Positions 1-64,000 of a DNA stretch of 64,000 nt are shown here, in pieces. The notes under the pieces were generated by a model. It made no database searches, was not told the origin of the DNA, and saw nothing but the letters and a program-made list of their open reading frames with translations. Position 1 is the stretch's first letter. Every line of letters begins with the position of its first letter. Source of the stretch: Bimastos eiseni. Its lineage: Eukaryota; Annelida; Clitellata; Crassiclitellata; Lumbricidae. The stretch covers positions 25,815,516 through 25,879,515 of the forward strand of contig OY365806.1 of the NCBI GenBank assembly GCA_959347315.1, read 5' to 3'. The position numbers were made by a program, and so were the translations under genes.

Positions 1-27
1 AGGAACCCACCCACCTACTCCTTGAGT

Positions 28-51
28 GTTATATAATATGTGAACAGCCCC
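28..51. repeat. MITE right terminus (fragment)
   Basis: The stretch gttatataatatgtgaacag followed by CCCC matches the right terminus of the 1.2-kb element at 27045-28227 (gcgttatataatatatgaac then ggcccc). It is probably the end of another copy whose body lies left of the window. Only the terminus is seen. Confidence 0.5.
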
Positions 52-679
52 TAATCATTCAATCATCAAAATGAGTCAGTCAGGCAATGAGATGGTAAAT
101 CAAATGAATGTTGTTTGGCTTCATGGTATGACCTAGGTCTTGCTGTCAAATTTGATGATGGCTGGGTGTGAGACACTTACCTTCTTTAGATAAGATGATG
201 ACACATCTTTCTAGAGTTGTAAGGAGTGACATACTGAACAAACCTAAGACGTGTAATTGTAGTTAATAAAATTCCTTTTGCCCAAAATGAAATCTAAGTG
301 AAGGAGAATTGCTTATTCGCAGGCACGCAGTCAGTTAAGGTCAGGTTTCATTGCAGCTTGATACTAGTAAGGGTCAGGAAAATAGGCAATCAGGTGGCAA
401 TGGGAATGGTGGTTCGAATTGGAGCAGCAGAAACAAGGACACTTATCATGCCCTGAGGTAAAATATACTAGAACAGAATAAAAGAAATAGAGTTGGCATA
501 TAATAGAATGCAAAAATAGGACAGAAATTGAATTACATAATAGAGATAACAAAGAGTATATAATAATTATATCAATTGCAATAGAATGGAATTAGATAGA
601 ATAGAATGCAAATGAAATAGAACAGAATAGAAGACTCACTGAATAACTAAATGTTCTAACAGTTTTTTTCTGTTGTTAG
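52..679 (+). other. intron upstream of TMEM97 last exon
   Basis: AT-rich sequence without a convincing exon. It ends in a pyrimidine tract and an AG acceptor at 678-679 immediately before the TMEM97 exon. The short minus-strand ORF at 364-552 is low-complexity and looks non-coding. Confidence 0.5.
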
Positions 680-939
680 GTAACCAGTCCTGGATTCGAA
701 TTCCATCGATTGTCTACTCTGCTCACGTGTCCACTACAGTCCTCCCGATACTGAGTCATTTCGTCTTTCATGACTTCTCCACTCAAGCGCAGGGAAAACC
801 TGGCCCATCGACCCTTTCAGAGAGACTGACTCTATGTGCCATATATGCACCCTATTTCATTTTACCCCTCTTGTTGCTTGTTACCATGCTGATGACCCCA
901 GATTATGGACACAAACGAAGGTCAAAGAAGGTTGATTAA
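680..939 (+). CDS. TMEM97: TMEM97 / sigma-2 receptor, last exon (EXPERA domain)
   Basis: This is the C-terminal exon of the TMEM97 (MAC30, sigma-2 receptor) family: endoplasmic-reticulum and late-endosome membrane proteins of the EXPERA fold, linked to cholesterol transport and NPC1 turnover. Visible family features in order are QSWIRIPSIVYSAHVSTT, PILSHFVFHDF, ERLTLCAIYAPYFILPLLLL (a transmembrane helix), and a basic tail ending HKRRSKKVD, which fits the cytosolic lysine-rich retention tail of the family. The exon opens after an AG acceptor at 678-679 with the codon split by the intron, and ends in TAA. It supplies about 86 of the usual ~175 residues, so the N-terminal exons lie left of the window. 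The identification rests on motif recognition by eye; the family match is strong. Confidence 0.85.
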
Positions 940-1103
940 GGTAAAATGGCAGATTTTGCTATTGAAAATAATGAATGGAAACAGCAGTTAATAATGTAGT
1001 AAAGAGGTCTTATAGACATCAATTGAAGTCAGTTTGGCTCATTAGTAGTCGGACATTATAGCTTACTAGTAGTTTCATAAAATTGTCAGGCAGTTTAGTC
1101 CAC

Positions 1104-1109
1104 AATAAA
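1104..1109 (+). terminator. poly(A) signal for TMEM97
   Basis: AATAAA lies about 165 bases after the TMEM97 stop codon, followed by a T/GT-rich stretch (gtgtttgaacactgtttttg), as expected for a cleavage site. Position and context only. Confidence 0.5.
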
Positions 1110-1470
1110 TGTGTTTGAACACTGTTTTTGTGTCTTTGAGCAAGCATAGCCACACTGGTCTGTGCTCATAACAGAGATTACTTTAAAAGATTATGGGCAT
1201 GGAGTCAAATTTTAGTAGTTATTGCAATGGCGAGGTCACTTGACAAATATCAAACATGGTCAGCATATTTCTAATCTTATGCTGGAACTTGCTGTCATTA
1301 CCTCTGCTCTTAACATTTACCCACAAATGAGGATAACTCCACTTGTAAATCTCTTCTCTGCTATTCACTGTCACCAGGACAGTAGTGGCTTTATGCCAGA
1401 GGTCTCTAAATTAAATGAGTTCAGGGCTAAACATTTGTTTGTGGGCCACATGATAAAATGTCATTTTATT
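1110..1470. other. intergenic, no gene seen
   Basis: An ORF at 1222-1503 runs into the SINE and has no exon borders or family motif. Nothing else is supported here. Confidence 0.4.
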
Positions 1471-1678
1471 GGTGGCCGATTGGTTAGAGCGGTCGGTCTG
1501 TAACGCCGAGTGTGCGGGTTCGACCCTCGTCCGAGGCGTCATTGTGTAGGGACCTTGAGCAACTTCTTTGTGCACAATTGCTTTGCATTACAACTGCAAT
1601 TGCACCGTCGAGGCATGTTTGCACTTCTGAGCTGATTGTAAGAAGGGCGATATCAAATTTCAATTGTATTGTATTGTA
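1471..1678 (+). mobile_element. tRNA-derived SINE, copy 1
   Basis: The 5' part has an RNA polymerase III A box (tggccgattggttagagc) and B box (gggttcgaccctcg) in tRNA spacing. An unrelated body follows, containing gtagggaccttgagcaac, then a tail of attgt repeats. A diverged second copy at 7511-7682 shares the body and the tail start (gggcgatatcaaatttcaa), which shows it is a dispersed family. It lies between TMEM97 and the 3' end of the minus-strand lamin-tail gene. Confidence 0.75.
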
Positions 1679-1971
1679 ACCATGTGAGCTGAAATGAGAA
1701 ATGGAAATTTATATTAGTTACTTGACCAAATTTATGTTTTTATTTATTCACAGTGTAAAAGCTTGTATTGCCATTTTATTAAGTCATTAGAAACGCTTTT
1801 TGCCACGGATTGGTCAGTCAATCGTGAATGAGTCTGCCATTCCATCGGTGGGTTAGTGATATTAATGTTAACAGCTCAGTCTATTGTAAAAATCGACACC
1901 AAGTACTATTTTGCCACTAGATGTGCAAGTGCATATTAAATAAGTGCATATTAGAGACTCTGAACATCTAT

Positions 1972-2185
1972 GCCATCCGTCAGCTGTCGACCAGAATCCA
2001 TGCTTTTGTGTGGACCCATTGATGGTGACTGTTTCAGCTTATTTTACTAATTATACTAATTTTTGCTAATTGTTGTGACACTGTTTGTTTTAAATGATGC
2101 TTAACATCATAATAGGCCAGTGCAGAGAGTACCTCTGAGTAAGTTTCTAGAAGAGGCACTATATAAATTTAGGAATGAATGAAAG
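1972..2185 (+). repeat. dispersed repeat family R1, copy 1
   Basis: This shares an ordered set of blocks with 60790-61010: gccatc(c/t)gtcagctgt near the start, gcagagag.. cctctgagta in the middle, and a tail (g)gcactatataaat followed by gaatgaatgaa. Shorter tails of the same kind occur near 45880 and 61370. Probably the 3' part of a retroposon; no coding domain seen. Confidence 0.55.
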
Positions 2186-2752
2186 TATAAATCCAAGGAT
2201 CTTGCTTTTAAAAGGTGCATAATGGATCATTTTATTGGCATTAAACCATCCTCTCCAAATACCGACAACATTTAGTAGGCAGTGGTCACACTCGTTTAGA
2301 GGCTAGAGATCTTCTTCAAGTATGGAACATTAAATGGTTTCAAAAGTATAGTTACTAGAATCCATGACGTAGTTTATCAATTGTCCGCAGAATTCGTTGA
2401 CATTTTCCTCAGCTCAGCAACATTCCACCTACATGTGTAAAGTTCTGGGAAGATATTTTAATTTGTCCAAATTTTTCGTAGCCGACTTGGAAGCGACGCT
2501 GACGAGTAAGGCCTCCGAAGTTGTGAGACAACACCTAATGAAATAAATAAAGTTTTCATTTGGTTTAATTAATTATTAATATTTTCAGATGAATATGCAT
2601 ATACTGTCTCCCTGATTTACAGTGACTGGCTGGCCAACTGGCTATGGTTTTGTACTAATTTCTTAGTGCTAACCGATTACATTTGTAAACTAATATTCCT
2701 ATAAATATTATAATTAATTCTATGCATAAATAAAATATCAGATTCTGCAATG
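2186..2752. other. AT-rich intergenic, no gene seen
   Basis: No exon-like reading frame with splice borders on either strand. If the lamin-tail gene has one more 3' exon it should lie here, but I could not place it. Confidence 0.35.
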
Positions 2753-4197
2753 TTAAACGTGATTAATACCTTCACCTGGATATATACTTGTGTGTACATT
2801 GCATGTATTGACTTGTGGTCGTTGGTGGAAAACCTTCTCTGTCTCTCTTGATAAAATAGCTGTACGGGTGGATGAGCTAGCCATTGGCTTACTTCCACCA
2901 GGTGGTCGCTGGAGTTGGATGGTTGATTGAAAAGGTATTGTTGCTGATGGCCTGTGGACAGCACTCCATTGAGATAGTATCTGAAAGGAAGCCCAAAACG
3001 CGTCCAATTTCGTCTATTGTTATTATCTTAATGAGAGGTAATGTAATGTGAAATTTTAATTTTCTCAGCATCACAAAAAAGCTGCATCAGGAAGACCAGC
3101 TTTTTCACTGGCATTAAATCAAATTTTGTACACCATAGCCAGGTTGTTTGTTAAGGTGTATGCTACGGTATGTGCTTAGGTAAGATTTAGTCATGCGAAG
3201 ATTAGGTTACTTTAGTTTAATTACTTTAACCAATCTTATCTTATTACTTTAGACAGAAACATCTTACATAATCTTATTGTATTATCTTACATTAATTAGG
3301 GGCTTTGTGCCTAATTTAACCTTGCCCAAAAAATACTCTATATCTTAAGATAAACATATTAATTTTGATCTGCTAGATTGCAATGTTTCAGGATCCTTGT
3401 AGCACCCTAAAGGGTTTCATATAAGTATAAATATAAACTTACCTGTTCTCTGTGACTGAACAAGAGGGTGGTGAATTGAGGCCCTGCACCCCATTTCTGA
3501 AGCCCTCTGCAGATAAGGTCTGTAGGTTCAGAAGTTCCATTGGTGGGCAGACACCCTTCAGCCCACACTGTCACATTGTCTTGACAAAGCAGAGTCGTCT
3601 GTGGAGGAAAGCGAAAAATGGCGACTGGATGACCTGCTATATCCTGTTGAAGTCTACACTGTCCGAGATTGTAATTCTGAAATCATTGGACAATTATTTT
3701 AAATTCCATTTATTTAATTTACCATAGCATCTCAGGTATAATGCACACTCATGTACAATGTGTGCCCCAACATGCAGATTATCCCAATGTAAGTGATGAT
3801 TTAGCTGAAGTTATTCTAATGTATCATAACTGCCCCAAGAGGTTCTAACAAGTTACAATATAAATATCCAGCTACAAATGTGTGTGTGTGCATACTTGAC
3901 ATGTGTGTATGTACTATGTATGCAGTGCCTTTAAAATACCTCTGAAACACTGGTTGCTAAATTAAATTCATTATGATAGGTGGTGTGCTGCTATTCTTTT
4001 TCAAACCGTTACAAAACAATTACTCATAAATAATGCAAATTTGTGTGTAATGAAATTTGGGCAAGCAGGTTGCATTTAAGCTGCATGCCCTAACTCGCTC
4101 ACTATACGGTCTTAGGGCAATAAACATTGATTATTGAAATAAAATGCAGTGCATACGATTTCATGGGTTCAAGTCATGAATAATGGTTGCCGTGGAC

Positions 4198-4289
<92 letters not shown>

Positions 4290-4290
4290 C

Positions 4291-4323
<33 letters not shown>

Positions 4324-7300
4324 AAGACAGACAGACAGACAGACAGACAAAAAGAGTGATAAAAGAGTGGTCACATTTGATCAGCTGCCACCTGTGTTAA
4401 TTTCGTTCACGAAAATAACTAAATTGAATTGGTGATTGTTCACGAAAACGAGAACTAGAAAGAAGTTAACAACTAGAACTAAATAGAAACGGAAAAGATT
4501 TTTGCAGAACTAAATAAAAACTAAAACTGAATTAAAATCGTGAACGAAAACTATAGTGTCAGCCAATGTTGGTTAATATGTTGATTTAGACACTTGGGGC
4601 GCAAGTGGGTGGTGGTGTTTGGAAGGTCTGTTAGGGGCGAATGAGGTGGCAGATAGAAGGTATTGATAAGATGTTTGATTGCTTGTATTAAGACAGTTGA
4701 TGCTCTGACTTCCGAAGGATACGGACGGTCGTTTTATGTTTTAGTTTGTGTACAGTAGTTTAGGCATTGTATTTTATGTTATTAATAAAGAAAATTGAGA
4801 AAACAAGAAGACGTGCCTCGATCCTTGTAGTTTGGTAAGCTTAACTCAAGGAACAGAAAGTTGAAGTTTACATATAGAAATTACAAGTATCAATTTATTT
4901 CCTTCTGTGCTTATTCAAGTCAAATCCAAAAATGAAGCATGAGGATCTGGAGCATTAAAAAGTTCAAATATCTGGCAGCAAAGTTGAATGGACGAGACAT
5001 AACTACTAAGTAGACATAATGTCATTGGGAAAAATATCCAAGAAGAAATGGACAGATATTTATCAGAGGTGACAAAGTATGGTGGAGACAATGCCTCTAG
5101 ATTCTGGTCCGAATAAAGGATGATTTATCCAACATTATAGCTCCTCTAGTTGAAGATCTTCTCGTAGCTGCCTTCCAGGCTAATGTTGAAAGGATCTTTT
5201 CTTCATGTAGACTTTTAACAGCAGGCAGACTCAACAGGATGTTATAATCTTTGGGAATGCGAGCTTTTCTTAGGCTAAATTTGAATGGGTTAGAAGAATA
5301 CTTGACAAGCATAATTCCTAATAACTCATGGACAATGATTGACAAGGGTCTGATTTATTGTGGTTTTCTAAAACAAGATCGAAAGATTAGACAATCGTGA
5401 ACTAAAACCATAACTATTTAAAATGATTGGATGAATAAAAACTAAACTAACACGGAAATGATTTCACAAATAAAAACTAAACTAAAACTAAAATGATTTT
5501 CAGAAATGGAACTAGAACTAAACTGAAATGAATCACATCAAACTAAATAAAAACTAAAACTAAATTGATTTCTTGAACGAAAATAACACTGGCTGCCACA
5601 AGACTTAGTCGGGCAAGGACTGTGAAAGAAAGAGAGCGACAGCTGTGTTCACCTAGATGCCGATAAAGAAGAACACGTTGATGCATGCTGAGGACTCCAC
5701 ATGTTTCAATGGAGAGGGGTCGAAGTATATGCAAATTATGCATAGCAGGAAAGTCTCAATGCATTCAGCACCTTACTTCTAAGAGATGCCGAGTCAGCAT
5801 CTGTGTCACATTGCATGCATCTGTAATGGCGAATTGGCTATTTTTATGCATGAAATTGGGGGCAATTTGCAACAGCATTCTTAACATCGTCATCAGTCCA
5901 TTCATTTTTATTAAACTGCCGCATGATAACAAGGCTTGCGAGACAATCTCATGTCCTCAGGAGGCATAGAAAGTGGGTAACACCCAAGTATAAACCAGAG
6001 TCGCATGTTAAAGGCGCGCCCATTAACAGTGTTTCATTGTGCCGGGTACTTTGAAAATCATTTGTTTACCTGGTCCCTTGAAGTATTTTGAAGTCTGACA
6101 TACTTTCCATCTGGATTAATATCCAGAATTTTCACATAATTATTCCTAAAGATCAGCATTAAAATATCAATTCATTTGATACCATAATTTATTTATTTGT
6201 TGTAGTTCTAAGTAGTAAGTCTTTCTGGGTGACTGAAGACTGCTAATATTGCCAATACTATTACTTAAAAGACTCCAAACTACTATTACTACTACCTGTG
6301 CTTTTTTTTAGAGAAAGAAGTGCCGGAATGCCACCGTGTTGTTGACAGAAATGACGCTAAAATTAGCTTCCAAATAAAATAAATTGATCACAATCTATAT
6401 ACTTAGGGGCCTACTTATTAATTTTCTAAACTAAAAAATTGAAATTGCAAAGTTTTATGACTAATTCCAGAGTTTTTTCTCAAGTACTGTATTTATTATT
6501 AAGTATTTGAAAAAAGATGCCGGAATGCTGTTCCGGCGCATTCCGCCAGAAAAAAGCACTGACTACAACCACTTCACTACAAGCACTTCCCCTACCACTT
6601 CCACCACTATGACTACTACTACTATGTTGCTAACCATTGCTACAATTTATTCACTCAGGTACAATGCCTCAGAAACGAAAAATAAGGCATCATGTAGAAC
6701 AATGTCTCTGGAATATCAGCCTCTTCCCAGTTCTGGTCTATAAAAAATATAACCAATTGATTGAATGAATGACTGATTTAAGTAACGATAGGCAGACCGA
6801 ATATTTGTGGATTGAGTGACATCACTACATACATTGATTGGCTGACATTTACTACATACATTGATTGGCTGACATTTACTACATACATTGATTGGCTGAC
6901 TGATTCATTGGCTGCCTCATTAGCTGGCTGGTTTGTTGACTGGCTGACTGACTTACAGACTTACTAATTGATTAATTTGCAAACTTACTGCTCACTGTTG
7001 TCTTGATTTGAAATGGTATTTTCACTCCTCACTAAAATAAAACCAAATTGCAAAACAAAGAAATCAATTTGATCTAATCGAAAAGTAGTAAAAATTTAAT
7101 AATAAACGATACATATAATGGGTGTTACTATTATTAATGAGAAGTAAAAGTATTTTAAAAAGTATTTTAGCAATTCAATTTAAAGAACACAATACTCCAT
7201 CAATATATTAATCAAAAAACATATATACTGTAATTCCATTGTATTTGAAATATAAATGCAAAATATTTAAATATTATTTAAAGTGATACTTAAAATACTA

Positions 7301-10300
7301 GTATTTAAATGTTTTCCATCACTGTTGGCCAACTAAGTAGACTCCTTCAAATCTAAGCTCAAAACGTATTCTTTTTCAAAGGCTTATCCCACTTGTAAGT
7401 TCTTTATAAGGTACCCTTTTAGCAGAATGGTTGCGTTATGTTTCCATGTAATTTTCATTGCTAGTATTATAAATTATTAGGCTATAACTATATTTATTAT
7501 TGTCATTACTGTTAGAGCGGTCAGCCCGTAACATTCGTTTGAGGCATCAGTCACTATGTAGGGACCTTGAGCAAGTCCTTTGTGCACAATTGCCCTGCAG
7601 TACAACTGCAATTGCGCCATCAAGGCATGTGCACTTCTGAGCAAAAGATGTTGGAAGAAGGGCGATATCAAATTTCAAGAATATCAATACTATTATTATT
7701 ATATTACCTGTATCAAGTTGGCGGTGGCGACTTCTAACTGGACCAACTGGAGCGGCTATGGGACGCCCCAAAACGACTGGCCCTACCATTGGTGTTAAAG
7801 AATGTTTTTCCTGGGACATAGGTATATGGAACGAAGAAAAGGAAACTCCATTTTGTATACAAAAATCTCCACAAGTATCGTCAGTCAGACTGAAATCAAG
7901 AAGCGATTGCAATCGTTGACAAGATATCTCTAATAATAAACGTCTAGTCTTTAAATGAGGGCAAAAGACATGTCTAAAATTGTAATTTTATTTGCAAATT
8001 TATATGGCGCCACTTGTTAACAGCCTGACAACATGAAACCATGCCAGAACAGATTGGTCTTGAATATAGAGGGAAAATGTGGCTGCAGCAGAGAGGCCAC
8101 AGAATTCTGTTGATTAGAATATAGACAGGAATTTTTTATACTGTATGACAATGAATAATACACAATATTATTATGATGTGAACATAATAGTACTGCCACT
8201 TAGATGTGAAAATAATAACAGAAAGAAATTAATATAGTTGATATTAATACTTCAAGTTAGGAGACGTCAAAGCTCGCATTTCCCCAGAAGTGACAAAGAA
8301 AACTATAAATGCCAAATACACCATGCAAAGTCTTAAAAACTTGTTTAACCATATCATTGCCAACCGATATAGATGCAGAAAAGACCAAGAAAATTTCAAT
8401 GGCACTTCATTGTGGAGTTGCCTAAACATGATTGAAAAGGGCGAATTAAAGTGACGGCAGAAGACGCAAGGACTGCGATGTTTGAACACAACCATGCTCT
8501 AGATCCGGACCACAATGAAGTCCAGGAGACTGTAGTGGAGGGAGGTGCATTCCCCTCTGGATTAGAGTTATTTTCTTGTATGGCTAGTATGTCTTCATGT
8601 ATGCACGCTACTGTAGACACATTTATCCATCACGCTTTGTCAGGTCACAATTATTATGAATTGATCCAATTACAACAATGTGACTGACGAATCTGTATCA
8701 CCTGACATCATGGTTTTCTCTTTGATGACTTCTCGTCTCGTCAGTTGACACGATAGTCGGAGTCATCATGCTGTCATATAAAGTGTCATCAGCATCACAG
8801 ATTTGTAGAAGTCTAGATTTAGCCACTCGAATGCGTCCGAGTTGATCGAATTGCTGTTGCTGAAGGTTCGCTTCAATTGATCGTATTTCGCTTTGAAGCG
8901 AAGAAGCCTGATTAAGCAGCAAAGCAGTTTTCAGTCTTTAAAGACATCTCATGAGTCATGAATGCCAGGACTTAATGTCGTCAATATAGTAGTATTATTA
9001 TCATCACTACTTGGTCTGTACCGAAAAGGTGACTATCACTATTCGGCCGAACACGAATAATTGGACCAACTGTTTGGCTGAATGCGAATATGAACAGTGT
9101 ACAAAATAGGTCTACAGACAAGATTAAAAATGTCAAATGAAAGTTTCAGTTCAGTAAATTTAATACATAAAATACATAAACTAAAAAGTAAACAGTTAAC
9201 TACATGTTATTTTTGCATCTTCCTGCCAGTCTGTGTAAACTAGGAATGGAACTAATTTAACAAAACCTAGAAATAAGACTGATGACAGTCCAGGGAGTAG
9301 GCAATGCCTATAACTGCTATCATAGCAAATATTATGTTAATGAGAGAGTTACTTCAGCCCAGCCCAATATGCCAAAACAGATGTCAAGTCAGGGCTTGAA
9401 ATGGACCGGATTGCCGTGAAATGCAACGGTGTCATCGTTCTGTTTCGTCAAATAAGCCGGAACGCACTAGAACGTCGTTCCTTTTCGTCGCGTCAAAATC
9501 AAAATATCATTTCCTGGCCATTCAGATGTTCAGCTTGTTCCAAGTGAAATTATTAAAAATTCTGATTGTAAAGTCCACTTTCTGTCATGAATTACAATAT
9601 TTACTAATCTAAAAAATGTCAATAAGGTGACATTAAATATAACGAGGTGGCAAACAGTGGCACAGCCCCACTCTTCCCTACTCGCTTTTAATCTGCGTTT
9701 GACATCATCGTTATTACCTGTCGTGTGTCGACGTCATGTCGAAAAATAAACATAGTCAAAAGGATGATTGTGTATTTGTGTTTTAATTTTTAAAATTGTA
9801 ATGAAGATTTTATTTTAAGAGAAAAATGATCAGATTCAGAAATAAAAATATAGTTGGTTATTAACCATCATGAGTTTAATGAATAATATTGGTTAAAAAA
9901 ACAGTCAAGTGATAACATTGATAATCTGGATGTAGGAAACTGGGAACCATCCAAAAATGAGAGTTAGACGTTCAGAATGGGCTGAAAGGCGAGCTAGTGC
10001 TCAACATGAGTACGTTATTGGAGAGCTTTGTAAAGACGTTCAAGAAGATGAAGGTGAATTAGAGGCCCTATAGCCTAGAAAATAAGTCTATGTCGTAGAT
10101 GTCGTCAAACGATAGCGAAGACGATTTGCCAGCCTGTTGGAACGAAGGTCAGTACAACAATCTTAAGCAAAACAATGACTGGCTGATTGTAAACAAAATA
10201 ACGTTTTGGGTTGCTAAGTATGCAAATTGAACAAGTTTAGAATATTTAGTGAAGAAATCTAAGAATTTCTAAATTATGTAATGAGTGTTTAGTATAACCT

Positions 10301-12974
10301 AACAGACGGTAACACTAAGGAAACTCAACAGTCTAGTTTGCGGTAAAATATTTGAACATAAAAAAGTGATACTCATCTGAAAGCACTTCAAATAGCGTAA
10401 AAGTGGTAAAAAAAAACTAAATCTACACACATATAAAGTTGACTATACTGCCAGTACAGCATTGACAATCGCAAAGGACGAATGCCTTAATTATACAATT
10501 TTATTATAGTGACAATTCATGTTTTTTGTTTGACCTTAAAACTGTGAATGGTCCCAAATATTTATCAGTGTTCCGTTCCATTTCGTAAAATTTTCCATTT
10601 TGAGCACTGTGTTAAGTGACCACTATTTGTTTGTGGTCCGACCGTTAGTATTCAGTCGAATACCGAGTAGCTTTTTGGCCAACTATTCGGCCCCAATGCG
10701 AATATGAAGCGTGTTTGGTACAGCCCTAATCACTGTTAACACCATCATTAGCAGCATGATTGTAGAGCACCGTATATTGAAAATTTATAGGTTTGAACAT
10801 ATTCTAGTAGAAGGGACGAGCTTATTTATGGATCATATACATTAAAGGTAATAACATAAAATAAGACAATGAAATCAATAAATCAAAACAGAGTTCAAGT
10901 ATTAACCTGATGCTGTGCTAGGTGTAAAGCATCTCTAGCTCTGCTTAGGTCAGCACATTGTTCAGCAACTGTTCTTTGCAACTTCCGAATCAGACTAGAA
11001 GCTGCTTCAACATCTGGACCACTGAGAAAATTAAAAACAAACTAATACAATTAAAGATAATGGCATAGACAATAAATAAATAACAATAAAAAAAATAACT
11101 GAAGTTATGTCAATGTACATAGCTTCTCTTTCATAAAAAATATTCATGGTACCTGAACTACTACTACCATTGCTTATCTACTACCATCCAAAAGCTTCAT
11201 TGTAGCTGGTTTATGGAGAGCCTTTAACATTCAACATGCCATCAACAATTATAATTAATTGATCATGATAATGTTTCAGATGTCACTAGTATTCTGTGAA
11301 CAAAGCTCTTTTTGAGAGATTTTACTTACCATGAGTAAATGAGAAATAAATAAATTATAACAATAATCCAAAAGAATTATATTGAAAAGAGCAGTACACT
11401 TAAAATAACAAAAGACTTCTTTCCACTGCATAGAAGAGTGGGACACGACAGCAGGATTGGTTAGAGCTCTCGCTTTGTAAAGCAGAGACGAAGAGAGTCA
11501 TCCGCCCGGAAACTCATTTTTCATGCTGTTGAGTATAAATCATGCCTGACAAGTCAGACATACATACATATAGACAGACAGACATACAAACAGACGGACA
11601 GACAGACAGAAGAAAGTCATCCGCCCGGAAACTCGTTTTTCATGCCGTTGTGTATAAATTTTTCCAGACAAGTCAGACAGACAGACAAACAGGCAGGATG
11701 GCAGACAGACAGACAGACAGACAGATAGAAAACAGATACACAGACGGCCAGAGAAGGGAAGGAAGAGAAGAAGACAGGCAAAGAGAGACTAAGAGAGTCA
11801 TCCGCCCGGAAACTCAATTCAAGAGTACGAATTTGGGACTCGTCTCATGATTAATATATTTGGTCATCTGTTAGTGGCGTTTAAAAATAAATGCATACAG
11901 AGCCGTCCATATATATGACGTCACACAACCTTAGACGAATTTTTACATCCTCGACACATGTGTCGTCACAAAAGTCATGATCCCTCAAATATGATGTCAC
12001 AAAGCTCTGCACCCATGAACAAAGAGATGTCAAGAATGTCATATGCAAATTATCTTATGATTATCAAATAAAGTAATTATAACTATACAAGTGTTTGAAA
12101 GTATATGGTAGAACCAAAAAAATGGAGAAAGTATAAGTAATACAATCATTATGCATTCCACAGAATGAAAAGCTCTGGTAGAACCGTAGAATCATTACAT
12201 TTCTAAAAAATCGTAAATAACAATAACTTGAAACAATTCAAACTCTATGCTTCTTCATTCCCACAATGATGCAAATTACCCCGTCATGGAATAATAAGGG
12301 AGAACTTGGATCTCATCATCCTGTTCAATGGATATCACATTCAGATGCAACTCTTCTTCGTCTATCCAATCTACACTCTCTCGATTTCTTTCGCTTGTGA
12401 TTGCAATCAAGAATTCACATTCACGACATGCAAGGGATTCTCTGTAGCCTGGCGCGTTTGGATGGAAAATTGATTCCTGCCCGTGTGTTACAGAATGGCT
12501 GCCTCACTTCCTAAGTCCCAAAATTTACTTTGAGCATAAAAGTAAACAATCTAAAAATTAAGAATGCAATTAATCATAATTAGTGTTGTTAAATTGTGGT
12601 AACAATTACTGTCAATTAAGTGGAACTTGTTTAACTGAGTGAAATTTTTTAATTAAGTTACGCATTTTGATGTCTGATATGATGATTTGACGTCACATTT
12701 CTTGGACCTCCTCGTCACAAATAGGTGGTCCCTCACCATAGTCGCATGACATCATTTATAGACAGCCCCTAATTATAATAATATAATTTTATGCTGATTA
12801 TTCATTTGTTAGTATGTATACACTCTCTAACTTCCTAAAAACTGAAAAATATCAAACACTACTTCACCTGTTTTGGTTGTTTTCGCACAAATCTCTCAGC
12901 TGCTGCAACTTGGTGTTTTGTACCTCAAAACACCCAACTGCGTAATCGTTTGGAGTTGTTTGAATCGTGTCCAT
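2753..12974 (-). CDS. coiled-coil lamin-tail-domain protein, multi-exon
   Basis: Exons by splice borders and phase: 12868-12974 (ATG at 12974, phase 2 out), 10907-11021, 8702-8907, 7708-7889, at least one unplaced exon, 3443-3676, and 2776-2980 (donor CAG-gtgaag) or read-through to a stop at 2753. The first exons give a heptad-like coiled coil ([47 protein letters not shown]). The exon at 3443-3676 carries the second half of a lamin tail domain (Ig-like fold). This order, a short coil then an LTD, suggests an LMNTD1/2-type protein rather than a true lamin with a long rod. The lamin-tail N-terminal half should be in the missing exon between 3.7 and 7.7 kb. Introns hold transposons and microsatellites. 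An upstream minus exon at 17184-17264 is in phase and may belong here. The coil exons are well supported; joining them to the LTD exon is inference from strand and order. Confidence 0.65.
3443..3676 (-). CDS. lamin tail domain exon
   Basis: A 234-base exon open in one phase (78 codons, phase 0 at both ends), bounded by acceptor tgatttcag and donor CAG-gtaagt. The peptide contains [41 protein letters not shown] and [10 protein letters not shown]. In the lamin tail domain the conserved strand pattern is a hydrophobic FP..L, then VTVWa, then PTDL....WGtG, then a strand ending near GE. All four are present in order. Intermediate-filament tails also carry this fold, so the exact subfamily is uncertain. 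Confidence 0.75.
4199..4352. repeat. (ACAG)n microsatellite
   Basis: About 150 bases of nearly perfect tetranucleotide acag repeats with a few interruptions (cacagac, caaaaag). The ORFs across it on both strands are repeat artefacts. It directly precedes the hAT element. Confidence 0.95.
4392..5591 (+). mobile_element. degenerate hAT transposon with 8-bp TSD
   Basis: The left end ctgtgttaatttcgttc and right end gaacgaaaataacactg form terminal inverted repeats, and both sides carry the direct 8-bp duplication gctgccac (4384-4391 and 5592-5599), the size made by hAT transposases. The subterminal regions are rich in ctaaataaaaactaaaact motifs. A broken hAT C-terminal dimerisation region lies inside (5049-5320). 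The element sits in an intron of the minus-strand lamin-tail gene. TSD and TIR are direct observations; the class call is firm. Confidence 0.9.
5049..5320 (+). pseudogene. hAT transposase C-terminal remnant
   Basis: Read across stops, the plus strand gives [18 protein letters not shown], then [20 protein letters not shown], then [15 protein letters not shown] and [13 protein letters not shown]. This is the layout of the hAT dimerisation domain: a hydrophobic LA...L helix, the (S/V)ER.FS..G/A......R motif, then a helix ending FLRLN. In-frame stops near 5116 and 5243 and the lack of an N-terminal catalytic part show it is dead. Confidence 0.75.
5600..6825. other. intronic, no exon placed
   Basis: AT-rich sequence with a small ACT/CCA-type simple stretch near 6560-6640. 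I looked here for the missing lamin-tail N-terminal exon on the minus strand and found no frame with convincing borders. Confidence 0.35.
6826..6905. repeat. 27-bp minisatellite, three copies
   Basis: The unit ctacatacattgattggctg followed by acattta is repeated nearly perfectly about three times, then decays into further ttggctgactg units. Non-coding. Confidence 0.8.
7511..7682 (+). mobile_element. tRNA-derived SINE, copy 2 (diverged)
   Basis: It matches copy 1 at gttagagcggtc, tatgtagggaccttgagcaa, gcacaattgc and gggcgatatcaaatttcaa. The B-box segment is largely deleted. Its 3' end lies within about 25 bases of the donor of the lamin-tail gene exon at 7708-7889. Confidence 0.7.
7708..7889 (-). 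CDS. lamin-tail gene, middle exon
   Basis: Acceptor ttgatttcag before 7889 and donor ACAG-gtaata after 7708. The phase chains with the upstream exon (its AG completes with T here) and leaves one base. The peptide is low in structure and contains [14 protein letters not shown] and [20 protein letters not shown]. It probably encodes the linker between the coiled coil and the lamin tail. Confidence 0.55.
8335..8520 (+). pseudogene. FLYWCH-type zinc-finger fragment
   Basis: The plus frame reads [20 protein letters not shown] then [13 protein letters not shown] and a TGA. A one-base shift continues [20 protein letters not shown]. The spacing Y-R-C ... G-T-S-L-W-x-C ... E-H-N-H is that of FLYWCH fingers, common in MULE-type transposases and domesticated proteins. 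The frameshift and stop make it a relic. It lies within an intron of the minus gene. Confidence 0.5.
8702..8907 (-). CDS. lamin-tail gene, coiled-coil exon
   Basis: Acceptor ttaatcag before 8907 and donor GTCAG-gtgata after 8702; 206 bases, phase 0 in and 2 out. It encodes a heptad-rich segment beginning [20 protein letters not shown] and then an acidic linker ([12 protein letters not shown]). It follows the exon at 10907-11021 in frame. Confidence 0.65.
9011..10728. mobile_element. hAT-like element in intron 2
   Basis: The ends are ttggtctgtacc and, at the right, ggtacagccctaa. They form an inverted terminal repeat of the t(a/t)gg(g/t)ctgtacc type, with further inverted blocks (actattcggcc) inside each end. 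The flanks atcactac (left) and atcactgt (right) look like an aged 8-bp duplication, six of eight bases conserved. No transposase motif could be read inside. It lies between the coiled-coil exons at 8702-8907 and 10907-11021. Confidence 0.6.
10907..11021 (-). CDS. lamin-tail gene, second coiled-coil exon
   Basis: Acceptor ttttctcag before 11021 and donor CATCAG-gttaat after 10907. The first base completes the AGT codon opened by the exon at 12868-12974, and the exon ends in phase 0. The peptide [20 protein letters not shown] continuing [18 protein letters not shown] is a clear coiled coil. Confidence 0.7.
11022..11494. other. intronic, no gene seen
   Basis: AT-rich intron sequence of the minus-strand gene. 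A tRNA-like ggttagagctctcgctttgt at 11459 may be a SINE head joining the tandem repeat that follows. Confidence 0.35.
11495..11830. repeat. compound tandem repeat with gacagaca blocks
   Basis: The segment gtcatccgcccggaaactc occurs three times (near 11497, 11615 and 11797), each followed or preceded by gacagaca microsatellite stretches. The first two copies also share ttttcatgc.gttg.gtataaat. ORFs across it are artefacts. Confidence 0.8.
11901..12769. mobile_element. MITE of the GGGGC-TNTCCATA family
   Basis: The left end agccgtccatatatatgacg and right end catttatagacagcccc are inverted repeats, with inner gacgtca/tgacatc blocks also inverted. Related termini occur at 28579 and 24601. No ORF. 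Likely a non-autonomous DNA transposon in an intron of the lamin-tail gene. Confidence 0.5.
12868..12974 (-). CDS. lamin-tail gene, first recognised exon
   Basis: ATG at 12974 directly follows the acceptor gtgattttaag, so the exon may also be internal. Donor AACAG-gtgaag. It encodes [20 protein letters not shown] and the start of the coil ([13 protein letters not shown]). In-phase joining to the exon at 17184-17264 is possible. Confidence 0.65.
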
Positions 12975-13509
12975 CTTAAAATCACAGAATACCTGATCAA
13001 TTCCAATTAAAGCTGTTGTATACTACAAACATATAATTGTCTATCAAAATTACTGCTAGTGCATTTAACCAGTATCAGCATGTTATTATAAATACAATGC
13101 AAACTGTACGAAAATATAGAATCTTTATAATCGCTCAACAACCTTGCCGTTTCTAAGCAACCAAGTCATCACGAATGATATATTGCTAGAGACAACGTTG
13201 TTGTCTGTCCTTAAAACATTAAAGTTATAATAAAGTCACATAATTTTGAAAAAAAACATTTACGAGAATTTAAAAAAACTGAGAAATTTCGACTTTATAT
13301 GTTCTGATTTAATACACATTTTACATTTATATGATCTGGTTTAAGCATAATTTAGTGCTGACAACAAGTGTCTGCGTGTTGCGTGGTTACTTACTTCAAT
13401 TTAAGGATTTCAATTGGCCGGTTTTCTGACCAATAAATGAACGGAATCATTCGGTTGTTAAGTTGTATGGCAATTTTGACTGAGGCAATGAAATAATAGG
13501 ACGAAGACA

Positions 13510-13800
13510 TACAGACAGACAGACAGACATGCATACATGCATACATACATACATACATACATACATACATACATACATACATACATACATACATGCATAC
13601 ATACATACATACATACATACATACATACATACATACATGCATACATATATACATACATACATGCATACATGCATACATGCATACATACATACATACATAC
13701 ATACATACATACATACATGCATACATACATACATACATACATACATACATACATACATACATACATACATACATACGTACACACACACATATATACATAT
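13510..13800. repeat. (ACAT)n microsatellite
   Basis: About 270 bases of acat/atac tetranucleotides with occasional gcat variants, bordered by cagacagacagac. Six overlapping ORFs on both strands are repeat artefacts. Confidence 0.95.
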
Positions 13801-14284
13801 AGGCAGAGAGACAGACATACAGGCTAAATGAGCGAAAGAAAGAAGGAAGGCAAAAAGCTTTTGTGAAAGTGCGAGTAAATAAGGTTACTGATCGATTGAT
13901 CGGCGTTGCTGTAGTATTGATCTATTGATCGACAGCATATTAAGTGAACTGAGGTCGGCAATAGGTTCACTCTAATACCAAACAAAACATGACGGAGAAT
14001 GTGACGCGTTATTGCTCTCAAAAGTATTTAATTGGATTTTCTAAGAATCTAAAATGTTACGTTAGGAAATTTTTCATATGTTTCGATTAGCCTAATCATT
14101 TTATTGGCTTAGAATGATTATTTATCTGAAGTATCCACGAAAACGCGATTTCTTTTCGTGGGACGAACTTAGGTGAGTAGTTCAACGTAATCGAACTCTT
14201 AATCTGTGTACATTATACAGCAGTCTAATAAAGCTGCACTAGGGGATTTGCAAGCAGGCAAAATAAGGATCAATAGGTTTACAG

Positions 14285-14483
14285 ATTAAAATCTAAGTGT
14301 CAGGCTTGTGAGCAAGAAGATGGCTACTGTGGATGGTTCATAGCATTGGAAAGGCTGGAGAGAGAATTAAGAGGAAGATCAAAGAGACTTCAGGAATGTG
14401 TGGAAGAAGTGTTCTTTGAGCTTCAACTGAACAACAGTTATAAATGTTTGTTGAAAATTTCAAATATTGCGCTCCAATCAATG
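14285..14483 (+). CDS. candidate exon, unrecognised
   Basis: Open from acceptor gtttacag to donor ATG-gtaaat, with one base before the first full codon. The peptide has KCQACEQEDGYCGWF, ALERLERELRGRSKRLQECV and EEVFFELQLNN, which is coil-like and cysteine-bearing. It could be a 5' exon of the plus-strand gene that is clearer from 15.8 kb on, but its outgoing phase (0) does not match the next candidate exon, so the link is unproven. It could also be chance. Confidence 0.3.
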
Positions 14484-14591
14484 GTAAATTGTCTTTCTCA
14501 CATTGTCAAGGGATGACATGCACTTTTGTGGTGACCATGTTTACAGTTAGTTCAGAAATAGTCCTATGCAGATTGTTCCAATGATGCTCAG

Positions 14592-14754
14592 CTCAAGCTA
14601 TGAGGAACTTCATTAGCACAATCTCAAAGCCGAGGGGATTGCATGTTGATAATTATGAGCAGAAGTTTTCGAGCAGGCAGAGTAGAGGGGTAGTTGTAAG
14701 AGACTTGCACCGTATAAGGAACTTGAGGAATGTTATATGCGAGGTTCAGGAGAG
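14592..14754 (+). CDS. candidate exon, unrecognised
   Basis: Open after acceptor gatgctcag to donor GAGAG-gtattg. The peptide includes MRNFISTISKPRGLHVDNYE and VVVRDLHRIRNLRNVI. It ends in phase 2, the same as the ATG exon at 15829-15896, so it could be an alternative 5' exon joining the exon at 17553. No family recognised. Confidence 0.3.
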
Positions 14755-14767
14755 GTATTGACGTCGC

Positions 14768-14908
14768 TCGTATTATTCATTGTGCACCAACTCCAAGAAC
14801 TGCTTCTCTGGTATCAACAATGAATTAATTATTCACGGTTGATACCAGAGAAGCAGTTTTATGTTATTGCAGGAGCAAGTCTTGGAGTGGGTGCATAATA
14901 AATAATAT
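14768..14908. repeat. long imperfect hairpin
   Basis: A 21-base perfect inverted pair, aactgcttctctggtatcaac and gttgataccagagaagcagtt, encloses a 19-base loop. The arms continue outward with mismatches and one bulge (tgcaccaactccaaga against tcttggagtgggtgca). This could be a fold-back element or a small-RNA hairpin precursor. Confidence 0.7.
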
Positions 14909-15828
14909 GATTAAATTATTTATTGACAAATGTGTTAAACAAAGAGGGTGCATGGTGTCCTGAGATATGCTGAATTAATGAAACTATTGAACCTTCACAT
15001 TTGTGATGCACTGATGACTGTATATAATATATAGACATAGTGGATAGTTTAATAGTGCCATTTCTCTGCCCAAGAAATTTACTGATTGTGCTTTGACATT
15101 GAAGTAGGCATTATTTGATAACTTTGGTCAGCATTGTAACCAGTCAGTCTGTTAGCAAGTCAGTCAACTAATCAGTAAGTTAATATGTCCATCAGCAAAA
15201 CAATCATTTATTTTTTCAGTTAATCAGTCAACCAGTGAAACTGTCGTTTAAAATTGGTTAAAAGTAGTCGAAAGTTGTTCATGAAATAAACGAGTTTTCT
15301 TTCTTTGTAGCCTTGTGGCTCACACACTTGGAGTAAGTTGAATATTCTATATGTTAAATAATACAAGCTATAGTTTTTATAACTGTTGCCTATTTCGATT
15401 TTACTTTAAACTGGGCTTGTGCATGCTTTTTTGCCATTCATTATTTATGAGCCACAAAGTACCTTCTAACAATTTCCTAGGAATTAACAGAGTTTTAATA
15501 TTTTAAAGATATTCATTTCAACATTTAAAGTATCTGTCCAATATTAATAATAATAATGATATTATTAATTATATAATAGAAATTGTGATAATTATTCACT
15601 TTTGCCCAGCATCACCAAAGACTAGTCATCACAGAAAAAGGTTATTCCTTATTTTTTTGGAATTGTGAAGGATCATAATTATGTATCATGGGTTACATGA
15701 CGATGATTACAATTACAATGAAATAATAGTGATGGTGATAATGTATTAATGCTGTCAATGCTATTATTATCACTATTGAAAGCTATAGTTGTTGATTGTT
15801 TTGAGCTGTAAATTTACTGTTTAGTTTC
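14909..15828. other. AT-rich, no gene seen
   Basis: Non-coding by eye, with tandem tcagtcagt-like degenerate repeats near 15140-15240 and AT/ATA-rich runs near 15540-15600. It may include the promoter of the plus-strand gene starting at 15829. Confidence 0.35.
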
Positions 15829-18800
15829 ATGGCGACCTGTTTCGGCGGAATTTTCCAGCATTCGTTGCTTGTCAAACAGCAGGAATTGCAACGGAAGTAA
15901 GAAGAAGAACTTGTAAATTTCTCACCTTTTCAATGAATAATTATTGTAAGTAAGTAAGTCTATTCTTCAATGATGATGATGACTTTTGCAGCAAAGACAA
16001 TATTGATGATAATGATGACACGGACATATTTAACGGTCGCTTTTATGGTTCAAACCCCCAAAATTAATGTTTTTTTTTATTAAACCTCTTGCCCTGAGCA
16101 AACAGTTTGTCAGTTTTGTAGCCCAGGATGTGTGGCAGTTCAGTATGAACGTTATATTGCATAGGTAATTCTGGGCAAAAGGGTTAAACACTACAAATTT
16201 TGATAAATACGACCCCGTCCAATGGAACCCCGAAAACTTAAAGCCTCCATGAAATTATTTCCTGGTTATGCCTTTTAATTGTATCTCTTACCTACAATAC
16301 CCTTCAAATTCTCAACCCCATTACATTTGCAAATTATTCACCATCCAGAGTGGTGGTCCAACTTGCTCATCATCATATCTTTCTCTGTTTCGGCATTCAG
16401 TCTAATTCTCTGAAAGTATGCATCTGCTCTTTAGTCTTTGCACCAGCAGACCTTTGGCACAGGCTCCCGAAAGACCATCAGTTTGTTCATCCTTCTATCT
16501 TGCCTAGAGTTGGCCTCTCCTCTGCTACTTTCCACTCTTGACTGAAAACCAATCTGTTTAAGCTATCCTATCCAGATTCTACTTCTGCGCTACTACACGA
16601 CCACCATCATCACCGACTACCACCATTGCACCATGCTGTTCCCCCTTGACGTGATCTCCCCGGATTTTGAACTGGCACCAGAATGAAAAGTAAAGTTCGG
16701 TTATTGCGAACTTGATTTGCTATATATCACCTGTGAATACGCTGGTCTTCTGCACATCGTTTTGTGGATGCTGAGAAATTTTTGAAGATATCCATTTATT
16801 TACACTATATCATGAGAGTCAGCCAATCTAGGGTTGCCTGTTAGAAATTGCTGAGATTTGTCAAAAGTATTACTTCACAAATTATGACGTGGCAAGTAAA
16901 GTAAAAATAAATATGAGAATAAAGTTAATTCATCAGAGTCAAATACTGTTTTATATACAGCCTTAAGTTTCACTGCTCTCTGTCTTCACCATTTAAGCTA
17001 TATTTTATTCGCAATTTTCTCAATGCCTGGGATGATGACCGCTGTGGTTGCGATGATTATGATTTATAAGTAAGATAAAGGAGAAGATTATGTTTATTTT
17101 GTGTTGGTGATAATGGCGATGACAATGCAAATGATGTTTACAATATGCAGCTGCTTCTGAAGCTTGTCTGTGATAATGCGTACCTGCATGCAGCCGTTGA
17201 TGCAACTGCTAACTTCCACTCCTTCCATTGGAACATCTCCGTCATCCATAGGACCATCTTGCTTCTGAATGAACGACTACTCACGTAAACGAAGACTTTT
17301 CATCCACTAACTTATTCGATTGCTTACTTATTGATATGTTGAATTGTTGATGTATTTAGTTTATTTATGTTCTTATTGCTTGCTTTTTACTTTATTATAC
17401 TGTTTACTTATTCTGTTGCTTATTGTTATCTTTATTGCAAACTATTATTGTTTTTATTTTATTTTAATTCCTATGAGCCTAAACAAATTATTACAAGGAA
17501 TGATAAATTATGATATACAGTGATGATGAAATACTTGAATAAATGTTTATAGTTTTTCTGAAATCCATTTGGTTCGAGTGGCATATTTCTTTTACGAAGA
17601 GGTTGAGGCAAAGGGACTTCCTCTGGATGGCAACACACTTCAAAAGACACTAAAGGTCAGTGCTAATGGTACATGAGACACTGACACTGATATGCAGCAC
17701 TGGATTTAAATAGTTTGATAAGGAAACACAGGCAGATGGGCAAACTGAAAGGTGGAGAGAGAAACTGAGCTAACCAGCTAGCTGGCTTATTCTTCTAATT
17801 TTTTTATCTGAAGTAAGTGTAATTTCAGTGACAACTGTAATCTGGAATGGCTATTGTTATTTAGAATTTCCCTAAAGCTTTCTTCAGAGTCGTCAAACTA
17901 TTGTGCTTGCTTAGTTGACTTGCCCGATATGTAGGAAAGTTCAGCTCAGATAAACACGCAGTGCTTGAGTAGTCTAGTTATAAATCAAATAAAATGCTTG
18001 ACCTAATAATACAGCTTAAATGTTACTCACTTGCACCTACAGAAATGAACACTTAACAGATGACTGGCTTAGTCATATTCTAGTTCTGTGCACTCAAAAC
18101 TTCTCTTCTGTAGGCGCGTGTGTGTATATATTCGTTTATTGAGAAAAAGAAAATTTCGCTGTCAAAAACGCAGCGACTTACAAGTTCATGACAATTATTA
18201 AAGGGGTGTCAAACAGTCGCTCATCTTTACTCACCTTTACTCACTTATTACTCACAATGTTCTGACCCCCTCGCATGTCGAACATCCTTGCGCAAACACT
18301 GACATGTTGGCCCACATGCAACGCCAGCCAACCCATGCTCACATTACGTCCATCTCCTTTTGAATTTCGCAAAGCAACCAAAGAGGATTTGTAAACAAAA
18401 AGTTGTCCATAAGCAAATAAACACAAAATCATTCATTACACATAATATTTTAAATGCTGTTGTTTTGCTCTGTTCAGCAAGCATTTCAACATTTATTTTC
18501 ATGCACTTGTTTAATGCTCATTATTTTTATAAATATTAGGGGTAGTAGTATTATCATTAATTTTATCGTTAGTTATTTTTATCGCACGATCAAGATATGA
18601 TCCCTTGGGCTCTTAGAAACTATCCGAAGAACCATTGCTGTTCTGGAGTTACTTGTTCTCGTCCCTGATTAACTGTGCAAATGTGCAGACGGCATTCCGA
18701 GGCACATAATTATAGTTAAATATTATCATTATTATTATTGGTAGTAGTGGTTGTAGGTGTAGTAGTTGTATATTATTTTTCTAATGAGTACAAACTCAGT

Positions 18801-20013
18801 AATTCTGTGGCATGAAGCAGTTGGGACTAACAGCCTTTCTCAAGTTCCCCACACTGTGACTATCTCAGAGGCGGCTCTAACCTGAGCACTGCATTACAAC
18901 TTAGATATAAGGCAGCCCCCATATATGTCAATCTGGCATCCCAGATTCAGATACGACCTGGTATCCTGGTTAAACTACCAGATATTTTGCAATTTTGACA
19001 TTATTATTAGTTCTGGACAATCTGGGAAGATTGTATTTTTTGATATACATGTTATCCCACAGGATTACAAATTATTATTATTATTATTGTTATTATTATT
19101 GTTATTTTTTCCCCGAGGTACATATGATCCCTTGGGATTTAGAAAGATAGGGGTCATTGTTCTGGAATGGCTAGTCTTCGCAGATGGTTTTATTGATGGA
19201 AAAAGGGCTGCCAATGATGCCATTCCCTCCCCCAGATTATTATTATTCTTATTATTATTATTAAAACTAAGGTTATTACTGTTATTATTTTTTCCCAAGG
19301 TACATATAATTCCTTGGGATTCAAAAATTTGGAGGTGTTGTTCTGCACTCTCTGGAAGCAAAGTTAGTTGCTGGATAATAATAACTTTAGAAGTGCTGAA
19401 AGAGGAAGGTAGTATCTCTATTATCGCCTGAGTTTCTAAAGCTAAGGGCACCAAACAGTATAACGACAAACTCAGCCAATCTGGTGCAGTCTGACTGTCT
19501 CTGACATTATTATCATTATTATTATTAATATTATTATTACTATTGTTATTATAATTTTTCCTCTGAGGTACATTTGATCCCTGGGGATTCAAAAGATTAG
19601 GGGGATATATTATTATTTTTATTATTATTATTATTATTATTATTTGTATGATACATAATGATGATAATGATGATGATGGTGGACTGTGATAATGATGATA
19701 ATTTAGGGTGAGGATGATGATGCTCCTCCTGCTCTTTACATTTAATCTATAACCTTCTACCAATATCTTCAGGTATTTGGTTTGTATGGCTTTGTATTTT
19801 ATGTTTCATCTGTTAGCTGTGTGGTCGTATGATCTCTCCACAAAAGATGTCTCATCGATTGTTCCACATGATCCCTCGACTCCAGGAACCGGGTTTCCTT
19901 CAACTCCATGAATTCCTTGAGTTTCTCCTCTGGTCAGCTCATCTCTATGTTTCAACATTTTTACACATACTTTAATGCACACATTGGACAGAACACATTG
20001 GGTAGAGATAGGC

Positions 20014-20054
<41 letters not shown>

Positions 20055-23000
20055 CCAACCAACCAACCAACCAACCAACCAACCAATCAATGGTAGTTTA
20101 TTCAGCAAGCCGAAAATTCAATCACAAGTAGTAACATTTGTATTGTTGTTATCTGTCGCCCGGGAGACCCAATTAGGGACTAAATGGCCCCACTAGTTGG
20201 GGCCACTTCATTATGCATTGAATTGAACATAAATAAGTGATGATTACCAATGAATATCAGTGCAGTGTATGAATAGCTTTGCCTGAAGACTATTTCAAAC
20301 ATTGACTTTTGCCCAAGTGATTCCTTGTGAAATCCCAAATAATTATTGGCATATGAAGTGTGGTAAGAGGGAATTTAACAAGCCTATTGAATAGTATTGG
20401 TAGAAGTATTAGTATTGGTATTGCAATACTTGTAAGAAATAGTATTGGTATTGTTATTTGCCAATGTGTTTATTGCGAAGTATTACCTTTAGTGGGAAGT
20501 ATTGGTATTGCTATTGCAATCCTTTTTCCCATAATATTGATGGCAGCCCTGTTCTGATGTGCTTTACATATGCTTGATCACCGTAACTTACTTTGCCATA
20601 CTTTTAATTTCAACTTTGACTTATGCTACTGTACCCTTACCTTGTCATACCTTTACTTACTTTGACTTGACTTATCATTGCATTGCCATACCTAAATTTA
20701 CACTAATTTACTCTACCATAGTTTATTCTAGCATGTTTTACTTTACATTTTAAGTTGGTTTACATTCCCTTACTCTACCTTACCATATTAAAACACTTTA
20801 TGTTACATTGCAGGACAGACCTGTACAATCCTAAGATTCTGAGGGAGGCTGTGCAACCTGGTCTGGCCAAGGATGATGATGGTTGTTTCCAGGTCAGAAA
20901 ACACATTTAGAACAATACTAGTCCATGAATTGTTCGATTTACTCACTACTTGGGGCAATGATGTGAAAGTGGAATGAACTTCTTGAAAGCAGGCATGAAA
21001 GGTGTTATGAGATTTCTATATCATTTGCATTCCATAGCAATTTCAATTATGAGGAGTTCATTGATCATAGACAGTTGATGGACACCCATCCTTGTATGCT
21101 GAGGTTAAGAAAATGAAGTTGCTCTCACTGTTCATCCATGGTTGTCTCATAGGTTCAGCTCAAGGAACTCTTCTGAATTTCTTGTTACATTGTAGATCTG
21201 GGAAATATCAAATGCAATTGTGCTGTGTTGGATTACTTTAGTTTATCTGCCTTATTTGCAGATGTCTGACTTTGAAGAGCTACTGCAGCCAGTTGACAAT
21301 CGCCTCTTGACTGCCCTTGACGTTCGTCATGAGGTCGAAGAGTGCACCTACTCAGAGCCTAGGTCATCAAGGGATGCCTTGAAACAAGATGTCACTGAGT
21401 CCTACATGAACCCTACATTTCGACTGATTAGGGCAAGCCACAACGATCTTTGAATCAAGACAACATTGCTCTGGGTTTCAAAACTCCTACATCTAGGTTT
21501 CAAAACTCAGATGTGATGGTCACTTTGCCAGATACCACTTTGGTTGCTGACTGTGTACAAGTGCAGTGTAATATAGTGTATTGTAGTATGAAATAAAGTA
21601 GTTAGGTATGTTGTATTTTTGCTGCTTTTAATAATGTTCTTATCTGATATCTTTTGTAGCTGCATTACATTACACAAGATATCAATTGATGGTCATTTCA
21701 AAGATCAAAGATGCTTACTGGAAAAATACTTAACCTAACTGTGAACATGTTTTAGATGAACATATGAATATATTATGATATATGTTCAAAATCTTTTTAA
21801 AGCATGAGAAACCACTATGAAGTTTAACTCAATATTTTACACATTACCAGAATAAACTATGCACTATACACACTTCAAATCATGACATTGCCTCTGTTTC
21901 TTTAATAGATGCCAAAAGCCAGATCTGAGTTTGGTGTTTTCACTCAGGTGTTGAACCAATCTCGCTTTCGTATGAAACAGTCCAAGTGTGGATATGACAA
22001 CCGACCAACCACTGCCCCTCCCTTAAAACATGTAGTAGCCCAACGACTCCAGAAAACTTCTCCCTCGAAAATCCATGAACACTCTCAACTGCGGAAAATC
22101 AATATGGCCCAGCCAAATCCTTCGATCAGCCAGATGGTCCAGATGGATTCCTCCGTGGTAAAAACCATGGGGGTTCAGAAAGAATCCATCGGACGCCAGT
22201 CCAAGTGCAGGGTCATGTCTGCAAGGTCAACAACTGATGACATCACAAGCAGAAAAGGTCAATAAGCCAATGCAAAATGATATAATGCCCTACATAAAAC
22301 TGTTAATGTTACACACACAGTCTCGATGGTCACAAGCCATATTTTAAGATACAAACCAGTGGAATGAATAAATCGTGATCCATGTAGTCGAAGAACTGTG
22401 TAAGATAAGCTAAAGAATTAACTACTTTTATGTGTATTATAAGACTGTTAAGAAATTAGAATGTAGATGGTATCAATTGACAGAAGTAGGTCAGAATTTG
22501 TTTCATATAGATATAAGATATAGTACGTGACTCATAGCTGTGTACATACTACATAGTGCCTCTGAGAGGCCTTTAAGGACGTCATATTCCAGTGTTCTGT
22601 TATAGTAGATGACAATTAGCTCTAATGAAGCGATATTGTGCTGTATAGAACTATATCTCATTCTGCCTAACCTAAACTGAACTCGCTCTGCTCAACCTTG
22701 CCTCACTTGCATTATTTTACCTTGTATTGCCTTGCTAAACCTCATCTTACCTTATCTCACCTTTGCCTTTCTTGCATATTTGCTCTTATCAGACCTTGTT
22801 TTATCTGACTACTGTCCTTTACCTTACTTTGCATTACCTGCATGTAATGCCTTTGGTCATGAAACTGCAACAGTTGGTCTTATTGTGGGTTATGAAGTTG
22901 TATTCATTTTGTGGCAGATAAAACTGGACTTCCCGCACCCAGAGCTTCTGCTTTTTCTAAGTACCGAGTTCCATCCATTGCTACTGATGAGGACCTTCAG

Positions 23001-24100
23001 AGGACGTCGCAGTTGATCAATGATCTCAAATTTGACATGGCAACGTTGGTCAGTTTGAACCTCTGGATCAATCATAGTAGATTTTGCAGACCATATTATA
23101 ATCGACTTAAGTCTATCTAAATGTCAGAATGAGTTTATGAACTTATGAATGTTATCAGTTTCAAAAGGTTTCTAAAATTATCTTTTTATATTATGATTAT
23201 TACTTTTTATTATTATTCCTACTATTACGATCACTACCATTATTGTTTCTCAATTTGCTATTATGCCACTATCTCCTGACAAGGCACCATGTCATGGAAC
23301 TAAGGACTTGCTCAAGGTTTATGGATAGGAACTGTCTGAATGCTTCCCAGCCACAAGGTGAGCATTGAAGTTGTTCACCACCAGTACAAGTTTGGCTCTG
23401 TATTAACAAAATTAATATTGCTACAACCATTCACAGATATTAATAATTTAAGATATGGTTTTAAAATGGATTACATGTGCAATAAGACTGGTTCTCCAAG
23501 TTTACCAGAGTCAAACTTGTGACAAACCACCAAAGACCTATGGTCCTGAAGTGAAGTCAATAGATGTGTAATTATGATCATCAAGATAAAACTGTTAAAA
23601 CTACCACATTAACTGATACCCTATAAGTAATCAACATGATAGAATGTTATTCACCTTTACCAATATGCCACAACAGGATGCCATGATGTATACACAGGTG
23701 GTGTATTAGTTAACTCGCCACTTTGGGCCATATATGGTGGTTTGAGTTAGGTCCGCAAACACAACAATAAGAGGCACAGCCAACGTGTCAGTGTTTGTTC
23801 CTATCACATGAGTGTCCGTGGGATCAATGTTAACAGCCTTGACATCCACAAGATGTTAAGGAATGGATACTGTGGTTAATACAAATATGATTAAGATTAT
23901 TGCCATTAAACAGATATCAAAATAACTTTATTGCATCTACTGTGAGAGAGCAAAGCCAGTTTCATAATAATATTGTGCTTGTATATTAATGCTATAATTT
24001 TGTTGGTTGTTTCTTAAATCAGGCGACACGATCTGAACATTTGATAGGCAACATTTGGCTGCAAAGGACAAAGAAACCCAACAACACTATGAACAGTTAA
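15829..24100 (+). CDS. uncharacterised multi-exon gene
   Basis: Exons whose phases chain: 15829-15896 (ATG, phase 2 out), 17553-17655 (phase 0 out), an unplaced exon, 20814-20892, 21262-21432 if a GC donor is used (otherwise a stop at 21453), 21909-22257, 22918-23048 and 24023-24100 (TAA). Peptide landmarks: MATCFGGIFQHSLLVKQQEL, VAYFFYEEVEAKGLPLDGNT, LYNPKILREAVQPGLAKDDD, MSDFEELLQPVDNRLLTALD, a basic Ser/Gln-rich middle (NQSRFRMKQSKCGYDNRPTT), GLPAPRASAFSKYRVPS and a short terminal exon ending KKPNNTMNS. No domain recognised. The basic, disordered middle and the L-P-x-P-R motif suggest a cytoskeletal adaptor, but that is a guess. The first two exons and the last three are well bordered; the missing link between 17.7 and 20.8 kb weakens treating them as one gene. 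Confidence 0.6.
16430..16600 (+). pseudogene. LINE reverse-transcriptase C-terminal relic
   Basis: The frame reads FAPADLWHRLPKDHQ ... then, after a stop, LKTNLFKLSYPDS. The order A..LW..LP ... FK..LKT.LF is the usual end of CR1/L2-like LINE ORF2 proteins. It lies in intron 1 of the plus-strand gene. Degenerate. Confidence 0.55.
17184..17264 (-). CDS. candidate minus exon within intron 1 of the plus gene
   Basis: Acceptor cgttcattcag before 17264 and donor ATGCAG-gtacgc after 17184; 27 codons, phase 0 at both ends. The peptide KQDGPMDDGDVPMEGVEVSS is acidic and coding-like. Phase 0 fits joining to the lamin-tail exon at 12868-12974, which would make the two genes overlap head to head. The plus strand here is also open, so the call is tentative. 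Confidence 0.4.
17656..18584. other. intronic, missing exon not placed
   Basis: A phase 0 to phase 2 exon of the plus-strand gene should lie between 17656 and 20813. No frame with good borders was found in this stretch. Confidence 0.35.
18585..18720 (-). repeat. retroposon 3' tail, copy a
   Basis: Shares tatgatcccttgggct.ttagaaac, gaaccattgctgttctggag and a following ATT-rich tract with the copies at 19060-19630. Diverged. Confidence 0.45.
19060..19640 (-). mobile_element. LINE-type 3' ends with (ATT)n tails, three tandem copies
   Basis: Three copies of a unit starting (att)n, tttttccc.gaggtacat.tgat and ccttggga.t.aaa. On the minus strand they read as C-terminal peptides such as FLNPKGSYVPRGK, FESQGIICTLGK and LLNPQGSNVPQRK, each running into poly-Asn (aat repeats). 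The middle copy extends upstream (LSLYCLVPLALETQAIIEIL), like the end of a reverse-transcriptase ORF. 3' truncated heads with AAT tails fit LINE retrotransposition. A short related piece occurs near 45305-45340. Confidence 0.6.
19799..19922 (-). CDS. possible coding fragment, coiled coil
   Basis: The minus frame after an AG at ctgaccag reads EKLKEFMELKETRFLESRDH continuing VEQSMRHLLWRDHTTTQL to a TAA. Charged heptad-like content resembles the tail of Myb/SANT or trihelix-type transposon proteins, but no other domain was seen. The acceptor lacks a pyrimidine tract. Weak. Confidence 0.25.
20015..20091. repeat. (AATC)n followed by (AACC)n microsatellite
   Basis: A clean switch from caatcaatc to caaccaacc repeats, each about eight units. 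The ORFs reading SINQSINQ / PTNQPTNQ are artefacts. Confidence 0.95.
20092..20813. other. intronic, no exon placed
   Basis: Contains a degenerate (tattgg)n-like stretch at 20395-20520 and a tttac/ctta-rich stretch at 20580-20800 that ends in the acceptor acattgcag of the 20814 exon. Confidence 0.4.
21262..21453 (+). CDS. plus-strand gene exon with possible GC donor
   Basis: After acceptor tatttgcag the frame is open from ATG to a TGA at 21451-21453. The next exon (21909) is only open in phase 0, and no phase-0 GT donor of good quality exists here. AGG-gcaagc at 21432/21433 would give a GC-AG intron in phase 0 and keep all of MSDFEELLQPVDNRLLTALD through NPTFRLI. The alternative is that the gene ends at this TGA and another begins at 21909. 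Confidence 0.5.
   Translation: MSDFEELLQPVDNRLLTALDVRHEVEECTYSEPRSSRDALKQDVTESYMNPTFRLIRASHNDL
22258..22917. other. intron, no other feature
   Basis: A standard intron between two phase-compatible exons, with a degenerate cctta/cttac-rich run at 22670-22850 before the acceptor ttttgtggcag. Confidence 0.5.
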
Positions 24101-25089
24101 CAACGATTTTTTTGGTGTTTCCTCAGGGAGAATTGTATATGTCTATACTGAAGTCAGATGGGTATCTTCTTAAATTGGGAGAGCTTCATTCTGACAGAAG
24201 CTCACAGAAGTAATATAGAATTGCTGTGATATAACTATTAATGAAATATCTTTCATGGCCGTTGTATATTATGGTTTTACTCATTCGATTATTTAATTGA
24301 GTATTGAGTTGGTTAGATCTTGTCTAGAAAGTTTTATATCCAATTGCATTTAATCTGGTTCCAGTATTTCATCTTCATGCGTTCAAAGTGTGCTATTGGC
24401 CTAACTGAAAGTGACTCTTGAGTACAGTATCTATAGTGGTGCTATAAAATTCAGACTAGAAGAGCCGAATCATTGTAGCTATTTTACCATCAATTTAGGA
24501 AGACTCAATTGCATTCTCCAAAGCTATCAAATTTGGATTATAATTTGATTACCCCATATCATAGACTTTTGCATTGTGAAAATTGAACGAACATCAACTT
24601 AGGGCTATCCATATATTATGCACGCAAAAAATTAGTATTTTAGGACCCCCTTTCACCTGTTGCAGCACATACATTTTGTGGACCTCTGCCCATGCGTACA
24701 TATTCTACATCTCATAAATTTGGTATCATAGGCCATTTATTTTTGTTAAGCATAACGTTTTGATTACAAGTGGCACTATATAAGTTTTCAATTACAATTA
24801 CAAGACATTTGGTGAGTCGTCTAGTTAAACAGTTAGGATTTCTGTGACTTTACATTCTCATTATATATGAATATTAATGACCTGTTTTACTTGACAAGCT
24901 AATCTAGTTTTCCTGTTTTGCCAGAATTTGCATCTTTTTCTTTAAACATATTGTTTGGGTAGATGAACTTGAATGGTGTGAAGCTTATGCTCTAGATGTT
25001 CAATGTGCATCCCAGACTCTAAATACACAGGAAATGTAAGGCTGCTTAGGTAGCCTTGTCTGTTGCAGTGCCATGAAATAACTTACAAT
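24101..25089. other. intergenic with MITE terminus
   Basis: agggctatccatatattatg at 24601 matches the left terminus of the MITE family at 11901 and 28579. No gene seen. Confidence 0.4.
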
Positions 25090-25315
25090 CAGGGGCTGCG
25101 ATCCCGGGGGATCGACGTACACAAGTCCCCCACCTTTTACAGAGAGGGGACACATTATATGCTTGTCCCTCCCACATTTTCTAACCCTCTCATTGTTTGC
25201 CCCCCCCCACCTGTCAAACGAGATCGCTGCCTCTCGTAATCGTAATCTCCTAATTTCTAAAGTGCCACTTGAAAGCCAAGAACAGAGCACCAGCTTATTC
25301 ACGAACGCTGCATCA
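25090..25315 (+). repeat. dispersed repeat R2 (hAT-like), copy 1
   Basis: Starts caggggctgcgatcccgggg and contains caagtcccccaccttttaca and a poly-C tract before acctgtcaaacgagatcgct. An inverted, diverged copy is at 47070-47240. Its far end (aatttctaaagtgccacttg ... caccagcttattca) recurs at 63936-63995. The CAGGGGC start is typical of hAT termini, but no target duplication could be confirmed. Confidence 0.6.
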
Positions 25316-26434
25316 AATCAGAAAGGTTGTCCAAAAGATAGTCCTCTGCTTACAATGCACTCGTGCAAAGCTTATAAACCGTCGCAGTTGTTACTAAAGT
25401 GAGTTTACAACTGACGACCTTTCAGTAGCAAGTCTGTGTAACCGTTCCGCTGATTTGGAAAGTCCAGTAGATGTGGCAACTGACGCAATTTTTAGTTGCG
25501 TAAGTGAATTACTGATGTTCTGTGAGTAGGCCTATATAGCGATGGTCAGTAGGCCATGACTATGATAGGCCTAACTGACGTTGATTGGCTGCCGAGAGCA
25601 GCAGTTTTTGCAGAATAAGTTGTTAAATCAGATATCATTAATGTCAATTTATTAAGATAATTTTTAGCTGATTTGAAAAATTGTAACATTTTCGTTTTCC
25701 GAGTTGGTTACCCCATCAGTTACCGCATCTACTTTTTCCAATTCTAAGACAAGAAATCGTCTTTAGCAGATCATTTCTGGCTTGACGTTGTACCTAACAC
25801 ATTTAAACCGATTGAAATAACTATTAATAGGCTTAATAATTAGTACAGTTAATAAGGCTATATTTATTAGACATAAAGATAAAATTAGCAGAAGAACTTA
25901 TTCTATTACTGACTTTGTTTGAACTGAGTGAAAATCGTTAAGCGCAAACAAATGACTAAGTATATTTGACTTTCTAAAAACCAGTGTCGTCAAACAGATT
26001 AGATCGATAATCGCTGTCATTAGCACAACACCCACCCGATTAAAAATATGTATTTGCAACTATTTATAATACGCTAGTCGTTCGTCGGGAAACATATCGC
26101 AATATTTCTTCCTTTCAGGCAGAGTTCCCGTCTCCTTGTTTTAATCAGATCTGTCTAGTTAATTAGCTATCGAAGGTGATTAACGAGATCAGGGGCGTCC
26201 CATTCATGAGTTGGACCCTACGGGGGCCCACGGGGCGTCCGTAAAGAGCTTTGATCCGGGTCGGTGGCCATCCGGGCGCATCTGTTACCGTTGATTGAAT
26301 TCCGAGTCTTGGAGCACCAAGTCTTCGACGATGATCTTTAATTAAGTATAATCGTTGAGAAAATCATCGCTCTGCTGTTATAGAAGTATGTCTGATATAT
26401 AGCAGACAACAGCGTCTATAGAATTGGGACTTAC
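25316..26434. other. intergenic, no gene seen
   Basis: No convincing exons. A GC-richer patch at 26180-26290 (cctacgggggcccacggggc) looks promoter-like next to the candidate first exon at 26435-26605 but has no recognised site. Confidence 0.35.
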
Positions 26435-26605
26435 TGTATCGCGCCGCTGGTTCAAGTTTACACTCTGCGAGTTTACACTGCGACGCAATATACGACGAGA
26501 GGCGTTCGAAAAGCTACATGACCTACTTCGAGAAGTCGTACAGACTTGAAATTTGTAAGAGTTATAAGTCTTTCTCCATGTATTATCCAGCCAGAGTGGC
26601 GCCAT
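26435..26605 (-). CDS. candidate first exon, possible mitochondrial presequence
   Basis: ATG at 26605, 57 codons, then a strong donor ACA-gtaagt. The peptide MAPLWLDNTWRKTYNSYKFQ continues with many Arg and Ser (SRRILRRSVN) and almost no acids, like a mitochondrial targeting sequence. No downstream exon could be found on the minus strand before the plus-strand gene, so it may be a dead fragment or chance. Confidence 0.35.
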
Positions 26606-27044
26606 TGTCCTAACAATTCTTCACCTTTCTAATGCCCGCTTTGTGGAACCCACTATTGTTGCCTGGAAAGTAGGCCTACTCTTCGAATATAGAAATCAAT
26701 ATTATTTCATTAGGCCTATATGGCGGTCTGACTGTGTGGAGTTTTTGTGACATTAGAATTTTACAATAGTCCTAAATATTATCGAAAAAATTAGCTCTAA
26801 AGGCGGGTCGGGTCGGATTGGGTATTGCACGCGATGGCTCGAGTCGGATCAGATATTTGGTTTCAGAAGTCGGGTCGGGTTCGTTTTCGATGTGTCGGGT
26901 TGGGTCGGGTCATGAAAATTTTTACCAATAGTCAAAGCTGCTACTACTAATATTAATAAACTTAGGCTATACCGTTGTGGTAGTTTCTTTTACACGGCGC
27001 TCTATGATAAAGATCATTTATTACGTCGCTAACTTTGCCTATAT
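26606..27044. other. intergenic, no gene seen
   Basis: Includes a short (cgggt)-type degenerate tandem at 26803-26910 (gggtcgggtcgg... repeats). Otherwise nothing supported. Confidence 0.4.
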
Positions 27045-28227
27045 GGGACCGTTCACATATTATATAACGCATAAAATCTCAATTTTTGACCCCCTACCCC
27101 TAATAACGTTATACAACAGCAGCTGTGACCACCACCCCTATATTATATAACAGATATGCTACCCACCCCCACCCCAGCCTATAAGCACATTAAAAGAAAT
27201 ACAATCGACATAATTGTATTGCACAATTTGACACTTTTATAACAATACGATGTTAGTTAGCACTTTAATAGTAGTGATTCAGCTGATAATTTCTTTTATC
27301 CAATTCAAGAACTGCAGTAAAAATCATCACACACCCAATTAGCTATGTAACAAAAGCTACCTTAAAATTGTGTACTCTCTCGTGCCAATGATGATTAGAC
27401 CGCATGTATGGACCTCCTCTGCATCTTAATAATCGCACTTTAATGGCACTAAATTCACTTGTATTAATTACGGTAACTAATTGGGTAGTCGACGATTGTC
27501 ACCATGTATCTACCTATAAGCCTACTATAATACAGCATGATAATACATGGTAGTGACGTACATACTATTTAAAAACACCATTTTAGTTTCCCTCCTGTTT
27601 TGCACTAGAAATGAGCAGTATAGTATCACACAGAATGGATTGGTTTAATATTGAAGTATCAGGTATTTATCGATAGATTTGTGGTACAACATTACTCTAC
27701 CTATTTAATAGCGTATGATGTATACAGAGTGCGTACTACAACTACAATTGGGTATTTAAGTAAGCATAAACTATTTACACATACTATAGAAATGAAATCA
27801 AACATCATGATAATACCTACCAAAATAATTAGTTCAAGTGAATTAATTTTAATTTAAACCAGAATCAAAACAAAGCACAAAGAATTGAATTTTAGAGCGT
27901 TTAGAGCTATGCACATGAAATTGTTAAAATTGTAAACAGCAAATGGTTAAAAGTGGATTTATAAAATAATAACTAAGAACGTCAAATCAATTCACCAGGT
28001 GGCAGCTAATGGTGCTAGTTTTGGTTCACAACGTATTGTGAACTTCGATTAAACAATGAAGGTCCGTAGCACATGGAATTTCCAATTGGCAAGCAAACAG
28101 ACAAAATAGCATAAGCTGAAAAAAGGTTTGTTATATAACAAAACCTTCAACCTACCCCTCACCCTACACAATACAACGTTAACAAAATCGGAACCCGATG
28201 AGCGTTATATAATATATGAACGGCCCC
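27045..28227. mobile_element. DNA transposon with 26-bp TIRs
   Basis: The left end gggaccgttcacatattata and right end tatatgaacggcccc are inverted (GTTATATAATAT.TGAACGG-type). The flanks tat/tat may be a 3-bp duplication, which would fit Harbinger-type integration. The interior is AT-rich with no transposase seen. A further right terminus of the family is at 28-51. Confidence 0.65.
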
Positions 28228-28578
28228 TATATTGGCGCCATCAGAGAATCGAAGTGGCAGATTATATTTGTTTCACGCTACCGTTCTGCTCTCTTATTAG
28301 CACGCTTATTAGGCCTATAGCTGTAAACCACAATTAAAATGGTAGCTACAGTTACCAGAAATTACGCGAAGAAACGAAGGGTTCGAGCCTAGCAAGAGTT
28401 GTGTCTCTTGGAACGAAACACAATTTGAGCTGTGTAGCCTAAAATATGTATAGACCAGAAATTTGTGCGACTGGACCACTAAATAGGCACAATACCAGTA
28501 GTTTGTACAAACGAGATGATCGTGCTGCGAAACATATACAGCAAAATGACTTGTGGTTTGAAGCAGCGTAGGCAGTAT
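28228..28578. other. no gene seen
   Basis: An ORF on the minus strand across 28315-28704 has no family motif and runs into the MITE end. Not supported as a gene. Confidence 0.4.
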
Positions 28579-28690
28579 GGGGCCATCCATAAGTGACGTC
28601 ACACGCCTATGGGAAGGGGTCACACATTTAGACGATGTGCAATGAGGGGAGAAGTCGACGAAATGTGACGTCATCACATAAAACATAAAA
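28579..28690. repeat. MITE terminus with inverted gacgtca blocks
   Basis: ggggccatccataagtgacg starts it and gtgacgtcatcac closes it, giving an inverted gtgacgtca pair around a short interior. It matches the family at 11901-12769. Confidence 0.45.
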
Positions 28691-28967
28691 ATGCGTGATT
28701 TCATTAAAAACTTTCACTCGACTTATACAAATGCCACTTAATTAGCAGTCATTCCTGCCACAATTTAACCACACTAATTATAATTATTGCATTCTTAATT
28801 TTTGAATTGTTTACTTTTACGCTCGGTGTCATTTTGGGGGTTTTGACAGCCATTCTGTGACGCACACGCAGAAATCAATAATAGGCTTACCGCCAAACGC
28901 ATCTGAACACAGAGTCGCGCGTCGGCAACTTGAACTAATGGTAGGCCTAGTAAGCGTAAAGAGGTGA

Positions 28968-29100
28968 ATGGAGAGTGTGGATTGGATATACGAAAAAGAG
29001 CTTGATCTGAATGGAATATCCATTGAGCAGGATGACGAGATCCAAGCTCTTTCTATTTATTCCATGAAGAAGCATTTTCAATTGCTTCAATTTATTGTTA
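28968..29100 (+). CDS. candidate N-terminal coding fragment
   Basis: ATG then MESVDWIYEKELDLNGISIE and QDDEIQALSIYSMKKHFQLL. The charged start looks coding, but the frame then becomes hydrophobic and low-complexity and no good donor is present. It could be a first exon truncated by the ATT expansion and transposons to its right. Unassigned. Confidence 0.3.
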
Positions 29101-29297
29101 TTATACATTTTTTTTATAAATATGATGACTACACCAGAGCTACTTATCTTGTGGAATGTATCATGAGTGTTGTAATTATACTTTCCCCATTTTTCTCAGC
29201 TCTACAATATTAGCTTTAAGTATTATTTCAGTTATTATTACTTTTTGATAATTATAAGAAAATTCGCAAATAGCATTCTGGACATCTGGTTTGTCAT

Positions 29298-29430
29298 CAT
29301 CGTCATGTTCATCGTCATCATAATCAGCATCATCATCATAATCATCATCATCATTATTATTATTATTATTATTATTATTAATATTATTATTATTATTATT
29401 ATTTCTATTATTATTATTATTATTATTACA
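29298..29430. repeat. (ATC)n / (ATT)n triplet repeat
   Basis: catcatcatcataatc repeats change to attattatt for about 90 bases. ORFs of Ile or Met runs are artefacts. Confidence 0.95.
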
Positions 29431-29699
29431 TGCCTAGTAATATTAACAAACAAGGACGTAGGCCTACATCACATTGTTGACCCTTTAAACTGCATGTGTG
29501 TCTAAACTTGCAAATATCTGAACTTGCAATCTCTCAATATTTGAGGCGCTGCTATGCATCTGTACATTGAACACAGGGTGTTGAGTTGCAGGGTTGTCTA
29601 GACTCTAGTCTAGAGATACGAAACGAGAGTGAGGAGATGGAGAGCTGTTACATTGAACGGGAAGGCGGCGCAGTGGATGTGTAACAGGGTACGATTTCT

Positions 29700-29910
29700 C
29701 AGAGTTGTATGGTCTCGAGACAGTGTCTCGGTCTTGAGACAGTTTTTTAGTGTCTCGGTCTTGGTCTCCGTCCCGGAAACCTGTTGTCTCGGTCTCGAGG
29801 TAGTTTCTCGAATTTTTAGAAACTGTCTTGAAGTGAAAGTCTTGTTCTGTCTCGAACAAGCGGTCTCAATAAGTTTCACGTTAACTGTCTTAAAATTTTG
29901 CGCTAGAAAC
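29700..29910 (-). mobile_element. (GAGACC)-rich hAT-like element, truncated copy A
   Basis: Begins cagagttgtatggtctcgag, the same terminus as the right end of the complete copy at 61515-62025 (here inverted). It shares the internal gtcttgttctgtctcgaaca and the taactgtcttaaaattttgc block. The other terminus is missing. Confidence 0.65.
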
Positions 29911-30030
29911 TGAAACCGGAATTTACAATAAACGGTTATTCTGGTTAACGCGCGAGTCACATGATACTGAAATCAATTCACCGAGACGACCATACATCTC
30001 ATACAGACTTTTAACATGCGGACCAACGCC

Positions 30031-30303
30031 AGTAGGTATAAAACGCTTTATCTGGGACAATTGACCATAACATAGCTCAAAATCACCCACCTAATATGTT
30101 ACAAAACGTATTTTCAACCTATAACCAGGCTAAAAATAGCCAATTCCTACACAAACCAAAAGCCCTAGGTCAAACATCAACCAACAGACTAATTTCCAAT
30201 AGTTTCGATGATGAGCCACAATTCATGCACAAACCAAAGCCCTGGTCAAAACGTCCGCCAATAGGTCAAAAGTCACGGGAATTTCCAATAGTTTCGATGA
30301 TGA
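30031..30303. repeat. Polinton left terminal inverted repeat
   Basis: Matches 38012-38296 in reverse orientation with scattered mismatches and one short insertion near 30195. It contains the sub-repeat tccaatagtttcgatgatga twice here, and gtttcgatgatgag a third time just inside (30304-30328). Confidence 0.9.
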
Positions 30304-30364
30304 GTTAGCAGTTTCGATGATGAGTCATTGTTCAACAACCAAAAAAAATTCGCTCATATATAAA

Positions 30365-33300
30365 ATGGATGAAAATATTTTCTCACTTCGACTTAAAGGA
30401 ATGCCACTCCAATATAAAATGGAGTACTCGAAGCAAACTGTGATTGAAATAAGAAAAATTGCGAAACAGAAAGGTATGGTTGGTTATACGAGACTGCATA
30501 AAGCGGATTTGATTGCTAAAATTGAAGCTAATGTATCTCAAACACTGGTCCCCTCACATTTTGCGCCAATCTCATCCAATGCTAGTTTGCTGGACGCAGC
30601 CGTTCCCAAGATTGGAATCCCAACACTCGCTCCCGTACTGGTCTCAGCGATACGAAAAGTCCTTGATAATACAAAGTCCGGGCTTAATACGTTCGCAATG
30701 TGGATTGATGGGTACATACCCGAAGAACCAAAGAGAAAGGTGAATTAGAGGATAGAAGCACCGAAAGCCAAAGTGAATTCTATATTCAGTAAAATTCTTA
30801 TGAAAACACGCGAAATGAGAGAGACGGCCACAGCAATCAAGGGCTTCACGAAACAATACACGGTCGAAGGCGCAAACGGAATTGACGCCACATCTTTTCT
30901 CAAAGCAGCTCAACCACAACTGGAAGGCCTTTTGTCCAGACTAAGGTCAACTTTGTCCTCACCTGCACAATGGAGCGTGTTGATATGAAATCTGGGCAAG
31001 TAGATTCCGAGGATTTTCCGTTCGTTTCAAAAATTGAGGTGATTTTAGACTCCACCGACACGAGCGAAATTTATAACAACGCGAAAGATAAAATGTTAGA
31101 ATCAATGGCTGCCTTCCAGATGCATCGTAGTAACTGGAGACTTAGAGCGGTTCAAAAATTAGAAATCAACACGGTCGTTTATAAACCGCTGAAGGGTAGT
31201 TCTTACATTCCACTACCGAAATGTCTAGCGAGTAAAAAGGCTATTGTTAATATGAAGAACGAAGACGAAGAATGTTTCAAGTGGTGTGTAACGAGAGCTT
31301 TAAACCCCGTTGAGCAACATCCGGAAAGAATTACGAAAGAATTAACCAAGACGTTTTAGGAACTTGATTGGTCCAGCAATGAATTCTCAGTCGCAGCTGA
31401 TGCTAATGTGATAAGTAACTTTGAGAGAAATAATAATATTAGTATCAATGTTTTTGGTCATGAGAAAGATGTTTACCTATTCCCACTATATTTATTGAAG
31501 CACGAGAGCGATATCAGTGTAGACCTATTACTCATTTCTGACGAACAAACGAAGCATTATTGTTGGATAAAGAACTTCAACAGACTGATGGCGGTTCATA
31601 ACGCAAACTCATACACTTCAATACACTATTGTAAGCGGTGTTTGATAAGATATAGAGAGCTAGAGTAATTAAAAAACACACAGAGTATTGTTCCAACACA
31701 CCGCTCAAAAGATAGAATTTCCAGAACCAGGAACTATGTTGAATTTCAAAACTTATAATAGAAAGATGAGAGTTCCCTTTGTCGTGTACGCCGATTTCGA
31801 ATATTTCATTTAACCTATAGACACTTGTCAACCAGATCCCAGCATGTCTTACACCAACGGATATCAAAAACACGTCCCAAGTTCTTTCTGCTATTATATA
31901 AAATGTTTTGACGATGACTTATATTCACAAGCTCCTGTCACTTTCACAGCAAAGAGCGAAGACGATGATGTAGCTCAGATATTCGTAAACACTCTTATAG
32001 ATAATATAAAAGATATTTATGATTGATTTAAATTTCCTAAGAAAATGATATTCGGAAAGAAAGAACAGGCGCTATTCGATTCCGCTATCGTTTGTCACAT
32101 ATGCGAAGGCGAACTGGGGAAAGATCGAGTTAGAGACCATTGCCATTTAACTGGAAAATATAGAGGCGCCGCTCATAAGAATTGTTATCTAAATTATATA
32201 GTTCCCAAGTTTTTCCCAGTATTGTTCCATAATAATTCCCGTTACGACAGTCATCTATTCGTAAAGAAATTACGAGGTAATCATAACGAAAAGATTAATT
32301 GCATTACTAGCAATGAAGAATAGTACATCTCTTTCAGTAGAGAAGTCGTAGTTGATAATTTTATAGATGAAGAAAATAAGTTAAAAACTGTCACTCGAGA
32401 ATTACGTTTCATCGATAGTTTTAGATTCCTGGCATCGAGTCTCGACGCTTTATCGAAGAACCTGAGCAAAGATCAGTGTAAGAATATAAGCAAACACTTT
32501 TCTGGTAATCAGCACGATCTCTTGCTTAGAAAAGGATTATATCCTTACGATTATGTTGATTCCGTCGAGCGACTGAACGAAACAGAACTACCACCAAAGT
32601 CAGCATTCTACTCAATACTTAACGACTCAGGTATTAGTGACAAAGACTACAACCACGCAGAGATGGTATGGAAAGAATTCGGATTCAAGACGTTGAGAGA
32701 ATACCACGATTTATATAATGTGACTGATGTTCTCCTGCTTGCTGATGTATTTGAGAATTTTAGAGATGTATGCAGTGAGAACTATGTCCTAGATCCCGCC
32801 TGGTATTATACGTCGCCAGGTCTTGCCTGTGACGCTGCATTGAAGCTGACAGGAGTAAAGTTGGAGTTGTTGAGCGACTATGATATGATACTAATGGTTA
32901 AGCATGGGATAAGGGGAAGTGTTAGCACCATTTCGCACCATTATGGACAGGCAAACAATAAGTATATGAGAGAAGCGTTTGACAATAGCAAGCCTTCAAA
33001 ATTTATAACCTATTTAGACGTGAACAACCTGTACGGGTGGGCAATGTGTAAGGATCTACCAACTCATCGGTTCCCATGGATGGGTAACGATGAGCTAAAC
33101 GATTGGAGATCTTCACCATGTATATTAGAAGTCGATTTGGAATATCCTAGAGAACGATTTCGGAAAAGACTTTTTCAAACTAATGAACAATAGTAGGTTT
33201 GGCAAGACGTCTGAGAATATTGAGAATCGTGTGGACATAAAATTGGTGTCTAGTAAGAAGGAAGCTATTAAGCTAACAGCGAGAACGAGTTACGACACTC

Positions 33301-33809
33301 GAACTATTTTTGATGAAAACCTAATCACCATTCACATGAAACGTACAAAGATATGTTACAACAAGCCTATATATCTTGGTATGTGTATTTTAGACTTGAG
33401 TAAAACTGTAATGTACGATTTTCATTATAATTACATCAAGAAAAAGTTTGAAGATAGAGCAAAGTTACTTTTTACAGATACGGATTCTTTGGCCTATGAA
33501 ATTAAGACCGAAGACTTCTACGCCGATGTCGCACCCGACATTAGAAGTAGGTTCAACACTAGCGACTATCCTAAAGACCATCCCTCTGGTATAGAAACTG
33601 GCATCAACCAAAAGATCATTGGCATGTTGAAAGATGAAGCAGCTGGCAAACAGATCGAAGAGTTTGTAGGTTTAAGATCGAAACTGTATTCGTACAAGAT
33701 GGTCGGAGTAGACCACAAGAAATGTAAAGGTGTCAGGAAGAATGTCGTTAAGAAATCAATCACTCACGAAGATTACAAAGACTGCAAGTTTTATTCGTTG
33801 ACGCGGTAA
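30365..33809 (+). pseudogene. polB: family B (protein-primed type) DNA polymerase, broken
   Basis: Replicates the element from its ends. Read in pieces: an SAP/Rho-like helix pair near the start (EIRKIAKQKGMVGYTRLHKA), a helical linker, the exonuclease I motif YADFE near 31785, an Endo VII/HNH-like zinc motif with CHICEG and RDHCH at 32090-32145, the polymerase A region (TYLDVNNLYGWAM) near 33010, and the catalytic TDTDS near 33477. Breaks seen: a stop at 30746 with frame changes around it, another frame change near 30985, in-frame stops near 31357, 31666, 31811, 32024 and 32321, a frameshift between 31668 and 31780, and an internal deletion with frame change near 33155-33185 that removes part of the palm. 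The gene is convergent with the minus-strand block and its 3' end overlaps that block by about 19 bases. The first ATG of the SAP part (30365) was chosen because it follows the TIR and starts a typical basic N-terminus. Confidence 0.85.
32045..32323 (+). other. HNH/Endo VII-like zinc segment of PolB
   Basis: Cys pair CHICEGELGKD, then RDHCHLTGKYRGAAH and NCYLNY, the arrangement of recombination endonuclease VII-like treble-clef zinc motifs that are inserted in polymerases of this class. Bounded by a stop before it (32024) and after it (32321). Confidence 0.7.
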
Positions 33810-34209
33810 TCGACATAACATAACGAATCTCCTTCGTTTATGATGACAGCTCCAAGATCTCTAAAATTCTTAATATCGAGTAAAATTTCTTCCGTGGCTC
33901 CTGTAACGGTATCGCATAGCATGCGGCAGCCCGCTTCTATCAATTCCGGATGGAGCGAGACTTTACACGATCCTTTCGTCATTCGGACACCTAAGCCTAA
34001 CGGTAAAACAACCCTCCCACAGAATGAATAGTTATCGCTTCTTGAGCAAAAAACTCCCATCTTAAACCACCCATTTGTCTTTGCGGTCTATACTTGACAT
34101 CCCACATACCTTCACACGCCTTCCACGTGACGGATCTCGGTTGTGTTCTCGTAAATTTTTCAGTCTTGGGTTTCGTCCACCCTATTTTGTGACTCGGATA
34201 ATGAAACAT
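33791..34209 (-). pseudogene. Polinton small minus-strand gene, frameshifted
   Basis: Opens MFHYPSHKIGWTKPKTEKFT and continues in another frame with KVSLHPELIEAGCRMLCDTV and ending VDYRVNE. A frameshift lies around 34000-34060. No domain recognised with confidence. The beta-rich, Gly-poor second half could be a small virion or dUTPase-like fold, but key motifs are not visible. It is the first gene of the leftward block and overlaps the polymerase 3' end. Confidence 0.5.
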
Positions 34210-34233
34210 TTTATATTGGAATGACTTTTTATT

Positions 34234-34857
34234 TTAGCTGAGATAATAACAAAAATATAGTAGCAATCCGAGAAGTGGTATGTTTTTAAACGGCGAATCT
34301 GGTCCAAGGATAAGTCCTTCGCCGTTTACGAATCCAGAGCCTGTTTTCAGATACAGACCTTCTCCCACACCATCGAGTCCAGAGCCTTGCCATGGCTTCA
34401 GGTAAAGACCATGCCCTTGTTGCCCTATCTTGTAGTTTTTACCTCGACTATTGAGATATATTGCACCACCCGATCCGGTGACTTTGTCTATGACTTTTGA
34501 TCCGGACGCTGCACCTATTCCTGATAATGCGCCCGTTGCTAAGCTCGGTAGCACGCTCGAAAGCAGAAATTTACCCGCAGTTGCTAGAAACGGCAAAATA
34601 GCGCCGATAAAGCCACCTTCGACTTTGGCATAATGTATCAAATGCGTTTGACTCATTTTGATAGTCGCGCCTTTCCCACCCTGATACGCCTTAGCTAACT
34701 TGTTAACCTGCGCTTGTGTAAGAGCTAAAACGTGGGTTCCATTTAAATCGTTGTGCTTTAATCCAATGCTAACGCCGGCTCCCGCTTGTAGAGATCTTTT
34801 GATTTTGTGTTTTTGTCCTTCCGAAAAATTAACTTTGACATTTGTGTATCGACTCAT
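34234..34857 (-). CDS. adenovirus pX/pVI-like virion protein (intact)
   Basis: 207 residues, ATG at 34857, stop at 34234. A basic N-terminus (KVNFSEGQKHKIKRSLQAG) is followed at about residues 81-118 by a Gly/Ala hydrophobic stretch beginning GGFIGAILPFLATAGKFLLS, a repeated GLYLK motif, and a hydrophobic C-terminal tail. Adintovirus and Polinton genomes carry proteins with this basic-then-hydrophobic Gly-rich plan, compared with adenovirus core protein pX and the membrane-active pVI. It is the only gene of the element without a break. The role is inferred from composition and gene order. Confidence 0.55.
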   Translation of the reverse strand: MSRYTNVKVNFSEGQKHKIKRSLQAGAGVSIGLKHNDLNGTHVLALTQAQVNKLAKAYQGGKGATIKMSQTHLIHYAKVEGGFIGAILPFLATAGKFLLSSVLPSLATGALSGIGAASGSKVIDKVTGSGGAIYLNSRGKNYKIGQQGHGLYLKPWQGSGLDGVGEGLYLKTGSGFVNGEGLILGPDSPFKNIPLLGLLLYFCYYLS

Positions 34858-34880
34858 TTTATATAAAACTATAAAAACTG

Positions 34881-35670
34881 TTAAGCCTCTCTTATATGAA
34901 ACCTCAGCGCTAATTCCTTACATCGTAGATTAATTAGTTGGCCATTTTGGTCTGTGAGAGACGTTTCCATCGTCGAAATCGTGGATAGGGTGATTGGAAT
35001 ATATATCAAATTCCTAGGGGTTTCAATAATCTTGTACCCAGGCCCTACATTTGGGAAAAGGAATAAATAATGTTATCAGTCGTTCCGTTGTTATAGGATG
35101 CCCCAATAATATCGCTCGTTACCCTCAGATTATTGACACTCATTATATCTACTATATTCTCCGATTCCTGGTAACCCGCTGCATAACGCCGCCTGTTGAA
35201 ACCGAGGGCTTTTCCGATAGAGTTCAACGCCCAAAAATCGACCATGTAATTATCCGCTAGATGCACAACAGTCTTTAACGTATTGCTGTTTGCTTCTATC
35301 TTAATATTGTATTCTTCGTTAACCATATCATAATGCTCGTTTTCTTTCATGATTCTCTGGACGTATTCGTTAATATCTGTAATTTCATAGCAGCCTTCGG
35401 GAATGGTATACTAACCCACATACCTCCACCATTCTGCGAATACGAAAAGTTGTTGTTAGTCTCATCGATGTTTGGGAATGAACAATATGTTTCCAGATTG
35501 ACAAGAGCCATCTCGTTCTTTTTATCTTTATCGAACTGAATCAACGGATTGAATCGAGTCCTTATTCGCGAACTCTAATCACTCAATAATATGTAAAACG
35601 ATGACTTTGGCTCTGTGTAACGAGCGATCCTTTCGGTGTAGTATGCAATCTTTTATAGAAGCGATTCCAT
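34881..35670 (-). pseudogene. probable jelly-roll (penton/minor capsid) protein, broken
   Basis: Read in pieces from an ATG at 35670: early in-frame stops, then MALVNLETYCSFPNIDE and NGGGMWVSIPFPKA, then after a frameshift IEANSNTLKTVVHLADNYMV and AGYQESENIVDIMSVNNLRV, and after another frameshift PGYKIIETPRNLIYIPITL, TDQNGQLINL and a terminal RFHIREA. The beta-strand-rich sequence of about 260 codons and its position beside the packaging ATPase suggest a single jelly-roll capsid protein. It is too short for a double-jelly-roll major capsid. Function inferred. Confidence 0.5.
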
Positions 35671-35691
35671 TTTTATAATATAACAGATTTT

Positions 35692-36462
35692 TTATAATGG
35701 AATGTAGAATTCATCGAAACCGCATCTATGCTTGCCGTTATTTTTATTACTAGTCTGATCTATCACTACAAATCCACGAGGTTGCTTCCAGGCTGTTTCA
35801 CATAGTTTCTTAAACTCATTCTTAGACATGTCTGTACTTACGTGATCGTGGTAAATGTGATTAATATTTTTCTGGTCTTGAGGAAACAAGCAGATAAAGT
35901 TTGCATTCTCTCTGATCTTCTGTCTAGGTAGTTTGAAATAATTTTGAGCGAGGTAGAAGTAGTCACCGTTACTATGCCTTCCCCGGATGTAGTAGGTCTC
36001 ACATTTATTTTGCTTTTCTAACTGTAAATCATCGAAAATCATCAAGTTTTTCTTGTCACGGTTCAAGTCTCTCGGATCTGGCACGTCTTCCGATGATTCG
36101 AAGAACTTACAGCAGATATCAGATTTTTATACAAGTGTTTAGCCATTGCCTCAACTACTAAGGCCGGCGGACATTTGGTCTCATGGTCTCGTCTTGGCAA
36201 TTGAACAGCCCGATGATGGATTCGGTATTTTTTCTTCAAATGCTTGCTTGAGTATTTTATACTCTGGTTGAAAGAGAGATCTTCCGAATACTTGCAGATT
36301 GACGTAGTCTAGCCATCCTGGTCGTAGAAGTAGGTTCAACAATAGACTCGTCTTATCGCATCCGGACTTTCCTACGATTAACCCTCCTATACTTCTAGGC
36401 AAAAGAGGATTGTTGAATCTCTTAGATAATACGTCGTTCCACGATAAATCTTTGACTTCCAT
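35692..36462 (-). pseudogene. FtsK/A32-like packaging ATPase, broken
   Basis: ATG at 36462. The P-loop reads GLIVGKSGCDKTSLLLNLLL: the position normally held by a second Gly of the Walker A loop is Asp, a change expected to hurt nucleotide binding. The frame ends at 36181. In another frame (35692-36084) the Walker B KNLMIFDDL appears, followed by FICLFPQ and KLCETAWKQPRGFVVIDQ, as in the HerA/FtsK packaging ATPases of adintoviruses and Polintons. A frameshift or small deletion lies at 36085-36180. It starts 15 bases from the divergent phospholipase gene, so a shared promoter is likely. Confidence 0.75.
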
Positions 36463-36477
36463 TTTAAATATATCTAA

Positions 36478-37026
36478 TTGTATTTCAAAAGGAAGTGTAA
36501 AACTCGTACTGAAACTAAAAATATTAAAAATGTTACAACGAAGAATGGAAGGTCAATGCTTAGAGGCACATGTGATATATGTGGAAAGACGAAGACACAA
36601 TTCGTGAAGTCTTCTGAAGGTGGTGATTTAGTTGGATCTTTGAATTCGGTTACCGGCGGTATTAAGCTGCCGTTGGCTAAATATCCAGGTGAGATTCACT
36701 TGCCGGAACATTCGTTTACTGGTCCTGGTACTAGACTTGATTTGAGGCTGAATTCCGATGGAACTCCTAAGGATTGGTCGAAGCCCGTCAATAGAGTCGA
36801 CAACGCTGCATATCATCACAATTTAGCTTACGACCAGTACTCCGATACAGCTTTTAGGAATGTCGCCGATAGAACGATGGTTAATGAATTGAATATTATT
36901 CCTAATCCTAGCTTACGAGAGCGTGTAGAAAGAAGTCTTGTCAAACCTATATTATCTACCAAAGCTAGTCTCGGGTTAGGTTTAAAAAAGCCTAAAATTA
37001 CAATGGACCGACCAACTCGCGAATGA
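36478..37026 (+). CDS. phospholipase A2-domain virion protein
   Basis: Parvovirus VP1u-type phospholipase A2 domains help virions leave endosomes, and adintoviruses carry related proteins. Seen here: a zinc-ribbon-like GTCDICGKTKTQF near the start, then LPEHSFTGPGTRLDLRL (the calcium-loop type G-P-G-T), then DNAAYHHNLAYDQYSDTAF and ADRTMVNEL. The expected active-site pair is His-Asp in the helix; here it reads His-Asn, so catalysis may be lost. The frame is uninterrupted, but it opens with TTG at 36478 just after a TAA, and the first ATG is at 36556, after the basic N-terminus. The true start may have mutated. Divergent from the ATPase, and abutting the integrase. Confidence 0.65.
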   Translation: MYFKRKCKTRTETKNIKNVTTKNGRSMLRGTCDICGKTKTQFVKSSEGGDLVGSLNSVTGGIKLPLAKYPGEIHLPEHSFTGPGTRLDLRLNSDGTPKDWSKPVNRVDNAAYHHNLAYDQYSDTAFRNVADRTMVNELNIIPNPSLRERVERSLVKPILSTKASLGLGLKKPKITMDRPTRE

Positions 37027-37913
37027 GTCACATAAGCCTGTAATAAGACGTCTTAGGAAGAGGAAGGTGTACGTTGGCGGTATAGATGAAATATGGGCTG
37101 TTGATTTAGTCGATATGCAGGCTTTTGCTAAAGATAACGATGGTGTGAAATACTTACTAACCGTAATAGATGTGTTTTCCAAGTACGGTATGGATCGTGC
37201 CATTAAATGATAAGAGTGGAAAATCAACGGCTAGAGGCTTCGTGAAAATATTTGAGAGCGGTAGGAGACCAGGAAAAGTTTGGGTTGATAAGGGTAAAGA
37301 ATTTTATAATAAAGACGTTAAGAAATTAGTCGAGTTGTATTCTGTGGAGAACGAAGAAAAGTCGTGCGTTGTTGAGCGTTGGAATAGAACAATGCGTTAA
37401 AAAATGTTTAAGCATTTTACAGCTAATTCAACTAGACGATATATCGATGTGTTGGATGAAATGGCTAGTAATTATAATGAAACTAGGCATTCTTCCGTTA
37501 AAATGACACCGTCTAAGGCTAGTTTGAAAATGAATGAAAAGGTAGTTTGAATGAACTTATACGGTGTTGAGATCTCGGAACCTAATATACCCAGGTTTTC
37601 GATCGGTGATAAAGTTAGAATAATGAAGAAGAAGAACATCTTTGAAAAAGGTTTTACGCCGAAATGGAAGGAAGAGATCTTCACAATTTCAAAGATTCAA
37701 TACACGGATCCACCAACTTATAAGATCACTGATTATAATGGTGAGGAAATACAGGGCTCATTTTACGAACAGGAGCTACAGAAGACTACTCAAGAAATAT
37801 TTAGAATAGAAAAGATAATCAGGAAACGGGAAAACAGGTCGCTGGTGAAATGGTTGGGTCATCCTGAGTCATTTAATTCCTGGGTTGATAATGAAGACTT
37901 GGTGGTCACGTGA
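37027..37913 (+). pseudogene. int: retroviral-type integrase with chromodomain, broken
   Basis: Inserts the element DNA into the host chromosome. The three catalytic acids of the DDE core are visible: Asp in EIWAVDLVDM (about 37098), Asp in VWVDKGKEFYN (about 37287) and Glu in CVVERWNRTM (about 37375). A frameshift falls near 37190, in-frame stops at 37398 and 37548, and the N-terminal zinc domain is missing. The C-terminal part (37551-37913) has an SH3-like segment and a chromodomain (IFRIEKIIRKRENRSLVKWL and FNSWVDNEDL), usual for Polinton integrases. The last codons are duplicated downstream. Confidence 0.85.
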
Positions 37914-38027
37914 TGACTCATCATCGAAACTATTGGAATGGCTTGGTTATCCTGAGTCATTTAATTCATGGATTGATTATGAAGACTTGGTGATCACGTG
38001 ATGATTTCATCATCGAAACTATTGGAA
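37851..38027 (+). repeat. 88-bp tandem duplication of chromodomain end and TIR edge
   Basis: Copy 1 at 37851-37938 and copy 2 at 37939-38027 both read from tgg(t/c)ttggt(c/t)atcctgag through catcatcgaaactattggaa. The second copy repeats the final chromodomain codons (WLGYPESFNSWIDYEDLVIT) outside the gene, with about ten substitutions and one inserted base. Confidence 0.85.
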
Positions 38028-38296
38028 ATTCCCGTGACATTTGACCTATTGGCGGACGTTTTGACCAGGGGCTTTGGTTTGTGCATGAATTGTGGCTCAT
38101 CATCGAAACTATTGGAAATTTCCTGGCGTTTTTCTTAGTCTGTTGGTTGATGTTTGACCTAGGGGTTTAGGTTTGTGTAGAAATTGGTTATTTTTAACCT
38201 GATTATAGGTTAAAAATAGGTTTTGTAACCTATTAGGTGGGTGATTTTGAGCTATGCTATGGTCAATTGTCCCAGATAGCGCGTTTTATACCTACT
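38012..38296. repeat. Polinton right terminal inverted repeat
   Basis: Inverted match to 30031-30303, ending ttatacctact at 38296, followed by the duplicated aacccc. Confidence 0.9.
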
Positions 38297-41200
38297 AACC
38301 CCTTGAACAGACTAGCCCCCCGTGGCGACTCTAATGCATGCAAGCACATACACGCACATGCACACGACCTAACAAAGAGACAGAGAAGGTTTGTGCCGAA
38401 TTAAGATATCGGTGCATGTAGTAAACATGTGTAAACAACAATGGAATTTTATTTAATATCATAATAATTTTCCTCATTAGTTTTTCATCTCTGAAATTGC
38501 ACTCTTGATATGGGAACTATAGTGTCTGACAGCAGCGACAGTCTAATGTGGCCAGATATTTTTTATCTGAACACCCTCATATAAGTATGAGTAGCGCAGT
38601 CTACAATGTATTCAGAACGCACACAGGCGTTCTTTGTCTAGTATTGTCGTAGGCCTACATTCAATGTTATTGACTATCGTAACACGGGGCACACGCTGGG
38701 TCATTAGCTGTGCTTATTCCCATCCCTCTTTTGTCTCTGAAATTATCGCCTAACCAAAAGCACAAAGCACATTAACTGTAAGACATAGCAAGACTTTACT
38801 GTGGACTTCCTGATGTTATTATAGATAATTGTATGTGGTTAATTAAACAATGAATGTGCTTAACGCCAGCGCGGCACACAGGCTTTGTCTGATAGCATTC
38901 TAGCCTCACTGGTATGCAAGTATGTTTATGTGTATTTTGTATACATGTATGCAAGTAGGCATGTGTGCAAGTAGGCATGTATGTGTGTTTTTTTATATAG
39001 GACATATAGGCCCTATGTATATTATACATTGCTTTAAGTGACACAACAGAGCGCTGAATCACGACATCTTGTCATTCAAAAACCAATAATAGTGACTGAA
39101 TGCAGACTGAGAATGTTTCTTTAGATCTTACTGGTCGTATAATTCAAACGAAGGACGACGTTCAAACGCATTTCAGTGTTCCAGCCTGCTTTTCCCGCGA
39201 TATACCCTACCACAGCGCAGCGTGCGACAATAAGATCTTCACAAACAGCAGAAATGCTTGCGTCATTAGGATTCGTGTCACTCAGTTCGGTAACGCTAAT
39301 TCGTGTCACTCTAAGTCTCTGAATCTCTGATGCGCCTCACTAAATGTGATTGTAATTGTAGCGACATAACAAGCAGAATTAAAATCACAAATGCATATTT
39401 TTTTATTATTTATATTTGAATCATTAACAGTCAGATCAGCAGTTACGTAATTAAACATGAAATTATCAAATATAATGTTTGAACGATGGATGGCAATGAA
39501 GATGCTTGCAGCTTGTATACAGACTGCGTCATAAGATAATGTTACAAGAACACAGAAATTCTTATAATAACTAAGGTAATATCAAATGGGCATATTTTAT
39601 ATAATGAGGAAAAATAAATGGAAATTTGGTTGATTAATTCTGAAAACATTATGCTATAGAAATATATTTCCTGAAATCAGGTTAGCAGTTAAAATAATAT
39701 ATTTATGGAAATATTTTTATAATTGTTATTTGAGAAAACAGGAATCGTTATTGTAGCCTAACTTTTTGATAATGGCGGCACTAACCTGAGTGAATTAAAA
39801 GGTTCAAAAAAGTAAATTAGCGTAGAGTTTCAGCTTTAGATATATCGATGCAATGGGCCTACTTGTAGGCTGACCTTACAAAATGTATGATACTACGTAA
39901 TATATTATTAATGTAGATATATATAAATAATACATGTATATTATATATATACACACATATATATATATATGAGAGTGTGTATTGTACACAATTAAGCAAT
40001 CACATATTATATGAATGAATGCGATTACGCAAAGGGAAGAAACGGAAGGAAACAGTCACGTTAGCTAATTTGAATTTTTTTGCTGACCTGGAAGTCGATA
40101 CTAAGATTTAAACACGCGGGTCTTATATTGCATTATTTATGTGCCTTGTGTTCAGTGTTAGTTAGGCCTAATGTTCTAGCCAGAGTTCTGAACACATACA
40201 AATGTCAGCATGCTAGATTTTGTGATATCGACAAGAAGAAGGGTTAAATATATTGGCTAATCAAGGCGACTTGTCAACATTTCGTTATATATAAGTTTGC
40301 TATATGCTTGAAGCCATGGGAGTTGGGGCATAATAGGGGTTCACTTAATTCAGTATAATGGCGTGGTTATACATGTACATCAGAACGATTAACACATTTC
40401 CCTCTAAGAGAAAGTGAGAAGCACACTCAAAAAGACAATGCTCAAGTAATGAAAACGAGTCCAGTAGTTCACAAACATGACTTATAATCATAACTTCATA
40501 AAAACCATAGAAACTTCTTTGAATGAAATAGGAGAAATTCAATCTTCGATTCGTTAAAAAATGTGTATTGGCCTCCATTCATTGACATTCTCAAACACTT
40601 TCGGCCTACACATTTTTTCTGGCCTTTGGTTACAAAAAGTGCATTTAACGCGGTACTGTATGTCGGAAATAATGAGTTTTGGGAAAATGACTTCAAAGAC
40701 TCCATACTATTGCTTCTACGCCATTTGACGAACTATCCACAAACTTTTGACCTAACAATATTCAATATTATCTGTCACGAAATTTACAATTTGCAACTGG
40801 TTTGCAGCGTATACTGAACACGCTATTCTGCGCACGCTGGCATACGTTTGAGCAAAAAATGGTATATTGACATACCTGGTAATTACTCCAAGCTCTTCAA
40901 CTGTCAGGATGTCTTTGTAACAGCAAATCGCATCTATGAGAGATTTGGCTACATTAATTTTGTGCATGATGAAGTTCTATTGGTAAAGTAATGTTTAGGA
41001 CATCTTCACAATCTATGTGAATGGGAAGTGTTGTAATGGAAATGTTTTAAGTCTACTATCGGAATGTCCTTTCCATAAAAAAGATTTCCGGTATTATGCA
41101 AAATTTGGACGTTTTACATTTCAGTGATAATTAATATTATTTTTTATGTATATTTTCACTAAGGTTCTTATATCATGTCATTCATTTGTTTGACCTCAGT

Positions 41201-41610
41201 CAAGCTTCAAATTCACCTTGCTGACATACTGAGTCTGATTTCTGGTATCCTTTCCCTACTGGATATATAATTGGACTCTCTTCAACGGATCATGATGCTT
41301 GCTTACGGTGCACTTGAAACGACCATTGGTTGAGTGTCTTACAATAACAGCGCTATGGAAACTATTGGTTGAGATTAAACAGGGCAGTGAAAAGATTTCT
41401 CTACTGGAACCATTTCTAGTGGTGAGTACAAATACAGGAGAGCTTTTCATTATTTTCAGCTTCCATTGTTTAATTGCTCCGCGCTTCTTTATTTTCTGTA
41501 AAGATACCATAGCCCACCGATAATGGCTTGCAGTCGATTGTCTTTGCCCTGACGAAGAAACGAAGTCAACGAGAGATGAATGTTAACACAAAGCATTAAT
41601 GACTGCTTGT
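38297..41610. other. gene-poor stretch
   Basis: No exon supported. It contains a degenerate catgtatg-type repeat near 38920-38990, AT microsatellite around 39900-39975, and scattered TAGGCCTA octamers. The ORFs at 39100-39330, 40345-40967 and 41256-41523 have no motifs or splice borders. Confidence 0.4.
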
Positions 41611-41700
41611 TAGTCAATGGTAGCAGAGGTGGTGGTAGTAGTTGTGGAGGTGGTAGTTGTGGAGGTGGTGGTGGTAGTTGTGGCGGTTTTACCGGTAGTG
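41611..41700 (+). repeat. (GGTGGTAGT)-type trinucleotide repeat
   Basis: An imperfect tggtggtag/tgtggaggtgg array. It encodes Gly/Ser runs, but nothing around it supports a gene. Confidence 0.8.
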
Positions 41701-42199
41701 GCAATACTAATGCTCAAAGCAACAATAAGACAGATAAACTTTTCTTAAGAAAGACTAGCCGAAAAGTATCGTAAACGTTTGAAGAAAATGTCTAGAAACA
41801 GCAGACACTAACACGTTGACAACGCTGTGGACGATATAAGAGTAGAATGGATTTGATTGGTTGAAATTTCTAATCGATAAAATTAGATCGTGAAGAAATC
41901 AGCTTGTGAGCTTATGCCTCCTATTGCCGCAGACACAGGACAGTGGACTGTTGCTGTCCACGCTCACTACTCTTGGACTTCAACAATCTGTCCAATCACT
42001 GTCCAATCCGACCTGCTCATCTATGACCACGGTCATCAGCAACCGAGAGACATCAGACGAATTGACCAGTTCCACTACCCACACCGTCTTTGTGATAGTT
42101 CTTCTATCACTGCCCCAATTCCCTACTGCCCATTCCTGCCCGTCAAGAGGCGACAGTTCCCTACCCGTGCGATCTACAGGAATTGCGTCAGAGATGTCG

Positions 42200-42490
42200 A
42201 CAACGTGTTTCTTCGGCCTTAGATCTTTCGACGCCTTAATTAGCCGTCCCCATCTCAGCCACCAGCCGCTATATAAGACTCATCCGCTTCGCACCGGCTG
42301 TAAGCGATTGGCCACTCCGCCGAGACGACCGTTCCGAGAGCTCCGAGAATTTTTTATTAGGCGAGCGCGTAAGGACTCGACGCAAATAATCGCGACATCG
42401 AGACAGATAATTATAGGAGTCGGGTTGTTAGGCAATTAAAGGAGAGGCGAACGTTAGACGAGCCGTGTCTGTTTGGAGGAAGCTGGCAGA
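42200..42490 (+). promoter_or_regulatory. GC-rich TATA-bearing segment, LTR- or promoter-like
   Basis: gctatataagactc (TATA-like, about 42269) sits in GC-rich, CpG-containing sequence unlike its surroundings, followed by ggttgttaggcaattaaagg and cgaacgttagacgagccgtg. This resembles the U3-R part of a solo LTR or a core promoter. No partner LTR or downstream gene was seen, so the nature is open. Confidence 0.3.
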
Positions 42491-44556
42491 ACTTCACTCT
42501 TTCTGGTGCCAACACCGTTCTTTTCATCGAAAGGCAGGAAAGTAGTTAGAGTTCTAGTGATTCGGCTTTTGATTTCTACAGCTGAGCTTGGTTACGTTAA
42601 GGTGAGGCAGATGTCCAGGTTGTCGCAACCGTTGTTTAGTAGTCAATATTTTGTCGTTGTCGTCATCGTCATAGATGGGCTTATCTATTTCCTCCTCCTT
42701 CTACTTTTCTTCTTCTTCCTTTTCTTCTTCATCTTCTTCTTCATCGCTATCTTCGGTAATCTTAGGTTTTAGCGTAATTAACTATTGTCATGTTCATCCT
42801 CTTAGATTTTAGCGTATTTAGTTATTTCATGTTAGAGTGTTTGAGAAATAGTTTTTAAAACGCAATCAATCGTTGACGAATAGAATGCCGTTCAAATAGA
42901 AGCTCAAATAAATTACGCTAAAACCTTATAAGACGAAATAGAAGAATTAACTACGCTAAAATCTAAGATTACCCCATCTTCTTACCTCTTATTCTAACTG
43001 TTCTTGCTCTTTGCCTAATATTCTTTTTCTTCATCGCCATCATCATCATCGTCGTCGTCATCATCATCATCATCATCATCATCGTCATCATCATCATCGT
43101 CATCATCATCATCATCATCGTCATCATCACAATTATTGACCATAACATCAATCATCATTGTTGTCACCACTCTTTTAGTTGTCAAAGTCACAATTCTAAT
43201 CGTAGGCCTACTGCGGTTTCTTGATGAGACAATCTTGTATTATTATTATTATTATTGTTATTATTATTTATTATTATTATTATTATTTGAAGTGTCATCT
43301 CAGCAGAGCTCAGAATGCGGCGGAAATGTTCCGAAGAGGCAAATGGCATTTCCCTTTGAAGAACCACCGAGATCCGCTTTCGAAGAAATACGTAGGCGGC
43401 AGGCCCTACGATGTCTCCATTGGATCATGGTTTGAATCACTTATTTCGGCATCCCAACTCAGATATGAACCACTGTCTTTCTTTATTCCAAGTGCCGTTG
43501 GTCTCAAAGGCGATCGTTACAAAGACGTTGGTCTTAGTGATGATGGAACACTTCATCCTACTGGACACGGCTGATCCCATGCCAGGAATCATTCACGTGT
43601 CCAAGAGATAAGCGTGGCACCGTCTGACTGCTTTCTACCCTTCTATTGACAGGCCGAGAAGTTCTCTCTGTGTGTGGAGTTTCGCTTTGTCAAGTAGTGA
43701 CGGCGTTGGCCTTGAAAATTTGGCACGCAATTTTAAGCTGTAGTTTAAAAGCAAAATGAAAGCAGAACGTTTTTAAACAGGAAATGTTCAATTATCGTTC
43801 GCTGTGGAAAGCGGGTAATATATATTAGCTATCCTAGGTCTCGAAAACATCAATACATCGTGACTTAAGTACTAAGTAAGTATGTTCTGACGAAGTTGAA
43901 AATTTCATTCCATTTACAAATTATTTGGTTAAATATTTTAATTTATTTTATTTCGTTAAAGATTGTTGTTGAAATTTTTTTGGTGATTTTTTATCTTTTT
44001 TTGGGACGCATTTGCGTATTTTGCGTCCAAGCAGCGCCGTCACTACTGTCAAGGACTCTCCAGATGCGTCTTTTAGCATACTATGTCGTTTTACAAACCA
44101 GTTCACGAAGCCCTGGTGCGTCGAGTATTTCTCGACAGTGTGGCACAAATGCGGTTCATAGACTGTTTAGGTATTAGCCTCATCCTGACTGGAATTCGAG
44201 TTCACCTGCTGAAAGGCAATGGGTCTGAAGGCGTCTCTCCAGTTTCTTGAGATTGTTTGACTTTAGAAGCGTCAACAATGTAGACTAGGCCTACATCTAG
44301 AACTGGATCGAACTGGTCTAACAGAGCTGAATAATTCCAAGAAAATGTCCGTTATTTTGGTCATTAATTCTGCGTGAAAAGCCTCTGAAAGCAAGTCCCC
44401 TTTCGCCCAAAAATGATACCAATGATAAAATTCTTTTGAGTGGCCTAATTAATTCGCTCCAGTAGGCCTACTTCACTTTTGCAGCAATTTATATATCCAG
44501 GCCTTTTTATAGGTTACGTAATTTCAGAATTTCCTCAATTTTAAGCCAAATTCATA

Positions 44557-44624
<68 letters not shown>

Positions 44625-45391
44625 AGTTTACAGTATCATTACTTTTGAAACGCTGAGTAAGTAACTAAGAAACCACATAATTGAGCGCGAAAGTAAGTAG
44701 CCTACAATTGACTCCACTTACATTCTTCGTGAGCCTCTTCAGAGACGACGAAGCTGAGTAGCTCTTCTAATCAATGCTTCGTTTGATCTGGTCAAGTAGC
44801 CCATGTTAATAACTCCTTACAATGCGGAAAAACTGCACCGAATAGGAAGCGAGTCTGGATATCTATAGTTTCACCAGAGACGCTAGTGTCTCTAATACAG
44901 AAACCGTTGAACAATCGCAAACAGACTTTAAATATGCCGTGGCAGGACGTTAAGCGTAATTACTAGCAACTGCATTCACCGTTTTAACCAGATTATGGTT
45001 AGAAATGGGAATGAAGGATTGGGGAATTGGGTTCAAGCTAAAAGTCAGCGTAAGCCTATACAAGCAAACCAGCAGACACTTTTGACAACACTGTAGACAA
45101 ATAATTCTAATGCGAATAACCCACCAACGTGATTTTACTCATTTCTAATTTCGTAATTAAATAGTAATAAACATAAGGCTTGTACAGACGTCTTCTTTTA
45201 AGAAATAATAATAATAATAATAATTATTATTATCTAAATATCATTGTATAAATAATAATGAAAATAGTAATAATTCTAACCATAATGATTAGGCCTATTT
45301 TTATCATTATTATTTTTCACTGAGGTACATGTAGTAATTATTATTAGGCTATGATATTCTAGGCATTCTACTTCTTACTCGACAGAGCATC
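42491..45391. other. gene-poor stretch with simple repeats
   Basis: Pyrimidine ttcttc run at 42690-42755; (ATC)n at 43030-43130; ATT run at 43236-43290; (TA)n at 44567-44622; AAT run at 45205-45235; a LINE-tail-like ctgaggtacatgtagt at 45318. No gene supported before the neuropeptide exon 1. Confidence 0.5.
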
Positions 45392-45518
45392 ATGGAAGCT
45401 CTTTCGCAACCGAAGCTGCTCACCGTGTGTCTCGTTGTCATCCTCGTTTCAACCGGTTCCGTCTCCATGGAAACAATGGCCAAGCAACGAAAAGTATCAA
45501 CAACAGATAAAAGCCAAG
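45392..45518 (+). CDS. neuropeptide precursor exon 1 (signal peptide)
   Basis: ATG with hydrophobic core LLTVCLVVILVSTGSV at residues 9-24 and likely cleavage after it. Ends in phase 1 at a consensus donor. The 1.9-kb intron holds a LINE fragment and the R2 repeat copy. Confidence 0.85.
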
Positions 45519-48500
45519 GTAACTTACCGAACGGTAGGCAGCCGTCAAATTGCCTGGACGCAATAAGCAATAATGATTATTTATCGCCAAATAGGGTCCA
45601 TATACATGTACGCCTACTCATCACTGATTCTGTCGTAATTAGTTAGACGTCTCTATTCAGTTTCTCAATCACCCTATATAAAGAAGGCTAGCGCTACAAT
45701 ATCAACAGCTGAGTACTTCCTGGAAAATAGCAGATATTAATGCGTTGTCTACGTTTAGTTGATTGTAATAGAACAGTCACAGTGGCTACTAGATACAGTG
45801 ACTGTGTGCGTTCAATTATTTTTGCTAAGGCCACTTGCACTGACTTCTGTAGTAATTAGACAAACTGTCTGGACGCAAACTCAGCAATGTAGTAACCTGA
45901 AAGGGCACGATATAAATTTTCAGAATGAATGTAAGTGCTTTGACACTAAAGAGCGAACGTTCTGGCCACATTATAGTGTCTTTTTGGGTCAAAAATCGTT
46001 CTTCTCTATATCAATAGACATTGCATTATTTAAAATGTCTCAAAATTAATGCGAAATTACTCTTGATCAAGTGACAGAAGCGTCATCTAATAACGCAGCC
46101 ACAAAAGTGCCTTGCTTTTGAGAAAACATCATCCTACCTTACACATTTTGCAAGCACGCACGTAGAGATTCAGCAAATCAGCGAATTATGCACCATAATA
46201 CAGCCACGCAGTAGCCTACCAAGCGCCATTATGTAACCTGAAATAAAATATCCTCTTTGTCTCAGTTGTAAATTCTGTAATTCTCGTAGTCTTAAGTTCA
46301 TAAACTTAAGTCGCTACCTATATAAATTCACCCATGCGATACATTTGTGACGTTACATTATCAGACAAAACTCATAGCAGCTTTCACATGAGGTAAAACA
46401 TTGTAAGAATGGTGTACCTTGTTAACGTTTAGACAATAGCTACTTTCTGGAACTTAATTAAGCATTATCTTATCAAACACTGCGGCGTATATATAGGCGC
46501 GTAATATGAAGTCAACATCAAAGGCCCATTTTAGCCTGAAGTAGGATTCCACCACTGGATATGAAAAATCTTATCTATGGCTATTTGGTTAGGTGACACA
46601 AAATTATGATTAAACAGCAAAGGCAAGTTATAGCTTGCGAGTTGCTTATGAGAGAAATTGAGTTTTGGATGGATAGAGAGAGCACCGCATGTGGTTTCAT
46701 TACCAGACATGACAAACGAATAAACGCTTAAGTCAGATGTCGTGTTCGACAGTATCATATGCCGCATTCACGTCGAACAGGGCCAGTAGGGCAAGAGGCG
46801 ACCTATTCAGGTCAGCTGTAAGAATTTTGATAGCTATAAAATGTAAATTAATTATTAGAATATATTTGGCTTTATCACAAAAGACAGATAACAAAATTTA
46901 AAACGAATAAAAACTAAACTGGCAGAAGGCAAACAATAAATTTGCATAAATGAAGCTGAATAAAACACGCTCGTTAATTAATTTCATTTCGACGTAACTT
47001 AATCAACACAATATTTTGACTAACTATGCTTGTAATTTAATAAGCAAGATACGATGAAATTAGGTTAGACTGTACAGAGGCGGCGATCTCGTTTGACAGG
47101 TGGGGGGGGGCACCCAGTGAGGGGTACGAAATGTGTGGGTGGGATAATCGTATAACGTGTGCCACTGTGCCCTCTCTGCAAAAGGTGGGAGAACTTGCCC
47201 CCCCCTCGGCCTCTGGGATCGCCGCCCATGAGACTGCACTAGACAAGATTATATTATAATATAATCCAATATTATTGGATTAGAATTTTGTGGAATTCGA
47301 AAAAACTGATCCATTTATATTACACAGGCTAATAAAGTTACATATTTAATATAAAATTGACTACCTAAACCAGTCAATTCGATGATTCCTCGATATTTTC
47401 AGATGCCGATCCACAGAATATCAGAATCAAAAGGGCTGCTATCCTCTTCAACGAAGACGATTCACTGCCGGCTTTCCCAACAGCCTACCGACGCGGCGGC
47501 AACTACATCCGGTTTGGTCGTGCTGCTACAGAAAACAGTTACTACCAACCAACTCTGTTAAAACGTGGCGGGTCGTCCAAATTTTACGTACGCTACGGTC
47601 GAGACTTTGAGTTGCCAGAGTACAATTACGATGGCGTTGACATGTACAGGAACCTTGAGAAGACTGCGGACAAGCGCAATCAAAATAAACATTACGTGAG
47701 GTTCGGGCGATCTGTGGATAAACTTCTAATAGGGCAAGATGTTCTGGTAAACGAGAGTCGGGCAGGAGATAATGCGACGTCCACAGAGGGAAAGTCAAAA
47801 GAGAATCAAGCCCCAAAGCAGGATGTACGAGTTGGTGGAAGGTTGGAGAATCTAGACGAACTGGAGAAGCGAGCTCCGAAACAATACGAAAGAAATTCCA
47901 AAGACTTCGACTCAGGAAATGCTGACAAAAGGGCCCCTAAACAGTACGTACGGTTTGGCAGAAATTCCGAAGAGACCGGCTCAGATAATGCTGACAAAAG
48001 GGCTCCTAAACAGTACGTACGTTTTGGCAGAAATAATGATGGTGACGACTCACAAAATGTTGAAAAAAGGGCTCCTAAACAGTACGTAAGGTTTGGCAGA
48101 AATCCCCAAGTTGCGGAATCTGAAAATGTTGACAAAAGGGCTCCTAAACAGTACGTAAGGTTTGGCAAAAATTCAGAAAATGCTGATCCAGAAAATGCTG
48201 ACAAACGGGCCCCTAAACAGTACGTACGGTTTGGCAGAAATTCCAAAGATACCGATCCAGAAAATGCTGACAAAAGAGCGCCTAAACAGTACGTAAGGTT
48301 AGGAAGAAATTACCAAGTGGCCGAATTAGAAAATGCTGACAAACGGGCCCCTAAACAGTACGTAAGGTTTGGCAGAAATTCAGAAGTTGCCGATTCTGAA
48401 AATGCTGACAAAAGAGCTCCTAAACAATACGTACGGTTTGGCAGAAATTCCGAAGATGCCGAGCCAGAAAATGCTGACAAAAGAGCTCCTAAACAGTACG

Positions 48501-50080
48501 TAAGATTTGGAAGAAATTCCGAAGTTGCCGAATTAGAAAATGCTGACAAACGAGCCCCTAAACAGTACGTAAGGTTTGGCAGAAATTCCGAAGATGCCGA
48601 GCCAGAAAATGCTGGCAAAAGAGCTCCTAAACAGTACGTAAGGTTTGGAAGAAATTCCGAAGTTGCCGAATTAGAAAATGCTGACAAACGAGCCCCTAAA
48701 CAGTACGTAAGGTTTGGCAGAAATTCCGAAGTTGCCGAATCGGAAAATGCCGACAAAAGAGCTCCTAAACAATATGTACGGTTTGGCAGAAATTCCGAAG
48801 ATGCCGAGCCAGAAAATGCTGACAAAAGAGCTCCTAAACAGTACGTAAGGTTTGGCAGAAATTCAGAAGTTGCTGAATTAGAAAATGCTGACAAACGAGC
48901 CCCTAAACAGTACGTAAGGTTTGGCAGAAATTCCGAAGTTGCCGAATCGGAAAATGCCGACAAAAGAGCTCCTAAACAGTACGTAAGGTTTGGCAGAAAT
49001 TCCGAAGTTGCCGATTCAGAAAATGCTGACAAGAGGGCTCCTAAACAGTACGTAAGGTTTGGCAGAAATTCCGAAGATGCCGATCCAGAAAATGCTGACA
49101 AACGGGCTCCTAAACAGTACGTAAGGTTTGGCAGAAGTTCCGAAGAGGCCGATCCAGAAAATGCTGACAAACGGGCTCCTAAACAGTACGTAAGGTTTGG
49201 CAGAAATTCCGAAGAGGCCGATCCAGAAAATGCTGACAAACGGGCTCCTAAACAGTACGTAAGGTTTGGCAGAAATTCCAATGAGATCGGCACAGAAAAT
49301 TCCGACAAAAGGGCTCCTAAACAATACGTTCGATTTGGCAGAAATTTCAAAGACTCCGAAAATGCTAACAAGAGGGCTCCAAAACAATACGTACGATTCG
49401 GTAGAAATTTCGAAGGGGTAGACTCAGGAATTTATGACAAAAGAGCTCCAAAGCAGTACGTACGCTTTGGAAGAAATTCAGATGATACTACCGAAAACGA
49501 ACTTTCAGAAAAAAGAGCCCCCAAACAGTATGTGAGATTTGGTAGAGATATCGGAGATATTGAAGATAAAAACGACGATAAAAGGGCTCCGAAACAGTAC
49601 GTTAGATTTGGTAGAAGTTCTGAAAAGTTTGAAAGCGAAAATGACGACAAAAATAATCCTAAACAATATATAGGCCTAAGATTTGAAAGCAATTCAGAAG
49701 ATCCAGAATCAAACAATTCCGATAAAAGAGCAGTTAAATTTGGCAGAAGCATGGAGCAAATTGAAGAATCGAGCGACGCCGAAGCTGAGCTACTTCCTAC
49801 AAACTACATCACATATGGCACAAATCTTGAAAACGAAGACAAACGTGCTCCCAAACAATACGTCAGATTCGGCCGAGATTTCAATAATGAAAATAAGGGG
49901 AGTCCCAAACAAAACACTAAATTTGAAAGAGGTTCCGAGACCGAAATCTATAGAGATATTGAGAAACGGTCATTAGGTCAGATTGTGTTGGTTGGAAGTA
50001 ACAAACAGAGGGAAAGTGGAGCAAAGACAGCACAGCCCAAGCAGTATATTCGCTTCGGAAAACGCCAATTCGTGAGATAA
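45392..50080 (+). CDS. RFamide-type neuropeptide precursor (APKQYVRFamide)
   Basis: Exon 1 is 45392-45518 (donor CCAAG-gtaact) and exon 2 is 47403-50080 (acceptor gatattttcag, stop TAA). The split codon (G plus AT) keeps the frame, giving about 934 residues. Exon 1 encodes a signal peptide (MEALSQPKLLTVCLVVILVS). Exon 2 encodes early divergent peptides (GGNYIRFGR, FYVRYGR, KHYVRFGR), then about 25 copies of KR-APKQYVRF-G-R/K separated by acidic spacers such as NSEVAELENAD, plus a YVRLGR variant, and ends with PKQYIRFGKR. KR sites mark prohormone-convertase cleavage. C-terminal Gly-Arg marks carboxypeptidase trimming and amidation, so secretory neurons would release many APKQYVRF-amides. Such peptides act on GPCRs or peptide-gated channels in other animals. 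Degenerate units (APKQYERNS, PKQYIGLRF, AVKFGR) would not make the standard product. Very strong call. Confidence 0.93.
45519..46734. other. neuropeptide intron 1
   Basis: Mostly AT-rich. An R1-like tail near 45877-45930 (tagtaacctgaaagggcacg..tataaat..gaatgaatg). No exon seen. Confidence 0.5.
46735..46810 (-). pseudogene. LINE reverse transcriptase motif A fragment
   Basis: The minus frame reads SPLALLALFDVNAAYDTVEH then DI and a stop. This is the palm motif A of non-LTR reverse transcriptases (D..AAFDTV.H). Isolated relic inside the neuropeptide intron. Confidence 0.6.
47070..47240 (-). repeat. dispersed repeat R2, copy 2 (inverted)
   Basis: Reverse match to 25090-25240: gcgatctcgtttgacaggtg, a poly-G tract, gagagggcac and gggatcgccgcccatgag. 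It lies in the intron about 160 bases before neuropeptide exon 2. Confidence 0.65.
47926..49650 (+). repeat. 69-bp coding tandem repeat
   Basis: Units of 23 codons with the peptide block (cctaaacagtacgta) nearly fixed and spacers variable. Within it the spacer types DAEP, VAEL and VAES recur in order, a higher-order 207-bp period that points to recent unequal exchange. Later units (from about 49290) are more diverged and vary in length. Confidence 0.9.
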
Positions 50081-50228
50081 GACTTCGACGAAACTTTTCA
50101 ATTTGTAGCCAATGGTTAACAACATTAACAACATTGTACGTCATCATCCGAATTTCGAACTTGATTACCGTGTAAGTAATCCGTGAGATTGCATTAAATA
50201 TGTTAAGGTCATTTATGTCAACATAACA

Positions 50229-50234
50229 ATAAAT
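50229..50234 (+). terminator. poly(A) signal for the neuropeptide gene
   Basis: AATAAA in acaataaattgggtttcaat, about 150 bases after the stop, followed by T-rich sequence. Confidence 0.5.
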
Positions 50235-50499
50235 TGGGTTTCAATAAGCAAGCTGAATTAAAGTCAATTATTTATATTAAACATTCTTACATTCGCCCAT
50301 TCAGTCTCTCTGTCTGTTAATTAACCTCTTTGCTGCCACACACTAAATGATCGCACAAAATAAGCGAAAAATGTGAAAATCATATAATCATGGTGTATAG
50401 TACAGTAGGCTTTAACAGACAGTAAATTATTGCATTTTTGCAGTTCAAAATCAAGAACAAAAAGGCTGAATTCAAGGAACATTTAGGCCCTGTGCAAGA

Positions 50500-50600
50500 A
50501 GACCTGTCATACGGATGGCCTATTCAGTGGACGCTTTCAAAACCAAGTTGAAATCGCACTTGTTCACTATATGGGCTTATCCTGTCTGTTGACTTTGCTG
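50500..50600 (+). pseudogene. LINE C-terminal relic
   Basis: The frame reads RMAYSVDAFKTKLKSHLFT, the FK..LK.HLF ending common to CR1/L2-like LINE proteins, then stops. No other part of the element is seen. Confidence 0.4.
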
Positions 50601-51034
50601 TAATACGGTACGGCGCCATATATAGGCTAAGTAGGCGTTACTATCATTAATAATATATAAAGTAGTTAAAGCTGAGTTAGCAAGTGCATGTTATTTGTTA
50701 TTTAATAAGGGGTCTGAGTGATTATTGTTGAGTGATGTTGTCATCAATATTATTATTATCACGCACTCACCATAACGACAGCAGGATTAGGAGAAAAAGC
50801 CGGGAGAGGTGCGAAGAATAGGAGTCAGTATCTGGTTGGGCACCGCGTTATGTGAGAAACATACACGTTGGCCTAAATGTGGCGCCATAGTAGAACTCAA
50901 TGGCCATCAAGGATTCTCAGACCAACTGCATTCAAAGAGTCCAACGGCTTTTCCAGATGTGACGGCAAACCTCTGATGGAGTCAACATTATAGACCTACC
51001 TTGGTCATGAGTTTGTCTGGTGTGGGATGTTACG

Positions 51035-51775
51035 GACAGGGATGTGTCTCGAGACAGGAAAACTGCGGTCTTGGTTTTGAATGCGTCGGTCTTGGACCAT
51101 CGGTCTTGGTCTCGGTCTCGAATGCGTCGGTCTTGGCTTTAAAGGAACGGTCTTACAACATGGGATTGGTCTCCATCTTAGATTAGCGTTCTTGGTCATT
51201 TGTCGTGTCAGAGCAATTTTTTTATATCTGTCAGTTATTTTTGATTATTAGAGACACCGGATGTTTAGGCCCTACGCGATAGATATAGATTTATGGCTTG
51301 CTGACCATCTATATATACACGTTACTATGGGCAAAAACTGCATTTGCAAGCAAACTAATAATCTAGCAATCGGCCTCGTGTCGACACAATTTCGAGTACA
51401 AGTACGCCATTCAAAAGGAACTTACATCAATCTACATGTTCAAATGTCTCAAAAGTATTTACCTATCGCATACTTTAAGTAATTTATAGTGTGATATTCT
51501 CAGGCCGAAACCTAGGGCTGAACCCGCAAAAGTTCAGACTGGCCGGTAAAACGGTTTTCTGGACCATGATTAAGATTAGTATTCTTCAGCAATAAAATTA
51601 ATGTTTCAAGCGTGTTATTCCGTTTTAGCGTCTTAATAAATTAAATTGTTTATAAAAAGAGTATCGGTCTTGATCTTGATCTCGGACCATCGGTCTCGGA
51701 CCACCAGGTCTCGGTCTTGGACCTTACGGTCTTAGTCTCGGTTTCAAGGTTTTAGCTCGTGCTCAACACTGTATG
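51035..51775 (+). repeat. (GAGACC)-rich repeat, copy B with insertion
   Basis: Two blocks of ggtcttggtctcggtctcga type (51045-51175 and 51660-51760) flank about 480 bases of unrelated sequence. The right end gctcaacactg resembles the CAGTGTTG terminus of the complete copy at 61515. No target duplication was confirmed. Confidence 0.5.
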
Positions 51776-51829
51776 GTAACGGTGATGGATACTTTTGCAG
51801 CTACCTATGAGCATTTAACATCGCAAAGC

Positions 51830-52070
51830 GTAGGTGCCGCAGCAGAAAAGGCAGGTCACGACATTCAATGCAAATATGCAAAAATCTCCGTCACACCATT
51901 TCGCCTGTTGCAGTCGAAACCGCAGAAAGCTGCACCCCGATCACTAGCGTTCGCCGCAAAGAACTAGAGACAAGACCTCAACAGCGACAGGTGACCAGCC
52001 ATATATTTCAGCATTCATTCGTCTGTTTTTGGCACATCTGATTGGAGATCGGAGACTGATGGACGCTTAC
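51830..52070 (+). pseudogene. possible LINE C-terminal relic
   Basis: Across stops: AAEKAGHDIQCKYAKIS, SLAFAAKN, then YFSAFIRLFLAHLIGDRRL. The order resembles the tail of RT proteins that end ...KY..L...F.P.A.ET... FL..L..R......D.R...YL.QR. Weak, one frame only. Confidence 0.25.
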
Positions 52071-52075
52071 GCTCA

Positions 52076-52558
52076 AGCCCGGATCTAGATGTAGGCGAAG
52101 TAGGCGACGGCTTACGGCGGCAAATTTAGCCATTTTTCAGAGGCGGCACTTTTATTGAATTAAATAAATATGCATAGCATAGGAAAATAATATTTACTTA
52201 GTCCACAATATTCTAAATTATTTTTAAATATATTTTCTCATTTCAATAAATAATAATAATAATAGTTCATCTGCTTCTTCTCCTTTCAACATGCTCAACA
52301 AAAATCTTTATTATTTGATTTCGATTCGCTTTTCGTCAATTAAGTTCAACTTCCGGTTATTAGCGCCTTGTTTATAATTATCAATGTCAGTTAAAAACTT
52401 TAAGTTTTAAATCGAATAGAAATAGGATATTTAATTAAAATTAATACCCTTAAATGCAAAAAATATCATAACCAAATGGCGGATGGTAGAGGAAGAAAGG
52501 CAGCGATTGTCTGGGTCAGACTATAAATAAATAAGGCTCGGACGTGAATCATCTGCTT
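52076..52558. other. intergenic, no gene seen
   Basis: AT-rich, nothing supported. Confidence 0.4.
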
Positions 52559-52559
52559 C

Positions 52560-52617
52560 TAAATATGAAAATATTTTATTGAGCACAGAATGCTCAATAG
52601 AATATTTTCATATTAGA
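52560..52617. repeat. 24-bp-arm hairpin
   Basis: aaatatgaaaatattttatt gagca and tgctcaatagaatattttca tatt are inverted with one mismatch around a five-base loop (cagaa). Either a fold-back element core or a small-RNA-like hairpin. Confidence 0.7.
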
Positions 52618-54064
52618 ATTTCAATGTAGCAACTAATGATTTTAAAAATTACGCGGTCAATGGTCCAGTTCCAAGCCTGGATACAGAAGGAGGGCGACGC
52701 TAATGATCTGTTACCTCACAGTATCGTTATATTGCAACTACTACTGTAAAAATTACGAGCGCTAAAAGGAAACAGATACAGTACATGACGTGTAATGTTG
52801 ATGTTTAATACAAGTTGTTCATTGGTTGGCGCTACAATAAGAAGTTGAATTATCCGAATCGTGTTGACATCGTCTTCTGGTTAAATACTTGCACCATTGA
52901 TGTGGCCGACCGTCAGAGTACAAAACCTGCATGTGACCGACAAAGGAGAGAAGATTCAAGTTTGAAAGCCTGGCGTGAGAAAGAGAGAGAAAGAGAATGG
53001 GTCACCACAGGCGACAAGTAAGACAATAAATATGTTTTCTATGATTTGTTAATACGTTACATCTAATAAAAGATGTTGTCACGCTTAACGATTCACGATT
53101 ATCAATAATATTGCCCATGCTCATAAAGGTCCCATATTGCAACATCTCAGAACGCTTGGGGACACTCAAGTTGATGCACAATAATACAAATATTTGGCCT
53201 TTTTTTCGTCACACCAATTGTCAAGTTCACCCACAATTAAATATAGTTATATAATAAAAAATATTTGTAGCAGGTACATTCGATCCACCCTAATGTACAG
53301 GTACGCCTATTAGACTTTATATCGTGTCTATTGGATGACGGGCTGTTTACGCCGACACTTCATAGTCTTCATCACCTTCAGATAAAATATGCTTGGCCAG
53401 ATTAAAATGTTAGAAATGGTCCTTCAACTTACACATCAAACTGTTAATAACATTCGCATCCGTCAGGTTTGCACAGACAGCACAGTACACGTACATGTTT
53501 ACACCTATTTACAACACTTGCTTACATCGCATACTGTAAGAAGACATTTATATGGCGCCTTTCGTCTTGTTGCGAACACACTTGGATGCAAACATTCAAC
53601 AGAGCGAGACTGCCTATGTTGACGGAAATAGCTGTACAGAAAAACAAACAAAACTAGCACACCTATGTAGTCAAATAATATTGCCCATGTAATTACTCCT
53701 AATAGGATAGGGAAAATTTGCATAATTAGCACATCTGGACAAGTGAAAACACTCAAATGAAAACACCTGCCAATTTCAACTGTCTAAGAATTATCAACAA
53801 ACCAGGATCAAAGCAGACAGGAACCTGCTGAGTAGCTATGTAATTGTCGCAGTGTCATCACATCTTGTGACTGAATTGGTCAAGATGAAACGACCCACCG
53901 ATCCTTTACAGTGCAGCTCAGCTGTCTGTCTTAACTCTCGGGTGTCAAAACACATTAAAGTTTTCCCACACTTCCACAGAAATTCAGTGAATTGAAAAGA
54001 CTACACTAATGTATGACTGTAAAAGCCTGGTTTGATGAACAATGTAAATGATCCGCTAGCAGGC
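52618..54064. other. intergenic, no gene seen
   Basis: Short ORFs (52815-53021, 53389-53657) lack motifs and borders. A CATA/gtaca-rich patch near 53480-53500. Nothing else. Confidence 0.4.
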
Positions 54065-54190
54065 CACCTTGTCACCTTGTGCTTTCAGTTCACTGAACTC
54101 TAGCGATCGTCATGATAAGCCTTCTCCATTGCTTTCTTTCCGAGGTCGCGGATTCCTCCAGAATCATTCCGGTTCTTCCCTGGGTGCCCT
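54065..54190 (-). repeat. LINE 3' fragment related to 58240-58860
   Basis: caccttgtgctttcagttc, gcgatcgtcatgataagcct and tctccattgctttctttccg match 58235-58345 with about 80 percent identity by eye. Inferred second truncated copy of the same element. Confidence 0.6.
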
Positions 54191-54768
54191 CAGGCAGTTA
54201 ATGTATAGTCGTAATCTCAAAATTTCAAAAGTACAGGGCACCCATCATGAATTTTCTATTACAATAACACTCTGAGTGAGGTCATGGTTTTATAATTAAC
54301 ATGCCTGATTTGTATATTAAAATTTGCACGGCCTTCAGGTGATGCGAATGCAAATGGCGGTAGTTATTAATATATCGAATGTCTGCAAACTGTGCAATTT
54401 GAAACTAAAAATGTTCAAAACTCGGAATTTAAAAAAAAAATTTGTGCAGAAAATAGTGACATTGACCTAAAAATTTGCATAAGAATGTTTTGAAAAATGT
54501 TCATATCGCCAGAGGGTTCCCATTCGAAAGCATTTCTTGGGGAGCATAGAAACATTTTCTGCTTTATATAGTGAGATAAGATATAGTGATCACCTAAGAG
54601 AAGGCAATGACAAATCTTGGGAATAGAAAATAAAGGCACTTGAAGTCAAAGATAATATGAACTAAAATCATGTATTCAGTCTATACCAGTCACTCTATCA
54701 GCCAGATAGTCAGCTAGCCATTTTCTCCATGAATTAGTTAGTCAGTGTTAAAAGAACTCACCATGCAC

Positions 54769-54917
54769 TTAACCATCACTTGATTCTTCACTGTCAATGA
54801 CATCTATCAGACATCTTGACAATTTCGTCTTCATTGGACTTGTGGCAGCCGAGTTCAAAGGTGTTGGGTTGTAAGCATGGCGTGAATAAATGCTATAGAC
54901 GTTGCGATGACTTCGAC
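54769..54917 (-). CDS. HIRIP3: HIRIP3-like last exon
   Basis: Acceptor tatgtag before 54917; two bases complete the codon opened at 55977. It encodes RSHRNVYSIYSRHAYNPTPL and an acidic end (IDVIDSEESSDG) before TAA. Confidence 0.7.
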
Positions 54918-57900
54918 CTACATACATAAATTTCAAGGTCGTATACTTAAAGAAATTTACATGAAAATGTACAGAAATCTAAATAAATAAGTAAACGCTA
55001 AATATGCAAATTTACATAATAAAGTTGAAATCATAAAATGTCACCTGAATCATAAATTTAAATATAGTATGCAGATATACTTCAATAAATAAATATATAA
55101 AGCAACATTCACAATCCAAAATATATCAAACCCACGCATATAAATTTAAATATATCACTATCTCAACGTCGAATTAAAATGTAAATATGCCTCAACCAAG
55201 TTATATGCATAAACTTAAATATCCCTCAATCAATCAAATTTATATAGGATCATTCAAGATCTCTACTCAGAGGTACTCCCGACCAAGGCCAAATGGAACT
55301 AGAGTAAGTAACCATCAGGAGGAGGCGGCATATGTAACCAGATGAACCTCATTCCATGTCTTCGGGCTAACCACAGAAAAAAATTGGTGCCCCATTTTAG
55401 CAGTGTGTCTATTGGGCTGTCAAGTTGCCATGAACAGAGAATCACAGTGTCGACTGCCTGAAGACATGGGGCAGCAGAGTTTGTATAGATAGGAGAGAGT
55501 CAAGCCCGAGAGGCACCTCCACACCAAGTAAGCAACACTAAAAGAGATGAATTGTGATAAGTGAAGCCTGCTTGTTGGTTCTACAAATTGGGAAATTCAA
55601 TCAGTTCTGGTGAACCCACCAAAAAGGTCAGTCGTGCCCAGGTCAGTATAAAGACGTGAGTTAATGTGAGTCAGTTCAGTGAGTCCAAATGAGATGGACA
55701 AATAAACCCAAAGTAACACTGGTTGCAGCACGAGCTGCAACCAGTGTTATTTTAGTTCAGAAAATCGTTATTAATTCAGATTTTATTTAGGTCAGTAATT
55801 AATCGATCTTTTCAGTTAGTTTAGTTCCATTTCTGATAATCCTAATAGTTCTTAGTTAGTTTTAGTTCCTATACCTGAGCCTTTGCCGACATTAGAGCCT
55901 AAAACTTCAAGAAATCTGTTAAATTATAGTTTTATGAGCTAAAAAGTTTAAGTGAACACCTCTCAACAACCCTCACCTTCAGTGACTGTAATCTTTTTCT
56001 CCTTCAGTTCCTGTTCAAGTTCCTGCGCTTCACGTTTCAATCTAAATTCTTCGGCGTTCTTCTTTGTAATTGGTCCTAAACCACATTCAAGAAATAAATG
56101 AGTAGGCATAGCATCTTTAACGACCAGCTACATATGTTTTCCCATACACTTTAGTACAGTGGTTCTTAAACTTTTTAGAAACAGGGACCGTCTGTATATT
56201 TATGAAGTTGTTGGCGGACCACCAATTAGAAATGCAAAATTTTATCTGGCAATCGTATCCAAAATAATGGGAAATTAGAGGGAGAAGCTCCTATAGGGTC
56301 TATAATATCTTAATATTTTATTGAAGTTATTCTAAAATCTAACTAATGCGAAATAGTGTCTAAAATTTAGACTCTAAATCAATAAACGTTTTTTTTACGA
56401 ATTTACATAATTACATATGTTATGACGGTGTGGCGATAATGGGAACTTTAGATCTAGATTCTAGATTGATTTTTTGCAAATTAAGCTAAATAATAATTTC
56501 AATGTATAAATGTTTTTGAATTTAAAATATAGTTAAAATTATTTGTATGTTTCCTGGAATAAGTTGAATAAATTTTTAATTTTTAGTGATTGTTTCATGG
56601 ACCGATGACTTGAGCTCCGCGGACCGGTGCCGGTCCGCGGACCACCACTTTAAGAACCACTGCTTTAGTACATGCTGATCGTTAAAGGGTTAATACTGTA
56701 GGGTAAGGTAATATGTTCACTGACCATACAAGTTGCTGGTTCACCTCCTCTGTCATTTTGGCAATATATTTTGTTTTACACAGAAATTGCATAGCATATT
56801 CTGTTGGAATTTACTGGTACCAATTCCATGTACCCAACTTGCTCATCATTTATGCTCTGGATTTTGAACATTTTTGCAAATATGACTACATGACAAACGA
56901 TGGGTTTACAGACATATGGCAAGGAGTGGTAAGGTTGCCAGAAATATGGGTAGCCAGCCAAAGTCGAACACAAAAAATACTCATCATAATTCAGACAAGT
57001 CCCCTAAATACCATCTCTAGCCATAAATAGAAGCAGATTGTGTCTCTGATTTGTTTCTATACAAGTAGTACTATATGAATTTGGAATTACAATTAAAATT
57101 ACTAGAACTGTTCTTGGTTAACACGCTTTGTTGGTTACTGAACCTAGACATGTTGGAACACACACTCTGTCTCTCTCCATTCGTTCTGCTCGGCAATATA
57201 TCATTTTCCTTTGAACTGAAGGACAACCTTTTAAAAAAATTTTATCCACCAAGTTTCTGTGAACCAGCCTGATTATGGTTGATTAGTTTTGGTGCACCAT
57301 CATCGGTTAATGCTTTAGACACAGACATAATATACTAACTAATAATAATCTAGTTATTTTAATCAAACAAACATTGTGTTAGACAAAAATGGCCTGGTCA
57401 TGTGAACAACAAATTGTGGTCAACTTCATCTCAAAGCCAAATGAAGAAACTGATGCAGCTAAGGTAAAGCATTCATCTACCTTTCATTCCTGCTTCACGC
57501 AACAGTTGAACCAGTTTATCCGAGCGCTCCTTTGATGTTAGACAACCCTCAAACGTAGTCTTGTAGTTCTTTCCAACTGGAAGAACGCCACAGCTGCGTG
57601 CGACCTTCTCCAAGCGCCGCTCATGAACATCCTTCTTCTCAGCTCGCTATACAGCAGATAATAGAAGCAACACTTTAATTCAACAGATTCCTCTCCAACA
57701 ACAATATCAATATATTGAGATTCAGTGAGTATATTAGCCTTAAGGTGTGGAATCATTTTCTTCAATTGAAAATATAAAGGACAACACTAAATATCAATTT
57801 TGTCTTGTTTAACAGGCTTCAAAAGTTGAAGATTTGTTAGTGTTTGACATTGGTAAATAAAATGATGATTAATAAAGTTATTCTCCATATTATAGTTGGA

Positions 57901-60900
57901 ACTAATTAAATAGAACCTCATCATGTTGCAGGATATGGCACCAAAATGCTTGCCCGTCCTCAGACAGTGAAGTTTAGCTAGCTCAGATGGGCCACTTAAA
58001 ATCAGGTGTCCGCAGGCAGCAGCATGCTGAAGTTCAATCAGCAATAGACAATTGTACAGCCCAAATTTCACAACATGGAAATGTCATTCTATGTGACGGC
58101 TTAAAAACTGTTTTTAAACAATTTGAAATGAAAAAGTGTAGCAATGCCACCTACCAAATTGAAATGAATCTAGTATATTATGACCATCATAAAAAACAGC
58201 ATAGCAGTGCTACCTGCTGAAATGAAAAAGTCTAGTTCATCACCTTGTGCTTTCAGTTCGTTGAACACAAGCGACTGTCATGATAAAACTTCTCCATTTC
58301 TTTCTCTCCGAGGTCACGTCTCTCAAATAATCCAGATTCATTCCGGTTCTTTCTTGTATCTTGTCCATCCATTTCTTCCTTGGGCACCCTTGTTTTCTCT
58401 TTCCTTTTCTGCACGCCAAGATCATTTCCTTTTCCATTCCATTTGATCGCATAACCATAACATGTCCAAAAAAACCAGCTTCCTTCTCAATGCTGTTTGT
58501 TCTAGTGTCTCATCATTCTCAACCCCAATCTTCCTGCGCACCTCTTTGTTTGTCTTCTTCTCCATCCATACTATTCTCTGCATAATATTCTCCTCCATAT
58601 CCACATTTCGCATGCATTGATCTTCTGTCCCATGTTCTTTGTCATTGTCCATGTCTCGCATCCATATAGTACTGAAGAAAAGATCATTGCCCTCACTACC
58701 CATTTTGTGTCTATGCTCACGTGTTTGTCCTTCCATATCCTTTCTAATCCACTCATTGCAGCTTTTCCTATCGCTATCCTTCTTTTTATTTCAAGATCAC
58801 ACTTTCCCTCTTTTTCTATTACTGATCAGAGGAACGTGAAGCTTGTTCATAGCATAACAAAATAGCACTACAAGCTACCAAAACTAAATGAATCTAGCTC
58901 ATAGTATAACAGCAAAGTAACTTCACGAACGTCACAACACATTTCCTCTCATTAATATTATTAATATAAATTATGTTATATTACACATTCATCGTCATCA
59001 GTTCCTGAAACCATGCATTTCGTGGTGATGGGTAAAACCAAACAACCTCCATTGTTCTTACGTCATTTTGATGAGCTGTGCTCCCCTCAATGTCCAAGGT
59101 TGTTTTGTGCTCGTTTATGCTGTCTCTGCAGTACAATTTGTGCAACATAGATACTCCGCCCGTGTCTCTCTTTCCTCAAAATCTTCATTGTGTGGAATTT
59201 GTCCAGCTGATTATATATTAATTTCCTGTATTGTCTTATGAATCTACATTACAATACACATCTTACATCAGATTAAATTGTAAAAGCATTGACACAAGAA
59301 CAATGTAAAACAAGAAAATAGCAACTACTTATTGCAAAGAAATAGCTAAGAAATGTCGTTAAAATTGTACGGTAAGTGTTCTCGACATGTGGGATTACCT
59401 TTCGTTTTACTGTGACAGTTGTTGACAAGCATTTTGCTTCGCTTTCACTTTCACTTTCCGAATCCATAACCCTAATTGTTTTCTTTGCGGTTTCTTTCTT
59501 TTTCATCTTCTTCTTCTTCTTCTTGGGTGTTATGCCAGGGCGTCGTTTTTGTAAGAGCTTCCCAATGTCAGTTCTAGTCATATTTGCACCGAGATTAATC
59601 ACGACCCAACCCTTCCCCTCATTTGATTTCTTCTTTGACTTGAGAAGGTGGGCAAAGCGGATTCCAGAACCATCTTCATTTTCTGGCTTTTCTGATGGTC
59701 GCTTTTTCTGGATTTCCTTGTAAATAAAGCGTGTTTTCTCAGATTTTTTGGCGAGCGATGGGTTTTCTGGATCACCTGGGGCTTTTGTGGTTGCTCCATT
59801 CGATGATTCCGCCAGCCATGCATTGTTTCCTGTTTCTGCAGCTATTACCGATCCTTCCATTGTAATAGCAGAGGATTCAAAGATGGAATTGGAAGGGTCT
59901 TTGACAATAAAATGCGTTCTGTTGTTTAATGATTTTGACTGGTGATCCGATGTTGTCACCTCTTGAACAAGGATCTCATTGTTTGCTCCTTCGTTGCATT
60001 CATTGCTCTGTGCTGCTCCATCATTGTACATCTGTAGAAAGATACAATTTGAGAGACAAAGACACAAGAACCATAATCCATATTAAATTACAATATTGAA
60101 GACATCCTTATGAGCAAAATATTAATAAAAAGAGTCTAAATGAAAAATACAGCAAAAATGCTAATTGGACAATCATATACTTTCAAATTCTAATGTTTAA
60201 GAATATTGGAAGTTTGGAAACTATTATTTAAAGCATAATAACAAATAATATTCAAAGATTTTAATCAAAATTGCTGCATTAAAATTCTAAAATCCAAAGA
60301 AGTGATATTGGTGCTTTTGGCCCATCTGCATGCTCTACAGATTTGTTCATATAGCCTGTCTAGTGCATACTGTGTGATATTTTTCAACCCTTGCATTAAC
60401 ATTTACTCCTTACATCCGCCATCTCTATCACGACAGCCACCACCAGCTGTACCAGCTCTACACCATCAACCACTCACTTACTCCTGCTGCAAATTTGACT
60501 AGAACTGACATTGGGAAGCTCTTTAGAAGAACTTTAGGCGTGTGACTCTGGCGCCCAGATTGTAATAAATTCAACTCTGTAAATTAAGTTGCGGTTTGTC
60601 AGCTTGATTGCGATTAAACGAACATTGAATTGAATTGCTACTGCTACCCTTGTCCACTGTTCAGTCCTGACTTGACTACTGTTGCTCACTCTACGCTGCC
60701 TATCGAGTGCCTGGACCGGGTTCTGTGCTCCATCATTAAGGCTATCAACGGGTACCTGGGTACCCGCCCGAGGCTGACTGAACTTCAATGCCATCTGTCA
60801 GCTGTTGACGGGAATCCGTTGGTTGGTTCCCCACCTGTGTGTGGGCCAGCCATTGGTGACTTTTAGCTTACTGCACACTGTTTTGCTAACTGCTGTAACA

Positions 60901-63745
60901 TATTCAGTAGTAATGACATTAAATTTTAACATCATATAGGGCTATAGGCTACCGCAGAGAGCTCCTCTGAGTAGATATCTTGAAGGGGCGCTATATAAAT
61001 GTTTGATTATGTACATTAAATTTGGCCATGCATCTGGTTACATGCTAGACATGCCCTAATCAGCCATCAGATGATATTCTAGATCGCCATTTTAGTCTGG
61101 CGATGCTTGCTGCGTCTTGCCTCTGTCAACCTGCACAACTCTGCTGCCCTACCCTGGGACCAGAGATCGCAGCTCCCTTTACTCCATTGATCGGGGTGCT
61201 TCTGGTTCCCTTATCCTATACTTCTAAATGGTAGTACCATGCATTATTGGTGGTTGGCCCCGTAGTCTGAAACGGGCTCACATTGGCGCTGTGTTTGAAT
61301 CCTAGGGTCCATACTGGTGCATTCTACTCTAGCCTAAAAACAGCTCATTTAGGAAAGCTGGGGTTGGGAGCACAACTGAGTAGTAACCTTGAAGATGTGC
61401 TATGCAAATCTTTATAATGAACGAATGAATGAATAAAATAAATGTCTTTTTGCACAACATGTATAGTTTGTATACTCTGTAAATTTCTAGTATTTGACAC
61501 AATTTGCATACCATCAGTGTTGTATGCAAGACCTTAAACTTCAAGACCAAGACGAGACCGAGACAGTGAGGTACCGAGACCGAGACAGTGAGGTACCGAG
61601 ACAGTGAGGTACCGAGACCGAGACTGAGACACTAGGTTCAAGACAGTTCGAGACAGTAAAAAACAAGCGATCCTATATAAAAGGCTGTAAAATACTAATG
61701 TATCAGTTTTAGGGAATAGGCTTCATTTGTAATTTCAATTTGAAACTTAATTATAATGTATATTGTATCAATTCCCAAGAACAGTTTGTATATTGCCGAG
61801 TTTTATCTTTTTCGGTATTTCTTCGTCGGCCTAGCGCAAAATTTAAAACAATTAACGTGAAACTTGTCGAGACCGCTTGTTCGAGACAGAACAAGACTTT
61901 CACTTCAAGACAATTTTTAAAAATTCGAGACACTACCTCGAGACCGAGACAGCAGGCTTCTGAGACCGAGACATTAAAAAACTGTCTCGAGACGTCTCGA
62001 GACGTCTCGAGACCATACAACTCTGCATACCATAACATATTTTTAGCACACTATCTTTTACAACATAGTTTTACAGAACCAATAAACTTAACAGTTGTTT
62101 TTGCACAATCAGTATTAGATCTCATTATTTTTGGTACACCATATACAGACCATTTCAAGGAGGAGGATTTCAACAATCTGTCGAAGCAATGAGATGTTCT
62201 GATCGTCCATAGATGTCACTCCAATATGTCGCATGTATTGCTCACGAATCATGTTCTGCGTCAGACTCCTGGTAAAAAAAGTCTCTTGATTTCAACAATA
62301 ATTAATAACGTAATAGAAGAGAAATATCAGTCTGACAGTCGCTCTGTAATGAGATGCTATTCTCGCTGGACAAGGTCATCTGATATTCCCGCTAAAGTGC
62401 AAATGCACCGACTTATCTGCTTGATATCTAACACAAATTGTCCCTTTTGCATCACACTACCATATACAAAGGGGAGATTCCCATAGTATAGGATATACAG
62501 TAAAAAAGTAGACATTTGTGTATTAATTTTGGCCCCATTCACTGGCAGTTCACTGACAAGAAATCAGAACGACTTTGGAGCTCACTGGCCAGACGTTAAA
62601 GGATCCTCACTGCAATTACAACTTGTCCTAAGATACTTTAAAGGCGTTATTCCATTCGATTTTATTCTATTTACGGATTTATAAAGCGCCTCTCACAGTA
62701 CAACCTAATCGGAGGCGCTCCCAGTGCAAAGACCCCCCATAGAAAATAAAAGTCTTAAGAGAACGAGCAGAAAAAGTTATGCACCCAGATAAGATTTTAG
62801 CAAGAGTCACAGCAGGAAGGCTGTTCCATAGCGAAGGGCCAACAGAAGCACAGGCACGTTGCTCCGCTGTAGCAGTTCTAGACTGCAGTACTAGAAGGTC
62901 ATGAAGCTCAAAATATAGCCATTAAACGAATCTTCAGCCGTAACACAAGCAAAAATTCACTCCTACGGCCGAACACCTACAAAATTTAGCAGGTGAAGAC
63001 CTCTGAGGCACATGTATACTATACTCAGGCAACATGAGGCACGAGTGTTTTGTAATAAACAGCTACATTATTTAATATGCGTTTAGGTGTCGTTAGAGTC
63101 GGTTATGATCAGGTTAGGTGTTGTGAAGGTTGGTCAGTGTCAGGGTCATTTTTTTTCTTCAGCCTCAAAGATCATGTTTCTGTGGACAAAGTTTCGGCCA
63201 CAGAAGCATCATGCATAACTAATATTCTATAACGCTCAAAGAACCGACGCAACTGGCCCTTTTCTGGGCTACCAAACAAAAGTGCTTATTTCAGGGCCAC
63301 CGAGATATATGAAGGACTGCTTGATAGATTAGAAGACATGCTACGTCATATGACACATCCCTCTATGTGTGTGTAGTCGGTGTGCATTGATTGCTAAGCA
63401 GTTGCTGTGCAGAATTTCCTCCTTGAAAAAATACCCCCGATTGTAAGTATTTGTCGAAGTTGATTCTAATATTATAAATAGGACACCACACCTTAGCCTC
63501 CTTAGGAAAATTATCTTAGATGGGCAGAAATTTACAAGAAGTGAAATTCTAATCAAAATCGCCCAACGGGAAACGGCAGGATAAATAGAGATCTTCGATA
63601 CGCCATACAAATCTTCAACCGCATGTAAATAAACACAGCGCTACATAAATTACGGTGCACATAAAACTATAAACTCAAATTACTTGAAATCCTCCGATCT
63701 GAGAAATAATTCACGAACAAAATCGGTCATCGATTCGGCAGACAT
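54769..63745 (-). CDS. HIRIP3: HIRIP3-like histone H2A-H2B chaperone
   Basis: Exons: 63684-63745 (ATG at 63745), at least one unplaced exon, 59399-60031, 57481-57646, 55977-56075 and 54769-54917 (TAA). All visible phases chain except across the gap. Exon 1 gives MTDFVRELFLRSEDF, like the N-terminal helix of HIRA-interacting protein 3. The large exon is Ser/Glu/Lys-rich with KKKKKKMKKKETAKK and DSESESESEAKC, a nuclear acidic-basic region. The next two exons encode the HIRIP3 core: ERRLEKVARSCGVLPVGKNY, then LTSKERSDKLVQLLREAGMK, then GPITKKNAEEFRLKREAQEL, ending in KKITVTEGR. The last exon ends DVIDSEESSDG, an acidic tail. HIRIP3 binds H2A-H2B through this CHZ-type region. Introns hold LINE and hAT copies. 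The identification is by motif order, without a search. Confidence 0.8.
54918..55713. other. HIRIP3 intron, AT-rich
   Basis: At 54950-55260, loose tandem segments ending in aaatttaaatat or aaacttaaatat. Further right (55270-55700) a higher-GC segment with no match or ORF. Confidence 0.4.
55714..55749. repeat. perfect 16-bp palindrome made of hAT ends
   Basis: taacactggttgcagc and gctgcaaccagtgtta flank a four-base spacer (acga). The arms extend three more bases past one mismatch. The outer eight bases are the CAGTGTTA terminus seen in the hAT at 4392-5591, inverted on the left and direct on the right. Confidence 0.85.
55742..55890 (+). mobile_element. hAT terminus fragment (same family as 4392-5591)
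   Basis: Starts cagtgttattttagttcag and continues with ttagttttagttcct-type subterminal motifs, the complement of the ctaaaact motifs at the other hAT. Only one end of the element is present. Confidence 0.6.
55977..56075 (-). CDS. HIRIP3: HIRIP3-like exon (CHZ region, second part)
   Basis: Acceptor tggtttag before 56075 and donor TGAAG-gtgagg after 55977; 99 bases, phase kept. It encodes PITKKNAEEFRLKREAQEL and EQELKEKKITVTE. Confidence 0.8.
56157..56662. mobile_element. non-autonomous hAT (Charlie-like), perfect TSD
   Basis: The ends cagtggttcttaaacttttt and ctttaagaaccactg are inverted. The flanking ctttagta at 56149-56156 and 56663-56670 is an exact 8-bp duplication. Internal ggcggaccacc and ggtccgcggaccacc blocks are also typical of hAT non-autonomous elements. 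No ORF. It lies in an HIRIP3 intron. Confidence 0.95.
56671..57388. other. HIRIP3 intron, no feature
   Basis: The ORFs at 56713-57030 and 57075-57272 have no motif. Nothing supported. Confidence 0.35.
57389..57463 (+). CDS. possible plus-strand exon, weak
   Basis: ATG with MAWSCEQQIVVNFISKPNEE and TDAAK, then donor AAG-gtaaag, ending 17 bases before an HIRIP3 exon on the opposite strand. No partner exon found; may be chance. Confidence 0.2.
57481..57646 (-). CDS. HIRIP3: HIRIP3-like exon (CHZ region, first part)
   Basis: Acceptor ctgctgtatag before 57646 and donor ATGAAAG-gtagat after 57481; phase 0 in and 1 out. It encodes RAEKKDVHERRLEKVARSCG then PVGKNYKTTFEGCLTSKERS. The CGV..NYK...GC....R.. 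L...L...GMKG pattern is the HIRIP3 signature. Confidence 0.8.
57647..58224. other. HIRIP3 intron, no exon seen
   Basis: Both strands at 57960-58200 are open for 70-90 codons, but without borders or motifs. Confidence 0.35.
58235..58860 (-). pseudogene. LINE ORF2 C-terminal region, broken
   Basis: Minus frames in order: LYGCETWTMTKNMGQKINAC and WIWRRIL, then NKEVRRKIGVENDETLEQTA and LRRKLVFLDML, then KEMILACRKGKRKQGCPRKK and WMDKIQERTG ... RKKWR. This is the usual end of jockey/I-like non-LTR reverse transcriptases (YG.ETW ... RR.L ... R.G.PR..W.D.I). Frameshifts near 58570-58620 and 58430. Inserted in an HIRIP3 intron, same strand as the gene. Confidence 0.75.
58861..59398. other. HIRIP3 intron, no exon seen
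   Basis: AT-rich intron sequence; nothing supported. Confidence 0.4.
59399..60031 (-). CDS. HIRIP3: HIRIP3-like large disordered exon
   Basis: Acceptor tatctttctacag before 60031 and donor CGAAAG-gtaatc after 59399; 211 codons, phase 0. Acidic and basic low-complexity segments suit the disordered middle of HIRIP3. A segment (NMTRTDIGKLLQKRRPG) has a 28-base identical inverted copy at 60497-60524. Confidence 0.75.
60032..60789. other. HIRIP3 intron with inverted exon copy
   Basis: 60488-60524 repeats part of the neighbouring exon on the plus strand (NLTRTDIGKLF in one frame). The rest shows no exon. Confidence 0.4.
60790..61010 (+). repeat. dispersed repeat family R1, copy 2
   Basis: Same block order as 1972-2185, with the tail gaaggggcgctatataaatg. 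Further tails of this type near 61370-61430. Confidence 0.55.
61245..61435 (+). repeat. SINE-like repeat with R1-type tail
   Basis: A B-box-like tgtttgaatcctagggt follows ggttggccccgtagtctg, then a body and a tail (gtagtaaccttgaagatgtg ... gaatgaatgaataaaa). Promoter boxes are weaker than in the first SINE family. Confidence 0.35.
61515..62025. mobile_element. (GAGACC)-rich hAT-like element, complete copy C
   Basis: The ends cagtgttgtatgc and catacaactctg are inverted, and the flanks cataccat at 61507-61514 and 62026-62033 are an exact 8-bp duplication. The interior is built of gagaccgagac minisatellite and a cgcaaaatttaaaacaatta segment shared with copy A. No transposase. Confidence 0.9.
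62034..62639. other. HIRIP3 intron 1 region, exon 2 not found
   Basis: Open frame at 62226-62486 on the plus strand without motifs. HIRIP3 exon 2 is expected between 60032 and 63683 on the minus strand, but I could not identify it. Confidence 0.35.
62640..63060. repeat. probable dispersed repeat
   Basis: Contains tttataaagcgcctctcaca and ggaggcgctcccagtgcaaa, motifs similar to the R1 tail region in inverted sense. Only one copy of the body is in the window. Confidence 0.3.
63684..63745 (-). CDS. HIRIP3: HIRIP3-like exon 1
   Basis: ATG at 63745 then MSAESMTDFVRELFLRSEDF, ending in phase 2 at donor TTCAA-gtaatt. The helix resembles the start of HIRIP3 proteins. Sequence upstream (63746-63935) is a likely promoter, with no recognised element. 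Confidence 0.65.
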
Positions 63746-63935
63746 CTTTAAAATATACGATATTTATTCAAAATAGAAATTCAATTAATAAATTGCAAAT
63801 AAATCAGATTTTCTCAAAACTTTGAAACCTCCTTCCATTACAAAAAGATAATAAATAGCGAGGACTCGCTTAGCAGCATCCAGGTCGTCGAGCGCAGCAA
63901 CCACGATAAATACGCCGCTGCTGCTAGTAGGTCGT

Positions 63936-64000
63936 AATCTCCAAATTTCTAAAGCACCACTTAAAAGCTAAGCGCAGGGCACCAGCTTATTCAGCGCTGA
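63936..64000 (+). repeat. dispersed repeat R2 end, copy 3
   Basis: aatctccaaatttctaaagc, cacttaaaagc and gcaccagcttattca match 25245-25310. The element continues past the window end. Confidence 0.55.

Follow-up and report, generated by a model that had tools for sequence, protein, structure and literature searches.

The window, a 64-kb stretch of DNA, contains a Polinton/Maverick-type element of 8.3 kb at positions 30031-38296. The left terminal inverted repeat (TIR) region (30031..30304, forward strand) is multicopy in the genome, and its counterpart lies at 38007..38296 on the reverse strand. The arms themselves, 30031-30192 and 38135-38296, are 162 nt in length with 93% identity, and further inward the TIRs contain extra repeats of 52 nt (100%) and 73 nt (93%). 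Read from the sequence, the flanking hexamers are AACGCC (30025..30030) and AACCCC (38297..38302), a target-site duplication that agrees at five of six positions. Both the TIRs and this near-complete duplication had been described in the original prediction. An RFamide-type precursor is also encoded in the window and points to an animal genome.

The replication module starts with an ORF at 30353..30748 on the forward strand, which has a Rho_N/SAP-like N-terminal domain (PF07498, 5.3e-5, slightly below its cut-off). A DNA polymerase B (PolB) gene follows at 30886..33809 on the same strand, interrupted by stops and a deletion of approximately 247 bp, and with its 3' end cut by a large deletion. 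The piece at 32324-33193 matches DNA_pol_B_2 (PF03175) at 1.5e-7, above the Pfam cut-off, and an Endonuclease_7-like stretch in the polymerase region lies slightly below its own (8e-5). The longer, 755-codon polymerase ORF of one sister copy, L027, has no PolB match in Pfam at E<=1, so the assignment is made through the matching window piece.

The reverse strand encodes the next four genes. The first, at 33786..33860, keeps only the 25 N-terminal codons of a small protein, the remainder being deleted (88% by tblastn over 25 aa, E 5e-10). The second (34234..34857) has an open frame and encodes a small glycine-rich protein with 370 homologues at E<=1e-3, of which the best listed has 85% identity; it has no Pfam match, and the name "pX-like" is that of the original prediction. 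The penton gene, for the single jelly-roll vertex protein, was located at 34872..35692 by tblastn with the open ORF of a sister copy and is split into several frames. The A32-type packaging ATPase (35695..36483), with one or more stops inside, is 81% identical to a sister ORF that matches Pox_A32 at 1.4e-8.

Two genes on the forward strand complete the element. The protein encoded at 36478..37026 combines DUF5679 (PF18930, 1.2e-11) with a phospholipase A2 (PLA2)-like domain (PF08398, 3.1e-9), and the broken gene at 36986..37913 is an rve integrase with a C-terminal chromodomain. The integrase domains are weak in the broken window pieces, which a sister ORF matches by tblastn at 87-89%; in that ORF the rve (2.1e-7) and chromo (0.0021) matches are both below the Pfam cut-offs, the former by one bit. 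The list of polymerase, pX-like, jelly-roll, ATPase, phospholipase and integrase genes given in the original prediction is correct. Stops and/or frame changes are found in PolB, penton, ATPase and integrase, while the ORFs for the pX-like and PLA2 proteins remain open. Scans of IMG/VR, where records from the same genome may be excluded, returned no relatives of the PLA2 protein, the penton piece or the pX-like protein, and a literature search found no link of DUF5679 to Polinton.

A major capsid protein (MCP) fold was also considered for the product of 34881-35670 and was rejected on the structural model of a homologue. An earlier model was poor (pLDDT 56); with a deeper alignment, AF2 gave a model with a pLDDT of 72.9, for which the best PDB match in Foldseek was the mavirus penton (E 5.1e-9, TM-scores 0.37-0.47), with adenovirus pentons also matched. 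The penton has no Pfam match, and a PDB sequence search with its alignment A2 returned none at E<=1. The jelly-roll protein is thus, on this model, the penton and not the MCP. It is in this protein that the element resembles the mavirus-type virophages, whose penton is matched best among PDB chains.

The absence of an MCP in the element stands, as does that of a protease, both as originally predicted: at E<=1e-3, tblastn with the ORFs that encode the MCP, protease and fibre-like protein in sister copies finds nothing in the window. The copy shares with the animal Polinton/Mavericks (polintoviruses) the TIRs, the 6-bp duplication (5/6), PolB, the rve chromodomain integrase, the A32-type ATPase and the penton. 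It differs from them in lacking, through deletion, the double-jelly-roll (DJR) MCP and the adenain-like protease, of which the sister copies have the former and the motif of the latter. The family described here adds to the Polinton/Maverick repertoire the DUF5679-PLA2 protein and a fibre-like protein with an F5/8-C domain. With the adintoviruses it shares general kinds of gene, namely PolB, chromodomain integrase, penton, ATPase and accessory virion proteins; the definition of that group in PMC11071296, which cites Starrett et al. (2021), requires that the N-terminus of PolB be OTU-like and that BLASTp recognise the hexon by its similarity to adintovirus hexons.

Sister copies were sought in the same genome (660 Mb, 118 contigs). 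With the TIR as query, all 40 scored matches, the best 40 of 1144 first-look candidates, were found there, and the TIRs of the sister copies are 87-91% identical to the left TIR of the window. The comparison set comprised the 19 other sites with the best TIR matches and is not a random sample. Spans could be measured at 17 of these and range from 0.9 to 14.8 kb, 12 of them being shorter than 12 kb. Copies with all modules (integrase, PolB, DJR capsid, penton, ATPase and adenain-like protease) are approximately 14 kb in length. DNA of the MCP segment is present at 11 of the 19 sites, exceeding 1,000 bp at eight, one of which is the source of the query. In the Polinton family of this genome, loss of the interior with both ends retained is frequent. 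According to PMC8097293, erosion affects 96% of the 3,511 Maverick loci of vertebrates, the intact ones being 12.7-24.6 kb with 6-bp duplications, and in PMC4028283 Polinton-like elements below 10 kb were excluded as incomplete.

Target-site duplications were recorded for nine other copies. Five are perfect over 6 bp (L013, L014, L018, L024 and L028), L017 and C9 agree at five of six positions and L022 at four, and the outer end of L023 is uncertain. The two TIRs of the window copy differ at 12 of 194 aligned sites, with 32 gap columns; this distance of 0.065 is the largest among the copies compared, eight others having 0.010-0.059 and C9 nine mismatches in 208.

Alignment to the sister copies places two deletions in the window copy. 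At junction 1 (33154..33155), approximately 247 bp of the polymerase are missing, with a 2-nt overlap, and all 12 sampled sites that keep both sides have an extra 240-250 bp or so. At junction 2 (33785..33786), up to about 5.8 kb are missing, with a 1-nt overlap; here all nine sites keeping both sides, among the 19 sampled, contain 0.76-5.85 kb of extra DNA, and a tenth, L012, has 5.7 kb extra but no longer has the sequence immediately to the left of the junction. The description of the element as complete by its TIRs thus applies to its ends and not to its interior.

Junction 2 removed the polymerase end, the protease, the fibre-like protein, the MCP and small proteins. The products of this segment in one sister copy are a protein with an adenain-like protease motif, the F5/8-C fibre-like protein, a DJR capsid protein and three small proteins. 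The MCP matches the double jelly roll PF21738 at 1.5e-38 and 7.2e-43 in two sister copies, and a PDB sequence search with the MCP piece returned none at E<=1. The protease-like ORF contains the motifs THW, FDS and CGHLC, which make it a candidate adenain-like protease; it has no Pfam match at E<=1 and one chance-level match in a PDB sequence search (E 0.63).

The original prediction had offered either deletion or a lineage relying on a partner, the latter to be abandoned if full-length copies of 15 kb or more with identical TIRs contained both genes. An MCP gene and a protease-like gene are indeed present in copies of the same TIR family, the longest of which span 13.2-14.8 kb rather than 15 kb. 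In substance this supports deletion, and partner dependence is not supported.

A lineage without capsid and protease, spreading with the capsid and maturation enzyme of a partner, would be consistent with the persistence of the TIRs and of recognisable integrase, penton and ATPase genes. Deleted copies are also common: the MCP query piece matches nothing at eight of the 19 sites, and one of these, L013, with its perfect duplication and TIRs that differ at only two of 210 bases, inserted recently. However, the junctions of the window copy are private among the scored matches. Only the window crosses 33785 (one of 40 matches) and 33154 (one of 75), leaving no sibling among the other 39 and 74. 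In these searches the best 40 of 1118 and of 663 candidates were scored; any sibling that spans the junction would be expected near the top, while a diverged one could lie beyond. A mobile deleted subfamily was rejected for the window copy for want of such siblings. Furthermore, polymerase, integrase, ATPase and penton are broken as well, and the deleted sister copies differ among themselves in coverage pattern. Spread by means of a partner is therefore highly improbable.

An assembly artefact, in which a collapsed repeat produced the short form, is very unlikely. The family is high-copy and assemblers can join repeats, but the genome is assembled in 118 contigs, those met here measuring 21.8-71.8 Mb, and sister copies of up to 14.8 kb were resolved.

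The element is almost certainly an old, decayed member of a high-copy Polinton/Maverick-type family, one from which an internal deletion seen only here removed the capsid and protease genes, and does not belong to a capsid-less lineage. The original element would have integrated through its own integrase, generating the 6-bp duplication. The losses appear to have come after insertion, probably by end-joining repair of a break, with overlaps of 1-2 nt; a copy deleted before inserting, without other descendants, would look alike.

Both deletions lie inside a 1.9-kb patch (31936..33827, forward strand) that shares variants with a divergent copy approximately 42 kb downstream. At 54 sites the window copy agrees with the divergent copy against five others, while 26 sites inside the patch show the opposite. 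From these variant sites and the identity profile we infer ectopic gene conversion. The position of both deletions within the patch suggests template-switched repair, with the break perhaps mended while copying from the divergent copy. Tentatively, a single event may have made both, template jumps dropping 247 bp and almost 6 kb. The fossil would then be a record of neighbouring Polintons exchanging sequence through template-switched repair.

Deletion during extrachromosomal genome replication, followed by a single integration of the defective genome, would be compatible with private junctions, and overlaps of 1-2 nt are as consistent with errors of replication as with repair of a chromosome. 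A chromosomal event better fits two junctions within a patch shared with a copy on the same chromosome, and an extrachromosomal origin is considered unlikely.

The window copy, an ordinary member of a known element type, is a genomic fossil and should be incapable of producing a virion or a complete polymerase. A complete-ended provirus without a capsid gene is tempting to read as a capsid-stealing lineage, yet copies in the same genome show simple internal loss. As interior loss between retained ends is frequent in this family, short TIR-complete Polintons need a check of their junctions before being read as capsid-less lineages.

The element at window positions 30031-38296 belongs to the Polinton/Maverick family, judged by its content. 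Inverted terminal repeats (TIRs) bound it, and the flanking hexamers are identical at 5/6 positions, confirming the predicted unit with TIRs and a near-complete 6-bp duplication. The window corresponds to C1:25815516-25879515 in a source genome of 660 Mb and 118 contigs. The leftmost genes of the element, a Rho_N/SAP-like ORF and then PolB, lie on the plus strand. The middle carries, from left to right on the minus strand, a pX-like protein, the jelly-roll protein and an ATPase. The right part, again on the plus strand, encodes a DUF5679-phospholipase A2 (PLA2) protein followed by an rve-chromo integrase. The pX-like and PLA2 proteins keep open frames; PolB, the jelly-roll protein, the ATPase and the integrase are broken. 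A short motif recurs several times within both terminal regions (30191-30330 and 37910-38130), and a tandem repeat of two copies of an 88-bp unit lies at 37849-38027. Beyond the element, an open frame of 822 codons at 47612-50080, with 27 RFG motifs, 31 KR sites and a Pfam FARP match (2e-23), probably encodes an RFamide-type neuropeptide precursor belonging to the host, an animal.

Sister copies are numerous. With the left TIR as query, 40/40 scored candidates matched, out of 1144 first-look candidates; 39 of these 40 matches lie elsewhere in the genome, at 87-91% identity. The sites examined were the 19 best-matching other TIR sites, and the sample is therefore not random. Sequence was taken inward from the TIR (20 stretches, one site twice), and 10 of the sites were extended further. 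Both outer ends could be placed at 17/19 sites, with spans of 940, 1939, 2549, 3882, 5319, 7189, 9108, 9169, 10076, 10310, 10334, 11120, 13182, 13688, 13858, 14294 and 14822 bp. Copies with all modules are near 14 kb in length; the longest, at 14,822 bp, has its polymerase interrupted by ~0.8 kb of extra sequence. Passages of a paper on vertebrate Maverick loci describe 96% as eroded and the intact ones as 12.7-24.6 kb with 6-bp duplications (PMC8097293).

Two points in the window element lack sequence that its relatives keep. At 33154, ~240-250 bp extra is present in 12/12 sites retaining both sides. At 33785, 0.76-5.85 kb extra is present in 9/9 such sites (C9, L015, L016, L019, L020, L021, L023, L025 and L026). 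L012 also has 5.7 kb there, although the bases immediately to the left are gone from it, and the remaining sites are uninformative because one or both sides are lost. The 5.8-kb segment of L016 contains, in order, the PolB end, a protease-like ORF, a fibre-like protein with an F5/8-C domain, a double-jelly-roll capsid protein and three small proteins. The capsid protein matches PF21738 at 1.5e-38 (7.2e-43 for its L010 counterpart). The protease-like ORF has no Pfam match; in L020 it carries THW, FDS and CGHLC motifs, which we take to agree with adenain-like cysteine proteases. The fibre-like gene, with its F5/8-type C (discoidin) domain, adjoins the protease gene (L016:4702-5691, L019:4532-5551). 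The domain scores 1.7e-4 in L016, under the cut-off, and 5.1e-8 in L019. Against L016, the DNA of this gene is 82-90% identical in matches >1,000 bp and 93-94% in two shorter ones, below most other modules.

The major capsid protein (MCP), protease and fibre ORFs of the sister copies gave no match in the 64-kb window (tblastn, E<=1e-3), which bears out the reported absence of MCP and protease. With a sister ORF as query, one small protein is found reduced to a 25-codon N-terminal piece directly at the junction. The original prediction offered either deletion or a partner-dependent lineage; sister copies that keep the segment favour deletion, and the partner-dependent lineage is not supported. 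MCP-segment DNA is present at 11/19 sites (>1,000 bp at 8, query donor included; 114 to 402 bp at 3) and absent at 8/19. Coverage patterns are unlike one another among deleted copies, and many copies therefore have internal losses of their own.

The TIR-to-TIR distance of the window copy is 0.065 (12/194 aligned sites; 32 gap columns). The same computation gives 0.010-0.059 for eight other copies, including L023, whose outer end is uncertain. The C9 copy has 9 mismatches over 208 aligned TIR sites. Perfect 6-bp duplications stand beside L013, L014, L018, L024 and L028; those of L017 and C9 (5/6) and L022 (4/6) are imperfect. L013 (C1:35909381-35918488), a 9.1-kb copy that neither the MCP nor the protease query pieces match, shows 2 mismatches/210 bases from one TIR to the other, which is the smallest distance among the copies dated.

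An MCP fold had also been considered for the jelly-roll product. In a sister copy a single uninterrupted ORF of 274 codons encodes this protein (L011:7098-7919); it matches no Pfam family and has 1420 homologues (E<=1e-3). An initial AlphaFold2 model, built for a homologue, was of poor quality (pLDDT 56.1); among its viral-library matches were a minor capsid protein (1.1e-5), the penton of a MELD virus (8.7e-3) and adenovirus penton base (0.012). Modelling of a different homologue, with 125 sequences, gave pLDDT 72.9. The top PDB matches of this second model were the penton of mavirus (E 5.1e-9) and the adenovirus penton base; their TM-scores were modest, at 0.37-0.47. Some flagellar proteins also fall below 1e-3, at lower probability (0.28-0.90) and TM-score <=0.30. 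By its modelled fold the protein is a vertex protein (penton) and not an MCP; an MCP fold is ruled out, and on this assignment the absence of MCP from the window stands. In the Polinton literature, parts of one paper assign PX as penton and PY as MCP and treat elements <10 kb as incomplete (PMC4028283), and parts of another describe missing or duplicated pentons, and also truncated hexons, among adintoviruses (PMC11071296).

Both deletions are private to this copy, as far as tested, as no other scored match crosses either junction. A 200-bp query over 33785 gave 40 matches (40 of 1118 candidates scored), crossed only by the window; the others end at the junction or extend <=18 bases beyond. 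The equivalent query over 33154 gave 75 matches (40 of 663 candidates scored), again crossed only by the window. Nucleotide overlap is 2 nt at 33154 and 1 nt at 33785.

A neighbouring copy, L040/L041 (C1:25887827 to at least 25898701), begins ~42 kb downstream, start to start. It contains the capsid segment and retains both stretches absent from the window element. Over most of its length it is more divergent than other copies (TIR 77%, first PolB part 88%); between ~31.94 and 33.83 kb it is the closest copy to the window element. When shared variants were compared over 31.5-34.23 kb with five comparison copies, the window agreed with L040/L041 against all five at 54 sites, all within 31936-33827. 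Opposite sites number 66: 32 left of this patch, 8 right and 26 inside, 11 of the latter clustered at 32208-32220. The ~1.9-kb patch is likely the product of ectopic gene conversion. It takes up roughly a quarter of the element and contains both deletion junctions, which makes a single faulty repair event a possible source of both deletions. The window element is one decayed copy, shortened by internal deletion, from a common family.
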